Assembly (NCBI GenBank): GCA_003707065.3
Contig: PPXM03000004.1
Location: forward strand, 806,001 to 870,000
Direction of reading: 5' to 3'
Origin: Trigonopsis variabilis
Taxonomy: Eukaryota > Ascomycota > Trigonopsidomycetes > Trigonopsidales > Trigonopsidaceae
Length of the DNA: 64,000 nucleotides
Part shown: in pieces, positions 1-64,000 of the stretch
Numbering within the stretch: position 1 is the first letter of the stretch
How the letters are laid out: each line of letters opens with the position of its first letter
The notes under the pieces: model-generated
Told to the model about the DNA's origin: nothing
Databases searched by the model: none
What the model saw: only the letters and a program-made list of their open reading frames with translations
Made by a program: the position numbers and the translations under genes

Positions 1-3000
1 GTATATTATTCGTGACCAGAATTGGGAAGGTCTATCTGATTACTTCTGGCTTAACCAAGCCTTACAGCTACTCTACGGATCTGTTAATAAATCTGCTCTA
101 ATACAATTGAACGGCGATACTTTCAAGACGGCTCCTTTTTCACTTTGTGAGATAATCTTTCCTGATGCTGATTTAGATGAAGTTATTGTTGATGACGAGC
201 TAGAGCAGTTACTTGAACGTCGAGCTAATTTTCTAAGTGATCTAGCTATAGTCAAAGCACAAGATCTATTCGAGCCCCTAATCGAACTGCAGTACTTTGA
301 CAATGCAATTGTTCATCAAGCTTGGTTGGCGTTTTTCCCTGTCGCTTGCAACGCTATTGCAAAACGGGACCGCCAAGAACTATTCCGGGCCTTCATCTCT
401 CTCCTATCTAAGGAATATCACATTCGTCAATGTGATAAAAAATACAACGTTGTCCATAGCATCATCGAAGCTCTTGGCGAATGTCCTGGTGTTATCCAGT
501 TACCTCCTCACCTGATTAAATATTGCGGAAAGGCTTTCAACGCCCGTCATGATGCTGTCCACTTATTGGAGTATGCCAACGAAGAGCAGCCAAGCGACAG
601 TAAAGCCGTTCGAGACGCCACTCAGGATGCTCTGTTGGAGATATACGCTTCAATTCAGGAGGATGATATGTTTTATGGTCTCTGGAGGCGCCGATGTCAA
701 TATCTAGAAACAAATACTGCCATTTCCTATGAGCAGCGGGGGTCGTGGGATCGAGCACAGCAGACATATGAAAATGCTCAAATTAAAGCCAGAAGTGGCG
801 TTTTGCCTTACGGTGAGGCGGAATATAATCTTTGGGAGGATCATTGGATTCTTTGTGCTCAAAAGCTGCAGCAGTGGGATGTATTGACAGAGCTGGCCAA
901 ACACGAAGGCTTTACAGATTTGCTGCTCGAGTGTGCTTGGCGAATGGCTGACTGGACGGCAGATCGCGAGCCTTTGGAACAATCAATTCGGAGTGTTATG
1001 GACGTGCCAACGCCGCGACGGCAGATTTTCGAAGCATTTATGTGCTTACAAAAGTATTCTCAAAAGCAGGAGTCACTGAACGATCTCTCCAAGTGCTGCG
1101 ATGAGGGGATCCAAATGTCGTTGAGAAAATGGAGTATGCTGCCGGAAAAGTTTAGTGGGGCACATGTGCCATTGCTACATAACTTCCAGCAGTATGTAGA
1201 GTTGATGGAAGCCAGTGAGATTTATAACAGTTTGGGAACGACTAATACTCAAAACTTGGGAGATAAATCGCAAGAAATCAAAAGTGTTCTTCAGGCGTGG
1301 CGAGAGCGCTTACCGAATATCTGGGATGATATAAATATCTGGGGAGACTTAGTGGCTTGGCGTCAGCACGTGTTTGCCGTGATTAATAAGGTCTACCTAC
1401 CTCTGGTCAACGGAATCCAAAACAGCGGTAATAATTCAAGTGCCAACAGCTACGTTTATCGTGGATTCCATGAGATTGCGTGGATTATTAATCGATTCGC
1501 CCACGTTGCTCGAAAACACTCGATGTTGGACGTTTGCATCAACCAGCTCACTAAGATTTACACTCTCCCAAATATTGAGATTCAGGAAGCGTTCTTGAAA
1601 CTGCGAGAGCAGGCAAAGTGTCATTACAACAACCCTAACGAGCTCAACACTGGCTTGGAAGTCATCAGCAACACCAATCTTGTGTTTTTCAGTCCTCAAC
1701 AGAAGGCGGAGTTTTTTGCGTTGAAGGGAATGTTCTTGGCCAAATTGAACATGCCCGATGAAGCCAATCAAGCTTTTGCAACTGCTGTGCAGGTCGACTT
1801 GAACCTGCCCAAAGCTTGGGCGGAATGGGGAAGGTTCAATGATAATCAATTCAAGGAAAACTCGAATGATATTAATCTTGCCGCACGAGCCATTAGCTGT
1901 TATCTGCAGGCGTCTGGCTTATACAAGAATGGGAAAACTCGGGTGCTGCTGGGAAGAATCTTGTGGCTGTTAAGTCTGGATGATTCTACGCGCAAACTTG
2001 CTAAGGCGTTTGAGAATTATAGTGGCGAGGTGCCTGTCTGGTACTGGATAACGTTCATTCCTCAGTTGTTGACGTCTCTGTCTCATAAAGAGGCCAATAT
2101 CACTCGGTTAATTCTAATCAAGATTGCCAAAGCCTATCCCCAGGGTCTTCATTTCCATCTGCGGACAACTAAGGACGACTACGCGGTCATTCAACGACAA
2201 GCTCTTCAAGCTGCTAGGAATGCTGCGCAAGGCGGGCCTGGAAATGCAGTTAACCAGAGTCATAAAGGACCAGGCGAAGGTAACAAGGACCCGGATTCGA
2301 ATGCGTCTTCTAGCCCTAACCAAGTGAACTCTGAACAAGTCAACGCCGAGCAGGCTAATATGGACAACAAAATAAACGAGCAGCATGCCATGAGACAGCC
2401 GTGGGAGTATGTGGATGAAATCATGGGAATTCTCAAGACTGCTTATCCTCTTTTGGCTTTATCTCTTGAGACATTTGTGGATCAAATCTATCAGCGGTTC
2501 AAGTGTCAAGCAGACGAGGATGCTTATCGACTAATTGTTGCTTTATTCAATGACGGAGTGCAATACATTAGTCGTTTATCTTTCCCACGCGAAGACGCGA
2601 AGCTACCTGCTGCTACAGAAGCCAACATCACGCGGTTTGCAGAGTCTGTGCTTCCCAAGCACACGAAAAAGGCATTCCAAGAAGATTTTGTTACCGACAA
2701 ACCCAACCTGCAATCCTACGTGTCGAAGCTACGCAAATGGCGTGATCGTTTTGAAGAGAAACTGGATCGCCGACGCCGGACTGTCAACTTGGAGTCGATC
2801 AGTCCTCATTTAAGCGAGTTCCACTGCCAAAAGTTTGAGGAGATCGAGATTCCAGGTCAGTATCTCCTATTTAAGGATAATAACACCCATTTTGTGAAGC
2901 TCAACCGGTTCGTGTCTACGGTGGACGTGATTCGGGGCTATGGAGTGTGCTGCAAGAGGCTCACCATGCAAGGTCATGATGGTTCTCTTCATCCATTCAT

Positions 3001-4053
3001 TATTCAATATCCTTCTGCTCGCCACTGTCGACGAGAAGAGCGTATCACCCAGCTATTCCGGATTTTGAATGATGTACTACTCCGACAAAAGGAAAGCAAG
3101 ACAAGGAATCTTCAATTCACTCTTCCAGTGACAGTCCCATTGTCTCCCCATATCAGAATCGTGCAAGATGATGCATCATATGTCTCGATGCAGCAAATAT
3201 ACGAGGAATATTGTCGTCGCACAGGAAAGCACAAGGATGAAGCGTTTATGTATAGCTTGGAACAGTTCCGAAATAGCGTTGATCCTAAACAAACGGTAAG
3301 TGGCTATTCCGACGGCTGTCTAACTCAACAGAAGCCGGACATCCCGGGCATCAAAATGGAAATCTTCAATACTGTTCAAACCGAAATGATCCCAAACAGT
3401 ATTGTGCGCGACTATTTTGTCGACTCGTTCACCAGCTTCACCGATTATTGGCTATTCCGGCGACAATTCTCATATCAATACGCTGGAATTACGTTCATGA
3501 CGTATATGATGAGCATTGGAAACCGTTATCCCCACAAGCTGCTCATCTCCCGTTCGTCTGGCGACTGTGTTGCTACCGAAATGCTTCCATGTAAGTGTCT
3601 CTATCTTCAGAAGATGTCTAACTCTAAGCTCTTCCGCCTCATAAAACGATGCCTACGTTCCTCAACAACGAGCCTGTTCCGTTTAGATTGACTCCCAATA
3701 TACAAACGTTGATGGGACCGACGTGTCTTGAAGGGCTTTACTCTTGCTCAGTGATGGCTATCGCAAAGTGTCTTACTAAGCCTGATTTTGATCTCGAGCA
3801 GCATTTAAGTCTGTTCATCCGAGACGAGATCATTTCCTGGTATACTCAACAGCATCGACCGAGCGTCCAGGATCAGCAATTGCGGGGCCTTGTCAAGATC
3901 AACTCGGATAACATAGTCAAACGAGCATCGTCGCTAGCGCAAGTTAGTAACGGAAATATTCCGGCTAACCAAACCGTCATTGATCTGATTTCTCAGGCTG
4001 TCAATCCTAGAAATCTGGCCATGACCGATGGACTTTGGATGCCTTATCTTTGA
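1..4053 (+). CDS. tra1: Tra1, SAGA/NuA4 scaffold subunit, C-terminal part (cut by window start)
   Basis: The open frame (codons from base 2) runs in from outside the window, so only the last ~1,320 residues are seen. Tra1/TRRAP is a giant kinase-dead PIKK that scaffolds the SAGA and NuA4 acetyltransferases and contacts activators in the nucleus. The helical FAT repeats fill most of the piece. The pseudokinase follows, with [12 protein letters not shown] and [16 protein letters not shown], and lacks the active kinase motifs as expected. The end has the family signature AVPFRLTPN-like ([14 protein letters not shown]) and finishes in LWMPYL, matching the conserved FATC end. Two introns are inferred: 3296-3331 (36 nt, in frame, GTAAGT / CTAAC / CAG) and 3591-3628 (38 nt, GTAAGT / CTAAC / AAG). 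Removing the second joins ATEMLP to the MPTFLNNEP segment in the next frame. Convergent with the next gene. Confidence 0.95.
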
Positions 4054-4397
4054 AAAGTTTATGTATGATAGTGTATTTGTGTAATTGTTAGATGGTTGTC
4101 TGGGTGTAGTCTAATTACGGGGGAGTGCTGAAGCGAAAGTTCAATAAGAAAAACGCTCTGCCTTTGTAGCAGGACGTCGAATTCCATAGATAGTCAATTC
4201 AGCGAGCAATATTCTAGTACAGACGCACGTTGCGAGCTGCATCTTTATAGTATGCTATTCCCAATCTGTCACCGGCCTGACTCTACGGGAAGAGTAAAGA
4301 TAATCTTGAGATTGGACGATTCAGAGTCCATGCATTATCTACAGTAAAAGTTTTCAAGGGACCATAAATGGAAGAGACTCGTCCCTGAACATGTGGA
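4054..4397. other. Intergenic, between convergent genes
   Basis: This stretch holds the 3' ends of two converging transcripts. No ORF, RNA gene or repeat could be supported. Confidence 0.7.
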
Positions 4398-5188
4398 TCA
4401 CCAAAATTCCTCTTCAATGTCGTAGCCTCTATCTTGATTGGAGGAATGCCGAACATTATCCTCTGTAAATAGATCATCGTACGCGTGTTCCTTATTCCGT
4501 CGTTCTTGATATTGCTGCATTTCTTCTTGTCGACAAATCTCGGCCTCTTTTTCTTCTTCGGTCCTACGGGCCCTCTCCAACTCTTTTAGGTGCGCTCTCT
4601 TTTCCCCGAAAAGATCAGGGAACTTCTCTTCCCGGGTCTTGTTGAGTCGATTAACTATAGCATTCTCCCTCTCTGGGATAAAAACTTTCCTCACCAATCG
4701 CTCGTTGTGAAAACCGACTTGGCCAGTAACCATTCCATTGTCTTTGCGGAGGTTGGACCACGGCGTATAGATAACCGTCACGTTCTTTTTCTTGTTTCCC
4801 TGGATCGAATTGGCTTTGGTCAACTGGGCACAATCTTGAGTGTTAGCGTCCCCCATTTTCATCTCCATCATACCAGTGACCTGCTCTGAGGGGATATCTG
4901 TCCACGCCTGTCCAGGCTCTAGTCTGAGATACACATGAGCTGAGCTCAGATTATCGACGTGAAACTTGGGATTAGATCAATCTAGATTAGTTTTACCCTG
5001 GACGTTAGAACGAAACAGCTGTGCAAACTAACCAAACATCCTCTGGCCATCCATGAGCAATCAGATCTTCATCTGCCTTGTCAAAATTGTCTCCTCAATA
5101 ACGTACTCTCTTCCTTATGCTTTCCCATATATAGCTTGACCGGCCTGATTTTACCTGGATCGGGATCAGAGACAAAATAATAGACCAT
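4398..5188 (-). CDS. CCDC25/Jlp2-family protein (NFACT-R domain)
   Basis: Resembles animal CCDC25 and yeast Jlp2, small proteins with an NFACT-R (DUF814) domain and a charged C-terminal coiled coil. Conserved blocks are KLYMGKHKEENEDLIAHGW, FHVDNLSSAHVYLRL, CAQLTKANSIQG and VIYTPWSNLRK, and it ends in SSNQD plus an acidic tail. The predicted protein has 216 residues, close to human CCDC25 (about 208). The model needs exons 5107-5188, 5033-5072, the single base 4997, 4874-4964 and 4398-4834. Introns are 34, 35, 32 and 39 nt. The 39-nt intron (4835-4873) is in frame and stop-free, and unspliced it would insert 13 residues absent from the family. The one-base exon is needed to restore Trp before FHVD and is treated separately. 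Molecular role in fungi is unclear. Confidence 0.85.
4965..5032 (-). other. Two adjacent mini-introns separated by a 1-nt exon (recursive or stwintron-like splicing)
   Basis: On the minus strand, GATGTTTG is followed by GTTAGT..TCTAAC..CCAG (5032-4998, 35 nt). A single G follows (4997), then GTAAAA..CTAAT..CCCAAG (4996-4965, 32 nt), then TTTCACGTC. Only this arrangement gives GTT TGG TTT CAC, i.e. the conserved V-W-F-H. A single intron from the first donor to the last acceptor shifts the frame. Confidence 0.6.
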
Positions 5189-5390
5189 GATGCGAGATGG
5201 ACGTCACCACGAGGTAACATCTGATACAGCTACTTGGGAGGAAAACGGCAGAGGATGGTACGGTGGTTGCCATGAGAGACTGTCAGGGACCGCAACAGGC
5301 ACGGTTGGGTAGTCTAACGACTAAATACTTGGGCAAGAGTGATACTACAGACTTTAAGCAGTAAGTACTTTTGATTTGCTTATCGCTTAT

Positions 5391-6566
5391 CTAAGCTCGG
5401 GCCTCGGCGTCGTAGCCAAGGTCGACCAAGGCCTTTTTCAGGGCGTCCAACACACGAGCAATGTGTCCATTTACAAGATCAGCCGACACGCCCATATGTC
5501 CGACTCGGAAGTACTTAGAAGCAATCGCTGGGTGGATGCCACCGGCAAGCGAGATCTGTTGAGCACCGACTTTGGCCAAAAGATCGGCAGTGGTAATACC
5601 CTTGGGGACGTAGATGCAGGTCAAAGCATGGCTCTCAACGTCTTTCTCGGCGACAAGTTCGAGGCCCCATGATTTCAGAGTGCGCTTGAACATGTCTGAG
5701 GTCGCCTTATGACGAGCGAACCGGTTCTCCATACCCTCTGAAGTCACCTGGCGGAGAGAGGCAAGCAAAGCATGGATTTCCTGGACGGCAGGAGTGGCAA
5801 AGTAGGCAGATTGCTTGGCCTCGTACTTGCGCATAACAGGAATCCACTTTTGGAGGTTTCCAAAGTAGGACGGAACTGGCGTCTTGCGGTCCTCGATGGC
5901 CTTGATGGCCCGACCAGAAGCAACAGCAACACACAGTCCAGGAGGAGCACCTAGAGCCTTTTGGGACGCGGTCAGGGCGAAATCAACTCCCCATTCGTCA
6001 AACTTGAGATCCTCGACTGCAACACTGCAAACGCCATCGACAACGATCAACGTCTCGGGCGATAGTCGTCGCACCAAGGCCGCAATTTCTCCCACGGGAG
6101 CAAGAACACCGGTCGATGTATCAACCTGAGTAATGGCGATCAATCGGTACGAGGTCGCTTGAAGAGCAGCCTCGATGTCCGACAAGGGAACGATGTTGCC
6201 GACAGGTGCAACAAGCGCAGTAACCTCGATGCCATAGGCCTCTAAAGCAGCCTTGAATCCTTTAGAAAAAAAGCCAGTGTCAAGGAGAAGTGCTTTGTCG
6301 CCGCGCTCGGCAAGATTAGCCGCAACCAAATCCCAACCGAGTGTGCCAGAGCCAGACAAGATCAGCGGTTGAGAGTCGGGCGCGGTGGTCTGGAAAACGG
6401 TCCGGAGAAGAATGAGAGCTTCACTGACCGCGGCGTTAAATGCAGGGCCGGTGTGCGACTCGGTTGGAGTTCCCATAGCATCGAGGACCTGATCGGAGAC
6501 CTCGATGGGTCCCGGGATCATTGTGAGCGTGTGTTCGGGCTGTTTGTCGATAGTAGTAGTAATCAT
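5391..6566 (-). CDS. agx1: Alanine:glyoxylate aminotransferase
   Basis: PLP-dependent class V aminotransferase, converting glyoxylate plus alanine to glycine plus pyruvate. The N-terminal block is TMIPGPIEVSDQVLDAMG. LSGSGTLGWD follows in the cofactor-binding region, and TQVDTSTGVLAPVGEI, VVDGVCSVAVE and LTASQKALGAPPG carry the Asp and the Schiff-base Lys (SQK). The C-terminal domain ends with AGGIHPAI..YFRVGHMGV. The first in-frame ATG is at 6566 (391 residues), close to yeast Agx1. The frame stays open upstream to about 6690 without any ATG, and that extension (RLRQLQGFLSPSTVLASAK) looks like a mitochondrial presequence. A non-AUG start or a missed upstream exon is therefore possible. No intron is evident. 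An E-box lies upstream at 6694. Confidence 0.93.
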   Translation of the reverse strand: MITTTIDKQPEHTLTMIPGPIEVSDQVLDAMGTPTESHTGPAFNAAVSEALILLRTVFQTTAPDSQPLILSGSGTLGWDLVAANLAERGDKALLLDTGFFSKGFKAALEAYGIEVTALVAPVGNIVPLSDIEAALQATSYRLIAITQVDTSTGVLAPVGEIAALVRRLSPETLIVVDGVCSVAVEDLKFDEWGVDFALTASQKALGAPPGLCVAVASGRAIKAIEDRKTPVPSYFGNLQKWIPVMRKYEAKQSAYFATPAVQEIHALLASLRQVTSEGMENRFARHKATSDMFKRTLKSWGLELVAEKDVESHALTCIYVPKGITTADLLAKVGAQQISLAGGIHPAIASKYFRVGHMGVSADLVNGHIARVLDALKKALVDLGYDAEARA

Positions 6567-6693
6567 TTCCGATTTCGCCGAAGCTAGAACTGTAGATGGA
6601 GAAAGAAAGCCCTGGAGCTGGCGAAGACGAGCGAGAGCAGACACCTTGATGAGGGGCTGTCCGAAAATCTCGACTGTTGCTATGACTAACTAG

Positions 6694-6701
6694 TCACGTG
6701 A
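6694..6701. promoter_or_regulatory. E-box TCACGTGA upstream of agx1
   Basis: Perfect palindrome TCACGTGA, the site bound by Cbf1/bHLH regulators in fungi, 128 bp upstream of the agx1 ATG. TGACTAA, a near-Gcn4 half site, lies at 6683. Function is inferred from the motif only. Confidence 0.4.
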
Positions 6702-6929
6702 TGAGCCGTGATTTTCGGACCATGCCGATAATGACGTAGAGATAGCAATGGTAAAGACGAGCACAATGTAAAAATGTCTGTATATGCTGGTATAGTGATT
6801 GTGCAAAGTGAGTGTGAGATATCGTTTACTGGGATAGCGAGACCGCAACGTGGAAGCCTTGACAGACCTAAGCGAAGGGGTAACTGATCTAGGTATAATA
6901 ATAAACTAAACAGGAACAAGATAGCTAGT

Positions 6930-7637
6930 TCAAGTAGATGGCGAAGGTATGAAGGTGTTATCTTCGGTAAGCACAGAGTGGGACGTGGGCATCGGTTTTG
7001 GTTTCCGAGCAGCCTGGACCATTTCCTTGAGGCCGTCCCACCATTCTTCCAATTGAATCATTACTTCTTCATCGACTGGTAACTCATCGCCTAGCACATG
7101 ACTTTTCAGTCTGACGGCATATTTTGCTCTTTCCCAATCCTTGAAGTTGATCTCTGGAGGACGAGACATAGTTAAGATCTCCTGTGCCTTGAGCCTGAGA
7201 GTCTTTTTAGTCTTAGCACTCGACGTTGACGAAGGGGCTGGGAGAGTAACGGACTCCGGAGCTCGGGAAAGAAGCATTGAGGATGGACGGATATCACTAG
7301 TCCTGTACTGAGTAGAGAATATGCTCAGAAAAGACGCAGTTGAAGTCACATCGGGATGAGTATAGCTGGAAAACGCATTCAAGGTCGACGGGAGGCAAGA
7401 CGGGAGGCAAGACGGTGGGTGTTTGGAAAAAATGAGACCCGGTTGATAGGCATCGGATTTCAATGTCCGCTGGATCTCGGCAGATAACCATTGACAAACT
7501 GAAGCTGGAATGATGTCTAGCGTATGCTGAACGGGTTTGAAAGCACTATCGGCTTGATTGGTATCTGTAATTTCATTCGCAGAGCACTCTATCAGAAGAA
7601 GCTTCATAAAAGCAAGTAAATATCTAGACAGCCGCAT
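6930..7637 (-). CDS. Hypothetical protein, 235 residues
   Basis: Uninterrupted frame from ATG 7637; a second ATG at residue 11 is equally possible. I do not recognise the family. The N-terminal third is mixed, the middle is rich in Ser/Pro/Thr (low complexity, including a repeated SCLP encoded by an 11-nt tandem repeat near 7390), and the C-terminal ~90 residues are charged and probably helical (LRLKAQEIL, INFKDWERAKYAVRLKSHV, EEWWDGLKEMV). The structured C-terminus and length argue for a real gene. No membrane segment or obvious intron was seen. It is transcribed in the same direction as agx1, about 0.4 kb upstream of it. Confidence 0.5.
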   Translation of the reverse strand: MRLSRYLLAFMKLLLIECSANEITDTNQADSAFKPVQHTLDIIPASVCQWLSAEIQRTLKSDAYQPGLIFSKHPPSCLPSCLPSTLNAFSSYTHPDVTSTASFLSIFSTQYRTSDIRPSSMLLSRAPESVTLPAPSSTSSAKTKKTLRLKAQEILTMSRPPEINFKDWERAKYAVRLKSHVLGDELPVDEEVMIQLEEWWDGLKEMVQAARKPKPMPTSHSVLTEDNTFIPSPST

Positions 7638-8449
7638 GTGGATATGGCCAAAAAAAGAAAAGTACTGTTAACAGTAGCAGATTGCACTCTAGAACTTAAC
7701 AAAGAAAGAGTCCTGCTCCACAATAGGCTTTCAAGGATCACAAGTGAGCAGTCAATGCAGTGGTTTCTAGCTTCGCCCCTGTACGTCACTCAGCTATATT
7801 TGCTCAGTCCCACACTAACAATATAACACTGTCTTCAGCAATAGTTTGCCGTTAAGTATCCAGTCGCCTTGTCTATGGTGAGTTGGATGGTGGTTGGGAG
7901 TTGGATGGGAGGAATGACCACGTAATGTGGGGCCCACATTGTCGAGTTCTTGAAACGAGGACACGAGATACTTCCGAGGGAGTAAAGATAATGATGATAA
8001 TGATATTACATAAGATCTCGGACGTTTTTATTGCCTTTCTTCTATTGCTCCTCATTCACGTCTCTCAGATAAAGTATTTTTGTACAACAAAAGGATAAAT
8101 TGTATGAAGATTACGGAGATATGAAGAGAGCCAATTTGCATTTTACTGTATAAGCATATAACGGAAAGAATCAGATTACTCTCAGCCTGGGAAATAGCTA
8201 TATCTTCCAAAGTACAATTGATAAGATGATGGAACGAAAGTCAAGCATCCTTATAAGCACAAAAGACACTGCAAATATTAGTAGGGACGGCTCAGATAAT
8301 AGTCTCCCGTATGCCAGATATACATTCAATACCGAAAGGTTCAGTGGTGACTAAAAGTCGTGGCTTTGATAAGTGCCACCAAAGTTGTCGTCCTCCAAAC
8401 AGTCACTCATTTTGGCGTAACAAGCGGGACAGGAACAGGCAATTCAAAG
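7638..8449. other. Intergenic region upstream of vps29
   Basis: No convincing conserved gene. It contains a short spliced ORF candidate (7644-7881, listed separately) and a near-perfect inverted repeat at 7924-7940 (AATGTGGG, one G, CCCACATT). AT-rich sequence follows to the vps29 start. Confidence 0.5.
7644..7881 (+). CDS. Possible small spliced ORF (60 residues)
   Basis: ATG 7644 opens a frame beginning MAKKRKVLLTVADC, with an NLS-like KKRK. A consensus intron, GTACGT..ACTAAC..TTCAG (7781-7838, 58 nt), joins to a short tail ending at TGA 7881. The splice signals are good, but there is no recognised family, and its start almost touches the start of the divergent hypothetical gene (7637). 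It could be a 5' leader or chance. Confidence 0.2.
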
Positions 8450-9365
8450 ATGCTTGTCTTAGCGATAGGAGACTTTTTCATCCCGGATAGGGCAACGGTA
8501 CGAACGAATATATGTGATGATCTAATAATAGGAAATCAATCCCAAGGTTGGTACAGTCTACGAGCGGTTTGAGCAAGGAAGTTAACGCTAGTTCCGCAAA
8601 CTACTATCTTCAGGAAAGGTGGGACAAGTCCTCTGTTTAGGGAATTTGACGGATTTGGCTACTTATCAATTCCTTCGGTCGGTATCTTCAGACCTCCAGC
8701 TTGTGCGAGGTGATGCCGACTCAGACATCTATTCTTCTTCTCTTCCGCCCATCCAAACAGAGGCTGCTATTGCCCAGATGCCCCCATTGGCTTCAATTCC
8801 TTTAACGAAGGTCGTTGTTCATGACGATCTTCGCATCGGTTTCACTCATGGCCACACCATCATTCCTCCAAATGATCCCGATGCTCTTTTAATCGCTGCC
8901 AGGCAACTAGACGTGGACGTCTTCATCTGGGGTGGCACTCATAAATTCGAAGCTTACGAATTGGAGGGGAAATTCTTTCTCAATCCCGGCTCAGCTACTG
9001 GTGTCTTCTCGACTTCCTCGTGGGCTCCTGAGCATCGGCTGCGAAAGCTCAAAGGACATTCTGTCGAAGCTGAAAATACTAAAGATACCGAAAATGGTAA
9101 AGAGGACAAAGAAACGAGCCTTTTTGGCTCCGACCCGCTTGGGCTGGGAAAGATCGACGAGAATGGAATGCCCAGCCATGAATCCTTTCAAGAGGACATA
9201 TCGCTGGTCACCGATCCCCAAGAAAAGTCTCTAATTGTCGGTGACAATATCCCGAGCTTTTGTTTACTGGATGTCCAAGGCTCGGTACTTGTACTTTACG
9301 TCTATCAGTTTATCAACGGCGAAGTAAAGGTCGAAAAAGCCAGCTATCGCAAGAACCAGAGTTAG
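8450..9365 (+). CDS. vps29: Vps29, retromer subunit
   Basis: Metallophosphoesterase-fold subunit of the retromer cargo-recognition trimer (Vps35-Vps26-Vps29), which recycles receptors from endosomes to Golgi. It begins MLVLAIGDFFIPDRAT and continues EINPKFRKLLSSGKVGQVLCLGNLTD, LVRGDAD, GFTHGHTIIPPNDPDALLIAARQLDVD, WGGTHKFEAYE and FLNPGSATG. Exons are 8450-8497, 8532-8546 and 8592-9365; the 34- and 45-nt introns flank an exon of only 15 nt that encodes EINPK. The second donor, GTTGGT, is weak but is the only one that restores the frame. The protein has 278 residues. Between PGSATG and the last beta strands there is an insertion of about 70 polar residues absent from the 182-residue animal protein; yeast Vps29 is also enlarged. 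Confidence 0.93.
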
Positions 9366-9516
9366 CATGGCACATAGTAATGCTGGAGCGACAGAGAAAG
9401 ACTTCTCGGAAAGAGAGTGGTGAAGTGTTTGTGGTGGCTCCTCGTTTGATTAATGAAGATAGGTATGGATCTCCATACAACGTAACCTTTTACTATAATA
9501 CACCCGATATTCATTC

Positions 9517-11301
9517 CTAGTGACCCCTGATCCTCATCATACTTTTAAATTGGTTAATGGATGGTATAAGTGTCGTAAAATCCTTTGACCCTGCCTTAGC
9601 ACTACTCGATCGCCGCCTAGCTTGTTTCTTCTTTGGTGGAGCAGCCGATGGTCGGGCGGGTTCCACTCCTGTTAGCACGACCTGACGAGTTTGCTCAGTC
9701 GACTGATAGCCGGTCTCGTTTCCAGACTGCGACTGATCGAGTTTCAAGTCATAAGTGAATTCCAGTGGCTTGTTGTCTCCCACAAAACTGATGCGCAGCT
9801 TCAAAGGTTCCTGCTTAGATCCATGGTGGAAAACGTAAAAGGGGCCCTTTTGTAAATGGAGATTTCGAGGCTCAGGGAAAGATTCAGGCAAGTCTACTTC
9901 GACCGAAGTTATGAAATGAGGGTTGAGTGGATCAGCATTATTGTCCGAGTCGACGGGTAACCCAACGATGTAAAGCAACCACTCGTGAGAATAATCTGCT
10001 AGTCCTTTCGACCGCTTGCTTGCTTCAATAAATCTCGAGCTATTGCCGACGATTATTTTGAATTCTCGTCCGTTTTTACTCATCATCTCATTTTTTTCCG
10101 CCTCCTTCACCTGAAGTTCCATCTTTGCTTTCTGCTGGGCAACCACCTGCTCCTGTAGCTTCATCCATTCCTCTTTAGGTGACGACCGCTTGACTAGCCC
10201 AGATCCGCTTCCACTTCCAAACCTATCAAACCGCCTGCTTTGACCCTTGGATCCTTTTCTTCCTTCCTCCTGTGGAGCTGGCTGTGGAACCAGATCTTCT
10301 TCTTCCTCATCCTCAAATAGGTGAGCCCTGCTAACCGGTTTCACCGTCTCTTCTGCCAATGATTTGACATCAATAGTCGAGTCTATATTCCCCACTAAAG
10401 ATGCAAGTCTCTGAGTTTCAATCTTAGGTCGCTCAATCTCTTGTTCAGACTGCGTTGTCGTCGTATTTCCAGCATCCGAGGCACTTGGTGCTTGAGAAAC
10501 GGACTCGTTAGAATTTGTAGAATATCCAGGAGTAGATTCAAGAAGCAGCTTTTGCCTCTGGCTTTGCAAAAGTGCATGTTGTCCGGTTTCATCTTGTTCC
10601 TCGAGAACAACGCCGCAGCTATCAGCAGCCATGTCGTGAGAAGTTAATTCTAAAGCGTGAGAGATCCTGCAATGGTTGATGAAGCCTTGGACAGATCCAA
10701 AATTTCCTCGTCCACATTCTCGGCAAACCAAGCGCACCAAGACTCCATCTCGCCGTCGACAGATACACCGGATTTCAGAGGGAGAAGGCTGGATGGGAGT
10801 TTCGTGTTCTGGGGAAGGTTTAGGAGAATCGTGAGCTAAGGACGTAGGACATGGTTTCATTTGAGAGTTATTTTGAGCGGCACAGGCAAGACTAGCTCTT
10901 CTAGTCAAGACTCCTACTCGTGGCGCGGCCGAGGAATTCGAAGGAGGTTTAGATTCGGAGGGAATGAGATGCTGGCAGTACTTGGCCATTAGCTGCCGGC
11001 TAAAAAACGATTCTCCGCATGCATGGCATGAGCCGACTAAGCTTTCAAGGTTAGGAGAGCCCTCTTGAGGTGACTCGGATAACCGAGTGGCTCGAGCGAG
11101 CTGTAGCAACATAGTGTTGATTTTGGCAATTTCGTCCTCAATTAGTCGGAGCTCCCTATGCTTGAGAAGAATCTCGAGATCAAATTGCTGAGCAATTATT
11201 TCTCCCGTCGTATCCTTGGTCATAATGTCCAAAATATGAATATCTTGTGATCGATCCTGGGAGAAAAATTTTCGTAGCAACGCCTTTGCCAGGGCCGTCA
11301 T
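9517..11301 (-). CDS. Ahc1-like / YEATS-domain chromatin protein
   Basis: 594 residues from ATG 11301. The order is: a helical N-terminus (1-80); CHACGESFF with a following His (about 92); a Cys/His module at about 176-215 (CICRRRDGVLVRLVCREC then GFINHCRISH) resembling the C2H2-like finger of ADA-complex Ahc1 proteins; a long Ser/Gln-rich linker; a coiled coil; then a beta-rich region at about 413-518 (FKIIVGNSSRFI, HEWLLYIVGLP, VEVDLPESFPEPRNL, GPFYVF) that looks like a YEATS fold. A basic tail, PPKKKQARRRSSS, follows. Together these suggest a subunit of a histone acetyltransferase complex. No intron seen. The frame continues upstream without an ATG over the start of the divergent Alba gene, so the start is not certain. 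Confidence 0.65.
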   Translation of the reverse strand: MTALAKALLRKFFSQDRSQDIHILDIMTKDTTGEIIAQQFDLEILLKHRELRLIEDEIAKINTMLLQLARATRLSESPQEGSPNLESLVGSCHACGESFFSRQLMAKYCQHLIPSESKPPSNSSAAPRVGVLTRRASLACAAQNNSQMKPCPTSLAHDSPKPSPEHETPIQPSPSEIRCICRRRDGVLVRLVCRECGRGNFGSVQGFINHCRISHALELTSHDMAADSCGVVLEEQDETGQHALLQSQRQKLLLESTPGYSTNSNESVSQAPSASDAGNTTTTQSEQEIERPKIETQRLASLVGNIDSTIDVKSLAEETVKPVSRAHLFEDEEEEDLVPQPAPQEEGRKGSKGQSRRFDRFGSGSGSGLVKRSSPKEEWMKLQEQVVAQQKAKMELQVKEAEKNEMMSKNGREFKIIVGNSSRFIEASKRSKGLADYSHEWLLYIVGLPVDSDNNADPLNPHFITSVEVDLPESFPEPRNLHLQKGPFYVFHHGSKQEPLKLRISFVGDNKPLEFTYDLKLDQSQSGNETGYQSTEQTRQVVLTGVEPARPSAAPPKKKQARRRSSSAKAGSKDFTTLIPSINQFKSMMRIRGH

Positions 11302-11348
11302 CCCCAAGCGATCCTGTATCAATCCATCCTTGACCAAGACCTTTCTCG

Positions 11349-11725
11349 ATGAAAGTTCGGTCTGGAGACTCGGTCGAGAAACGCGTGAAGCAATGCTTGG
11401 AGAATTTCAAGGCAGACGGTGTAGTGGAACTGGTTTCTTTAGATACGTTTCAAAAAATGACCACAATCGTGGAGATTCTAAAGAGGGAGCTATGTAAGGA
11501 AGCAGAATTCTACCAGTATAACCGAGTCGAGCAATCCTCGGCAGTCGAAGTCGGTCCAGATGGCTTCAAAAGGTGACCTGGCTGTGAATGACAAACTGAC
11601 GAACTAGTGATTCCAAGAGTGAAGGGATTGAAATGCACGTTATTCTATCGAAATTAGAGCGTCTCGATCTAATTGACCAAGGCTGGACTTCACAGTACGT
11701 TCCAAAGAAAAAGACAAAGCCATGA
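11349..11725 (+). CDS. Alba-domain nucleic-acid-binding protein (Pop6/Pop7/Rpp25-like)
   Basis: Exons 11349-11572 and 11608-11725 encode 113 residues; the 35-nt intron has GTGACC / CTGAC / CTAG. The protein is essentially one Alba fold: KVRSGDSVEKRVKQCLENF, then VELVSLDTFQKMTTIVEILKREL (the usual 'G-AI-K-VTIAEILKR' helix), then FYQYNRVE, and after the intron GIEMHVILSKLERLD, ending in a basic tail, VPKKKTKP. Alba proteins bind RNA or DNA. In eukaryotes they occur in RNase P/MRP (Rpp20/Rpp25, Pop6/Pop7) or as free RNA-binding proteins, and I cannot tell which. Divergent from the Ahc1-like gene with only 47 bp between start codons. Confidence 0.65.
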
Positions 11726-12020
11726 GGCCTATAATAAGTTGAAAGAACTCGATATAGGCACGCCTTTAATGCCTAGTTTAAGAGAGCTTTAAGAACATAA
11801 GAGACTTTTTGTGAATGAAGAACAGGTATATTCTACATGACAGCTTATGGTGCAAAAATTAAGCTATGCAGATTCGCATTCCCAGCTTGCTTGCTCTTTG
11901 TCCACGAGCTCGACTACCCTGTACGTTTATTAAACAGTTAGCTATTAGATGCTTCAGCCGGTATGAGCATATCTATCAAGGAGCCAGCTCTGGTGTATCA
12001 AACGTTTATACTCGAAACGG

Positions 12021-12539
12021 TCACCCGTATCGTACCCACAACCCTTTGTTCTTTGACGGATGCTTTTGGGTGGGTATGATGGACAAAATGTCTGGGGAAG
12101 ACGAAGGCTCGGGGTATTTTTTAGATTTACTCAGTGGAGTCGAATGAGCTTGTGGGGGCTCCATTAGCCATGAATCTCCTGCCAGGGTCCGTGATATAGA
12201 CGTTTTTCTCGATCTTCTCTGTGAGCTCTTCACTTGAGGAGATGTAACTGTCTTGGCCTTTGAAGTTTCAGCCATCTTATTTCTATCCTTTTCCCCTAAT
12301 ACAATCTTTCCCTCCTTGGGTGGCTCGTTCGATTGAATTGACTTTGCTTTCTTAGCTCCTTCTCTTGTTTGACCCGTCTTTCTTTCCCTAGTCTCACTTT
12401 TCTTGTGACTCTTCGTCCTTGGAAGAATGTCATCCTTGGGAATTGGCTCATCGTTTTCATCGATACTCCTGTGTTGTCCTTGTTCCCTCTTTCGTCCTCC
12501 TCTGTATCTTTTCTTTGAGTATGTGATGAATGTCGTCAT
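12021..12539 (-). CDS. Hypothetical basic, low-complexity protein
   Basis: ATG 12539 opens a frame beginning MTTFITYSKKRYRGGRKRE. It is Lys/Arg/Ser-rich, probably disordered and nuclear, with no family recognised. The unspliced frame ends at 12021 after 172 codons. An alternative model splices 11919-12035 (117 nt; GTACGA / GCTAAC / TACAG) to a last exon at 11859-11918 that adds a short basic tail. That intron would be unusually long for this window, so the end is uncertain. Confidence 0.45.
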   Translation of the reverse strand: MTTFITYSKKRYRGGRKREQGQHRSIDENDEPIPKDDILPRTKSHKKSETRERKTGQTREGAKKAKSIQSNEPPKEGKIVLGEKDRNKMAETSKAKTVTSPQVKSSQRRSRKTSISRTLAGDSWLMEPPQAHSTPLSKSKKYPEPSSSPDILSIIPTQKHPSKNKGLWVRYG

Positions 12540-12991
12540 GGATGATGTTCTGACCTCTGGGCGCTTTGCTAGAGACCCTGCCCATCAAGGAACATGTTAG
12601 GTCAAAAGTTGCGTTTACGTTTCCCAAGAGCCACTTTCTAGAGCTTTCGCTTGATGTATTTATTGCTAATATTTCTCAATGGCAGCTCCAACATATACGA
12701 AACGTAACGACAAGAGTCAAGGCACAAAGGTAGGACTTTCATAGATACGTGTCTCCCTCTGACTGCTGTAGTCATCTTGACGTACATTTGGAAAAACATT
12801 GTAACTAACGTTAAATATTCAAACACCACCATACTCTTCAAGTACCCAAGAGCGTATTTCGTCAAAGACACTCGCAGTAACGGTATCTGTTTCGCGCGCG
12901 ATTGTCCCAACTTGGTCTTTGCTCATCATCGGTCACAGTCTCATCTTTATCTTGATTCGCTTGTCAACACTGTATTCTTATACCAGAAAGA
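12540..12991. other. Intergenic, divergent promoter region
   Basis: Lies between two divergently transcribed genes. No ORF with family features, RNA gene or repeat seen. Confidence 0.6.
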
Positions 12992-14632
12992 ATGACCGGG
13001 GAGACATCATGGCTTGATACGTTCAAGTCGCGAGTTCATTCGATTCTGGAGAGAAGTCATCAAACGGACGCCGAATACGATTGGAATGACCAGCGTCTTC
13101 AAGAACTCGACGCGGCCCGCGAGAAACATCTTAGTGAAACAGTCAGCAACCTGGAAGATGTCAGAAGGGAACATCGAAAACATCAGGAAACGATCATTGA
13201 TTGCGCGAAGAGACAGCTCGATCGATTTGAACTAGAAACCCATGCCCTGCAGTCAACTCTGGATCATATAAGGGAGATGGCGGATTCAGTTGAAAGCCGA
13301 AACCTGGTTTTAGAGGAGAAAATGAAAGACTTGTCAGCCATCGAGGAAGCGCTTAGTGCTCGGGAAAGAGAAATAGATGAAAAGATCGAAAGAGCTCGAG
13401 CTAGGGCAAGGGAATTGAATGAGGAACAAAGCCCGGAATCTTCATCTGAAGCTAAACATACAGACTCTCTTACAAGGACGGGCCAGTCGCCCGAGAAAGA
13501 AGATAATGAGCAGGAGGATGAAGAAGGAGAAGAAGGGCTAGGAGAAGACGACGATGAAGAAGAAGAAGAAGGTGACGAGGAGGAAGGGGTCAATTACAGG
13601 AATAGTGTCCCAGCGAAACGACCACGTATGTTTTATCCGCCTGGTATGTTTGATGGTCGAAGGAATTCTAAGCAAGATGAAGCTGAGGACGAAGAAATGC
13701 AGGATGAAGATGAGGATGAGGATGAGGATGAAAATCTGGGTGGAGAATATGTCAACGGCGACGAGGATGAGGAGATGAGCGGAAGCGGATACGATGATGA
13801 TATTGATGGGCAATTAGCTAATGGAGAAGTTTTGAATGAATCAAATGGTGATGATGAGGATGAAGTTGGACAAGAGGAAGATGATGCTCCGAGTAACGAT
13901 GACGATGAAGAAGAATTTGACGACGATACCTTCGATTCACGACCTACTCATCCTGAACATGATCATGCCGAGTTACAAGATTCAGACGCGTCCCATCAAA
14001 TAATAATCTCCGATGACGATGACGATCGGTCTGATAACAGCGAACATGCAGAACTGGACCCGGCTTTAGCCAATGGAAATTCTACCATTGACCAATATGA
14101 TATCCCGTCTGCAAACTTTCTCGCTAAAGTTGCATCAGCAGTTGCTGCTTTGGACGATTCCAGTATTGCTTTGGAACCTGCCGTGGATCTTGCAATTCTA
14201 GCCGAAGCGGCTGAGGAAAGTTCCTCGAAAGATGAGTCTGCCAATTTAAATGAAGAAGGCACAATCCATGAGGACCAAGATGCGGTGAGAGCCCAGGATT
14301 TATCCGGTGAAGAGGAGAATTCCCAGAGCGACCAAGACTATTCGGAGCAGAGCATGGACGAAGAACCAGAGGATGACGATGATGACGGAACAGAAGCGAT
14401 TATCAAAGAGGTAGGCAATGTTGTAAATGAGGTCGAAGCTACTATGGCAGCTGTTGCCGCCGAAGAAAATATTGTGGACGCAATAATAGAAGGCAAGTCC
14501 GTTTCTGAGGGAGATGTGGATATAAACGCCTATGAAGTCATCAATGATGTCCCAATCCCTCAGAAAAGACAAAGGGACGAAGAGGAGGAAGACGGAAGTC
14601 CGAGGAAGCGGCCGGCTTCGGAGTCTGAGTAA
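12992..14632 (+). CDS. Hypothetical coiled-coil, highly acidic nuclear protein
   Basis: 546 residues, single exon. The first ~160 residues are helical and heptad-like (WLDTFKSRVHSILERSH, then a long charged coiled coil). From about 165 to 500 the chain is dominated by Glu/Asp runs, interrupted by a short basic patch, PAKRPRMFYPPG. The C-terminus has bipartite NLS-like clusters (PQKRQRDEEEEDGSPRKRP). The acidic repeats come from GAT/GAG/GAA slippage-prone tracts (for example near 13690-13730). This composition suits a histone- or ribosome-assembly-related nuclear factor, but no defined family is recognised. It would run anomalously on gels and is likely disordered after the coiled coil. Confidence 0.6.
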   Translation: MTGETSWLDTFKSRVHSILERSHQTDAEYDWNDQRLQELDAAREKHLSETVSNLEDVRREHRKHQETIIDCAKRQLDRFELETHALQSTLDHIREMADSVESRNLVLEEKMKDLSAIEEALSAREREIDEKIERARARARELNEEQSPESSSEAKHTDSLTRTGQSPEKEDNEQEDEEGEEGLGEDDDEEEEEGDEEEGVNYRNSVPAKRPRMFYPPGMFDGRRNSKQDEAEDEEMQDEDEDEDEDENLGGEYVNGDEDEEMSGSGYDDDIDGQLANGEVLNESNGDDEDEVGQEEDDAPSNDDDEEEFDDDTFDSRPTHPEHDHAELQDSDASHQIIISDDDDDRSDNSEHAELDPALANGNSTIDQYDIPSANFLAKVASAVAALDDSSIALEPAVDLAILAEAAEESSSKDESANLNEEGTIHEDQDAVRAQDLSGEEENSQSDQDYSEQSMDEEPEDDDDDGTEAIIKEVGNVVNEVEATMAAVAAEENIVDAIIEGKSVSEGDVDINAYEVINDVPIPQKRQRDEEEEDGSPRKRPASESE

Positions 14633-14716
14633 TTGCTGTACGATAAACTTGCTAGTTGCATAATTGAGATACCGTCCCAGTGTGACGTTTGTTATATAAT
14701 CGTTCTAAGCTCTATA

Positions 14717-15714
14717 CTACAAGTGTTTTCTAAGAAATTCGTATATGGAGAAGAAAGTCATGTTGATGAGCCCTGTGCGCATCATACTGACCTCCAAACC
14801 CCGATACAAGCGTCTGGTGAAAAGCTTTGGTCGGTTGTGGGTCCCTTGCCGCCCGGTGAGCACGTCACGCTGGAAGATCGACTTGAGTGTGTCGATGGGA
14901 AAGACCACTGTCCATGAGACAATCCCGCATAAACCGCCCGCGGCTGCAATGGCCGCCGGAGACGGATTCTGGGAGCCAGCAAACAGTGACTTTGCCGTTT
15001 CATAAGTCGTGAAATAGAGACCTGTTCCAAGAGCGTCTCGTGCAAAATGCAGTCGGAATCCAGAGTAGAGGCCAAGGGGACCCCAGCGACGGACAATGTC
15101 CCTCGCAGTTGCCAGAGAGCCCTTAGGCTGGTGTTTTGTAGATTCAATAAATGGTGTATCTGGATTGGAATCGCGACGCGATCGCCACATCAACACTTCA
15201 ATCTGTTGGGCCAACTTGGTCAGTTCGAAAGGACAGGCAAACAGACTAATAAATCCTCCCGCAGTGAACCCCGAGAAAAAATAAGGAACCAATTGCCGCA
15301 GGGGTTTAGTTATTCCCTGCCGTGGCTCCTTGAGGTCTTCTCCTATACCGATAAACCCGTTCGTAGCCCGAGCAAAGACTCCCGAGTAGAGTTTCTTCGC
15401 TTGTTCATAGACTGAAAATGATATTGTTCTGACCGCTGTCACCGATAACTACTGTTAGAACTAAAAACGACAGACAGTATTACCATTGGCGCACCCACTC
15501 CTCTAAAGAAACCTCGGAGACCTTCAGTACTGCGAGTGTGGGTCACACAATCCCAGGGTGACTTGAACTTATAAGCCTGCATTCTTGTTTTAACCGAGTC
15601 CAGCGGAAATCCCACAAAAGTAGAAACCAAAGAGGATGCACTGGCACAGATAGCGGTACTCTGGGAGTCGGATAAGATGACCCATGGCTTAGGAGCCCGA
15701 TGCACTTCCGGCAT
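14717..15714 (-). CDS. Mitochondrial carrier family (SLC25) protein
   Basis: Exons 15484-15714 and 14717-15448 encode 320 residues; the 35-nt intron 15449-15483 (GTAATA / TCTAAC / GTAG) joins GAPM to LSVTAVRTISFSVYEQ. Three repeats are visible, each with a degenerate PX[DE]XX[KR] signature: FPLDSVKTRMQ, CPFELTKLAQQ and FPIDTLKSIFQ. Six transmembrane helices are expected in the inner mitochondrial membrane. The second signature, with Glu in place of Asp, is still functional in many carriers. A polar insertion of about 35 residues lies in the second matrix loop. The substrate cannot be assigned from these motifs. Convergent with the acidic protein gene, 84 bp apart. Confidence 0.88.
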
Positions 15715-17046
15715 TATGAGTCAGACGCCGATCGGTGATAAGAGAAAGCAAGAAAAGAATTAAAACAATATTATACGGAAAAAAAGGAATTCCAGAGATT
15801 AGGCGGATGTCGCCAGAGCTCTCAGAGGAAAAAGACGTCAAGACCAGCTGACGGTGTAACGGTATTGGTGAGATTAAAGGAACCGGATACGGGCCAAAGG
15901 TGAAAAAGTTGAGACGCGTGACTACAAGGCATGTGATCAGGAACTTGCGATATACATCATGAAAGTGACCAAAAAACACCCGAATATAGACTTCCATTCA
16001 TTGTTCTCTTATGTTACAAATACTAGAGGCGGAAACTATAAGGTCAAAGGCTCGAAAGGGTAGTTAGGGCCAACATGCGCCCTTATAAGGCTTTTTATAA
16101 TATTTTGAAGTATTTGAAATGAGCAAGCCAAGCTTGATCCATTTTATATTTTTAAACTGGTTATCAGCCGGTAACTGACATGCAGCGAGAAGATCCCGAG
16201 TACAATAGAGAAGCCATCATTTAAGGCAAAGAAACTTTCATGCGAAATTCACGTAAAATTAAAAGAATCTATTATTCAGAGGCGTAAGTTTGGAGATTAA
16301 CATATTACTATGATAACTGCAAATCATCGGCTGAACTTGACAAGAAATCTCGCATTTTAAGAAGGTAGGGCATTACCTGATTTTAGACTCTGTTACTGGG
16401 TGATTCAGTACAATTTAAACACTGTACTGGATATATAGTAGCAATTATGTATCACATGGGTAGAATAAATGTCAAAGTAATGGCTTGGTCATCTAAAATG
16501 CTAAGACCCAAGAGGAGCCTCAGAAATAGTTATCTGGCCCTAGAGAATCCAAAATCACATCAAGACCCAAAGTGCTTAGAGAGTTAAACAAAGTTTGATT
16601 CGATTTGGTTTTCTCTTTGCCAGAGAAACTTTGGTATCTAAAAGAAATTCGTGAACCCCCTCACCTGATTCCAACATGCGACAATGATTTCTTTAGAAAT
16701 GAAAGAAAGATATCATAGCTGCAGTAGATATCAGTGCTTATTGTTTCAAGAATATTAGCAAACAACTGTCGCCACAATGGATTCATAAACCTGCGATGCT
16801 GAGTCGTACGAAGCCCAGTTTATAAGTCTTAACGAATATTCGCTGCGCACAGAAGAAAAGACAATGCCTTGCTTGATCTTAATTGATATATTGATATACT
16901 TCGAGTGAAACTGATATTCTGTTGTTTGTATAACAGCACGAGTTTCGTTACTTCATGTAACAGTGACCAAAGTCATTCAGCCACTGTGGTTGCTGGTATA
17001 ACTAAGATACGGTTGACAACTAACTTTGAATTGCCACTACTCGACC
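15715..17046. other. Long AT-rich intergenic region
   Basis: Holds the divergent upstream regions of the carrier and grx5 genes. Several short ORFs (for example 15689-15997 minus) show no family features. No tRNA-like or repeated element recognised. Confidence 0.6.
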
Positions 17047-17520
17047 ATGTCTTTCACTCGGCTTTTGGGTGCTCGTCCAGTTCAAGGTCTTCGACTATCA
17101 CTAGTAGGAAGCCGGACATTAGGCAGGCGGTTTCTCTCGGATGAAATGAAGACAGCCATTGATAAAACGGTAGCCTCTGCTCCGTTAGTTGTTTTCATGA
17201 AAGGCACCCCTGATGCTCCAGCTTGTGGATTTTCAAGAGCTACTATCCAAGTTTTGGGATTGCAAGGGGTCGATCCTGCCAAGTTTGCCGCTGTCAATGT
17301 CCTGGAGAATCCTGAGCTTCGCCAAGCGATTAAGGAGTACTCCAACTGGCCTACCATTCCTCAGGTCTATCTCAATAAGGAGTTCCTCGGAGGATGTGAC
17401 ATCATTATCCAAATGCATCAATCTGGGGAACTAGCGGACGTGCTCGATAAAGCCAATGTTCTCCTCCCTCTTGAAAACGAAAAGGGTTCTTCTCAGCCAG
17501 AAGCTGATGCAAAGAATTAA
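17047..17520 (+). CDS. grx5: Monothiol glutaredoxin Grx5
   Basis: 157 residues, single exon, start chosen at ATG 17047. The Arg/Leu/Ser-rich N-terminus (FTRLLGARPVQGLRLSLVGSR) is a mitochondrial presequence. The core begins IDKTVASAPLVVFMKGTPDAPACGFS, giving the CGFS active site that coordinates a glutathione-bridged Fe-S cluster. It continues with WPTIPQVYLNKEFLGGCDI, the cis-Pro and GG.D glutathione-binding motifs. Grx5 hands Fe-S clusters from the Isu scaffold to target proteins in the matrix. Confidence 0.95.
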   Translation: MSFTRLLGARPVQGLRLSLVGSRTLGRRFLSDEMKTAIDKTVASAPLVVFMKGTPDAPACGFSRATIQVLGLQGVDPAKFAAVNVLENPELRQAIKEYSNWPTIPQVYLNKEFLGGCDIIIQMHQSGELADVLDKANVLLPLENEKGSSQPEADAKN

Positions 17521-18359
17521 ACTATATTTTTCTATTTGTATATACATAATCTCTCATTCTTGTCGTTGATCAACTCAATTTTGGCTCAGACGGATTAGTC
17601 AGCATCCCTCGATATGAGACATGACATTTGATCATGATTCCTTGTGGCAACTTCCTTTGAATGGCCATCTATGATATCACAACCAAAGTCATGTCGAAAT
17701 GGCCATTCCCAGTGTTTCTTCCTGCCCAAAGACACAAAGAATCACAGTTGCGTCATTGTAGAGCCTGCGGTGTAAATTACTCAGTCATCTGAATGAGCTT
17801 TCTAACCTTCACTCTTGTCTTGTCTCATATCGAGCTAGTGCCCTTTTACCATTCATCATAGCCATTGAATCTTCTCATGATAAGAGTCACCTCCCAATTC
17901 CGTCGACTATCTCTTTTTGTTCTTTTCTTGTAAAAAATAACATGATATAACAAAGGTCTTTTATAATTTAAAATACAAGTGACCTGAAAAAAGACTGTGA
18001 CAATTGCCCAGGTCTGATATAAAAACCCGTCTTAGATCTCTCGAATGCAACAAGACATCAAATTCACAAAACGCCCCATGAAAGACTATCGTAAGCGAGA
18101 CCTACCCTCGTCTATTGGATAGAAATAATAGGTACTTGGACCGTAGACGCAGTGGCCGTAAGACATTGGGAGTTGAGGATTAGGGTGCTTCCCTTCCAAC
18201 GCAGAGTGTAACCACTGCGAACAAGTCGGGCGTTATCGAGCAGGCACCACGCAGAAAAAGTGATTCAAAAGACCAGTTCTTCATAATTCAGACTGATTTG
18301 AATAACTTACGGGTCTTCTGATAAGGTACAAGTGTCTTGCTGCTGGTTCCTTTACTGCC
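17521..18359. other. Intergenic region upstream of lst8
   Basis: No ORF or RNA gene could be supported. It includes the grx5 3' flank and a long leader/promoter region for lst8. Confidence 0.55.
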
Positions 18360-19268
18360 ATGTCGGTTATTCTTGTATCTGCGGGATATGATCATACCAT
18401 TCGCTTCTGGGAAGCTCTTTCGGGAATCTGCTCAAGGACTATTCAGCATCCAGATTCACAAGTTAATAGACTGGCCATTTCACCGGATAAACGCTGTTTG
18501 GCCGCCGCTGGCCATCAACACATTCGTCTTTACGACATTCGCACCACTAACCCGAATCCTATCACTACCTTTGAAGGCCATACCAATAATGTCACCGCGG
18601 TAGCATTTCAATCCGAAGGGAAATGGCTTGTTTCGAGCAGCGAGGATGGCACTGTCAAGGTCTGGGATATGAGAGCCCCTACCGTACAGCGCAATTACAA
18701 ACATAAATCCCCGGTTAATGAAGTGGTCATCCATCCCAATCAAGGAGAGCTCGTCAGCTGCGATCAACACGGAAACGTACGGATATGGGATCTCGGTGAA
18801 AATATGTGTACGCACCACCTCATCCCAGAAGAAGATATTCCTATCCAAAGTGTCAGCGTGGCTAGTGACGGCAGTATGCTTGTGGCGGCCAATAATAGAG
18901 GTAATTGCTATATCTGGAGAATGGTCAATACGGCCGACGAAACCAGTCTTCATCCCATCACCAAGTTGAAGGCTCACTCAAAATACATAACAAAAGCCCT
19001 TCTCTCTCCTGATGTCAAGCATCTGGCAACCTGCTCTGCCGACCATAGCGCCAGGATATGGTCTACTGAATCCTTTGAATTGGAGACAAACTTGAACGGC
19101 CATCAACGGTGGGTGTGGGATTGCGCTTTCAGTGCCGATAGTGCCTACTTGGTGACTGCATCGTCAGATCATTACGCTCGACTGTGGGACCTTAGCACCT
19201 CTCAGATTGTTCGCCAGTATAACGGCCACCATAAGGGTGCTGTATGCGTTGTTTTGAATGATGTTTAG
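18360..19268 (+). CDS. lst8: Lst8/Wat1, WD40 subunit of TORC1 and TORC2
   Basis: 302 residues, single exon. It forms a seven-bladed beta-propeller, starting VILVSAGYDHTIRFWEALSGIC, with repeated GH...WD units: FEGHTNNVTAVAF, SSEDGTVKVWDMR, CDQHGNVRIWDLG, KAHSKYITKALLSPD, NGHQRWVWDCAFS, SSDHYARLWDLS. Length and blade order match Lst8/mLST8 closely. It binds and stabilises the Tor kinase domain in both TOR complexes. The TORC1 activator Rheb is encoded about 11 kb away in the same window. Confidence 0.95.
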   Translation: MSVILVSAGYDHTIRFWEALSGICSRTIQHPDSQVNRLAISPDKRCLAAAGHQHIRLYDIRTTNPNPITTFEGHTNNVTAVAFQSEGKWLVSSSEDGTVKVWDMRAPTVQRNYKHKSPVNEVVIHPNQGELVSCDQHGNVRIWDLGENMCTHHLIPEEDIPIQSVSVASDGSMLVAANNRGNCYIWRMVNTADETSLHPITKLKAHSKYITKALLSPDVKHLATCSADHSARIWSTESFELETNLNGHQRWVWDCAFSADSAYLVTASSDHYARLWDLSTSQIVRQYNGHHKGAVCVVLNDV

Positions 19269-19362
19269 TGTATATTAGTGTATTCTATTGTATGAAGGAT
19301 CCAGCAGACTTCAATTGCTTCTCGTGATATGATACAGGGTCGCTCCAGTCGAGTCCTTGCTT

Positions 19363-20070
19363 TTATGCAACAATCAACTTGGCAAATAATTCATCCAGTG
19401 TAGCTTCGGCTCTTTTCAGTTCAATCGCTTCTTGTTCTCGCACAACTTTTGCATCTTGAGCTGCCTTATCGACCTCGTGAATAGATTTTCCCTTGGTTGC
19501 TCCTCCTCTCTTTGCGTTGGATCGAGTCACAATGGGGTTCTCCGGCAAGGCCTTCTTCATTGAATATGCATCTTCTCCATCCCCGTAGTATTGTTTGACC
19601 ACATCCAGGACGGTGAACTTTAGCGTCTCTCTGTAAAGGTGGAGGGCAGCTTTATTGGACTGACGGACATGGAGCGAGACATATTTTGCCCCGTATGCCT
19701 CTGATAAACCTGTCAGAGCCTGCCTCATCAGACGGGCAGCCAGACCGAGTTTTCGATAGGACCTCATGACGCTAAGACTGGTGACATGTCCATGGGGAAC
19801 TCCGTCTTCGGGCTCCTCTTCCATCTTTGCCAAGACGTAGCCAACAATGCGCTCCTTTCGGCTCGATCCCACAACTACCACTCCACAGCCGTATTCGTCG
19901 ACTTCACTTTGAGCTGAAGGGCCCACGGGAACGGTAGCCACAAAGCTGGCTTGTGGCCAGCTCATGGCGTGGTATAAATAGTACTTCAGCACATAGTTCT
20001 CGGGTAAATTCGTGATGTTTGTTGCTTGCATTCCAAGCAGATCATCTGTAGTCGCCAGCCTGATGTTCAT
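19363..20070 (-). CDS. naa10: N-alpha-acetyltransferase catalytic subunit (Naa10/Ard1)
   Basis: 235 residues from ATG 20070. GNAT fold: [42 protein letters not shown], then [33 protein letters not shown] (the acetyl-CoA-binding R/Q-x-x-G-x-A loop), and [23 protein letters not shown]. The MNIR start and HAMSWP block are diagnostic for Ard1. A ~20-residue insertion ([10 protein letters not shown]..) lies between the first strands. The C-terminal tail is Lys/Glu-rich. With Naa15 it forms NatA, which acetylates Ser/Ala/Thr N-termini on ribosomes. The open frame continues upstream but has no earlier ATG. Confidence 0.93.
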
Positions 20071-20269
20071 CTTGCTATTGCCCTTGCGCAAAGTTGGCCT
20101 GTAACGGGAGTGAGTGAGCGGATTGGAGAAATGGCTGTATGCAACGGTAGCAGCGACCACCTACGTTCAAATTTCTAGTTGCGTCTACGCATTCAGATAA
20201 CCGAGGAGAAAAAATGTTGTCGCTGTACTAATGCAATAAAAATAACTTAGACATTATGAGGAAAGAAGA

Positions 20270-21019
20270 TCATACGCCGGTAAAGCCCAGAGTGATCACG
20301 AGTGCAGTCACCAAGCCAAACACAGTGCTATGCATCAAACGATCTTTGTCATATCTAGCTCCCCTGGCACCACTGACGGCTTGATCTCGTGCAGGTGGTA
20401 GCAAAATGAGAGAAGAAGTAGGCGGCGCGGTGGATGTGGTGATATTAGATCCTGCTGTCATGACGGCGGGAAGAGCATCATAAGGAGGTGCCAATGTGGG
20501 AACTGGCGAAGCCACTAAGTCTGAGACATCAATTTCAGGCAACTCGCTCGGCAACGTGGGTGACGCGAGTAGAGCTGCCACGCCGTCATCATTTGTTTCA
20601 TTGAGAAGGGGTTCGGGTACTGCAGCTGGTATATTCTCGAATTCAGCTGGGTCCCATGAAGGTGTGCGACACAGCCCCGCCATAACATCAGCCAGGCCTG
20701 AAAGAATCCGCATCGCACGGGTATCTGGAGACAAGATGCCGACGCAGGGCTCATAGCATTTAGGCCGTAATTCTGAAAACGCAGCGCATTGGCAGACCTG
20801 GTCTCCGGGAGCACATCCATAGTATGCGCTTTGGACTGAGAGCATACACGCGCTAAAGTGATCTTCTGAAGACTAGGAGGTCAGCATGATAGGCAGGGGT
20901 ATGCGCATAAACAAAAGGATATCAGTTGTACGTACGCAGTTAAAAGAGGTATCGATAGCTTGGGAAAATCCTTTTCCAGCAAAGGAAAACGCGACGGCAA
21001 GGTATAATAAGCAATGCAT
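20270..21019 (-). CDS. Secreted or GPI-anchored CFEM-domain protein
   Basis: Exons 20936-21019 and 20270-20872 flank a 63-nt intron (GTACGT / CTGAC / CTAG). The signal peptide is MHCLLYLAVAFSFAGKGFSQA. It is followed by a Cys-rich module with eight Cys: FNC, FSACMLSVQSAYYGC, DQVCQCAAF, PKCYEPCVG and GLC. The spacing and the D-x-V-C-x-C core fit CFEM, a fungal extracellular domain used in haem/iron capture or cell-wall roles. A Pro/Ser/Thr-rich stalk leads to a C-terminal hydrophobic stretch (FGLVTALVITLGF) at the very end, typical of a GPI-attachment signal. An E-box TCACGTGA sits 57 bp upstream of the ATG. Confidence 0.75.
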
Positions 21020-21377
21020 GGAAGCAATGAGAATGGAGGGACTAGAACGAACGTGACGGGACGGAAATGCTTCTGTCACGTGAGCTGCGCGCTCCTGTAT
21101 GGTGTTGCCCTGGCCAACGCGATGAAGGGACATTAGTGCCGTTTTAGCCCTTTATATTCCTCACGAGATAGCTATTTTAAGACAAGCAGTGCAACCTCGC
21201 ACACTCCTAATTTTGCTTCGTTTTTGCATTTTACTTTCTTTTTTGGTTCAGCTACTCCCTTGCTGCTTATCCTTCTCTGCCTGGAAATTTTGCAACCCGT
21301 CCTTTATTCTCGTTTTCGCATCTCGCTTGGTTTTTTTGCAAGTCGTCCTGCCGCGGGGTAAAGATTAATTTTATGTC
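21020..21377. other. Divergent promoter region with E-box
   Basis: Separates the CFEM gene and the Ser/Thr-rich membrane protein gene. Contains TCACGTGA (21076-21083) and a long T-rich tract leading to the plus-strand gene. Nothing else supported. Confidence 0.5.
21076..21083. promoter_or_regulatory. E-box TCACGTGA in divergent promoter
   Basis: Perfect TCACGTGA palindrome, 57 bp from the CFEM start and about 295 bp from the plus-strand gene. A Cbf1/bHLH-type site by sequence only. Confidence 0.35.
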
Positions 21378-22283
21378 ATGGATTTCGATCCGGTAGCTAA
21401 CTCGACTTCTTCGGGTTTTTCATCGTCTCTCTGGTTCCCTTCCACATCTGTCTTTCCTTCTCATGTTTTCTCTTCTTCGACCTTAACTTCCTCAGCCCCG
21501 TTCTCCTCTGCCTTACCTTCGACTTCGCCTGCTTTCACAACAACTTCACCTTTTTCAAGCGCTCAAGAAACCAGCTCGGATGCGTTTGTCACAACCATTG
21601 TTTCCTCTCCATTACCAACAGAGACCACGGTAATTGAAAGTGACGCGGGCAATGCCGAATCGACCTTTATGGTCACGATCACTGAAAGTAGTGCTCCTAC
21701 TACCATAGTACTCACCAGTGTCACTTCTAATTCGGGAGTCACTTCAACGACCCAGGCCGTCAGTACAGAAGATCCCTCGATCGCCCCTCACTCGTCAAAC
21801 AAGTCCAGCGGCTTATCGACGGGAGGTATCATTGCCGTGTCTGTTGTAGTTCCTGTGGGAACTATAGCCATAGTTGCACTTGCTCTCTTTTTCTTTCTCA
21901 GGAGGAGAAAGCGTCAAAGATCCGAAAAGGAAGCTCTTCAAGAGAATCTCGATGAATTCATTGGGTCTGGTCCTTCGAGTCCTTCAGGAGGCGGTGCAAC
22001 CATTAATAGCCCGGACGATGTCTCGGGAGAAGAAGGATATCGTGGATGGAGAGCAACAAATGCTCGTGCCGATTCTGCTGCGAATGGCTCTGCACTGAGC
22101 TCTGGCTCTCCTGGAAGAGATAATCGTTCTCCTGGGGATTCAACTGACGCTCCTTCCTCAAGATCTTCTCTACCTTCTGCCACCTCACCTTCTGCTCCTC
22201 TACCCCCGATCCAAGAGAATCATTCCTCGATGTTACTCGATTCCCCCAGAATAAGGCCAAGTGGAATTGCTGCGAATTTCTAA
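21378..22283 (+). CDS. Ser/Thr-rich single-pass membrane protein (Mid2/Wsc-sensor-like)
   Basis: 301 residues, single exon. Residues 1 to ~145 are extremely Ser/Thr-rich, as in heavily O-mannosylated ectodomains. One transmembrane helix (IIAVSVVVPVGTIAIVALAL, about 153-175) is followed by a strong stop-transfer cluster, FFFLRRRKRQRSEKE. The cytosolic tail is acidic and Ser/Pro/Gly-rich. There is no clear cleavable signal peptide, so the helix probably acts as the membrane signal. This layout matches cell-wall integrity sensors such as Mid2/Mtl1, but it is a shape shared by many fungal proteins and no conserved motif confirms orthology. Confidence 0.6.
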   Translation: MDFDPVANSTSSGFSSSLWFPSTSVFPSHVFSSSTLTSSAPFSSALPSTSPAFTTTSPFSSAQETSSDAFVTTIVSSPLPTETTVIESDAGNAESTFMVTITESSAPTTIVLTSVTSNSGVTSTTQAVSTEDPSIAPHSSNKSSGLSTGGIIAVSVVVPVGTIAIVALALFFFLRRRKRQRSEKEALQENLDEFIGSGPSSPSGGGATINSPDDVSGEEGYRGWRATNARADSAANGSALSSGSPGRDNRSPGDSTDAPSSRSSLPSATSPSAPLPPIQENHSSMLLDSPRIRPSGIAANF

Positions 22284-23924
22284 TCACATTGTGGTCGTTC
22301 CGTTTCTCCCAAATGAAGATAATGTTTTGCATGTTTCCTGGCCGTTTCTTGTGTATCAGAGCTTGTTTAATTTTTCTATCTTGACCGTTATCTTTGATTT
22401 TCGGCGTCAAATGTTCTAATTAGGCTACATTCACTCTCTATTCCTGTCTCTATGCCGGCTTGGAAACCTTGACTTTGTACTATTTCTGACTTCTGATTGG
22501 CAATACAACATCGTGAGTAATAAAAATGGAAAAGAAACAAGAAAAAGAATGCAAAAAAAAATCAAATGAAATGAGAAACGTTTCTATGTTCTGACATTGG
22601 TGTCGTGCAATAATATCTGTTATCCTCCGTCCAATACTGCGTCTCGTTAAAATGGTCTGTTAATATATAATATCGGTATCTCTTCCCTGTATGATCTACT
22701 CGCTCGTATCTTTGACTAATTGTTTGTGCCTTTGCTTGCGTTTTGCTTATGAAGTGATCTAGCTCCATCCATGACAGCCAAGGCAGCCGATCAACTCGGT
22801 TGCCGATTCGTGTTTTGCAGTACTATGTCATACATCGAGAAGCCTACGGAGACAACTTGAGACTAGTTCATTTTTGGTCCTTACTCATTTTTTGGAAACG
22901 GGCATGGTGCCGGACCAGCCTCCTTTACCAGCCCCCCTCTCCCGTATTCCTATATCATCATCTTGGCACATTCGCCCATCACGCTTGTCTTGGCGCCGTA
23001 TAGGTAGTTCCAATCTGATTTACTTCTGGATATCTACCGTACAGGAGAAGCTTTCCGTGTTCAGCAAAGATTGAGTGTAACTAGTGGTAAATAGATATGT
23101 GGTCGTGTCGTTTTTGGGCACTATTTCTGGGCTGGCATAACGACTGCGCGGGTAATCATGCACACTGAGGATCGACTTAATTTAACCTTTATTCTTATTC
23201 TTACGTTTTAGCTATTGTTTCTTTGCTACCTCTATTATGCCATTAGAGTATCTTCAAAGCTATTCTTTGACTTCTTTGACTCCCCTGTTCTCTGTTTTCA
23301 AACTTGAGGCTCGCGCTAAGATTGTGTACTAATCTGCCTAAACTAAAAAATCCATGAAGCTTGGAGTCAATATGTATCATTAGATGAATATACCCTCCCG
23401 TCTTTCTGGATGTTACTCCAGCCTCTTACCAGTCATATTACTGTATAGTTGGCATTCGCTGAATCCTGTTGGGTATCGTAGAAGTTCTTTTGACATGAAG
23501 ATATATTGTTCTCTCTATGAATAGTATCGAGGGCCCTTGAATCTACTGCGTTGGTCAAGCTGGTGACAAAAAAGGACTTCGCCAAGAATAAATGACTATT
23601 AGTCTAATTAAGGTATACAGAGATACCAATAAAACGGGCATCTTGAGTACACTATCTGTATTTCAATCGCTCATGATTTTGACTATTTCGTTCCACGCTG
23701 AGACGACGCGGACGCATACACGAAAAAAGGTAGTCCAGAACGCTGCCAAGAATTAAACGAAAGACAGCATCTTTAGTTCTGTGTAGAGGATGAACTTATA
23801 AGGGAAATACGCTCATTATTAGCGGTGAGAACTTTCTTTGCATTTTCTCTTTATTGTATAGGTTTGGATTACATAAGTTACTTTACATGTGACAAGCAAA
23901 TGGTTGCTCTCCCCCGAAGCGTCT
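22284..23924. other. Long intergenic region before the tRNA pair
   Basis: 1.6 kb without a supportable ORF. Short frames at 22562-22768 and 22800-23074 have no family features. No repeats above background noticed. Confidence 0.6.
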
Positions 23925-24023
23925 GCCCGCATAGCTCAGTTGGCTAGAGCGTCTGGCTTTTACCCACATCCGAAGGATAGGGGAGCCACCAGAATGTCAA
24001 GGGTTCGAGCCCCTTTGTGGGCG
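23925..24023 (+). tRNA. tRNA-Lys(UUU), intron-containing, copy 1
   Basis: Acceptor GCCCGCA/TGTGGGC, D arm TAGCTCAGTTGGCTAGA, anticodon stem TCTGG/CCAGA with loop CTTTTAA (anticodon TTT), and T arm GGGTTCGAGCCCC. A 25-nt intron (23963-23987) sits at the canonical 37/38 position. A T-run follows the gene as Pol III terminator. Confidence 0.95.
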
Positions 24024-24039
24024 CTTCTTTTTCCTTTCT

Positions 24040-24139
24040 GCCCGCATAGCTCAGTTGGCTAGAGCGTCTGGCTTTTACCCATGTTCGCTTGGACAGGGGA
24101 GCCACCAGAATGTCAAGGGTTCGAGCCCCTTTGTGGGCG
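24040..24139 (+). tRNA. tRNA-Lys(UUU), intron-containing, copy 2
   Basis: Exons are identical to copy 1, 16 bp downstream. The 26-nt intron (24078-24103) differs in its central part but keeps the same CCCA...GGGGAGCC ends and still folds into a hairpin. Followed by a run of nine T, a strong Pol III terminator. Confidence 0.95.
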
Positions 24140-24607
24140 CTTTTTTTTTGTCATCCGTTGTGGATGAGCAGGTTCTAATGCGTGCAACTTATCTGACCTT
24201 CTAGGTGGGAACGAGATCAAAAAGAGCACCACAAAATCCTACAGTGCAACCGCACATCATAATAGAATCAAGCGTGACCATAGTTATATACGAGATTAAA
24301 TCAACAATACTGCTACAGTAGAGCGTAATTATAGAAGGATAAGTCCTTCCTGCCACAAACGGTAAAGAAGTAGCAGTGGCAGAATTGTCATACTGGCTTA
24401 CCAGGAAAAGGCTAGGAAAAGCTACTGATATAATTGTGGCCTTATTTCTGGTCAGAAGCGCCTGTTCTATGCATCAGAAAGATGCATGGAGAATTAAGTT
24501 GGGTCGATTGTAGAAACGAGTAGCGCTCAAGCGATTTAGAAAGGGTGCGTAGAAGGAAGGGAACGGTTGTCAATCAGGCTCGCTCACCGGCAAAGCCAAG
24601 TTATATC
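24140..24607. other. Intergenic between tRNAs and aps1
   Basis: No gene, repeat or RNA seen; promoter and leader of aps1. Confidence 0.55.
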
Positions 24608-25156
24608 ATGTCTGTCCAATACATCATTTTACTTTCTCGTCAGGGTAAAGTGAGGCTAGCGAAATGGTTCTTGACGCTAGCACAGAAGGACAAGAACAAG
24701 ATTGTCAAGGAGGTCACTACGTTGGTTTTAGGGCGACGGACAAAGATGTGCAATTTTATCGAGTATAAAGGTGGGGAAGTCACAGGCCATGACTAAGTTA
24801 AATAGACACGAAAGTGGTTTATCGGCGATATGCTTCGTTATTTTTCGTTGCTGGAGTCGATGCCGATGACAATGAGCTTCTCGTGCTCGAGATCATCCAT
24901 CGATATGTGGAGCAAATGGATAAATACTTTGGAAACGTATGATTCGGACCGGCTGGAGAGCTAACGGCAGGTGTGTGAATTAGATATCATTTTCAATTTC
25001 CAAAAAGCATATTATATTCTGGACGAGCTTATGATTGCAGGAGAGATCCAGGAGACCTCGAAGCGGGACGTGCTGCGACGTATCAATCAACAAGATAATC
25101 TAGAAGACATGGAAGGAGAAGAAGAAGGAGTTAGCCAGTATGAACGGCGAGGTTGA
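24608..25156 (+). CDS. aps1: AP-1 clathrin adaptor sigma subunit
   Basis: Three exons (24608-24770, 24806-24936, 24971-25156) with introns of 35 and 34 nt encode 159 residues, the usual size for the family. The protein reads [100 protein letters not shown]. The RRTKMCNF block and the longer C-terminus favour AP-1 sigma over AP-2 or AP-3. It is part of the adaptor core for clathrin vesicles between trans-Golgi and endosomes. The C-terminal extension is acidic. Confidence 0.93.
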
Positions 25157-25313
25157 AGATGACTAACACTATAGACTTGTCTAGTGTTAGCAAGGGAATG
25201 AAATAGATTAATGGATGGACTATGTAATCTCCTGTCGTAACTTATACATTTGCTTCTTTTAGAATTAGTCTTTACAATTACAAAACAGGGTCCTTTTCTT
25301 AGAGCTTTTTCTC

Positions 25314-26974
25314 TTATTGAGGAAGAGTCAGCAGATGCTGATGCAGAACGTTCAAGGCCTTGAGAGAATCTTTGGTCTGGACAACACACGAGATATTGAT
25401 TTCGTTTGCTCCTTGGCTGATCATCTCGATATTGACCCCAGCGTTGCCTAGGGTGGAAAACATCTTGCCAGCGATTCCAACCAAATGATCCATGTCCTTA
25501 CCAACCAAGCTGACTATAGTCATTCCTCTGAGGATATCGACTGTGCCGTACTTTCGTAATTCTTGTACAGCTTCGGTCAAGTTCCGGTTCGACATGTCCG
25601 AGTGCAAGGCCATAGAGACGTGGACTTCGGACGTTGAGATGAGATCGACAATGACACGATTCCGATCCAAAATAGCAAAGATATTGGCCAAGAAACCGTG
25701 AGCTTGGGTTCTCTTGTTGGAGTAGATATTAAGAACAATGATGTCCTCCTTGGTGGTCACCGCTGTGGGCATCTTTATACGTTTGGTAGCGGCCAGCAGT
25801 GATGTGGCCGGAATCTGAGATAAAGCTAGAGGAGGATGAGGGGGGGTTTGTTCTCCTCTCACTGCTGCGTTGTCTGGATAAATTACCGTGCCATTGCCTT
25901 TTGGATTCTCCACATTTTTGATTCGAATGGGAATCTGGGCCTGGATCACCTGAGACATGGTGAAGGGATGAATAACTTCAGAACCATAGTAAGTCAGTTC
26001 GGACGCTTCCTCAGGCGTAATCATTGGTACTAGACGGGCAGTAGGGACTTTTCGAGGATCCGCGGTGAAGATACCATCGACCTCTTTCCACACCTGTAGT
26101 TCAGAGGCCCCGATTCCAACTGCAGCCAGGGCAGCACACAAGTCAGTATATCCCCGACCGACCGAAGATAAGAGGCCTCCCGGAACGTACCCAAAGAACC
26201 CAGTCAGGACAGGTACTTTGTCACCACAAGCCTCTATTTCTTCGCCAATCTTTTTGGAAACAAAGTTGTAAAATGGCTGATTCAGTCCATCTGGCGTTGC
26301 ATAATTAAATGGAATAACTGATTCCAGCCCGACGTATTGAGCGGGAATGCCCCGGTTGTTCAGCAGAGCAGCCATGAATAGACAACTCAACCGTTCTCCC
26401 GCACCCATAATGGTATCACGAGTTCGTGGGCTGATTTCATCGATGATCTGAACCGTTAGACAGTCTCCTAGCCGCCATTACTAACCTGGGCTGCACCAAG
26501 GAATTTCGTTAAAAGCTCGCATTCATCCTCAATTGCCTTAATCAACTCATTGAGAATAGCTTCATCATCTATGAGCCGCCGCGATTCCTTAATATGATCA
26601 AGTTTTATAGTTTCCACAACATCCTTGTACTCGTCTTCTTCCCCATTTAAAGCAAGATCTGCAGCCTTGAGAAGCCTATGATTAACATCATCGCCAAGTC
26701 ATCCGCTCACCTATTAGTTGTCCCTGCCGCCTTGGTATCTGATGATCGCGCCGAGCATACAATTGCAACTCGGTTCGTTTTGAGATACGACCTAGATCTT
26801 AGCGCCGTTCTGTCAAGCCCGCGAGTCTTTCTAATCTCACCTCACAATGTCCTCAGCAATATTAACAGGAAACTTCCCCACACTAGTTCCACCAAACTTT
26901 TGGATCACCCATGGTCGTCCCGCTAAACTGCTTAATGAGGCAGTAGAACCTTCCAGTCCTGGCTTTAAAGTCAT
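25314..26974 (-). CDS. hom3: Aspartate kinase
   Basis: First enzyme of the threonine/methionine branch: phosphorylates aspartate. Four exons (26841-26974, 26711-26791, 26486-26675, 25314-26447) with introns of 49, 35 and 38 nt give 512 residues. The kinase motif WVIQKFGGTSVGKFPV follows ATG 26974. Later blocks are VAIVCSARSS, LTGFFGYVPGG, GRGYTDLCAALAAVG, VWKEVDGIFTADPRKV and ELTYYGSEVIHPFTM. Two C-terminal ACT domains (VIVDLISTSEVHVSMAL and VNIEMISQGANEINIS) mediate feedback inhibition by threonine. The first acceptor is ambiguous by 6 nt (both choices are in frame). Divergent ORFs on the other strand over 26847-26974 are shadows. Confidence 0.95.
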
Positions 26975-27232
26975 CGTTTCTCCACGTTGCCCAAACTCAG
27001 ATCTGCTAATGCCCACGAGATCTACAGTGAAAGCCCTTAGAATCGATTATGACGGTCTTCTGCTCAATTTGGCCGATGAAGAGGTCGATCTGTCGTTCGA
27101 GAAATTTATTATTCCCTGCTGCCAGGGAAGGTGTTACACGATGTTACCGGCTGACTCATTAGATCGGATCACTCTCCGCGGGCCTTGGCGTAAGAGCTTA
27201 CGTTCCAGCTATATTGACCATTAGTACTTCTA

Positions 27233-29531
27233 TCATTCATTTACACTGGGATTATCATCCTTAGTTTTGTGTGGATCGGGATTTGCCCGCCGATCTTGCG
27301 CTTCAGGCACGTCCTTCCGCGAGTGTTGGTCATGTGACCGGTCTCTCATTTTTTGTTGACCTTGAGCGCGTCCTGGTGGCCCATTTGATCGGCTTTCTGG
27401 GCCTCTCCGATACGTCGATGGATGTCTGTCGTTATTAGAACGAGGCTGGTCGTAATGTCCAGGCTCATCGTAGCTTATTCCCGAGGGGATGTATTGCCGC
27501 CGCTCTCGACCAAAACTTTCATGATCTCGGTCAGAGCCACTGCGGTAATGGGGCCCTCGACTGCGGAAATCAGCCCGTTCAGGCAGATCTTGGGAGTTTT
27601 TGTAACCTGGAGGACGATCAGCTTCACTGTGAGGAGGATTTGACCGCGGATAGCCATTGTTGCTGTTGCTGTATCTGTCCCAGCGGCGGGGCGGAGAGTC
27701 TGGACGAGAATGAGGGTGGAACCGGCTAGAAATAGGAAGAGATGATGGATTCGTAGGGATAATACTCTCACCAGCACCTGACTCGTCCGACTGACGACTC
27801 GAGTAGTTATCTGATGCCTCCCCTTTATGATTATACCTCGGCTGCTGAGTATCTCCTGCGTCTGTGAAACTCGTCTGATTATATCCGCGACCGTACTGTC
27901 CATACTGTCGACCCCCTTGGCCACCTTGGTCACCTCTTCTATTCCACTGCCCCGAATGGGGTTGAGAGCGGGCGGTCTGATTCATCCAACTTGATCTATG
28001 GCTTCCTCCTGGACCGTTTCGATTCGGGACATACCTTGAATCATTATTTCTTGAGAATGAAGTCCGCTGGTTGTTGTCGAGAGGTCTGTGAGAATGAGGG
28101 TGAGCTTGGTTTTCAGGGGGAGGGGGAGGAGCAGAGGCTTCCATTCGTTTTCTTTGTTCACGGAAGCGCTCTCTGTCAAGCTCGTGAGATGACTCAAATT
28201 TTGGTAGACTGTCAGGGGCACACGGCTTGGGATCTTCTTCAAAGAAAGGATGTTCGAGAGCATACGTGGCAGTGTATCGAGAAAGTGGGTCAAGACGAAG
28301 GAGAGCAGATAAGAGAGAGACGCCGGTAGGACCTAGATCCGCATACTGCTTTTCAAGAGTGCGGGCATAAGTAGCCATGGGAGGGAGTTCCGAGGTCTGC
28401 TTCAACCTATTCCAGCCCGGCATTGTCTTCTCAGTAGGGGTCCCGCAAAGCTCGAATATCTTATGAACTTGATCGAGGTCAGACGTGCCCATGAGGATAG
28501 GCCGATGCCGGTACATCTCTGCAAAAATGCAGCTAAAAAAATTAGCCAGGCTGACGTGCTGTCTCGACTTACCCTACACCCCACATGTCTATGGATGTCG
28601 TATACCTCTTTTCTCCCAATAGCAGTTCAGGAGCCCTGTACCATCGAGTCACAACACAATTCGTGTAATCGCGACGGGCCACTCCAGCACCATTCGGCCC
28701 AGGCTTGGGAGGATCTTCCTCAAACCGACGAGCGAGGCCGAAATCAGCGATTTTCAAGATTCCTTCGTTGTCCACTAGAATGTTGGAAGCTTTCATATCT
28801 CGATGAAGGATATGGCTAGAATGTAGATACTTGACACCTTCCAACATTTGAATCATATAACACTTTATTTGAGGAACGGTAAATTGAATTGAGGGGTTTT
28901 CCAGTAAACCTGTCAGATCGTGATCCATATAAGGAGTGACCATTGAGACAGAGCCTTTGACTCGGCTATTCTTATCACCTGGAGGGTCAGACGACTAATT
29001 CATGGCTATTCTTACTTCTTTCAACTGACATATCGATCAAGGGAATGATATTCTGATGCGACAGCCCTTTTAAGATTTTGATTTCTCGTAAAGCTGTAAT
29101 GGGAAACTAAAGTAAGAAAAATCAATACATTGTTCATACTCCTTCTTTTTCTCGGTGCATTAAAATCTTCTTCAATGCCACTATTTGCCCCGTTTTCTTA
29201 TTTCGGGCTTTATGGACCTCGCTATGATTGTCAGTCAAAAATATGGATCCAAACCATACCCAAAAGTTCCCTTTCCAAGGCGATCCAAGATAACATAATC
29301 AGTCTTGACGAAACTACATCCGAAATACTTGCGCTTTGGCGCTGATCCGGGCGAAGAAGCTGGTCTGTCTGGACGACCACGCACCACACCGATAGCGGAG
29401 CTAATGGGGGTCGCAGGTCGACTTACTGATGATGCAGAGTCGGCTTTGCTCGACACATCAGAAATGCGAGCGACCTTGATAGGAGAACCTGCGTCTGATG
29501 GTGCTGGTTCATTGGCTGCCCTTTTGCTCAT
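27233..29531 (-). CDS. bur1: Bur1/Cdk9-type cyclin-dependent kinase (P-TEFb)
   Basis: Five exons (29260-29531, 29140-29221, 29016-29106, 28573-28978, 27233-28532) with introns of 38, 33, 37 and 40 nt give 716 residues. The kinase domain has LGKGTFGEVHKA (P-loop), VALKKILMH, the PITALRE helix, [20 protein letters not shown] and [15 protein letters not shown]. The PITALRE-type helix and the inserted [10 protein letters not shown] before the activation segment identify the Bur1/Sgv1/Cdk9 branch. The ~330-residue tail is rich in Arg/Gly/Ser/Tyr/Gln and probably disordered. The enzyme phosphorylates the Pol II CTD and Spt5 during elongation. The N-terminal ~70 residues are low complexity. Confidence 0.94.
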
Positions 29532-30001
29532 GGAGTGGGGTGGGTGACACGAAGCAAGAATCATCGCCAGCGCTCAACCACCATTGCATCCGGTTGTTTT
29601 GATGAGCTGAAATTTCCGTTTGATCTCGATGTCCATGCTTGTGAATGTAAGGTTCTACGGGCGTTTGAACGTGTAGGCGAAAATGACCATTGGTTGAAGG
29701 CGGATGTGAGAAGGTGAGACCGTCACCATGATCAGGTGGTGGTAAGAAGAACTCACCCCTGACTCATGACTATCTCACACAAGATATGATCTATATGAAG
29801 AGTTTCTTGACGCCAAAAAAAGTTCATTGACAACCGTAATTATCAAGTTAGACTTTATGATGCTGAGTGACTGTGTTTGGTAGTAGCTAGATGGACGTCC
29901 AGAGATACCTGCTAGAGTGCATTGGATATGGAATTCAGAAAGTAGAGCATATATAAATACAATCAGAATGCGTTGCAAACCTCCCAGAATATCATCACTG
30001 A
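29532..30001. other. Intergenic between rhb1 3' end and bur1 5' end
   Basis: bur1 promoter and rhb1 3' flank. Nothing else supported. Confidence 0.5.
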
Positions 30002-30704
30002 CTACATAATGATGCAGTTCTTTGCCTCTCCGGCCTGTGGGTTCTGAGCCTTTTCGATTTCAGCAATAAGCAGCTCAAAGGCTTTGGAGACATTTTCATC
30101 ATGCCGAGCGCTGGTCTCAACAAACGGACATCCCCATTCTTGGGCAAGAGTCCGACCTTCCTCGGTGGAAATAACCCTAGAGTCAGCATCATCCATATAA
30201 AGGTACGAACCTCTGGTTTACCAGATCAATCTTGTTTCCAACCAAGACCATGGGAATGGAATCAGTGCCCTTTTAGTCAGCCTAGAGCACAAGCTATTCT
30301 TACAGTCGTGTTCAAGATCTTGTCACGGATGATTTTGACCATTTCGAAAGACGATTTGGAAGCCACGGAGTACATCAAGAGGTAGCCATGCACACCGATT
30401 GAATATTTCTGATTCATTATACTGAATTCATCCTGCATGGTTAGCGGCGTGATTTCCAAGGGTCTTCATCTACCTGGCCAGCAGTATCAAGAATCTCAGT
30501 GTTGTAATCAACTCCCTTATACCGAATTGTCTTTGAGAACTGGTTCTCAATCGTAGGGTAGTAGCTTTCGACAAAATGCTCTTCCACAAACTGGACCGTC
30601 ACCGATGATTTCCCTAAGGCATTAGAAGTCAATTTCCCCATTCTCGCACCAACTGAACGCGATCCTACTACAACGATCTTTCTAGCACGGGGAGGAGGAG
30701 TCAT
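30002..30704 (-). CDS. rhb1: Rheb GTPase, TORC1 activator
   Basis: Five exons (30650-30704, 30474-30613, 30304-30432, 30211-30269, 30002-30176) with introns of 36, 41, 34 and 34 nt give 185 residues. The P-loop is GSRSVGKSS, with Arg at the position equivalent to Ras Gly12, diagnostic for Rheb. The effector region ESYYPTIENQFSKTI, DTAGQDEFSI, GNKIDL and ETSAR follow, and the protein ends with the CaaX box CIIM for farnesylation. Rheb-GTP stimulates TORC1 on endolysosomal membranes under Tsc1/2 control. CTG encodes the Leu of NKIDL, showing the standard code. Confidence 0.96.
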
Positions 30705-31972
30705 TTTAACTATCGTTCTTCAGGTTCCAAAGACAGCTGGTTGTTGAGCAGCACACTTATTGACGACGATGTAACGAACTGGACACGAAACGTGACACTG
30801 CACAGTCTGGTTAGAAAGGCAGACGCAATTCGACTTATTGCTAGGTATGCTAGTTCTGGATATTCATTCACTGCTTGTTGATCGTTGCTGCAATGTACAG
30901 TCAATCTATGCTCCGTGTAATGGAGAGTTTGCTGGGAAGAAGGATCATCGCTTTCTTTTACGGACTAAACATAGATAGTTTAATTCGTGAGTTCGCTTAC
31001 TAATGAAACATAATGGTTTATGATCTCACTTATACCAACATTGAGGTAGAATCAATAGACATTGGCATGTTTTGAGTAATAGAATATCTGAGATTTAGAC
31101 GGATCTGACTATGATAGTCTGGTGAAAGAATAAATGGAATGCCTGCTAGGTTTATATGATACTGCATATAATTGACCAGATAACAACACCTCAGATATCT
31201 GAATATCATCCAAGTCATCCTCAAGAGCTCCATGACTTAGCTGCGTGTGGGGTAGATGGGCAGATCATAGTTGGCTGACTATATCTTTATGGGTCTTATA
31301 ACATGATCTACTTCTGGCAAATGCTCTCTATTGGATGGCGTTAACGATGAACCTCCTGAATGATCTTCATCATACGTTCAGTTCGCAAGGGACCTTGGGT
31401 GGATATAGTCTCGAAAGTAGATGCATCAGACTATCTAATATTGAAGTGATTACTCTACCTGCTAGAAACGCTGACGCGCATTAAAATAGTGAATTTCACT
31501 GGGCAGTTGCGAATCTAGCGTCGTCAAGTAGTCCGGCGATTGGAAGCAATATCTACAGAGCAACCACGATGTGATAAGATCGATGCGGAGAGCTTGTATC
31601 CCAGGAGCTAGAGGACTTGTAACACAGCTTGCGAGCGATCGTATCAGGATGATTGGAATTTGTTGAGAACAGGCGATAATGATCGTCTCTAATTTCGGCA
31701 TTGGCGCGGGTTGTATAGTCGAGCGTCCTTCTGATCTGAGGCTGTAACGGAGATGATCCGGAATCGAGCAAGTCATCTCGCCAAAAGTCCCACGATAAAC
31801 CGGATACAAAATAACAAATAAAAAAAATAGAAATTGATAAGACGTCACTTGCAAGTAATTACCTCAGATCTCGTTCTACAGTAGAGTGGGCCATCGCTTC
31901 CCCGCACGGTTGTGATCCAGGTATAAGTATCGGGCATGGCCGTTTAAGACCTGTCCACTAATCGGCTCGACC
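30705..31972. other. Intergenic with a possible gene remnant
   Basis: 1.27 kb. Contains one doubtful F-box/LRR-like frame (31462-31854, listed separately). The remainder shows no supportable gene. Confidence 0.45.
31462..31854 (-). pseudogene. Possible fragment of an LRR/F-box-like gene
   Basis: A 130-codon frame whose middle (PMPKLETIIIACSQQIP, APGIQALRIDLITSW) resembles the leucine-rich part of fungal F-box proteins. The N-terminus lacks an F-box and neighbouring frames are broken, so if real it is a remnant. Weak evidence; it may be chance. Confidence 0.22.
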
Positions 31973-34097
31973 ATGGTTCAGCTCGGAAAATGTTTGTGGG
32001 ATAATCCAGATAAAGAGGATACGTACATAAGCAAATTCATGGAATACGTTGGAAAGGAATACGGCGGTGGTCCTTTCAGTAAGGTGCTCGCGCAGACCTT
32101 GACTAACAGCAAAGACTCTTACTTTGATCTTCACCGCTGGTCAATCGCAAATCTATCGCAGTTCTGGGAAGGCGTATGGAAATTTACCGATGTCGTATAT
32201 TCTGACCCCTTCACTCAGGTACGTGTCTTGGATAACCGGGTTGATTAATGGCTAGGTGGTCGATGAAAAGGCTCCAATGTTTCCCAAACCACCCTTTTTC
32301 TCGGGAGCCCGATTGTCGTATGCAGAGAATCTCTTATTTCCTCAGCCCAGCCCCGACCCGTCTGCAATTGCAATTATAGCAGCGAATGAGTTTGGCTATG
32401 ACAAGATCACTTGGGCCGAACTTCGAGATAGAGTTGCTGCAACGACAGCTGCATTCAAGTCTCTAGGAATTGAAAAAGGAGACACAGTAGGAGCATTTGT
32501 CAACAATAACGTTTCTACGCTTATTTGTTTGTTGGCCGTTTCATCTCTGGGCGCCGTGTGGAGTTCGACATCCTCTGAAATTGGCCCCGAGGCTGTCATT
32601 GCTCGACTGGGACAAATCAACCCCAAAATCCTGCTTTGTGATAACGCAGCTGTCTATAATGGCAGAGCCCATATCGCTTATGGGCGGGTTCGAGATATAG
32701 TCGCGGGGTTGTCTTCCCTTGAGCATGTGGTTTACGTTGAAGCCGTCGACGCTCCTCAGCTCACTCAGGACGAAGTAGTGACCCTGACACCCAAGCAAGG
32801 CAAGTTTCATTTTTGGAAGTCTCTGGTATCGTCCTTCCAGGGAGCAAAATTGGAGTTCACTCAGCTGCCCTTTGACCATCCACTCTTTATCGTCTATTCT
32901 TCGGGTACAACCGGAGAACCAAAGTGCATTGTTCACGGTCAAGGCGGGACCCTTATCCAACATAAGAAAGAGCATCGGCTGCATCTCGACATCGATGCCA
33001 ACGACGTTTTCTTCCAATATACCACCTGTTCATGGATGATGTGGCAATGGCTTATTTCTGGTCTTGCATCTGGAGCTACTTTGGTTCTCTACGACGGGTC
33101 TCCTTTCCGCCCAATCGGAGATGACTCGCTGTGGAAGCTCGCAGATGAGGTCGGCGTGACGATATTTGGAACTTCGGCCAAGTATTTGACTTTACTTGAA
33201 CAGCATAATGCCAAGCCCCGAGAGAAATATCCGCTCAAGCGACTCCGAGCTATTACTTCGACCGGAAGTGTTCTTCCTCCATCTACTTTCGAATACGTCT
33301 ATTCTGTTTTCGACAATGTCCTCCTTGGATCGATCACTGGAGGAACCGATATTCTGTCCCTTTTCGGCGCTCCCTCGACCATCCTTCCCGTTCACGTCGG
33401 CGAGATCCAGTGTAAAGGTCTAGGCATGGCTGTGGAGATCTGGGACGACGAGGGGAAAAACGTCGAAGCGACTGGAGAGGCCGGGGACTTGGTGTGTACC
33501 AAGGTTTTCCCCTGTATGCCTGTAGGATTTTTCGACTCGAGAACGGGTACCATTGATCCCAAGTCTTCCCGATACGAAGCTAGCTACTTTGACGTTTTCC
33601 CAGGAGTGTGGCATCACGGCGACTATGTACGAGAAGACCCCTCGACCAAAGGATTGATCATGCTGGGACGCTCCGATGGAGTTTTGAAACCAGCTGGAGT
33701 CCGATTTGGATCGAGCGAGATCTACAACGTGCTTGCTAAACACTTTCCCAAAGAAATTGACGACGCCCTGTGCGTAGGTCGCAGGCGGCCTCAAGACCTT
33801 GATGAAAGCGTCGTCCTTTTCGTGAAGCTTCCTGCCGATTCTCCTGCGCTCGCTGATCAAGCTGAGTGGGCCAAGTTGGAGGGCGAGATCCGAAAGACGA
33901 TTCGGGAGCAATTGAGTGCTAGACATGTCCCCGCTTTCATCAGCATCACTCCCGAAATCCCGTATACTGCCAATGGCAAGAAAACGGAGAAGGTTGTCAA
34001 GCAGATATTGTGTGAGATGGCATTGAAGAGCAAGGCGGCCGTTGCGAACGAAGGCTGTCTAGAATTCTATAAGAGATGGGAAGAAGAGCATAAATAA
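31973..34097 (+). CDS. Acetoacetyl-CoA synthetase
   Basis: Adenylate-forming enzyme that makes acetoacetyl-CoA from acetoacetate, ATP and CoA in the cytosol. Exons 31973-32218 and 32256-34097, with a 37-nt intron starting GTACGT, encode 695 residues, as usual for the family. Diagnostic blocks: WSIANLSQFWEGVW, LSYAENLLF, FIVYSSGTTGEPKCIVHGQGG (AMP-binding P-loop), TTCSWMMWQWLISGLASGATLVLYDGSP, LGSITGGTDI, GFFDSR, WHHGDYV and GRSDGVLKPAGVRFGSSEIYNV. The catalytic Lys is in TANGKKTEKVVK. The WMMWQWL block separates it from acetyl-CoA synthetase. Tail-to-tail with elf1, 87 bp apart. Confidence 0.94.
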
Positions 34098-34184
34098 CTG
34101 AACCACCGTCGATAGTCTTATAAATACATGTTGATAGATATACGTAACAGGAATACCAAAATGTCTCATATAAACTGAGGTACC

Positions 34185-34519
34185 TTATTCACCGTCATCC
34201 AGAACTTGAGCTTCATCAGGCTTTGTCCGATCCACATCTTGGACGGCTTCACAAGCATCGACCCACTCGGAGTAAACATCGACTGGGGCAGATAGAGCAT
34301 TGATAGGGCTCTGGAAGTTTTGCCCACAGACTTTGCAAGATAAAAATCCGATTCCAGACTTTTTGTCAATCACGCAAGAGACTGCCTTTTCGTGGTTGCA
34401 GAATAAGCATGTAAAAGTGGTCGCTAACGCCTCCCGTCTCCTTGAGGCCGGTTTCCTAGTCGACTTCTTTCGTTTTCCCTGGGATTAGGTCTCTCTAGTC
34501 GGTACTGGATGCTTACCAT
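34185..34519 (-). CDS. elf1: Transcription elongation factor Elf1 (zinc ribbon)
   Basis: 98 residues. The first exon is only the ATG (34517-34519). A 38-nt intron (34479-34516, GTAAGC / CTAAT / CCAG) follows, then [17 protein letters not shown]. The zinc ribbon is [14 protein letters not shown]...[12 protein letters not shown], with four Cys in two CxxC pairs, then [22 protein letters not shown], which is almost invariant in Elf1. The acidic tail is short. The protein associates with elongating Pol II and helps passage through nucleosomes. It is unrelated to the ABC ATPase also called Elf1 in fission yeast (49.9-53.1 kb here). Confidence 0.95.
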
Positions 34520-35851
34520 CGAAGTGATGAAGTAGACATTGTGGCATAGCAACGACGTCTTGATCGCAGAGATCACAGACACTGGCTGCCTGAGATTAAG
34601 CTCGCAAATTGAGTAGACGAAGCTGTGATTACAATCAGATGAAAAGACTCTAGATGAGCTGATAAAGATATCATATACCACGAACTACAGAAAGGCACAA
34701 GTAGAAGCCCAGACCGATCATGGTCATTGCTTGCTCCGATCATGGCACGGGTTCAAAAAATCATGCGAAAATGAACGGGACGGGGAACTTATTCTACAGA
34801 AAAGAGAGCGCGAAAGTGATATCCCGACATACATCTCTGATTGCTATCTGAGAAAGGGAAAGTTAAAGCAGCGCGATGATGATGAGAATATCATTAAAAG
34901 CTTAAAAGATCATTGAGGCACTGAGACGTTCTAGAGTGCTATTAAATCAGATAAGAACCATGCAGACTCGAATGACGTGCGGGTGAACCGTGAAAGATTC
35001 CCCATAAGATGATCGATGGCTGTGTCCTTAGGACTATTATTACCATTATGGATAATTTAACTTAGACTACGGTTATTCTAACCCTTTTCGAGTGTGGGCA
35101 CACGCCAGACTCTCTCTATGACAGCTGAGGGGTTTATGCTTTACATTTTTTTTCGAATATCAACGTAATGATATACTTCTCGAGAGCATGTTCTTAGCAA
35201 CATTTAGACGCACCACAGTCTTCCATGTGTCTAGAATGGCCAGGGACTTGCCAGGATATGTGATACCCAACTGACGTTATGTGTGATTGATCCACCGTGG
35301 CTTGAAACTCAGTACTTTTCTACCTGTCAGACGTTCTTTTCGAGGTAACTCCGAAATCGTCATTTTTCGTCATATCTATGAGACGGCTCTAAGTCTGGGC
35401 ATGCGGGTGATCAAAGACTAAACCTTATTAGAGAGGAAGATATCGAGCGAAATGATGATGAAAGATTAGAATAAATCAATCTCAGCTCCTTTATTAAAGC
35501 AGAGAACAAATAAAGTCGATTATTTGAGTGGTTTGAATGTAAAATGATGAATTTTGCAGTCATTCACCACTAGGTGATAGATATGAGGCCAAAATGGCGT
35601 GTGTCCTTTCCAGATATGATAGTGCCTTCCCGCAGTAACTATAGAGAATGGATCTCTACTGCGGTGGTGCGGATATCGCCTTTCCTTCTCACCGACCACG
35701 CCCCCTTTTTTCTTGTGTTATATATAGATCAAAGTCGCAGCGAACAATACCCCGATTGCTATCATTCTGGCTATAGGACTTTAATCTAGTTGAAAAGGTT
35801 TATGCGTTTGCTCTGTCATGCTTATAATACCACCCTTGTTGTTTTTTGATA
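34520..35851. other. Long intergenic region upstream of the Zn2Cys6 gene
   Basis: 1.3 kb. Contains a TATATAG box at 35719-35725, about 130 bp upstream of the regulator's ATG. Short ORFs (34731-34916, 35574-35789) lack family features. Long upstream regions are common for fungal regulators. Confidence 0.5.
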
Positions 35852-38394
35852 ATGAGAGTGACTCTAGCTTGTGCATGGTGCAGGTATGAGACGCTAGCTT
35901 ATAAACCCCTAATATTGTTTCTAGACGCTCCAAAGTGAAATGTATTAATGATGGGACACCACCTTGTCGATCTTGCTTAGCTGCTGGAAGGGAATGCACA
36001 GAGATCACGCTGCCTTATTTAGGGAGAAAGGCTCTAAGTGCTGATACCAAACGACAGCTGGAACTAAGGGCGCTCAAAAGGATGAATAATGCAAACATGG
36101 AGGAAGATAAGGGTGAAAAATCGTCGGAGAACAAAGAAAGACCGGATGGTAAGCAGACTCGATCTGGAAAGGGACATGCTAAACTTAATTCAGGATCAAA
36201 ATGTATACGACATAGTCATAAAAAGAAAAAATCTCATTCTTTTGGTTCTTTTTACCCAGATTCCTCTCGTGTTGCTTCTCCGATTACTAGAGAAATTTCA
36301 ACAGTCTTCTCTAATGAGATGGATTGTTCGAGCCATCTTTACGACACTTTTGCCGCCAATCAGGGTCTTCTTTATCATTTACCAAAGAAGTTGATCATCC
36401 AAGGCTGTCGGATCTTTTGTCGCCAATATCAAGAATGCTGTTTTTTCAAGGAGCCCACGCTAATAAGTACCGTGGAAATGGGCGAGATTGATTCACTCAA
36501 GCTGCATGCTTGTATGGTGTTGGTGATCAACCATCTTCCTGAAGCGGATTGGTATTTAGGCCCAAACTCCTCTGAAAAGGTCCTCAATTATGTCTTGCGT
36601 GGTATTTTTCAAAGAGCCATTGAACAGCCTTGCATTAATACGATCCAAATTCTCTTGATTCTAGGACTGCATCAATGGAACCAGGGACGAGAGTTCAAAG
36701 CATGGATCTTTGTTGGTTTGGCAGTACGAATGTGTCAGGCTTTGCTCTGTGGGGGTCTAAATCGCGCCCTTCATGCCAACAGAATAAGGATGGCCAATTA
36801 TCATTGGACAGATCCGACATTCTTTCTGGCAGATGAGACATTCAAACGAACTCTATGGACTTGCTACACGATGGACAGGATTGTCAGCTCCAGTCGCAAT
36901 GTTCAGCAGGCTGTCAAGATCAAAGATTTGCTGAAATTTGTCGATTTCCCATGCTCCAGCGAAGAATTCAACCAAGCTATTCACACGCACAAAATAGGCG
37001 CACACAAGGATCAAGAAGACGCATGGAAACCGGCGGCAATGTCTATCTCTGATGCCTTCGAGCTCGTTGGCGATCGTGAATGCTGTATGTCCAATATGGG
37101 CGAGTGGCAGGGACCTGAGGTCGACTTCAATGTGTCTCCTGATGTCCATAAGCTGGTTGGATGCTCATCTATCATCAAGCTCATCGACCTCTGGGGAACG
37201 ATATCTTGGTGGACAAACACTGTATCGCGTCGCAAAGATCTCACTCCACCCTGGGAGGAGAAGGGCTTGTGGAATCAAGTTTTCCAGCTGACAATGACAT
37301 GGGACCATGCCCTGTTGCACCCTTCGATCGTCTTTAACTCTTATAACCTTGAGGTTTTTGTTGCGAGACGATCCGGAGAAACATTTGCACTTGTGCATTT
37401 AATTCTGAATCTCACGCACATCATTCTTAATCGCGAGTATTTGCCATTTTTGCCCAAAGGAGCCTCTTCTTTCCAAGGACCTCTTAAGCCTCCTGAGCTA
37501 CCCCCGGCGCCTAAGGACTGGTGGAAAAGAAGCGCAAATATTTTGTTCGGCTCAGCTGAGAAGATATACGAGATTGTATCTGCTCTGGATCATGCTGGAA
37601 TTCCTCTAGATAGTCCTTTTGCCTGTTACGCGATCTCGGCGGCCGCGACAATGCTGCGATACATTTCAACTTGGCCGTCTATGGATTCTCGCTCACATAG
37701 TGATGCTCTTTCCAAATCTAAATTTCTCGTCAATCGACTCTGCGAGCGGACGCGGCTCTGCGAGATGGTAGGCCGGTTGGCGAAAGCCACCCAAGAAGTT
37801 TGCTATCTCTACGACCGTCTCGGACAGGATTCTGGAAGTCAGAAGAATCCCAGCGATATCAAGAGCTCTGATGGCAATCGACCTCCAAGCGACTGTCCGT
37901 TTGAGAGCTTCAAGGTTTCAGGATCCGATCAGATGTCTTGGACGGATGATGGCAAGTTCGATGCATACTTCAACAACACTGGAACTTTGGAAACTTCTAT
38001 ATTCGCAAACACAGATGTGTCTGCATTGTCGGATTGGCCTCTGCATTTTGATAAGACCATCAATGCGTATGCACAACACTTTCCGCCGTCATTGCAGACC
38101 GAAGCCAACAACAAATACAACGCTAGCCGCTCTTTTGGCCTCAATATGCCCTTATATCGCAGTGGAGAGCCTGATTTTATGGAAGCTTACCCTGATTTGA
38201 ATTTTTCTTCCATCCCTGGAGCCAACCCAACCTTTCAACATCAGGCCTCCCATATTGCTTCTAGCAAAATGGAATGCGATCTTGGTGAGAAAAAGCCGCG
38301 GACTTATGAAAGTAGTCACAATGACACCAACCCAGACATCGTCAACGGTTCAGGATCTGTTTACGGCTTGAATAGTGCTCAATCAGTCGTCTAG
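35852..38394 (+). CDS. Zn2Cys6 fungal-type transcription factor
   Basis: Exon 1 (35852-35883) encodes MRVTLACAWC. A 41-nt intron (GTATGA / TTCTAG) splits the binuclear cluster, and exon 2 (35925-38394) continues RRSKVKCINDGTPPCRSCLAAGREC, completing six Cys. The spacing CxxC(6)C...CxxC(6)C is standard. The 833-residue protein has a basic linker (residues ~60-110) and then the fungal-specific 'middle homology' domain (about 200-500), with KLHACMVLVINHLPEADW, AWIFVGLAVRMCQALLCGG and RTLWTCYTMDRIVSSSR. The C-terminus is Ser/Asn/Asp-rich, as in activation regions. It faces the alcohol oxidase gene (262 bp, convergent), so a regulatory link is possible but unproven. Confidence 0.9.
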
Positions 38395-38656
38395 GTCTTA
38401 TAGACTGACAGTGACACAATAGATAATACGTATTTTACTTAGTTCTTAGTCTCATTGATGAAATTACTTTAAATCGAGAGTTAACAATAGAAATACATGG
38501 GTTCTGCTATCTTTGTAGCATCTTGTCACCAGATGCGCTCATTTCTTACATAACATCACCTAAATACACATTCTCTAGCCGAGGGCCATAGTAATCCATT
38601 GTATGACACGCATCATTAAGAGCTTCCCAGCAAAAAGCATTGAAGCGCCTCATTTG

Positions 38657-40699
38657 TTATAATCGCGGAAGCTCATCTTTACGACGGAGTTTCTTGGCGA
38701 TCACGTGCGCAGAGGCCATTGTACTTACCATGGGGTTGACTCCACTTGCGCTTGGTAGGGCGCTCGCATCCGCTACGTAGACATTATCACACTCCCATAG
38801 GCGACCATCGGGTCTGCAAGAAGAATTGGCGGGAGAGGAGCCCATGCGACAGGAGGAGAGTTGATGAGCAGATCCGAATTGAGCAGTATAATACGGCATT
38901 CCTGCTTTTCTTACCTGTGAGATCCATTCTTTATAGTCATGGTCATCCAAGGATCTTTCATCTTTGGGCTTTGACGATTTAAAACAAGGCATTTGGTCAT
39001 TAACGGGGAGAATCTCCTCGACACCAGAGATATAGAGGACGTTCGAAGCAGCTATGGATCCTTCGAGTAGAGACTGAGTGTCTAGAGAATTCACCTTATA
39101 GTCGACAATTGGCTTCCCTGGCCGGTCTTTGTCTTCGATCACAGATCCTTGAGACATATCTCTGGCGATGACTAAGACAAAGGCCAAGTTGTTGTACCGG
39201 CTCAGGAGATCTCGGAAGGAGTTTCCAGAGTACCACGGCATTAAGGCTGGAGCCAGAGTTGGAGAATGAAAGAGGGCCTCGAGACGGACGCCATAACCAT
39301 TTCCATGGATATTATCGAATTCAGAGATTAGCGCAGTCATGATTGCTTTTGTATGGGCGTTGACTTCGACGCCTCCAAACGAGCCTGCCATGCAGAGGGC
39401 GGGATGGAGATGTAGATGTTTTCCTATATTGGGGTTGGAAAAGAGAGAGCGCCTCAACAGCAGGGGAGATTGCAATGATCCTCCAGAGACGACGAATTTC
39501 CTGGCGCGAATAGTTAATGGAGTGCCATCTTTGGTGGTCGCGAGGAGATGAGAGGCATGACCGTTGGAATGGACTATTCTGTCGGCGTTTGTCTGGTCAA
39601 TAAACTGGCAGCCGTTTTTAGCCGCATCGATAAGCCAACAATTCATGCCTCCCTGCTTGATTCCTGCCCCGCACCCATATGAACAATAACCGCAGTCGTG
39701 GGGCTGATTCCCGACATTTTGGGGAATCTCGGAATGGCGGTAGTTCAGTTTAGCCGCAGCGTCGAGCAACAGCTGGTTTGTAAATGAATGATCAATATAT
39801 CGGCAGGTTACACCCATTTTTTTCATGACGAATTCCAGCGACTCATCATAGTCCCGGGTGAGATACCATGGTACGCCATCTTGAGCCCATCCCTGACGGA
39901 CTACTGGTGGGGTTGCCAGCGAGGCAGACCAATTCACCGTCGAGCCTCCCCCAAAGGTCGAACCGGCCAAGCAAGTCAGGGCGCCGTCGCTAGTTGAGAT
40001 CTTGCCCTGGGAGTCCATCAATTTGTTGGAAGCCTCTCTTGGGGACATATGGAATTCTGACTGATGGTAATATTTTCCTTTTTCCAAGACCAAGACAGAG
40101 AAGCCCTTTTCTGAGAGATAGTCGGCGACCACTCCTCCTCCAGACCCAGAGCCTATAACTACAACATCCACACTATACTCAGGATTAGAGCCAATTGGGT
40201 TGATCATTTCAAACTTGTAGAATTCTTTCTCGTATTATCGAGGATCTCGTTCAGGGACCTGGATCGCCTCGTAGTACTCAGGCTGCGAACCAAGATAAAG
40301 ATTGATAATTAAGCAATGGAAACCCCTATACAACTGTCTGAAGAGCGGAATTGACGACATCTTCCAACCTAACACCACAGTTTCCCTTTGCGTCTCATTC
40401 AATCGAGCAAACGGGATAAAGTGCCCAGTCAACGGTAGACCCAGTCCAGAGCAACTCAGAAGATAGAGTAAAGACTTCAGTTTATTAGCCAACGGGCTAT
40501 TTAATGCGAAATCAAACACATCATTCACGTCACGCGCAAACAGAGGAACCTCAGAAGGCGATCTTCCAGCTAGCTTCCCCGCATTTTCATCTCGAAACTT
40601 GATCTTGGGTTCCTTGCTAGGATCAATTCTCGGGAAGAAAGTATCAGCAATGGCAATGAAAGTGTTCAACTCCGATTCGCTCAATAAGTGCTCGCTCAT
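38657..40699 (-). CDS. fao1: Long-chain fatty alcohol oxidase (GMC family), interrupted by one in-frame stop
   Basis: Two same-frame blocks, 40235-40699 and 38657-40207, together resemble one fatty alcohol oxidase that oxidises long-chain alcohols to aldehydes, releasing H2O2. The N-terminal helical part starts MSEHLLSESELNTFIAIADTFFP. The FAD site is DVVVIGSGSGGGVVADYLSEKG, followed by TFGGGSTVNWSASL, a Cys cluster (CGYCSYGCGAG), FVVSGGSLQSPLLLRRS and the C-terminal GMC block SAHQLSSCRMG...VYVADASALPSASGVNPM. The ends PRL is a weak PTS1-like tripeptide. A single TAA (about 40235-40237) separates the parts with no other break in ~670 codons. Either a poor 30-nt intron (GTCCCT..ACGAG) removes it, or the allele is disabled, or there is a sequence error. 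Confidence 0.8.
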
Positions 40700-41817
40700 G
40701 AAGAAAGAAAGCCGGCAAGAAGGCGCCGTTGAGACTGCTTTGAGACGGCTAAGATAAACTGATGGGGGACAATAGTAAGAAGCTGATCACTCTCTTTTGC
40801 TCACAGGCCAAAAGTGTCCTATCGGGTTTAGCAGCAAAAACAAAACATGGTAGATCTGGGTGACTGTATCCGCTTGTCTTTCAGTCTATTATTGCAGATT
40901 GAATACTTTTCAAGAGTCAAGCCTGCTGTTATTCACTGAAACCACGCTTAGGTTGTCGTACACTTTAGTACAACGAGCGATACGGCATGCAACGAACAAT
41001 GAGACGACGTACGCAAGCGAGCATTGATTCAGAAAACAGTATTGGTTCATGATAGGGGAGGACATGGCAATAGAACAATAGAGGTGAGAACTAGAGGAAG
41101 TTGAATTACGTGGAAGAGTAAAAACGCGTGTAATTTTCAACATTTTTAGCTATTTGATCCCCTTTCCCGATTATCAGTTATGGCCCTACAAAATATTCTC
41201 TTTCCCGACGAATCAGGCAATTCGCAAGAGCGATCTTTTCTCAGTCAGCGTGGTCATGTGAAGGCTACTGAGATGTTTAACTGGAAAGTTTTCCCATTAT
41301 TTCTTCGCACGACTTGCTGGTGCTGTTATAGAGGTGTTGCCGCAGATGACATGAGACCGTACCTCATCGCGGGGTAGATGACAAGGTGGGGGGAAAAGAC
41401 TTGCCGATCTGAATCATGTGGTCGCCTTCAGTAGAGGAGAAAGTATTTTCTGGGCCAGCTAATCCATGTGAAACCTTGAAAGCGAGAAGGGGAGTAGCGG
41501 CATAGTTACACACATGCCAGATCGGGTTTATCGGCAGAAGCAAGCCATTCCAAACGTTAAAGGTAACATATACGAAACCACTACTCAGGTTTCATTCGAT
41601 TTATTTGAGAGGAAATCATAGTATCAGCTTGTGTTGCTGTTGCGGCGAGTAGAGCTATTAAGATAACTTTTGCTAAGATACAATAACTGACAGTCCAGCT
41701 GATTATACAGTAACATTAAAAGCTGATTGCATTGGGAACTTGCTTTAAGTAGCATAATCCAATAGATTCCAAAGCAACATTAGACTTGAATGCATTTGAG
41801 ACTTGCTTGTAGTAACA
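40700..41817. other. Intergenic with a decayed tandem copy of the elp4 3' end
   Basis: Contains a small plus-strand ORF (41180-41377, 65 codons, no family) and, at 41711-41837, an imperfect tandem repeat that overlaps the end of elp4. The rest is AT-rich and featureless. Confidence 0.5.
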
Positions 41818-41837
41818 TTAGAAATCCAATGGATTCG
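41711..41837. repeat. Imperfect tandem duplication overlapping the elp4 stop codon
   Basis: Copy at 41711-41770 and copy at 41775-41837 share (T/C)AACATTA, GCATT(G/T)G.GACTTGCTT, and AATCCAAT(A/G)GATTC in the same order, with small gaps. The second copy includes the last codons of elp4 (NPLDF stop), so the first is a decayed duplicate of the gene's 3' end. Confidence 0.6.
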
Positions 41838-43026
41838 ATGCTTGCTTGGAATCTTCTTTCTCGGGCTCATCCTCGACCGGGATTCCCCACGGTTCGATCT
41901 CAAACTCGGTTCGAGACACTCGAAATGCATCTTCTGCCCGGCGGGTCAGCATAAAGCCTTGCTCAGTGAGTATTGGGAACTTGTAGACATGGACAAGACC
42001 TTGAGGATGCGTATTAGCCCACTTGGTATTGGCATGTTGTAATGACGAGCTGATGCCTTTGAATGGATCGAGGTGGACGACGGCACTGGACAAGATCTCC
42101 AACCATCGCACCAATCCCAGAGTGCGCGGATATAATTCGACGGGTAGGGAAGCCAGGACGACTATACGATCAGGAAACTGCAGGAAGAGTTCACGTAGCT
42201 CGCCAAAGAAGAGAATAACAGAGTCTATTAACGATGAAGGATAGAGAGCAGGATGGAGAATCTGGGGTAGAACGACACGGATAATGGATGATTTGGATGA
42301 TGTTGCTAGTCGCTTTATCTTGGATAGCGTTTGCTCGTACAAGCCAGGCCCAGGAAAGACTTGATGTATATGTTTCTGTTGATCAGGAGGAACCGTGAGG
42401 CGATCTGTAAAGTCAAAGCCACTCGAATAATCAACGCTTTTATGAGAAGTCGGGTATTGTTTTCGCGATTGGTTTAATTGGTCGTGCAATTGGTATCGCC
42501 AGGCTATTCGAAGTTGTTGAGCATCTTCTCCTCGTGAGGCTTTGGAAGTCTCAGGTTCCTTGCTGATTCTCGGCTTTGGAAGGCTGTAGATCCATTGAGG
42601 ATCGGCAACACCAGCCAGTATTGTCTCGACTGGAGCAGCATTGAGTTTCGCCGACTGAATTGACTGGATGATTCCCTGAGCGGCAAAACAGCGGCTGAGC
42701 GTACTGGAAAAGTCCGTAGTACCTGTTTCCTCGATTAGGAGAATACTTCCCAGTGGAAGACCCCCATGTTTCAGCAACCGATCCAGACTTTGGGTACCTG
42801 TGGATACAGTTCGATGAGGAGAAACCAGTGAGGACGAGGTGGAAGGATGAACATCGTTATGACTCGATTCAGAGCTTGCTGGCTGTAAAGCCCTGCTTTC
42901 AGATGAGCCAGAAGGATGACTTCGAGAAGGGACTGGACCAGCCAAAGGATTTATAGATGGTGCCCTTTCTGATGCTGTTCCTTTGGATTTAGGCTGAATC
43001 CGGATATTTGCCTTTTTAAATGACAT
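41818..43026 (-). CDS. elp4: Elongator complex subunit Elp4
   Basis: 402 residues, single exon. RecA-like PAXNEB family: the N-terminus is Ser/Pro-rich, then STGTQSLDRLLKHGGLPLGSILLIEE (degenerate Walker A region), YSLPKPR, QLRIAWRYQLHDQ, FDFTDRLTVP, RVVLPQILHPALYPS and VVLASLPVELYPRTLGLVRWLEILSSAVVHLDPF. Elp4 with Elp5 and Elp6 forms the ring that assists Elongator in modifying wobble uridines of tRNA, including tRNA-Lys(UUU), which is itself encoded in this window. Divergent from gpi18 (137 bp between starts). Confidence 0.92.
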   Translation of the reverse strand: MSFKKANIRIQPKSKGTASERAPSINPLAGPVPSRSHPSGSSESRALQPASSESSHNDVHPSTSSSLVSPHRTVSTGTQSLDRLLKHGGLPLGSILLIEETGTTDFSSTLSRCFAAQGIIQSIQSAKLNAAPVETILAGVADPQWIYSLPKPRISKEPETSKASRGEDAQQLRIAWRYQLHDQLNQSRKQYPTSHKSVDYSSGFDFTDRLTVPPDQQKHIHQVFPGPGLYEQTLSKIKRLATSSKSSIIRVVLPQILHPALYPSSLIDSVILFFGELRELFLQFPDRIVVLASLPVELYPRTLGLVRWLEILSSAVVHLDPFKGISSSLQHANTKWANTHPQGLVHVYKFPILTEQGFMLTRRAEDAFRVSRTEFEIEPWGIPVEDEPEKEDSKQASNPLDF

Positions 43027-43136
43027 GACATTTATTGTCTGTCTTTAATATGACCGTAGAAAGACAGAATCCGCTAGTGGTGATGAGATCAGCTGGTTGT
43101 CCTTACTATTGCAGTTGATCGCCTTTCTGGTTTGCA

Positions 43137-43142
43137 CACGTG
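43137..43142. promoter_or_regulatory. CACGTG E-box in elp4/gpi18 divergent promoter
   Basis: CACGTG core 22 bp before the gpi18 ATG. Motif-level evidence only. Confidence 0.25.
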
Positions 43143-43163
43143 TTACATGGAGAGCAGCGAGAG

Positions 43164-44471
43164 ATGGCACAGGACAGCAAAAGCGAGCAGAAGAGCGGGA
43201 CTTATTCTGGCAGTGTCAATTCTGATGTCAAAACATTGGGGAAATTTTTCCTTTTATCTCGACTTGTGATATTTATCGCAGTCCTGAGCCCATGCTTGAG
43301 ATACGATTCTTCGACATCTTTGATGCTGCCCCTCTCGTCTCCTCATTGGCCTGGCAAACTCATTAATTATATTCTTCAACATTTTTTAACTTGGGACAAT
43401 GTCTATTTTGTCGACACCGGATCAAGAGGGTACCGCTATGAGCATGAATGGGCGTTTTCGAGGCTGTGGGCCTGGCTGATTGCCGTTCCTGCACAATTAG
43501 TGGACGAGCTTGAAAAGAAACGGCAATTGAGTATAGCGACGGGCGTGATTTTATCCAATTTGTGCCAATACCTTGCTTCGTTGGTCTTGTACCGATTCAC
43601 TCTGAACCTGGTTACTAGCAAGAATCACACCAGTTCTTTTACTGCCAGAGCAAGGAAGTTTGCCTTGATCTCATCTATTTTATTTTTGGCTTCACCGGCC
43701 GGGATTTTCACCGCCTGTGGCTATGCTGAGTCTGTGTTCAATCTTCTGAGTTTTGTTGGAATGTATCTCCGATTACATGGCCAATACATTCCCTGTGGAC
43801 TAGTGTGGGGCGTTTCTTGCATGATTCGTGGGAATGGTCTGCTATGGGGTGTTGTTTTACTGGGAGACTTTAGTTCAGCGGGAGCCAAGCTCTTCCATCC
43901 TGCAATGACTACCGCACAAAAGAGGCAGGCTTTATTGGATTTTTTCCAGATTGGCCTGGCTGGGGTCATTCTCGGTTTAGGGTTTCTTACTCCCCAAGTG
44001 ATTGCCTATCAGCTCTTCTGTCCTGGCCGCCCTTGGTGTGTTCGAGTTCCACCCCTTCTTTACGGATACGTTCAAGAAACGTACTGGAACATCGGGTTCC
44101 TGAGATACTGGACGCCCAACAACATCCCTAACTTTGGCTTTGCCGTGCCTACTCTGAGCTTGATGGTATTCTCGCTCTGGGCCTACTTGTTCTCTCGTCG
44201 TCTCTACTTTACAAGGTTTGAATTCGGCAAGACGGCTTCGATTGGTAGCTACTATGCTGTGACTGCTCTTGTCTTTGTCTCTGCCGTCGCTCTTTGGCAT
44301 GTGCAGATCGTCACTCGCGTGGGAAGCTGTCTCCCTTGTCTCTACTGGGCCATTGCAGACTGCATTTTGAGCAGACAGCATGGTAAGGTGGTTCGGCTTT
44401 GGCTCGCCTATGCTTGTTTATGGATCCCGGTCCAGGCCGCCCTGTTTGGAGCGTTTATGCCCCCAGCTTAA
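43164..44471 (+). CDS. gpi18: GPI mannosyltransferase 2 (Gpi18/PIG-V)
   Basis: 435 residues from ATG 43164, single exon, multi-pass ER membrane protein. It adds the second mannose to the GPI core. Family signatures: FFLLSRLVIFIAVLSPCLRYDSS, LTWDNVYFVDTGSRGYRYEHEWAFSRLW, FLASPAGIFTACGYAESVFNLLSFVGMYL, SCMIRGNGLLWG, PWCVRVPPLLYGYVQETYWNIGFLRYWTPNNIPNF. The luminal WD..YF/HEWAFSR block holds the acidic residues expected of GT76 enzymes. Several hydrophobic helices are visible. It links to the cell surface proteins encoded here that appear GPI-anchored (CFEM). Confidence 0.93.
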   Translation: MAQDSKSEQKSGTYSGSVNSDVKTLGKFFLLSRLVIFIAVLSPCLRYDSSTSLMLPLSSPHWPGKLINYILQHFLTWDNVYFVDTGSRGYRYEHEWAFSRLWAWLIAVPAQLVDELEKKRQLSIATGVILSNLCQYLASLVLYRFTLNLVTSKNHTSSFTARARKFALISSILFLASPAGIFTACGYAESVFNLLSFVGMYLRLHGQYIPCGLVWGVSCMIRGNGLLWGVVLLGDFSSAGAKLFHPAMTTAQKRQALLDFFQIGLAGVILGLGFLTPQVIAYQLFCPGRPWCVRVPPLLYGYVQETYWNIGFLRYWTPNNIPNFGFAVPTLSLMVFSLWAYLFSRRLYFTRFEFGKTASIGSYYAVTALVFVSAVALWHVQIVTRVGSCLPCLYWAIADCILSRQHGKVVRLWLAYACLWIPVQAALFGAFMPPA

Positions 44472-44571
44472 TTGACTAGGTTCCGCTAGAACAGCCTCGG
44501 TCTCTATTAAACTCTATTACTATTATTATTATCATCATTATGGATGGTCATCATTCTAGAATGCTTCTTCT

Positions 44572-45013
44572 TCACTGCAGCTTGTCGGCGATCGATGTCA
44601 CTTCGTCCTCGTCAATGACTTCGATGCATCGCGACACACCAGAACTAGTTCTAAACAACTCAATGGCTCCAGCATAAAGCATACGACTTTCTTGAGTAGC
44701 TGTGGGAGGAAGCCAATAGAGCATCACATAGGGAACAGCAGGTCGACCGTCTGGTCTAGTAACCGGGTGCGATAGAAGGATATACCGAGGCTGGGACATG
44801 GGAAGATCCTCAGCAAGCTCTTCTAGTGTGTCATAGTCGCTATCATCCGGAATAATCGCATGGTCCTGCTCCTTCGAAATAAGGTCTAGATTAGTCATTT
44901 TCTTTGGTCATTTTCTTACAAACTTGCGTAGCCGGACTAGTGACCCGGCCTGACTTCATCCGGAAAGTGTCCAATGCCTTCTGCGTCGAAGATGGAACCG
45001 AGTATAGAGCCAT
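44572..45013 (-). CDS. gmf1: Glia maturation factor homologue (ADF-H family)
   Basis: Exons 44920-45013 and 44572-44885, with a 34-nt intron (GTAAGA / GACTAAT / CTAG), give 135 residues. Conserved GMF block: LPMSQPRYILLSHPVTRPDGRPAVPYVMLYWLPP, ESRMLYAGAIELFRTSSGVSRCIEVIDEDEV. GMF binds the Arp2/3 complex rather than actin and debranches actin filaments at endocytic sites. The exon 1 sequence (ALYSVPSSTQKALDTFRMKSGR) matches the usual amphipathic first helix. Convergent with gpi18, 100 bp apart. Confidence 0.92.
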
Positions 45014-45668
45014 TTTGTCAGATCAATGGGTTGGCACTCTTTGAAGTCGTGACAGCAGCACATCTCGGCGGGCAGGTGTAACCAGGCAACGGCGGATGGC
45101 AGCATCAACCATGAGATATTTATACAATGCTTAATCATGATTGTTCTATGCTTAATTAGATAGTTACAGAAAGCATTTCTAGTTTACAATAAAGGCGCGG
45201 TTTGGCATTTTTATGGCGACAAAGAGTTCTACTGCGAATATCCTCATCGCCAGCATTTTTTTCGTAAATATGCGTTTCCCAGGCTCTAGCTGCTGCAAAG
45301 GAGTAGCTGCGATCGCTCTCCTGCGATTGAAGAACATCTCTCATGGGAGGGAGGATAGGCGACAGGATAGTCAGGACGGACTGCTAAGAACAAGCTAGTA
45401 AGGAAGAGCTAGTAAGCGCGGCATAGTAATGACAAAACAAAACGGGCTTGCAAATACCGTATAAGTAACCGACAACGTGATGCTGGTCAATTGCATAAAC
45501 TGTAGACTACAGCTGGAAAAGTAGAATTTGGTGGGATGATATGATGGCAGGTCAGGGCTGATAACGCCCGATAGAGAAAGCCGTTGCCCTGTCGGAGATG
45601 GTGTCCGATAGGGAGAGACTACATAGACATAGACCATCCAGGCTAATCCAACAACTCTGCTCTGGATC
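45014..45668. other. Intergenic, divergent promoter region
   Basis: Separates gmf1 and the amidotransferase gene. Nothing further supported. Confidence 0.55.
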
Positions 45669-46462
45669 ATGACCAAGACGAGTATTAACCTAGCCATTCT
45701 TGAATGCGACATTCCTCTGGATAATGTTCGCCAAAGGCTAGGATCTTATGGTGACATCTTTACTGGTTTGTTACAAAAGGCAGAGTCATCTCTGGGTCTG
45801 TCGGGATATTCTGTGCAATATAAAGGATACGACGTTGTGACTGCTCGAGACTATCCAGACGTGAGTGAAGTGGATTGTGTTCTAATCACTGGAGCTAGTA
45901 AGGATGTTTGTTGCGCGAGACTGACGAGACAGAGTATAACGCCTATGACGAAGACCCATGGATCGTGAAACTAGTGGACTTCACAAAGAAATGCCTAGAT
46001 TCCGGCTCGGTTCGTGTTATTGGTATCTGTTTTGGGCATCAAATTGCTGCACGAGCCCTGGGCACTCCTGTCGTCCTCAACAAGTCGGGATGGGAGATCG
46101 GTGTCACTGAGATTGATCTTACAGAAGAAGGAAAAAAGCTGCTGCCTTTTGCAAATGGCAAGCTTACCATTCAAGAGATGCACCGCGACATTGTCACTCA
46201 AGTCCCTCCTGGAGTGCAACTTATCGGGTCTACTGATCTGGCTGCCAATCAAGGAATGTACTCTCCCCGTAAATTGATCTCGTTCCAAGGCCACCCGGAA
46301 TTTACGAATTTCATTGTGAAGGAGATCGTCGCTGTACGGTCGGAGACAGGTGTCGTCTCTCACGAACTAGCCCAAGACGTTGCCCAACGGGCGGAGAGTG
46401 GCGAAGCCATGGGAGCGCTGATTGCTCAGGAAATGTATAAATTTGCGGTCGGCTTACTATAA
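45669..46462 (+). CDS. Class-I glutamine amidotransferase-like protein
   Basis: Exons 45669-45897 and 45933-46462, with a 35-nt intron (GTAAGG / CTGAC / ACAG), give 252 residues; the splice restores ITGAKYNAYDEDPWI. The catalytic triad is visible: nucleophile Cys in VIGICFGHQIAARALG, and His and Glu in SFQGHPEF. The stand-alone GATase1 domain resembles the fungal GMP-synthase-like amidotransferases of unknown substrate. No synthase domain is attached, so the ammonia acceptor, or whether it is a peptidase-like hydrolase, is unknown. Convergent with the aldehyde dehydrogenase gene. Confidence 0.85.
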
Positions 46463-46597
46463 AATTGGAATGACTGGAGTTGTATTTGCCGTAGACTAGG
46501 CTATTTGTAACTAGCCATATACACGTGCGATAACACTTCTGCATCTTGAAGCTCACAGCGATATCAATACCACAACAACAATCTCATTTTAAGTCGA

Positions 46598-47998
46598 TCA
46601 AAAAACGACCTTTTTAATATGGTGAGACTTGACCTTTTTGAAGCCGTCATAGCCATATCGCGACAAGGTGACGCCGCGACCCGAATACTTGTACCCGGTC
46701 CAAGCCAATCGAGGATCAGGATAGTCTGCCCGGTTAACAAAGACGGTGCCAGCATCTAAAACGTTGCCTATGGCTTCACCTTTGGCCAAGTCTGCCGTCC
46801 AGACAGAAGCAGTCAGCCCGTATCTACTGTCGTTCATGAGCTTGATGGCCTCTTCGTCCGATGACACTTTGACCACAGGAATGATAGGGCCAAACGTCTC
46901 TTCGCGCAAGCATTCCGAGGCAGGATCAAGATCCACCAAGATCTGGGGAGCAACAAATCCTTCGTACAGCGCTTCGGCAGCGGCAAAGGTCTCTTGAGGA
47001 ATGAGCTTTCGAGCGCCACGGGCCACTGCGTCTTGGACTTGAGATCGGATATTTGCAGCTGCCTGGGCTGAAATCACAGGTCCCACGCCAACCGTTGGGT
47101 CCATGGGGTCACCCACTTTGTAGGATTTGAGCTCAGCCACCATGGCCTTGACCACTTCATCGTAGACTTTTTCGTGAACGTAAACCCGTTCAATTGCACA
47201 GCAGCTTTGGCCCGAGTTGAACACGCCGCCGTCCACAATTTCCCCAGCAATGCCTGCAAAGTCGGTCACATCCCCGCGGATATAGGCGGGGTCGTTACCT
47301 CCCAATTCGAGACCGACCGGAATACACTTGTCTGAGGCAGCCTTTTGAACAGCCAGACCGGTCTTGACAGACCCGGTGAAACCCACTCCTGCGATCTCAG
47401 GCCGGGCAATGACCGATTCAATGACTCGCGGCTCGGCAGCCTGAATCGTCTGGATGACATTGGAAGGGAGCCCAGCCTTGGTGAGCAGCTCGACTATCCG
47501 CGTAGCTACTTTGGGAACCTGAGGCGAAGGCTTGAGGATGACAGAGTTTCCAGCGAGGAGGGAAGGAACGAGGGAGTTGATCAGACAGAGATAAGGATAG
47601 TTCCAAGGAAAGATAAGGAGAACGACTCCGAGAGGCTCCTGGGTCAGATACAGTTTGAACGAGTCACTATCTTCTTCAACCACAGGGGAAAGAGCCTGAT
47701 CAGCTTGTGAGAGAAGGTAAGTTCCGCGAAGGACGGCAGTCGAGAGCTCCTTGGGAGTGAATTTGATGGGCCGACCCATCTGTTCAGTTAATTCCTTTGC
47801 GAGCTTGTCGACAATCTCAGAATCTTGAAGAAGATCAAGAAACTTGCTAATGACAGCCTTGCGATCACCCAAAGGTAGGGAAGCCCATGACTTTTGAGCT
47901 TCAACCGCAGATTCGATAATCGAATCAATCTTCTCAACCGGTGTTTCTTCGATTTCCAGGATTACTTTTCCACTGACGGGAGAAACAGTCTCAATCAT
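46598..47998 (-). CDS. NAD(P)-dependent aldehyde dehydrogenase family
   Basis: 466 residues, single exon. PLGVVLLIFPWNYPYLCLINSLVPSLLAGNSVILKPS forms the cofactor site. GVGFTGSVKTG is the Rossmann loop, ELGGNDPAYI carries the general-base Glu and NSGQSCCAIERVYVH the nucleophilic Cys. EETFGPIIPV and the C-terminal DYPDPRLAWTGYKYSGRG close the fold. This C-terminal block occurs in a fungal subgroup near succinate-semialdehyde-type dehydrogenases, but the substrate cannot be fixed. No targeting signal seen. Confidence 0.9.
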   Translation of the reverse strand: MIETVSPVSGKVILEIEETPVEKIDSIIESAVEAQKSWASLPLGDRKAVISKFLDLLQDSEIVDKLAKELTEQMGRPIKFTPKELSTAVLRGTYLLSQADQALSPVVEEDSDSFKLYLTQEPLGVVLLIFPWNYPYLCLINSLVPSLLAGNSVILKPSPQVPKVATRIVELLTKAGLPSNVIQTIQAAEPRVIESVIARPEIAGVGFTGSVKTGLAVQKAASDKCIPVGLELGGNDPAYIRGDVTDFAGIAGEIVDGGVFNSGQSCCAIERVYVHEKVYDEVVKAMVAELKSYKVGDPMDPTVGVGPVISAQAAANIRSQVQDAVARGARKLIPQETFAAAEALYEGFVAPQILVDLDPASECLREETFGPIIPVVKVSSDEEAIKLMNDSRYGLTASVWTADLAKGEAIGNVLDAGTVFVNRADYPDPRLAWTGYKYSGRGVTLSRYGYDGFKKVKSHHIKKVVF

Positions 47999-48535
47999 TA
48001 TGCAAAGGACAAGTAAGAAGGATCGGACACCAGTGTCCGGGGTCGGAGGTGGGCCGTTACTAAGGCTGGTGACGATAGATCAATTAGGAAACTGATACAC
48101 GTTATCCTATCCCGCTCAAAACTACGCCCGTTTACCATTCTAAGCCCAAACAAGTCTCCAAAGAAGACCACGTCGCATGGCAGCCGTATCAGCTGATTTG
48201 TGACCGATAGGACCGACAGTGCAGAGAATTCTCTGGTCTACTCCCTGGTTGGGTTCCATCCATCAACATCGGCAGACTTGTCAGACACCATCGCTATACT
48301 CTTTTTACCAAATCTGAGGAGCCGACAACAGAAACGACCCTCGGTCGCCGTTACATGTCTGGTTTTCCCCTCTAGGTCGAGCTTGACTTTGGGGTCGAGC
48401 GGGCACGCCTTATCGTGCTTGGTACGGCGTTACAGCGGCGAGATAGTAAGCGGGTAGGTGAGAGCAGCTGATAAGGTTTCTCGCGCAAGGCAGCTACAGA
48501 CGTCTCCTAGTAGTATACAAATACATACAGATCAC
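47999..48535. other. Intergenic between ALDH 5' end and ras1 3' end
   Basis: ALDH promoter and ras1 3' flank. No gene or repeat seen. Confidence 0.55.
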
Positions 48536-49370
48536 CTAACTGACGATGCAGCATTTTGTAGAAGCATCAGATTCCGTAGATTGAGGAGCAGGCTTGGGGC
48601 GAGGAGCTTGGGTCTGTTTTGGGGCTTCCGACTCTTGAGGCTTCTGTTCCGGATCCCGGTCGAATTGGCGGATGGCTCGAACCAAATCAATGAAGGCTTC
48701 ATCGACGTTGGTTCGCGTTTTGGCCGACGTTTCAATAAAAGTGCAGCCGAATCGTTGAGCCAACTGGTGGCCTTCCTCTTGACTGATTTGTCGCTCGGTG
48801 CTAAGATCGCTCTTGGAGCCAACGAGAACCATTGGAAACGAGGATCGATCTTTGACCCGTAAGATCTGCTCGTAGAACTGAATGACCTCTTCAAACGACG
48901 CTCTAGACGTGATTGAATACACCAACAGAAACCCTTCACCGGTCCTCATATACTGTTCTCTCATCACCGAGTATTCTTCCTGCCCAGCTGTATCCAAAAC
49001 GTCCACCAGAGCATTTTCTCCATCAATCACACACAGCTTCCTATACGAGTCCTCAATCGTTGGATCATACTCGTCGACAAAGTGACTCTGAATGAACTGA
49101 ATGGTCAAGGCACTCTTACCCACTCCTCCTCCTCCGACAACAACTAACTTATATTCACGGGCAACTTGGCCAAATTGCTAGAAATATTAGCATTCGTCCT
49201 CTTCAACCGATCCAATCTCTTTTCTCCTTGTCGTCGTCGTCTTGTCTTTGGTCGTCTATCTCTCTAACTGCCCTTATCTCGACGCCTCTACCACCAGAGA
49301 AATCAAATAATCCACTAGCAACCCCTCCTTTTTACCATGATTGGATCATTTGTCGACTTACCTTGGACAT
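48536..49370 (-). CDS. ras1: Ras GTPase
   Basis: The first exon (49362-49370) encodes only MSK. An intron of 184 nt (49178-49361, GTAAGT / GCTAAT / CTAG), by far the longest here, precedes the main exon. The 216-residue protein has [21 protein letters not shown] (P-loop), switch [14 protein letters not shown], switch [31 protein letters not shown] (the N of NKxD replaced by S, as in several Ras-like proteins) and ETSAKT. The hypervariable tail is Pro/Gln-rich and ends KCCIVS, a CaaX box with an adjacent palmitoylatable Cys. It signals from the plasma membrane to adenylate cyclase and/or MAP kinase. Confidence 0.95.
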
Positions 49371-49860
49371 TGAAATGGCACCTCGTTGGTTTTAGGATAA
49401 CAAGGGTCAACAAAGTCTGGCGTCGCGGTTGCAACGTTTTTCGTCTTTTGACCCTTTTTTATCAGAACACGCTACTGACAACGGTACCAAGTTCATCTGA
49501 TCTAGATACATTATAGCTTCGATAAAAGTGCAGGGACCCGCAGTAGAATTATCCGACTGCAGACGCTGTTGCTATCTCCATAGTAATAGCTGGTTCTTTT
49601 AGATTCACAAAGAGTGCGATGTCCAAGTGCCTTTGTCTAGAAACCCAACGACCGTGCCTGGCGGGCGCAGATAGCATGGCCTTTACGAGCAGCTGTCTCT
49701 AACAGAAGGCTCAACAGTCAATGACATCCAGCACTAGATTACATACTGGACTGGCACAATCACTTGCAGACTACGTATGTAAACCAAAGAAAAACTTCAC
49801 GACCGCATTTACAATCAAGCTCTATCCAATCTATCCGTTCTGCTCTTGATGATGTCTAAA
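49371..49860. other. Intergenic between ras1 5' end and the ABC ATPase 3' end
   Basis: ras1 promoter/leader. No gene or repeat seen. Confidence 0.55.
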
Positions 49861-52800
49861 TTACTCCTCTTCGTCATCAGTATCAGGAGGTTGAGGGGTA
49901 CCCTTGGGTGAGTTCAACCACTCCAAGTATCGCAATCGACGACGTGTGTCTCGTTCCTTGATCTGGTTTCTGGTCAACTTCTTCTTTCTTGGCTTCTTAG
50001 CCTTGAAAGACTCGCCACCGCTTTCGAATCGGGATTCTTCCACTGCCGCCTGACCTTTCTGAATGACCTTGCCGGCTTCAACGTGCCATTGTTCAGGACA
50101 CAAAGCTCCTACAAACTCTTCGTTGTGGGAGATCATGACGACGGCACCTTCCCAGTTGCGGATGGCAACCGCCAGACCACCAAGGGCCTCACGATCAAGA
50201 TAATTTGTAGGCTCATCCAAGACAAGCAGATGGGGATTATTCCACATTGCTCCCGCAATGACGACTTTGACCAGCTGTCCTCCAGACAGCGATCCCATGG
50301 GAGTGTGGTCGGCGATATCGCCATCCAAGCCACAGTCTTCAAAATGCTGACGAATCACCGAGGGGATCAGTTCTCGGAAACCAAGACCTTCTCTAGATGC
50401 TTCATGATCGTCAAACTCCTGGACAACCTTTGCGAAACCATGCGATACAAGCGTGTCGCGAGGAAGGAAGGTGTTGTACTTGGGCTTCAAGCCAACCCAC
50501 TTGATTTCGTACTGGAACGATTTCTTGTACTTTTGACGCCCAACAATGGCTTCGACCTGTCGCAAGTCATTTGTAGCATTTCCACACGGAATCCGCTGAT
50601 TCATAATCGCCTTTTCTTCTTCGCTCATCACTCTGGTTTTCTTCAAATGCACCTCTCGATCATCTCCGTTGGCATATCTCCATTGGAGATATTGATTGGG
50701 AGTCTTTTCGACGTGTTGCTCGACATGCTGAAGGGCATGTTGAGCAATGTAGCCGATTCGGAGATTGGGGTGTTTTTCGACTTTTCCAGAATCAGGAACT
50801 AATTCTCCAGTAAGACATTTGATCAAAGTCGACTTTCCAGCACCGTTGGGACCAAGAACAGCCACCCTGGTGGAAAGGGATATAGCACAAGAAACATGTT
50901 CAAGCGAAGCCTTGGATGCTCCTGGATAAGTAAATGAAACGTCGTTCATTCGAACAATAGCTCGAGTATTGGATCGCACTCCTGAGAGCAATCCCGGAGG
51001 AGGAAACTTGAGCTTGAGACTGGTGTCGGTCAAAGTGTAATAGACCTTAGCTTCGGGCTTGACCTGGACGAAATCACTGAGATTTCCTTTATAGTATGCA
51101 AGACGCTTCGCCTCGTAATGGATAATGTCGGTACACACGGCGTCCAAAAATCCAGAGTCGTGAGACACAATCAGACTGGTGATCTCTGTATGATTGATCA
51201 GATACTCCTGGAGCCACTTAACATTCTGCACATCTAAAAAGTTAGCACGCTTGTGTTAAACGCCATGCTTACCCAAATGGTTGGTAGGTTCGTCGAGCAG
51301 CAAGACATCAGCCTTCATAATCATAGCTCTAGCGATTTCTAATTTCATCTTCCATCCTCCAGATAAAGAACCCACACTCTGGCTTCGCCTAAAATCGTCA
51401 AATCCGACCTCTTCGAGAGCCTTGGCGATCTCGTCTCGGCTCGCTCCATTAAGTTCAGGATCAGATGCCAAAAAGGAAACAAGATCCATATCTCCCTCTG
51501 CACCTTGGAGACGATGCTCGACCATGCGGGTCCTCAACGTCTCTTTATCCGGGAATCCTTTCAACTTCCCTCCGGCAATGGCTCTCAGCAAAGTAGATTT
51601 TCCGGCTCCGTTTCTTCCACAAACACCGTATCGGTGGCCTTTAAAGAGTCTCAGAGTGGCTCGACTCAACAACATCCTTCCACCGTAGGCGAGGGAGAAT
51701 TCAGTATTAACAACCTCAATACCATCGGTGACTTCCTCTTGAACGGGGTCACGGAACTGAGTAGCAAAATAATCGCGAACGGTTTTCGCAAGTTTTGCGT
51801 TATCTTCTGTACTTCCGTCCGCATATCCGGCCAAATTCTCCTCCAGACGGTCCCAATCTCGGATTTGAACGTCCACCAAGGCAGTATTGGCTGCAAACTT
51901 TCGAACAAGAGGGCTGCTGATGCCTTCCAGATGGACAAAAACGTCTTCCAAACTTGGTCCATTGGTTTCAGTATCGGCAGCAGCATCATGCAGCACCTTG
52001 AGAGCTTTGGCCGCAAGGTTTCGCACTTCAGGTTGGGTGGCGGTCTCTGCTATCTTTGCGACGCCAGGTTCAAGCTTAGGAATGAATGGACGCATTTCGC
52101 CAGCTCGAGGAACAAGACGAGTCAAGTTTTCCACAATGGTGACTGTTTGACGAAGCAGGTCTTGGGATGACGAACTCTGATTCAAAGCACGAGCCAAGGT
52201 AGGCACGAACAAAGAAAGAGCGGGTGCAGTGACTTCAGCGACAAAGGTCACGCCGGATAGGGTTCGAATGCAATCAGAGATAGTCGTGGGATCTGCCAAA
52301 GCCTTGAGAAGAACTTGCAGTCTAGGAGCAACGTCGGCATTATCAATGACATAAGAACACAACGACTGGGCAGTCGACAAGGCCGCCTTGGCGACCTCAG
52401 GCTTTATATCATGCATACCAGTGGTCAGATTACCAAGAAGATCAGGAATAGACTTCTCGAGGGTATCTTGGGGACACGATTTAGCCAGGATGTCAATCTG
52501 TTTGAGAGCAGCAATTCTGCTATTGGGCTTGGCAGATGAAGTAGAGTATATGGCAAGCTGAGGAATGATAATCGACGCTCTTGCCTCGGCTGGAAACTCG
52601 TTCAAAAACGTAATCGCACTGGTCGCCGCTCGTCGAACAGACGTGTCCTTATCAGCCAAGAGATCAAAAGGAAACGTCGCCAGCTCGGCAAAAAAGGCCC
52701 ATGCAGACGACGGAGGAGGAAACTGGGCAATACAGGCTGATAGGGCCATCAGCGACAGCTCTCTGGTCAAGGGAGTCTTTGACTTGCCAAGAGCTTGGAT

Positions 52801-53079
52801 ATGGCGGACGACTTGAAGACTGTCCAGCGACGAAGGCCCTCGAGAACCGACCAGTTCCGCAAACTTGGAAACTGCCGACTTGCCTTCCGCCAACGACGTA
52901 GCTGTCGCGATCGCTGTCGCATAGGGCGACAGATCAGACAGGGAAATAGTGCTCATCATCGACGCCAAACTGGTAGATGAACTCGCAGGAGTCATTAGAG
53001 ACGGCGTCATGAGAGGCGTAGGAGTCCCTGAAGGAGTCTGCCGAGGTTTAAACTCGGTACTATCTAATCGAAAGGACAT
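49861..53079 (-). CDS. new1: ABC-F ATPase of the New1 / fission-yeast Elf1 type (eEF3-related)
   Basis: Exons 51273-53079 and 49861-51233 with a 39-nt intron (GTAAGC / GCTAAC / TTTAG) give 1,059 residues, near the length of S. pombe Elf1. N-terminal Ser/Thr/Pro-rich tail, HEAT repeats (about 60-400), first ABC domain (YGVCGRNGAGKSTLLRAI, SVGSLSGGWKMKLEIARA, LLLDEPTNHLD) and second (VAVLGPNGAGKSTLIKCL, MGSLSGGQLVKVVIAGAMW, LVLDEPTNYLD) with a chromodomain-like insertion (YEIKWVGLKPKYNTFLPRD), the hallmark of eEF3/New1. The C-terminal tail is basic. The intron cuts the Walker B/D-loop of domain one. In yeast New1 acts on ribosomes in translation termination; in fission yeast it affects mRNA export. 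The Asn/Gln-rich prion segment of S. cerevisiae New1 is absent. Confidence 0.93.
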
Positions 53080-53374
53080 GAGGAAGAGAAGAAAGACTTG
53101 GGAGTTGGGAGTTTCGAAAAATTTTCGCGCCGCACTGGGAAAGAAGTTCGGGCCTCATGTAACGGCGAGCGCGCGCACCAACAGTAGAGAGGCCAAAAGA
53201 AAGAGAGGAGCGAGCATGGGAGGACGACTACGTCTAAAAGTGGGTAAAATCTTGAGGTTTAGATGAGGTCAAGTGAAGAGAGGCTTAGACAAGTTCTCAT
53301 GTAGAGAGAAGATGAAAAGAGGAAGAGATAATGTCATACAGGGACAAGACGAGGGACGAATAAATAATGTACAC

Positions 53375-54355
53375 TTAGTAATCATTCCACATTTTTATGA
53401 GCTCCTCACTGACTGCGCTTGGCGTGAGAACGCCAATGTCTGTGATGAGAGCCGTGATGAGGTTGTCTGGGGTGAAGTCGACTTGGGGTCCATGAGTGAA
53501 TTGGCTGGACGGGTCTGAAGGGGAATCGAGAGTGAAGGAGATGGTCGGAGAGTCTTTGAGGTCGTTGGGAGCGAGAGGGTATAGACGGACGAATTTATGC
53601 GACTCTGCCACGACGTAGAAGGGCTTATTGGCATCTTGGGCCAGGACGGCAACTTGATATGTGCCAATATGATTGATGACTCCTCCACTTTCAGCAACTC
53701 CTTCGGCTCCAACAAACACCTTGGACACCTTGCTGACGGCCCATCCCACTGCGGAATCTGAAATGGTCCCGACAGGGATGTTGTTTTTCCTTAGAAAATC
53801 AGCAGCCCGTCGTCCTTGCTCTCCAGGCAAGGCCTCCGTCACCAAGACCCGAAACCGGACTTGGGCTCGAACGGCTTGGATCAGAACCGAGTTCACGGCT
53901 CTCGAGTAGCCGTGGATCAATAAGATATCGTCATCCTGGATGAAGTGGTACCCTGCCCTGGCAATCGTCGCTCTAGATTGCTTTGCTCGCTCTACAAACA
54001 GCCGTCCATTCTCCACCAGATGTCGTTTACAGGCCTCCCAGTCCCCGTAGTCGCGGATGTTTCGTAGGACGAACCGCTGAAAAAGGTCACATCCAGCCGA
54101 TAAACTCATCGAATTCTCGACTTCGGTCTTGAGAATATCGATCGCCCGTGCAAGTATATTGGTCAATTCTGATGCAGTCGCAGCTATTGATTAGCATTCC
54201 CGTTTCCCATCATCCTTACGCTGGCTTTGGCTGAGGAGCATCACCAGACTCTCTATAGCTGCAACCGGCATAGTCATGTCCGGATCATCTTCTAAAAACT
54301 TGAAATATGACTTCCTGATATCGAAATCAAGCTCCTGAGCCTTGTCATTCGTCAT
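53375..54355 (-). CDS. gcn3: eIF2B alpha subunit
   Basis: Exons 54220-54355 and 53375-54183 with a 36-nt intron (GTAAGG / GCTAAT / ATAG) encode 314 residues. Family blocks: [133 protein letters not shown], and the C-terminal [24 protein letters not shown]. It is the regulatory subunit of the eIF2 exchange factor that senses phosphorylated eIF2. The eIF2-gamma gene lies 8.5 kb away. ATG 54355 is the only in-frame start that precedes the conserved N-terminal helix. Confidence 0.95.
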
Positions 54356-55232
54356 GGCGTAAAGATTGCTGAGACTCTCTCCTGACAACCAGACCAGTCT
54401 GGGTTCTGGCCTCGTAGTAAGTAAGAGTCAAGAGATCTTGCCAGCTTGACAGCAACTAATAGCATTCGCATCTCTATATAAGTGACTGACACAGTTTCAA
54501 GACACTTACATTTTATCTGGTGGGATTAACAACTTTACCATTTTCGTTCTTTAGGAATCGTTCTTGGTCCACTATGTGAGCTTGCTCCGAGAAATTCACG
54601 AGGCTTCAGACTTTATTGTAAGTGAGTGGTCAAGCTAATAATCCCCAAGCAATTGCTAGTTCACTCACTAACAATGATCTCTCGGCTTTGTCTTCTTTCT
54701 TGAGGCAATGTTTCTGTACTATTGAACCTGCGATTTACGTGAATGCTCTCAGCGCGACTATATATCGTCTTTCGATGTCGCTATATAGAATGCCAGTTGG
54801 GTCTGAGCCTTAGCAGTCTACCTCGAGTACTCGACTTGAACATTCTTACGAGTCTCTCAAATATGAAGACGCCAAGCTTGAGCACGTTCCGACCGGAGTG
54901 ATAATTGCAATAAAAGAGACGAGTCTAACATGTGCTTATTCTCAGCCTCGGCGTGTTTTGACAAGTTCGTCATTTGAATGCTGAAAGACACCCATTTTCA
55001 ATAACCAGGAATCTTTCAAGAACGTAACCTCTATTGATAGTATTAGATGATACAGAGACAGGCGGTCTTAGCGCTTATATTAGGTAAAAAGCGTATATAA
55101 TACAAAAGGACCTGAAGCTAAGTGTATTGCGCTATTGTTGATAAATACTCTCTCCACTTGCTAAAACTAATTAAATAAGAAAAACAATTAACTGTGAGGC
55201 CGTTTTAACAAGATGCAAAAAGAATATCAAAG
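54356..55232. other. Intergenic upstream of gcn3
   Basis: No conserved ORF (the 63-codon frame at 54622-54813 looks like chance), repeat or RNA gene recognised before the tRNA. Confidence 0.55.
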
Positions 55233-55304
55233 CACACCTTACGGGACTCGAACCCGCAGCCTTTCCCTTAGGAGGGGAACGCGCTACCATTGCGCCAAAG
55301 ATGC
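55233..55304 (-). tRNA. tRNA-Arg(CCU)
   Basis: Minus strand, 72 nt without intron. D arm TTGGCGCAATGGTAGCGCG, anticodon stem TTCCC/GGGAA with loop CTCCTAA (anticodon CCT), T arm GCGGGTTCGAGTCCCGT, acceptor GCATCTT with AAGGTGT (first pair G-U). The body closely resembles yeast tRNA-Arg(CCU). A TTTTT run follows downstream. Confidence 0.93.
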
Positions 55305-55772
55305 TATCATCAGACAAATTTTTCCAAAATGACATACATGAACAAGTTAACCCTTCCTTATACAAAATTCAAATACTGGAATTCTCACATAAGAGCATGA
55401 ATCTACCGTCAGTAATGAAGTAATTTTTGTTGAAATTCTCACATCCATGCTCTTGTAGTTCCAGAAGTTTGAACAATATTAAGATGATACCGTGCAAATT
55501 ATCAGTTAAATCAAGCTGGTCTGCTTCAGCTATTTACCGTCGTTAATAAAAAAGCATCATATTAACTGCATGATATCTCAAAAATTGTCGACTACTTTGA
55601 CCGAAGCGCAGCTTTCAGGTTATTTTCTACTTCCTCGATAGCAACAAAAATACCAATAATTATTCACAATACAAGCAAGAAAACGTTAACGCTCACGCGC
55701 CTCGTACGCCAACCCAAGACCTCCGGGGAATTATCATGGTCCCAAACACCCCTAGCCAACGAACGCAAGACA
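55305..55772. other. Intergenic with a small inverted repeat
   Basis: AAGAGCATG at 55391-55399 and its complement CATGCTCTT at 55446-55454 form a 9-bp inverted repeat. Each arm is preceded or followed closely by AATTCTCACAT (about 55380 and 55434). No coding potential. Confidence 0.45.
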
Positions 55773-57957
55773 TTAAAAGATAGAGGAGTAGTTAGGATCT
55801 TCGGATGAATCAACTACGAATTTTCCAGTGTCACAAGGTCTCGCCAGGCGGTCAACCACACTCTCGGCCTGGCAGAGATCGATTGCCAGGATGCTGGCGA
55901 CAGCTCCATTGGATTTTCGGTGGATCAAGTATTTAATGGTATCGTCCGCTTTGAAAGAAGCAAACAGGTCACATTTTATGGTAAGAGACTCAAGAGCATG
56001 GATGCGAGATGCGATAGAAAAGACGACGGTCTCGAGGGAAGACATAATATCAGATGGGTCCATCTCTTCCAGTGGTTTTTTCAGCATCCCTAATAGATTA
56101 AACCCTGTATTGCTAAAATTTTTGAAAGTATCCTCACTGTCCCTGAGTTCAGGGGACGACGAAGAGCTTTCATTGATCTTGATTTCATCAACGGCGGCCC
56201 CTTCGACTTCGAAATCAGATAGCTCTTCGGATGTATCACTGTCATCATCATTGATTGATTCATGATAGACGGTGCCCCGCATAGCGGTATCGTAACGGAG
56301 AACCGAACTCTCAGTGAACGGAGGATCTCTAAACATGAACCATTTTCCGTCCTGGATGATGGTCAAATGTTTCAATTGGGTCATATTCTGAAGTCCTGTT
56401 CCATAATCGCGCTAAATGAGTTAACAAAGACCGCTCGAAATGGCTTACCCAGTCAAACATTGTATCTCTGGACTCGATATTTTCAATTATAAGCGACTTG
56501 AGATTAGGAAAATTTCTAGAGATGACTTTCAAAAAGACAATTGGGGTGTATTCTTCGAGAACCTGAGACTCGTTATTTAGGTGAAGCTCCAGCTCTTCCA
56601 GCCGGGCGTTTTTGAGTTCCCCAATCATAGGCTCAAAGTCTTGGCTATCCAGCTTTCCTCGTATGCAATCCCAGAAAACAAAACGTCTAACCAAAAGTGA
56701 CCGCAGAACATTGAGGAACTGGTCATCTGGGCTCATCATGTACCAATCGAACATGTCTTCATCGGCACTCCTACTCGGGCCAGTCATTTCAAATGAGTCC
56801 AAGGCCCATCTTTGGTCGGGCAGTAGCTTAATGAACTTGGCCAACTCACAGGCGAATTTATAGCCCACGGCATAAGATGAAACTCTAAAGGTTCGAAGCT
56901 GGTGGGCCAAAAGAAACGATCCGAGTCCGCAGCCGTTAGTTGAACAGTTCTCGAGAGTGAAGTCTTTCAAGTGGGGCAAGACCAAGGCAAATATTTGATT
57001 AGGCAAGCCGAACGGGCTTGAAGAGTCCCCAATTATGGACAGCTTCTCAACATTAAGACATGATCCAATCAGACGATCAAGAATTGGACTTTTCTGACTA
57101 GTCCAAGACTTGAGAGACCCAGACAAGTATAAGCGGAGATCGGTGATTGTATTGAGATGGCCACTGCTAGAAGAAAAGGGACTCACACCATGGCAAGGAT
57201 CGAGACGACAACGCAAGGATAATGTGCGGACTTGAGAACACGAATTTATCGCTCGCTCCAAAAGGTCGAGAAGAGAGTAAAGAAAAGTCGAAAGACATGA
57301 AGTCTCGGAAAGATCCAAATAAAGAAACTCAAGTCGGGAAGTAAGCGAAAGCGTAGTGAAGATCTTATTCATGAGCAGATTCGCCTGGCAGACCTCGTTT
57401 GTCCACGCCGTCATCTCTTTAGTCTTATCATTCTCATCTGGTACCTGACAGTAATTGCAAAACCCGCACAGTCTAAGAGACCCAATTGTCGCCCAGTATT
57501 CGGGATGGTAGATTAAGTGGTCAGCGAACTCTTCAATCTTCACCAATGGCAATGACACTCGATGCAACAAGATATGCTGTAAAGAAAGGAATAACGTCTT
57601 TGAGACTTGCCGCACCGTCTTGAGATCCTCCAAATCGAGATACCTGTAGATTGTAAACTTTATTTCGTCTGGAACTTTCTCAAGCATTGTGATGTATATC
57701 TCCCTCGCCTCGTTCCTCTTCAGACCAAATCGTTCTCTTTGCCTTTGCTCCACTCGTCGTCTAAGCACTGCCTTGACTCAATGGTTGCTGCTAAACTTGG
57801 CCGCCGTAACGGTTTCGCCAGCTAATCGGGGACAGCGTGCCATGTCTGGGAAACGCTCCTTAATCTCGGTTACCAACTCATTCAGCCGCCTCGAACCATA
57901 CGTGGTGGACATGTAGCTGTTACAAAACCGCCTTTGGACGTCCATCTGTTCTGCCAT
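55773..57957 (-). CDS. F-box / leucine-rich-repeat protein
   Basis: Exons 57811-57957, 56449-57771 and 55773-56411 with introns of 39 (donor GTTACG) and 37 nt (GTAAGC / GTTAAC / TTAG) give 702 residues. A charged helical N-terminus leads to an F-box (LEKVPDEIKFTIYRYLDLEDLKTVRQVSKTL, about 75-107). Irregular leucine-rich repeats follow (RLEFLYLDLSE, VRTLSLRCRL, NVEKLSIIGDS, HLKDFTLENCS, RLEELELHLNN, NLKSLIIENIE). The C-terminal part has an acidic Ser-rich insertion. Such proteins act as substrate receptors of SCF ubiquitin ligases; the substrate is unknown. The first exon is assigned by frame continuity and has less support than the rest. Confidence 0.78.
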
Positions 57958-58203
57958 GAGAGACAAGCTTGCCGCCGTGTGCTTAATTACTCTACTCTTT
58001 CCTCCCCATTACTCATCCTCCCACCCATCCTTTGCTCTTGCGACGTGTGACCTGAAGATCTTGGGGCGCCGCAGTAGGTGCGGCGCTTATCATCGGCACC
58101 TGCGGGGCGGTCCTCATCGCAGTGCAAGGTTACTAGTAAAGAGCAAATTAATAACTAAAAAGTGACTCGACTGCCTACTTACAACAACCATCACGACGAC
58201 GTC

Positions 58204-59769
58204 TCAAAGAGGTATCGTAGAGTCACCCGCGCACGCCGTCTCCAAAAAGGCATCTGCCAACGCCCCGCCCCTCCAACTCTTTTCCACCCCATCAATCTGC
58301 TGAGCAAGGGCTGGACGCTGGATTGTAGTTACATAACCATAAATGCCCTCTTTTAGCCATAGTTTTGCAAAGTTATACGTATGCAGATTGATACCCTGCA
58401 TCACAAAGGTTGGCTGGACCTGCCAGACGATTCCTAGTTTTGCGAGCTCGAGGGTTAACGTCTTTAGCTCTGCATCGCTCCAGCCAGCTTTATTGAAATC
58501 ATAGGCTCCAGTGTACCCAAACCCAAACATGCGGTCAGGGTGCACGGCCTTGACTCCCTGGACAAAGGAGCTCAAGGTCGTCCAAGTTGGCGTGTCCATT
58601 CGACCCCACGTCAGTTCGCCGAGATGGGCGACAGCCAGTGCACGCTCAACCACCGTTTGAGTGCTCGGTTTAAACAGATACTGTCCTTCTGAAGTCCTTG
58701 GCAAATCCCAATCGAAGAATATAGGAGACTTGACATATTCCTCAGCTACCTTTTTCATCTCCTCCAAGCTGGGGAACGTTTTATCGGCCAGCGCCTTTCG
58801 GAAAGCTTCAATCTCTTGTGGGCAAGCGACGCGTTCAACTGCTTCTTCAAACGTTGCTGGTTGAGCGCGCTGCATCCAGTCCTTTCGAGTCTTTTGGTAA
58901 TCAGCAACCGATTCAAAAGTATTCTTCATGGCATGAATATATGGCTCCACTGGACGGGTAGCACCCATGATGTATCTGTGATCGCGAGGATCGACCGTGG
59001 ATGTGATGAACTCTGCCAGGTCGGCGTCACATCGGCACATCAACATAGTTTCAGCGCCCATGATATCAAGCTGAAGACGGACGGCTGTGAGACGGCGAAC
59101 ATAGTCACACGTGGGCACCAGCGATCGCCCCTGTCCTCTCGCAAAACGCTTGAGTCCAATGGCCAGGTCGTCCATATGGATCATTGCCACGCCGCTCTCG
59201 ACAAATCGCTTGACAAGCTTGATTGTGGTGGTTGTGGCACCAAAGCCCATGTCCGCATCAGCAACCAACGGGGTCATGTAATCAACTTTAGCGCAGGCTT
59301 CCAATTCTTGCGGAGAGAGCTCCGAACGGTAAATCCTCTGCTTGCGGTCGTGCCATGCTTGCGAGCGAAAGATCTTGTCTGCTGTTTTAGGGACAGTGTC
59401 CCAAGGATAGTCAGCATGATCTGTGCCTGGCTCCTCCACAGCTGCCATTCCACACACTCCGCCAGAAACATAAATCGAATCCATGCCGGCTTTGGACATC
59501 TGGGAAACCAAAATGGGATCAATGGCTCCAAACGTCATTGAGGCAGTGCCGTCGGCTTGATGGCGACGAAGGGAAGCGTAGAGCTTGAGGGCCATTCGGC
59601 TCGCAGGATATTCGACCGAGAACGAGTTTCTCATCTTGGCTACCTTCATTGCGGAGTAAGGACGGCTGATCATCCTCTGCTTTTCCGAGGACTTCCACCA
59701 TTTCTCAATTCGTTCGGCCTCCTCCTTCAATAAAGCGTGCTCCTCTTGATAAACCTTGGACATAGTCAT
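58204..59769 (-). CDS. Isocitrate lyase superfamily protein lacking the catalytic KKCGH motif
   Basis: 521 residues from ATG 59769, single exon, the length of fungal isocitrate or methylisocitrate lyase. Family blocks are clear: IEKWWKSS, RPYSAMKVAKMRNSFSVEYPAS, FGAIDPILVSQMSKAGMDSIYVSG, DYPWDTVPKTADKIFRSQAWHDRK, VDYMTPLVADADMGFG, MIHMDDLAIG, LVPTCDYVRRLTAVRLQLDIMG, VDPRDHRYIMGA and GIVWQVQPTF. The metal-binding Asp residues (VADAD) remain, but where lyases have K-K-C-G-H the sequence reads KRFARG. The later NxSPSFNW substrate motif is GYTGAYDFN. The C-terminus, STIPL, is not a PTS1. It is probably not a normal isocitrate lyase; it may act on another 2-hydroxyacid or be non-catalytic. Confidence 0.85.
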   Translation of the reverse strand: MTMSKVYQEEHALLKEEAERIEKWWKSSEKQRMISRPYSAMKVAKMRNSFSVEYPASRMALKLYASLRRHQADGTASMTFGAIDPILVSQMSKAGMDSIYVSGGVCGMAAVEEPGTDHADYPWDTVPKTADKIFRSQAWHDRKQRIYRSELSPQELEACAKVDYMTPLVADADMGFGATTTTIKLVKRFVESGVAMIHMDDLAIGLKRFARGQGRSLVPTCDYVRRLTAVRLQLDIMGAETMLMCRCDADLAEFITSTVDPRDHRYIMGATRPVEPYIHAMKNTFESVADYQKTRKDWMQRAQPATFEEAVERVACPQEIEAFRKALADKTFPSLEEMKKVAEEYVKSPIFFDWDLPRTSEGQYLFKPSTQTVVERALAVAHLGELTWGRMDTPTWTTLSSFVQGVKAVHPDRMFGFGYTGAYDFNKAGWSDAELKTLTLELAKLGIVWQVQPTFVMQGINLHTYNFAKLWLKEGIYGYVTTIQRPALAQQIDGVEKSWRGGALADAFLETACAGDSTIPL

Positions 59770-60708
59770 GATGGTACCCAGATCCAAGACGCAGCAAAGT
59801 CATTCATCCCACGAATCGCTTTTCCGAAGATAATTCGGAGATGGATACCGAGGCAGCGATAATCGACAATGATCTGTCACGTTACCTGATAAGCTCACAT
59901 GTTCCAGAGGGCTGCTCAGACGCCAATTTGCAGCGCGAGCTAACCGAGACAGACGCACCAGAATAGTCATGCAAATGTATAATTGCCTGTCTTTTCGAGT
60001 CAACTAAGGTCTCAATCTACTATCAAGCTGTTTGAAAGTCTCAAAGCACCCAAGCATCTCCCACGTCGGACTGATAATGTCGATAGCTATCGAGATGGCT
60101 GGAGTAACGATAATCGTTTCGGGATCGGAGCGCGAGTCCGATTAGGTCGAAAAGGGAAGCCAGTTCACTTATTGCATGATTAGATAATCAGATCATTCAA
60201 CAAAGATTAAATTATTACAGATCTTTGACTGGGAATGGGATGAGGACCGCGTAGCTAGAGAATGAGATCGCACAAAGGCAATGCTACTGTTGTCATACGA
60301 GACGCGAGTGTTCTTGACAGGAGCCTGGCTAGTTACCATGGACGCCAATCGGCGTCGAATGCCTAGGAGGCGCAATGCGAGAGAGACAAAATGATTTGGT
60401 GGTGAATAGGTGGGGAAAGGAAAAGATAGACGATCATCGGAAGGAGAGCCAGAGAAGAATAAAGATTGTGACGGTGAGATTGATTACAAGCACTAGGACC
60501 GGTAAACGATACAAGGATCAGGTTTTTATCATCATCAGACCCCGAAAGCAGGTGTCTGTATCAGCCGTTGGCAACCATTCTTCGGACAATATTAGGTCGG
60601 GGCCGATGTCCGAGGTGAAGGATTAAGATATCGCGAACGGGCATGAGTATACAATCCGACATTTGAATATAAAACTGCTCCAAGGCCAAGAAGCACATAT
60701 AATAAAGG
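59770..60708. other. Divergent promoter region (lyase-like gene and transporter)
   Basis: 0.94 kb between divergent genes; the shared region could co-regulate them. TATAAAA at 60668-60674 lies 35 bp before the transporter ATG. The frame at 60375-60626 has no family features. Confidence 0.55.
60668..60674 (+). promoter_or_regulatory. TATA box of the transporter gene
   Basis: TATAAAA, 35 bp upstream of ATG 60709. This is close for a fungal TATA box, so transcription could start near or at the coding start. Confidence 0.35.
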
Positions 60709-62274
60709 ATGGGAGACCAGCTAGCCAAGACTCCTTCAGTGACGGTTGAAAGCCATATGAGCGACGAGAAAGTGGGATCCTACGAAGACGCAGCCATCGA
60801 TGCTAGTCTCAATGTCGTTCACAAGGGAGAAGATGTTGCTGTCAAGTATGCGGGCATTCTCAAGGATGGATATTCTCCGCAAGAAGCAAAGCGTCTGCGT
60901 TGGAAGATCGACCTTATTTTGATCCCCATTCTTTGGCTGAATGTTACTCTAGCAGCCATGGATAAAGTCACCACTGCAACTGGTGCTCTCTATGGTATGA
61001 CCACAGATCTTAATCTTAAAGGAAACGAGTACTCGTGGATCGGATCATCGTTCTACTTTGGCTATCTCGTTTGGTGTTTTCCTACCGCTCCTATTCTTCA
61101 GAAACTCCCTATAGGAAAAGTTATCGGCGGATCATACGTTCTCTGGGGCTGTATTCTTCTTGGATCGTCCTTTTCTCACAACTTTGCCAGTATGTGTGCA
61201 ACCCGCGTTCTTTTAGGCCTGTTGGAAGCACCCATTGTTCCGGGAAATATGCTTGTGGTATCCATGTGGTATACCAAACGAGAACAAACCTTAAGAACTG
61301 GTCTCTTCTATACTGGTCTGTCGACAATCTTTACTGCCTCGATTGGTTGGGCCGTCGGAGGCCCCGCCTATGAAGGCCATTGGTTCCATCCCTGGCGAGC
61401 ATTCTTTTGGATTGTTTCTGCCATGTCTATTGGATGGGGTGCCATTGTCATTCTTTTCCTTCCTGATTCTCCTGTTACCTGCAACTGGTTGAATGACCGA
61501 GAAAAAGCGATTGCTATCGATCGCGTGAGAGAAAATCAGACCGGAGTTAAAGACACTACTTTTAAGAAAGAACAACTAGTCGAGGCTCTTCTTGACCCTA
61601 AAGTTTGGGTCATGTTTGCCTTCCAAATCTTCATTTCTATCCCCAACGGTGGCTTGACCAACTTCTCTCCACTAATTGTTAAAGGGCTTGGATGGACGGC
61701 CAGGAGATCGTGTCTCTTGGGTATCGTCAACGGAGTCATGCAGACATTCTCATCCTACGTCTGTAATGGCGCCACGTTCTTGTTGGCCAAATATTTCCCA
61801 AAGAAACAGTTACGAGGGGTTGTAATCTGTGTCAATCTCCTTCCTGCTCTCGTGGCCGCCATTTGTCTCTATAAGTTACCCCTCACCAATCTTCATGGTC
61901 GGTTGACCGCCCTCTATTTCTCCTTTTACTACCTTGGACCTTATATTGTCTCGCTAACGCTTATACAAGCCAATGTCGCAGGTTACACCAAAAAAACAGT
62001 CGTCAATGCCATCATGTTTATCGCCTACGCCGTGTCTAATATCATCGGTCCCCAGTTCTTCAAGTCAGCCCAAGCTCCCTACTATCCTCTTGGCGTTGGA
62101 GCTATCTTTGGAGCCTACGCCTTGTCAGTGTTCTCCATGATACTGTACATGTTTCTTTGCCACGTTGACAATCGCAAGCGGGATGCCCGAGGCATCGATC
62201 CAAGCGATCATCAAGACACTGATTGGAAGGATCTCACGGATCTTCAAAACCCTCACTTTAGGTACACTTGGTAG
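60709..62274 (+). CDS. MFS anion:cation symporter, allantoate permease (Dal5) family
   Basis: 521 residues, single exon, about 12 transmembrane helices. A ~60-residue cytosolic N-terminus ends in EAKRLRWKIDLILIPILWL (TM1). Family signatures: DKVTTATGALYGMTTDL, SWIGSSFYFGYLVWCFP, RVLLGLLEAPIVPGNMLVVSMWYTKREQTLRTGLFY, WIVSAMSIGWGAIVILFLPDSP, FQIFISIPNGGLTNFSPLIVKGLGW, VVNAIMFIAYAVSNIIGPQFFKSAQAP. The DHA14/ACS subfamily (Dal5, Tna1, Vht1, Seo1) imports organic anions such as allantoate, nicotinate or small peptides; the substrate cannot be read from sequence. Divergent from the isocitrate-lyase-like gene, which may hint at a linked carboxylate substrate. Confidence 0.9.
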   Translation: MGDQLAKTPSVTVESHMSDEKVGSYEDAAIDASLNVVHKGEDVAVKYAGILKDGYSPQEAKRLRWKIDLILIPILWLNVTLAAMDKVTTATGALYGMTTDLNLKGNEYSWIGSSFYFGYLVWCFPTAPILQKLPIGKVIGGSYVLWGCILLGSSFSHNFASMCATRVLLGLLEAPIVPGNMLVVSMWYTKREQTLRTGLFYTGLSTIFTASIGWAVGGPAYEGHWFHPWRAFFWIVSAMSIGWGAIVILFLPDSPVTCNWLNDREKAIAIDRVRENQTGVKDTTFKKEQLVEALLDPKVWVMFAFQIFISIPNGGLTNFSPLIVKGLGWTARRSCLLGIVNGVMQTFSSYVCNGATFLLAKYFPKKQLRGVVICVNLLPALVAAICLYKLPLTNLHGRLTALYFSFYYLGPYIVSLTLIQANVAGYTKKTVVNAIMFIAYAVSNIIGPQFFKSAQAPYYPLGVGAIFGAYALSVFSMILYMFLCHVDNRKRDARGIDPSDHQDTDWKDLTDLQNPHFRYTW

Positions 62275-62874
62275 TTGGATATTGGATTGTGGATTGTGGA
62301 TGTTTATGTCGGTTGTCTCTGTGGTTGACCTACGAATGCTTTGAATCGGTATCATTGATCGTAAACACGTCACAAATGCTTGCTATTGTATCTTGGTCCT
62401 CAACTGTAAATGTTCTCTGCTCATCAGCGTCAACAGAAGGCGTTGCTCATTAATTAATTCAAGGCGCACGCTACTCGTGATCTGAATCGAGTATTTGGCC
62501 TTCTCCTTGTTGTGATCTCGGTGGAGGCTAAATTAGAAAGGAGTTTCTATGGTCACTAATCCGACTGGGTGTTGCAAGAGAAGTCTACATAGCGATACCG
62601 CTAACGCCTGTTCGATTTGTTCTACCAACTCTCCTAGTCTCTAGGACCATTCCTGTCAATGTACACCCTGGCTTTCTGTGGATATAAAAGTCTATGTTAA
62701 TCTTTTTAAAAAAGTTAGTACAAGGCTCGTTCAGAATTTGCGCTCAGCTCGTAACACCCGGTGCATGGTAACTGCCAGAGCTCCCTTTCCCAGGCGAGCG
62801 TAATCTGTGTCCCTTGGACGTAATTATCAGCCCAGGCCTAAAAACTTTTTCCCAATCCTAAACCACACGACACC
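62275..62874. other. Intergenic upstream of eIF2-gamma
   Basis: Contains TATAAAA at 62683-62689, about 190 bp before the eIF2-gamma ATG. Nothing else supported. Confidence 0.5.
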
Positions 62875-64000
62875 ATGACGGGTAGGTCAACGTCGAGAAA
62901 AGCGACTAATGTGTAGAACCTGATTATGAGGATATTGAAGAGCAAGTTGAAGAAGCTCAAGAGGAGCAGGAAGTTCAGGCTGAGGTCGACAAATTCGGGA
63001 ATACGACCTCTTCACTAGTCCAAGACGATCAGTCAGACGAATCAGATGAAGATACAACGGTGACGAAGAAAACAGTTAGTTTCGCAGAGCCGACTGAGGA
63101 TGGCGAGACTTCGGAAGAGCGTCGAAAGCGCGAATTCGAAGAAGGAGGAGGGTTGCCTGTCCAGCCTGATAATCCCGACTTTTCGAAGCTGACACCCTTA
63201 AGTCTCGAGATCATTTCACGACAAGCCACGATCAACATTGGCACGATTGGGCATGTCGCTCACGGTAAATCGACGGTGGTTAAAGCCATTTCCGGTGTCC
63301 AGACTGTCCGATTTAAGAACGAGCTTGAAAGGAATATTACCATCAAGCTGGGTTATGCTAATGCCAAAATCTACGAATGTGAGGATGACGAGATTCCTAG
63401 ACCTGCAAGATATGTGTCTTTTGGATCAGATAAAGAGATTGCTCCCTTAATTCCTGACGCAAACGGTAAGAAACATCGCTATAAACTACTTCGCCACGTG
63501 TCATTTGTCGACTGCCCCGGTCACGATATCTTGATGAGTACCATGTTGTCTGGTGCCGCGGTCATGGATGCCGCTTTACTGCTAGTTGCCGGAAATGAGC
63601 CCTGTCCCCAACCCCAGACTTCGGAGCATTTGGCAGCCATCGAAATCATGAAACTCAAGCATATCATTATTCTCCAGAACAAAGTTGATCTAATGCGAGA
63701 AGAAAGCGCTCTCGAACACGAAAAGTCTATTCTGAAATTTATCAAGGGCACTCGGGCTGACGGTGCTCCCATTGTCCCTATTTCTGCCCAACTCAAGTAC
63801 AATATTGACGCTGTAAACGAGTTTATTGTGAAAAAGATCCCCATTCCTCCTCGGGATTTCATGGCATCGCCTCGTCTAATTGTCATCCGATCATTTGACG
63901 TTAACAAGCCTGGTGCCGAGATTGACGAACTCAAAGGCGGTGTGGCAGGTGGTTCTATTCTCACTGGTGTTCTCAAACTGGGTGATGAGATTGAAATAAG
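62875..64000 (+). CDS. gcd11: eIF2 gamma subunit, N-terminal part (cut by window end)
   Basis: GTPase subunit of eIF2, which delivers initiator Met-tRNA to the 40S ribosome. The first exon is 7 nt (ATGACGG, 62875-62881). A 35-nt intron (62882-62916, GTAGGT / GACTAAT / GTAG) leads into [18 protein letters not shown]. After an acidic N-terminal region come [25 protein letters not shown] (P-loop), [55 protein letters not shown] and [19 protein letters not shown]. The frame is open to base 64000. The frame has no ATG near its 5' end after the intron, which supports the tiny first exon. Confidence 0.95.

Follow-up and report, generated by a model that had tools for sequence, protein, structure and literature searches.

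A predicted one-nucleotide exon between two mini-introns in the CCDC25/Jlp2 homologue of Trigonopsis variabilis

As read from its DNA sequence, the CCDC25/Jlp2 homologue of Trigonopsis variabilis contains a one-nucleotide exon of the APC11/CYP621A kind, within the predicted gene structure given in Table 1. The gene lies on the minus strand of the window, the whole 64,000-nucleotide stretch of DNA that was analyzed (C4:806001-870000, in a genome of 11.35 Mb and 15 contigs). Along that strand, GGATGTTTG is followed by the intron GTTAGTTTGCACAGCTGTTTCGTTCTAACGTCCAG (5032-4998, 35 nt), a single G (4997), the intron GTAAAACTAATCTAGATTGATCTAATCCCAAG (4996-4965, 32 nt) and TTTCACGTC. The exon is flanked by AG and GT (CCAG-G-GTAAAA), and joining TG, G and TTT produces the Trp-Phe pair (W-F) between HGWPEDV and FHVDNLSS. 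If both introns are removed, the mature junction reads GATGTTTG^G^TTTCAC. A preliminary description of this DNA had proposed the same arrangement of 35 nt, G and 32 nt, and direct reading and a script agreed with it base for base.

Table 1. Features of the predicted CCDC25/Jlp2 gene (positions within the window)
Feature	Position	Strand	Description
CCDC25/Jlp2 homologue	4398..5188	-	five exons of 82, 40, 1, 91 and 437 nt (last including the stop); 216 aa
Intron 1, 34 nt	5073..5106	-	GTACGT...GCAG; links KEEN to EDLI, matching the family
Intron 2, 35 nt, phase 2	4998..5032	-	GTTAGT...TCTAAC...CCAG
Single-nucleotide exon G	4997	-	third base of the Trp41 codon; required for W-F
Intron 3, 32 nt, phase 0	4965..4996	-	GTAAAA...TCTAAT...CCCAAG
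Intron 4, 39 nt	4835..4873	-	multiple of three, no in-frame stop

When the introns at 5106-5073, 5032-4998, 4996-4965 and 4873-4835 were taken out and the remainder was translated by script, an unbroken frame of 216 aa was obtained. NFACT-R_1 (PF05670) matches residues 1-115 of this product (1.1e-31; 110.1 bits against a curated cut-off of 29.8), and solved CCDC25 chains in the PDB match it as well, the best at 9.3e-56. A protein search with the 216-aa product returned 4492 matches, 120 of which were listed and aligned; the top three among the matches listed have 59-60% identity over 100% coverage, and one of the listed homologues carries the name Jlp2. By sequence, the predicted product is a full-length member of the CCDC25/Jlp2 (PF05670) family with nothing odd in the protein itself. 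W and F are adjacent in 118 of the 120 homologues among the matches listed. Intron 1 (5106-5073) has the lowest branch score of the gene's four introns, and the 13 residues that intron 4 would add are absent from all 17 of the aligned homologues compared. Retention of intron 4 (4873-4835) would yield a 229-aa form carrying those 13 extra residues. The genome as a whole contains two PF05670 matches, one being the CCDC25/Jlp2 homologue and the other a 1033-aa open frame on contig C3.

Elsewhere in the window, Rfam reports two adjacent tRNA matches of 99-100 nt at 23925-24139 (+) and ARAGORN reports none; these are perhaps tandem intron-bearing tRNA genes. At 58204-59799 (-), a single open frame resembles 2-methylisocitrate lyase. 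Schizosaccharomyces pombe supplies its top match among those listed (54% identity; 657 bits, the runner-up having 586), and in a single-gene tree built from 22 selected rows it falls beside this species on a long branch with weak support (87/64).

We enumerated the introns that could span the W-F junction, allowing GT or GC donors and AG acceptors, which gave 24 single-intron and 14 double-intron combinations. Six were open and in frame: the pair described above, four single introns and one other pair. Of the GT/GC-AG combinations enumerated, the reported pair alone gives back an exact W-F, the motif that the earlier description had read from TG, G and TTT. The same description had held that one long intron from the first donor to the last acceptor breaks the frame. 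This is correct for that intron only; four other single introns, which the description lacks, keep the frame. In the signal model, where intron scores are in natural-log units and do not yet include the cost of 3 charged for each intron, the reported pair scored 16.25 and the frame-breaking 68-nt intron (5032-4965) scored 3.29. In the unspliced RNA sequence, introns 2 and 3 each come with a donor, a branch motif and an acceptor of their own. By hand count, the branch A lies 5 nt from the AG in both, a distance also found in 22 of 47 confident introns from the genome sample. The total signal score of intron 2 (5032-4998) exceeds those of 29 of these 47 introns, and that of intron 3 (4996-4965) exceeds 34. 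An origin of the pair by tandem duplication of a single intron was also considered and rejected because the two are no more alike than shuffled sequences (local score 5, equalled in 1366 of 2000).

Gene structure was predicted with a home-made gene finder that combines a codon-phase Markov model with donor, branch, acceptor and length terms. It took no protein homology as input, and its starting motifs, the branch motif included, were taken from the fungal consensus. Training used 264 kb in a first run and 314 kb of the same contig (C4:606001-920000) in a second and a third. The first run, in which introns 2 and 3 were among the 334 training introns, chose both introns and the one-nucleotide exon in rounds 1-3; in round 3 the chosen start codon lay further downstream. 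In the second run introns 2 and 3 were kept out of training, although the starting signals were inherited from the first, and exons of 82-40-1-91-437 nt were obtained in five of five rounds. A third run, started from scratch and never trained on the two introns, gave the same exons in rounds 1-4 of 5. With the untrained signals of round 0, the first and third runs kept intron 5032-4998 and the one-nucleotide exon, followed by a second intron at 4996-4908; a 10-nt exon upstream was an extra difference.

The most frequent intron length in the sampled contig (C4:606001-920000) is 36 nt, and a peak at this length is short for an ascomycete. The second run supplied the 47 confident introns (median 40 nt), of which 36 are ≤60 nt, 35 of these being 22-53 nt. 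The final model contains 352 introns, those >75 nt looking partly spurious; 136 are signal-supported, with 103 of these at 30-45 nt and 5 at 60-80 nt. At 35 and 32 nt, introns 2 and 3 fit the usual mini-introns of this genome. In the sampled contig, the branch A mostly lies 4-7 nt before the AG. The final model also has 256 internal exons, 37 of them ≤20 nt. When both neighboring introns are signal-supported (45 internal exons), G4997 is the only exon shorter than 14 nt. Weak branch or donor sites mark the other 1-12 nt exons that the gene finder called, and because the model makes such weakly supported calls, a gene-finder call by itself proves nothing. One of them, a one-nucleotide exon G at C4:622122 (-) between introns of 54 and 49 nt, has good donors and weak branch sites and is probably spurious. 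The 314 kb thus hold one clear case, from which no genome-wide rate of one-nucleotide exons follows, since it was the one given beforehand.

To gauge chance, the inner 49 nt of the 68-nt stretch were randomized, while the first donor and the final 13 nt were left unchanged. The observed tandem score was reached by none of 20,000 dinucleotide shuffles, by 2 of 20,000 mononucleotide shuffles (one of them with a one-nucleotide exon) and by none of 20,000 random genomic 49-mers. In-frame AG-n-GT splits of any strength were found in 3574, 2283 and 1872 per 20,000 of the dinucleotide, mononucleotide and genomic 49-mer sets (9-18%). Because such splits are frequent by chance, it is the strength of the signals and not their bare presence that bears the argument. 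To control for frame damage, a script removed a single base on one or the other side of each of the 36 confident introns of ≤60 nt. These 72 deletions produced five models with an exon of 1-2 nt, none of which had both introns as strong as introns 2 and 3; two of the five arose in a gene whose unmutated model already contained a weak one-nucleotide exon. The median score loss caused by the deletions was 4.85. Making the second donor of the CCDC25/Jlp2 gene unusable lowered its best score from 23.5 to 12.9, a loss of 10.6. A second weak call of a one-nucleotide exon was met in the deletion control.

These measurements bear on several other ways of reading the site. The 68 nt might be an ordinary intron and the inner AG-G-GT an accident, if the assembly had dropped a base, or the strain had lost one, in the G run by the donor or by the acceptor. 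The lost base would sit in a short G run, where base loss is a common error type, and homologues from Penicillium and Trichophyton, with apparent annotation slips before the F codon, hint at an old phase-0 intron between W and F. We nonetheless consider a missing base quite unlikely: 0-2 of 20,000 shuffles matched the inner tandem signals, 68 nt falls in a length range (60-80 nt) occupied by 5 of 136 signal-supported introns, and such an intron pair was produced by 0 of 72 simulated deletions. A single canonical intron using another in-frame donor is very improbable, even though all four candidates yield open, in-frame products. The intron at 5028-4965 (64 nt; score 1.06) would add Leu between W and F, and that at 5037-4965 (73 nt; score 0.50) would remove Val-Trp. 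Their donors, GTTTGC and GTTTGG, score 0.77 and -0.12, with just 1 of 47 confident introns lower. Less likely again are 5016-4965 (52 nt; LVCTA added; score -1.37) and the GC-donor intron 5019-4965 (55 nt; LVCT added; score -3.34), whose donors score below all 47. Each of these single introns would also change a W-F pair whose two exceptions among the 120 listed homologues look like annotation slips.

The bases at the junction also permit one 68-nt intron with GT-AA (or TT-AG) ends, TTTG/GTTAGT...CCCAA/GTTTCAC, where the slashes mark the splice sites. The resulting mRNA would be identical to that of the two-intron reading, and the mature mRNA alone does not distinguish the two. Non-canonical intron ends are rare, the length is atypical for the genome, and the inner branch motif, AG and GT would be left unexplained; we regard this as a remote prospect. 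The alternative to which we attach the least probability is a stwintron or a strict recursive site, where removal of the second intron depends on prior removal of the first. The preliminary description had favored recursive splicing with the first intron removed first, and had placed the site close to the stwintrons. If intron 2 (5032-4998) does go first, a donor TGG/GTAAAA is recreated. In the strict form of recursive splicing, however, the 5' splice site arises only through the first splicing step, and at 4997 the second donor is complete beforehand and slightly stronger (5.31 before removal of the first intron, 5.04 after). The first acceptor scores 2.96 whether the second intron is present or removed. 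We rejected the strict recursive form on this sequence evidence. The likeness to stwintrons lacks their defining feature, an interrupted motif: introns 2 and 3 each keep their own motifs with the other present or removed, and on this ground we rejected a stwintron. In a wider usage of recursive splicing (PMC6224609), an exon is joined to the preceding one and their junction forms a new 5' splice site; at G4997, TGG/GTAAAA would be such a junction if the first intron left first.

We therefore return to the two-intron reading. Taking protein conservation, the intron statistics of this genome and the shuffles together, it is highly probable that, in the primary transcript, a constitutive one-nucleotide exon G is flanked on each side by a complete U2-type mini-intron (35 and 32 nt). 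Because both introns carry complete sites, the sequence dictates no order of removal, and either order works on paper. Each intron would be recognized through intron definition, nearest sites pairing at the usual length of 30-45 nt in preference to a 68-nt skip, and the two would then be removed one after another in either order. Simultaneous removal is unlikely because the first acceptor and the second donor are one nucleotide apart. If a single GT-AG intron (5032-4965) skips the G, the frame shifts and a stop follows after 46 residues. Retention of intron 3 (4996-4965) or intron 2 (5032-4998) leads to stops after 45 and 49 residues, respectively, and mis-spliced products with these early stops would probably be degraded. 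An extension of this reading, speculative and on balance improbable, is that the spliceosome of this lineage prefers introns of about 36 nt, that short-range pairing alone includes the one-nucleotide exon constitutively within 68 nt, and that the skipped and half-spliced RNAs with early stops act as a splice-length sensor tuning CCDC25 output. On the same speculative reading, one-nucleotide exons may recur across the Trigonopsis variabilis genome. A U1 candidate scores 61.3 bits, below the Rfam cut-off of 69.5; by eye its 5' end is ordinary and complementary to GT donors.

The homologues that depart from W-F suggest how the site may have arisen. In the Trichophyton equinum homologue (P0114) Val-Trp is missing at the junction, and in that of Penicillium vulpinum (P0120) Val-Ser-Leu is inserted between W and F. 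Both exceptions appear to be annotation errors at an intron whose 3' end directly precedes the Phe codon. If so, these two proteins point to an old phase-0 intron between W and F, of which intron 4996-4965 would be the descendant. For the Fusarium CYP621A exon, the authors propose that a base was lost beside an intron and that a cryptic exon rescued the frame (PMC12940212). For the placozoan cox1 exon, the available text proposes that an intron was acquired a single base upstream of one already there (PMC5436844). By analogy, either route could apply to G4997.

In the literature searched, we found no CCDC25 single-nucleotide exon, and the present case lengthens by one gene the very short list of such exons found there. 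Whole introns of 32-35 nt whose neighboring splice sites are separated by a single base offer a clean natural substrate for studying minimum site spacing and the order in which sites are used. The case also shows how annotation of mini-intron genomes may break conserved genes. The rare layout itself has already been published for a few plant and fungal genes, the CCDC25/Jlp2 gene being a further, unusually compact example; its 68-nt stretch is the most compact among the spliceosomal one-nucleotide cases with compared lengths (139 and 422 nt).

Among the closest known systems is the single-nucleotide exon of Fusarium CYP621A (PMC12940212, February 2026), which its authors call the first for a fungal gene and which has SRA read support and 20 orthologues. 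Like the CCDC25/Jlp2 exon, it is a single G in an AGGGT core, needed for a conserved motif in an ascomycete nuclear gene. The genes differ, and the Fusarium graminearum stretch measures 139 nt against 68 nt in the CCDC25/Jlp2 homologue, whose exon is predicted from the DNA. In plants, the one-nucleotide microexon A333 of Arabidopsis APC11, in a stretch of 422 nt, is described in the available text with RNA proof and reporter constructs (PMC4674806), and one-nucleotide exons of APC11 and VPS55 across land plants are described, with RNA proof, in the accessible part of PMC8831610. As far as those texts go, these exons share with ours the keeping of the frame and the fact of having been overlooked by annotation. 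They differ in belonging to plant genes and, for APC11, in the longer stretch, and their RNA proof stands against a CCDC25/Jlp2 exon predicted from the genome. Mitochondrial one-nucleotide exons are reported, in the portions available, for Ophiostoma and Ceratocystis rnl (PMC12308204) and for placozoan cox1 (PMC5436844). There too a single nucleotide remains between two adjacent introns, but those introns are organellar, self-splicing group II or group I elements and not spliceosomal. In the definition given in the available text of PMC5639578, the internal intron of a stwintron interrupts a motif of the external one. The Ascomycota stwintrons [D1,2] and [D2,3] have two intron units at one site that are removed consecutively (available parts of PMC5639578 and PMC7138796), as we predict for CCDC25/Jlp2. 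In those stwintrons the internal intron splits the external donor, whereas the CCDC25/Jlp2 introns are whole and lie in tandem.
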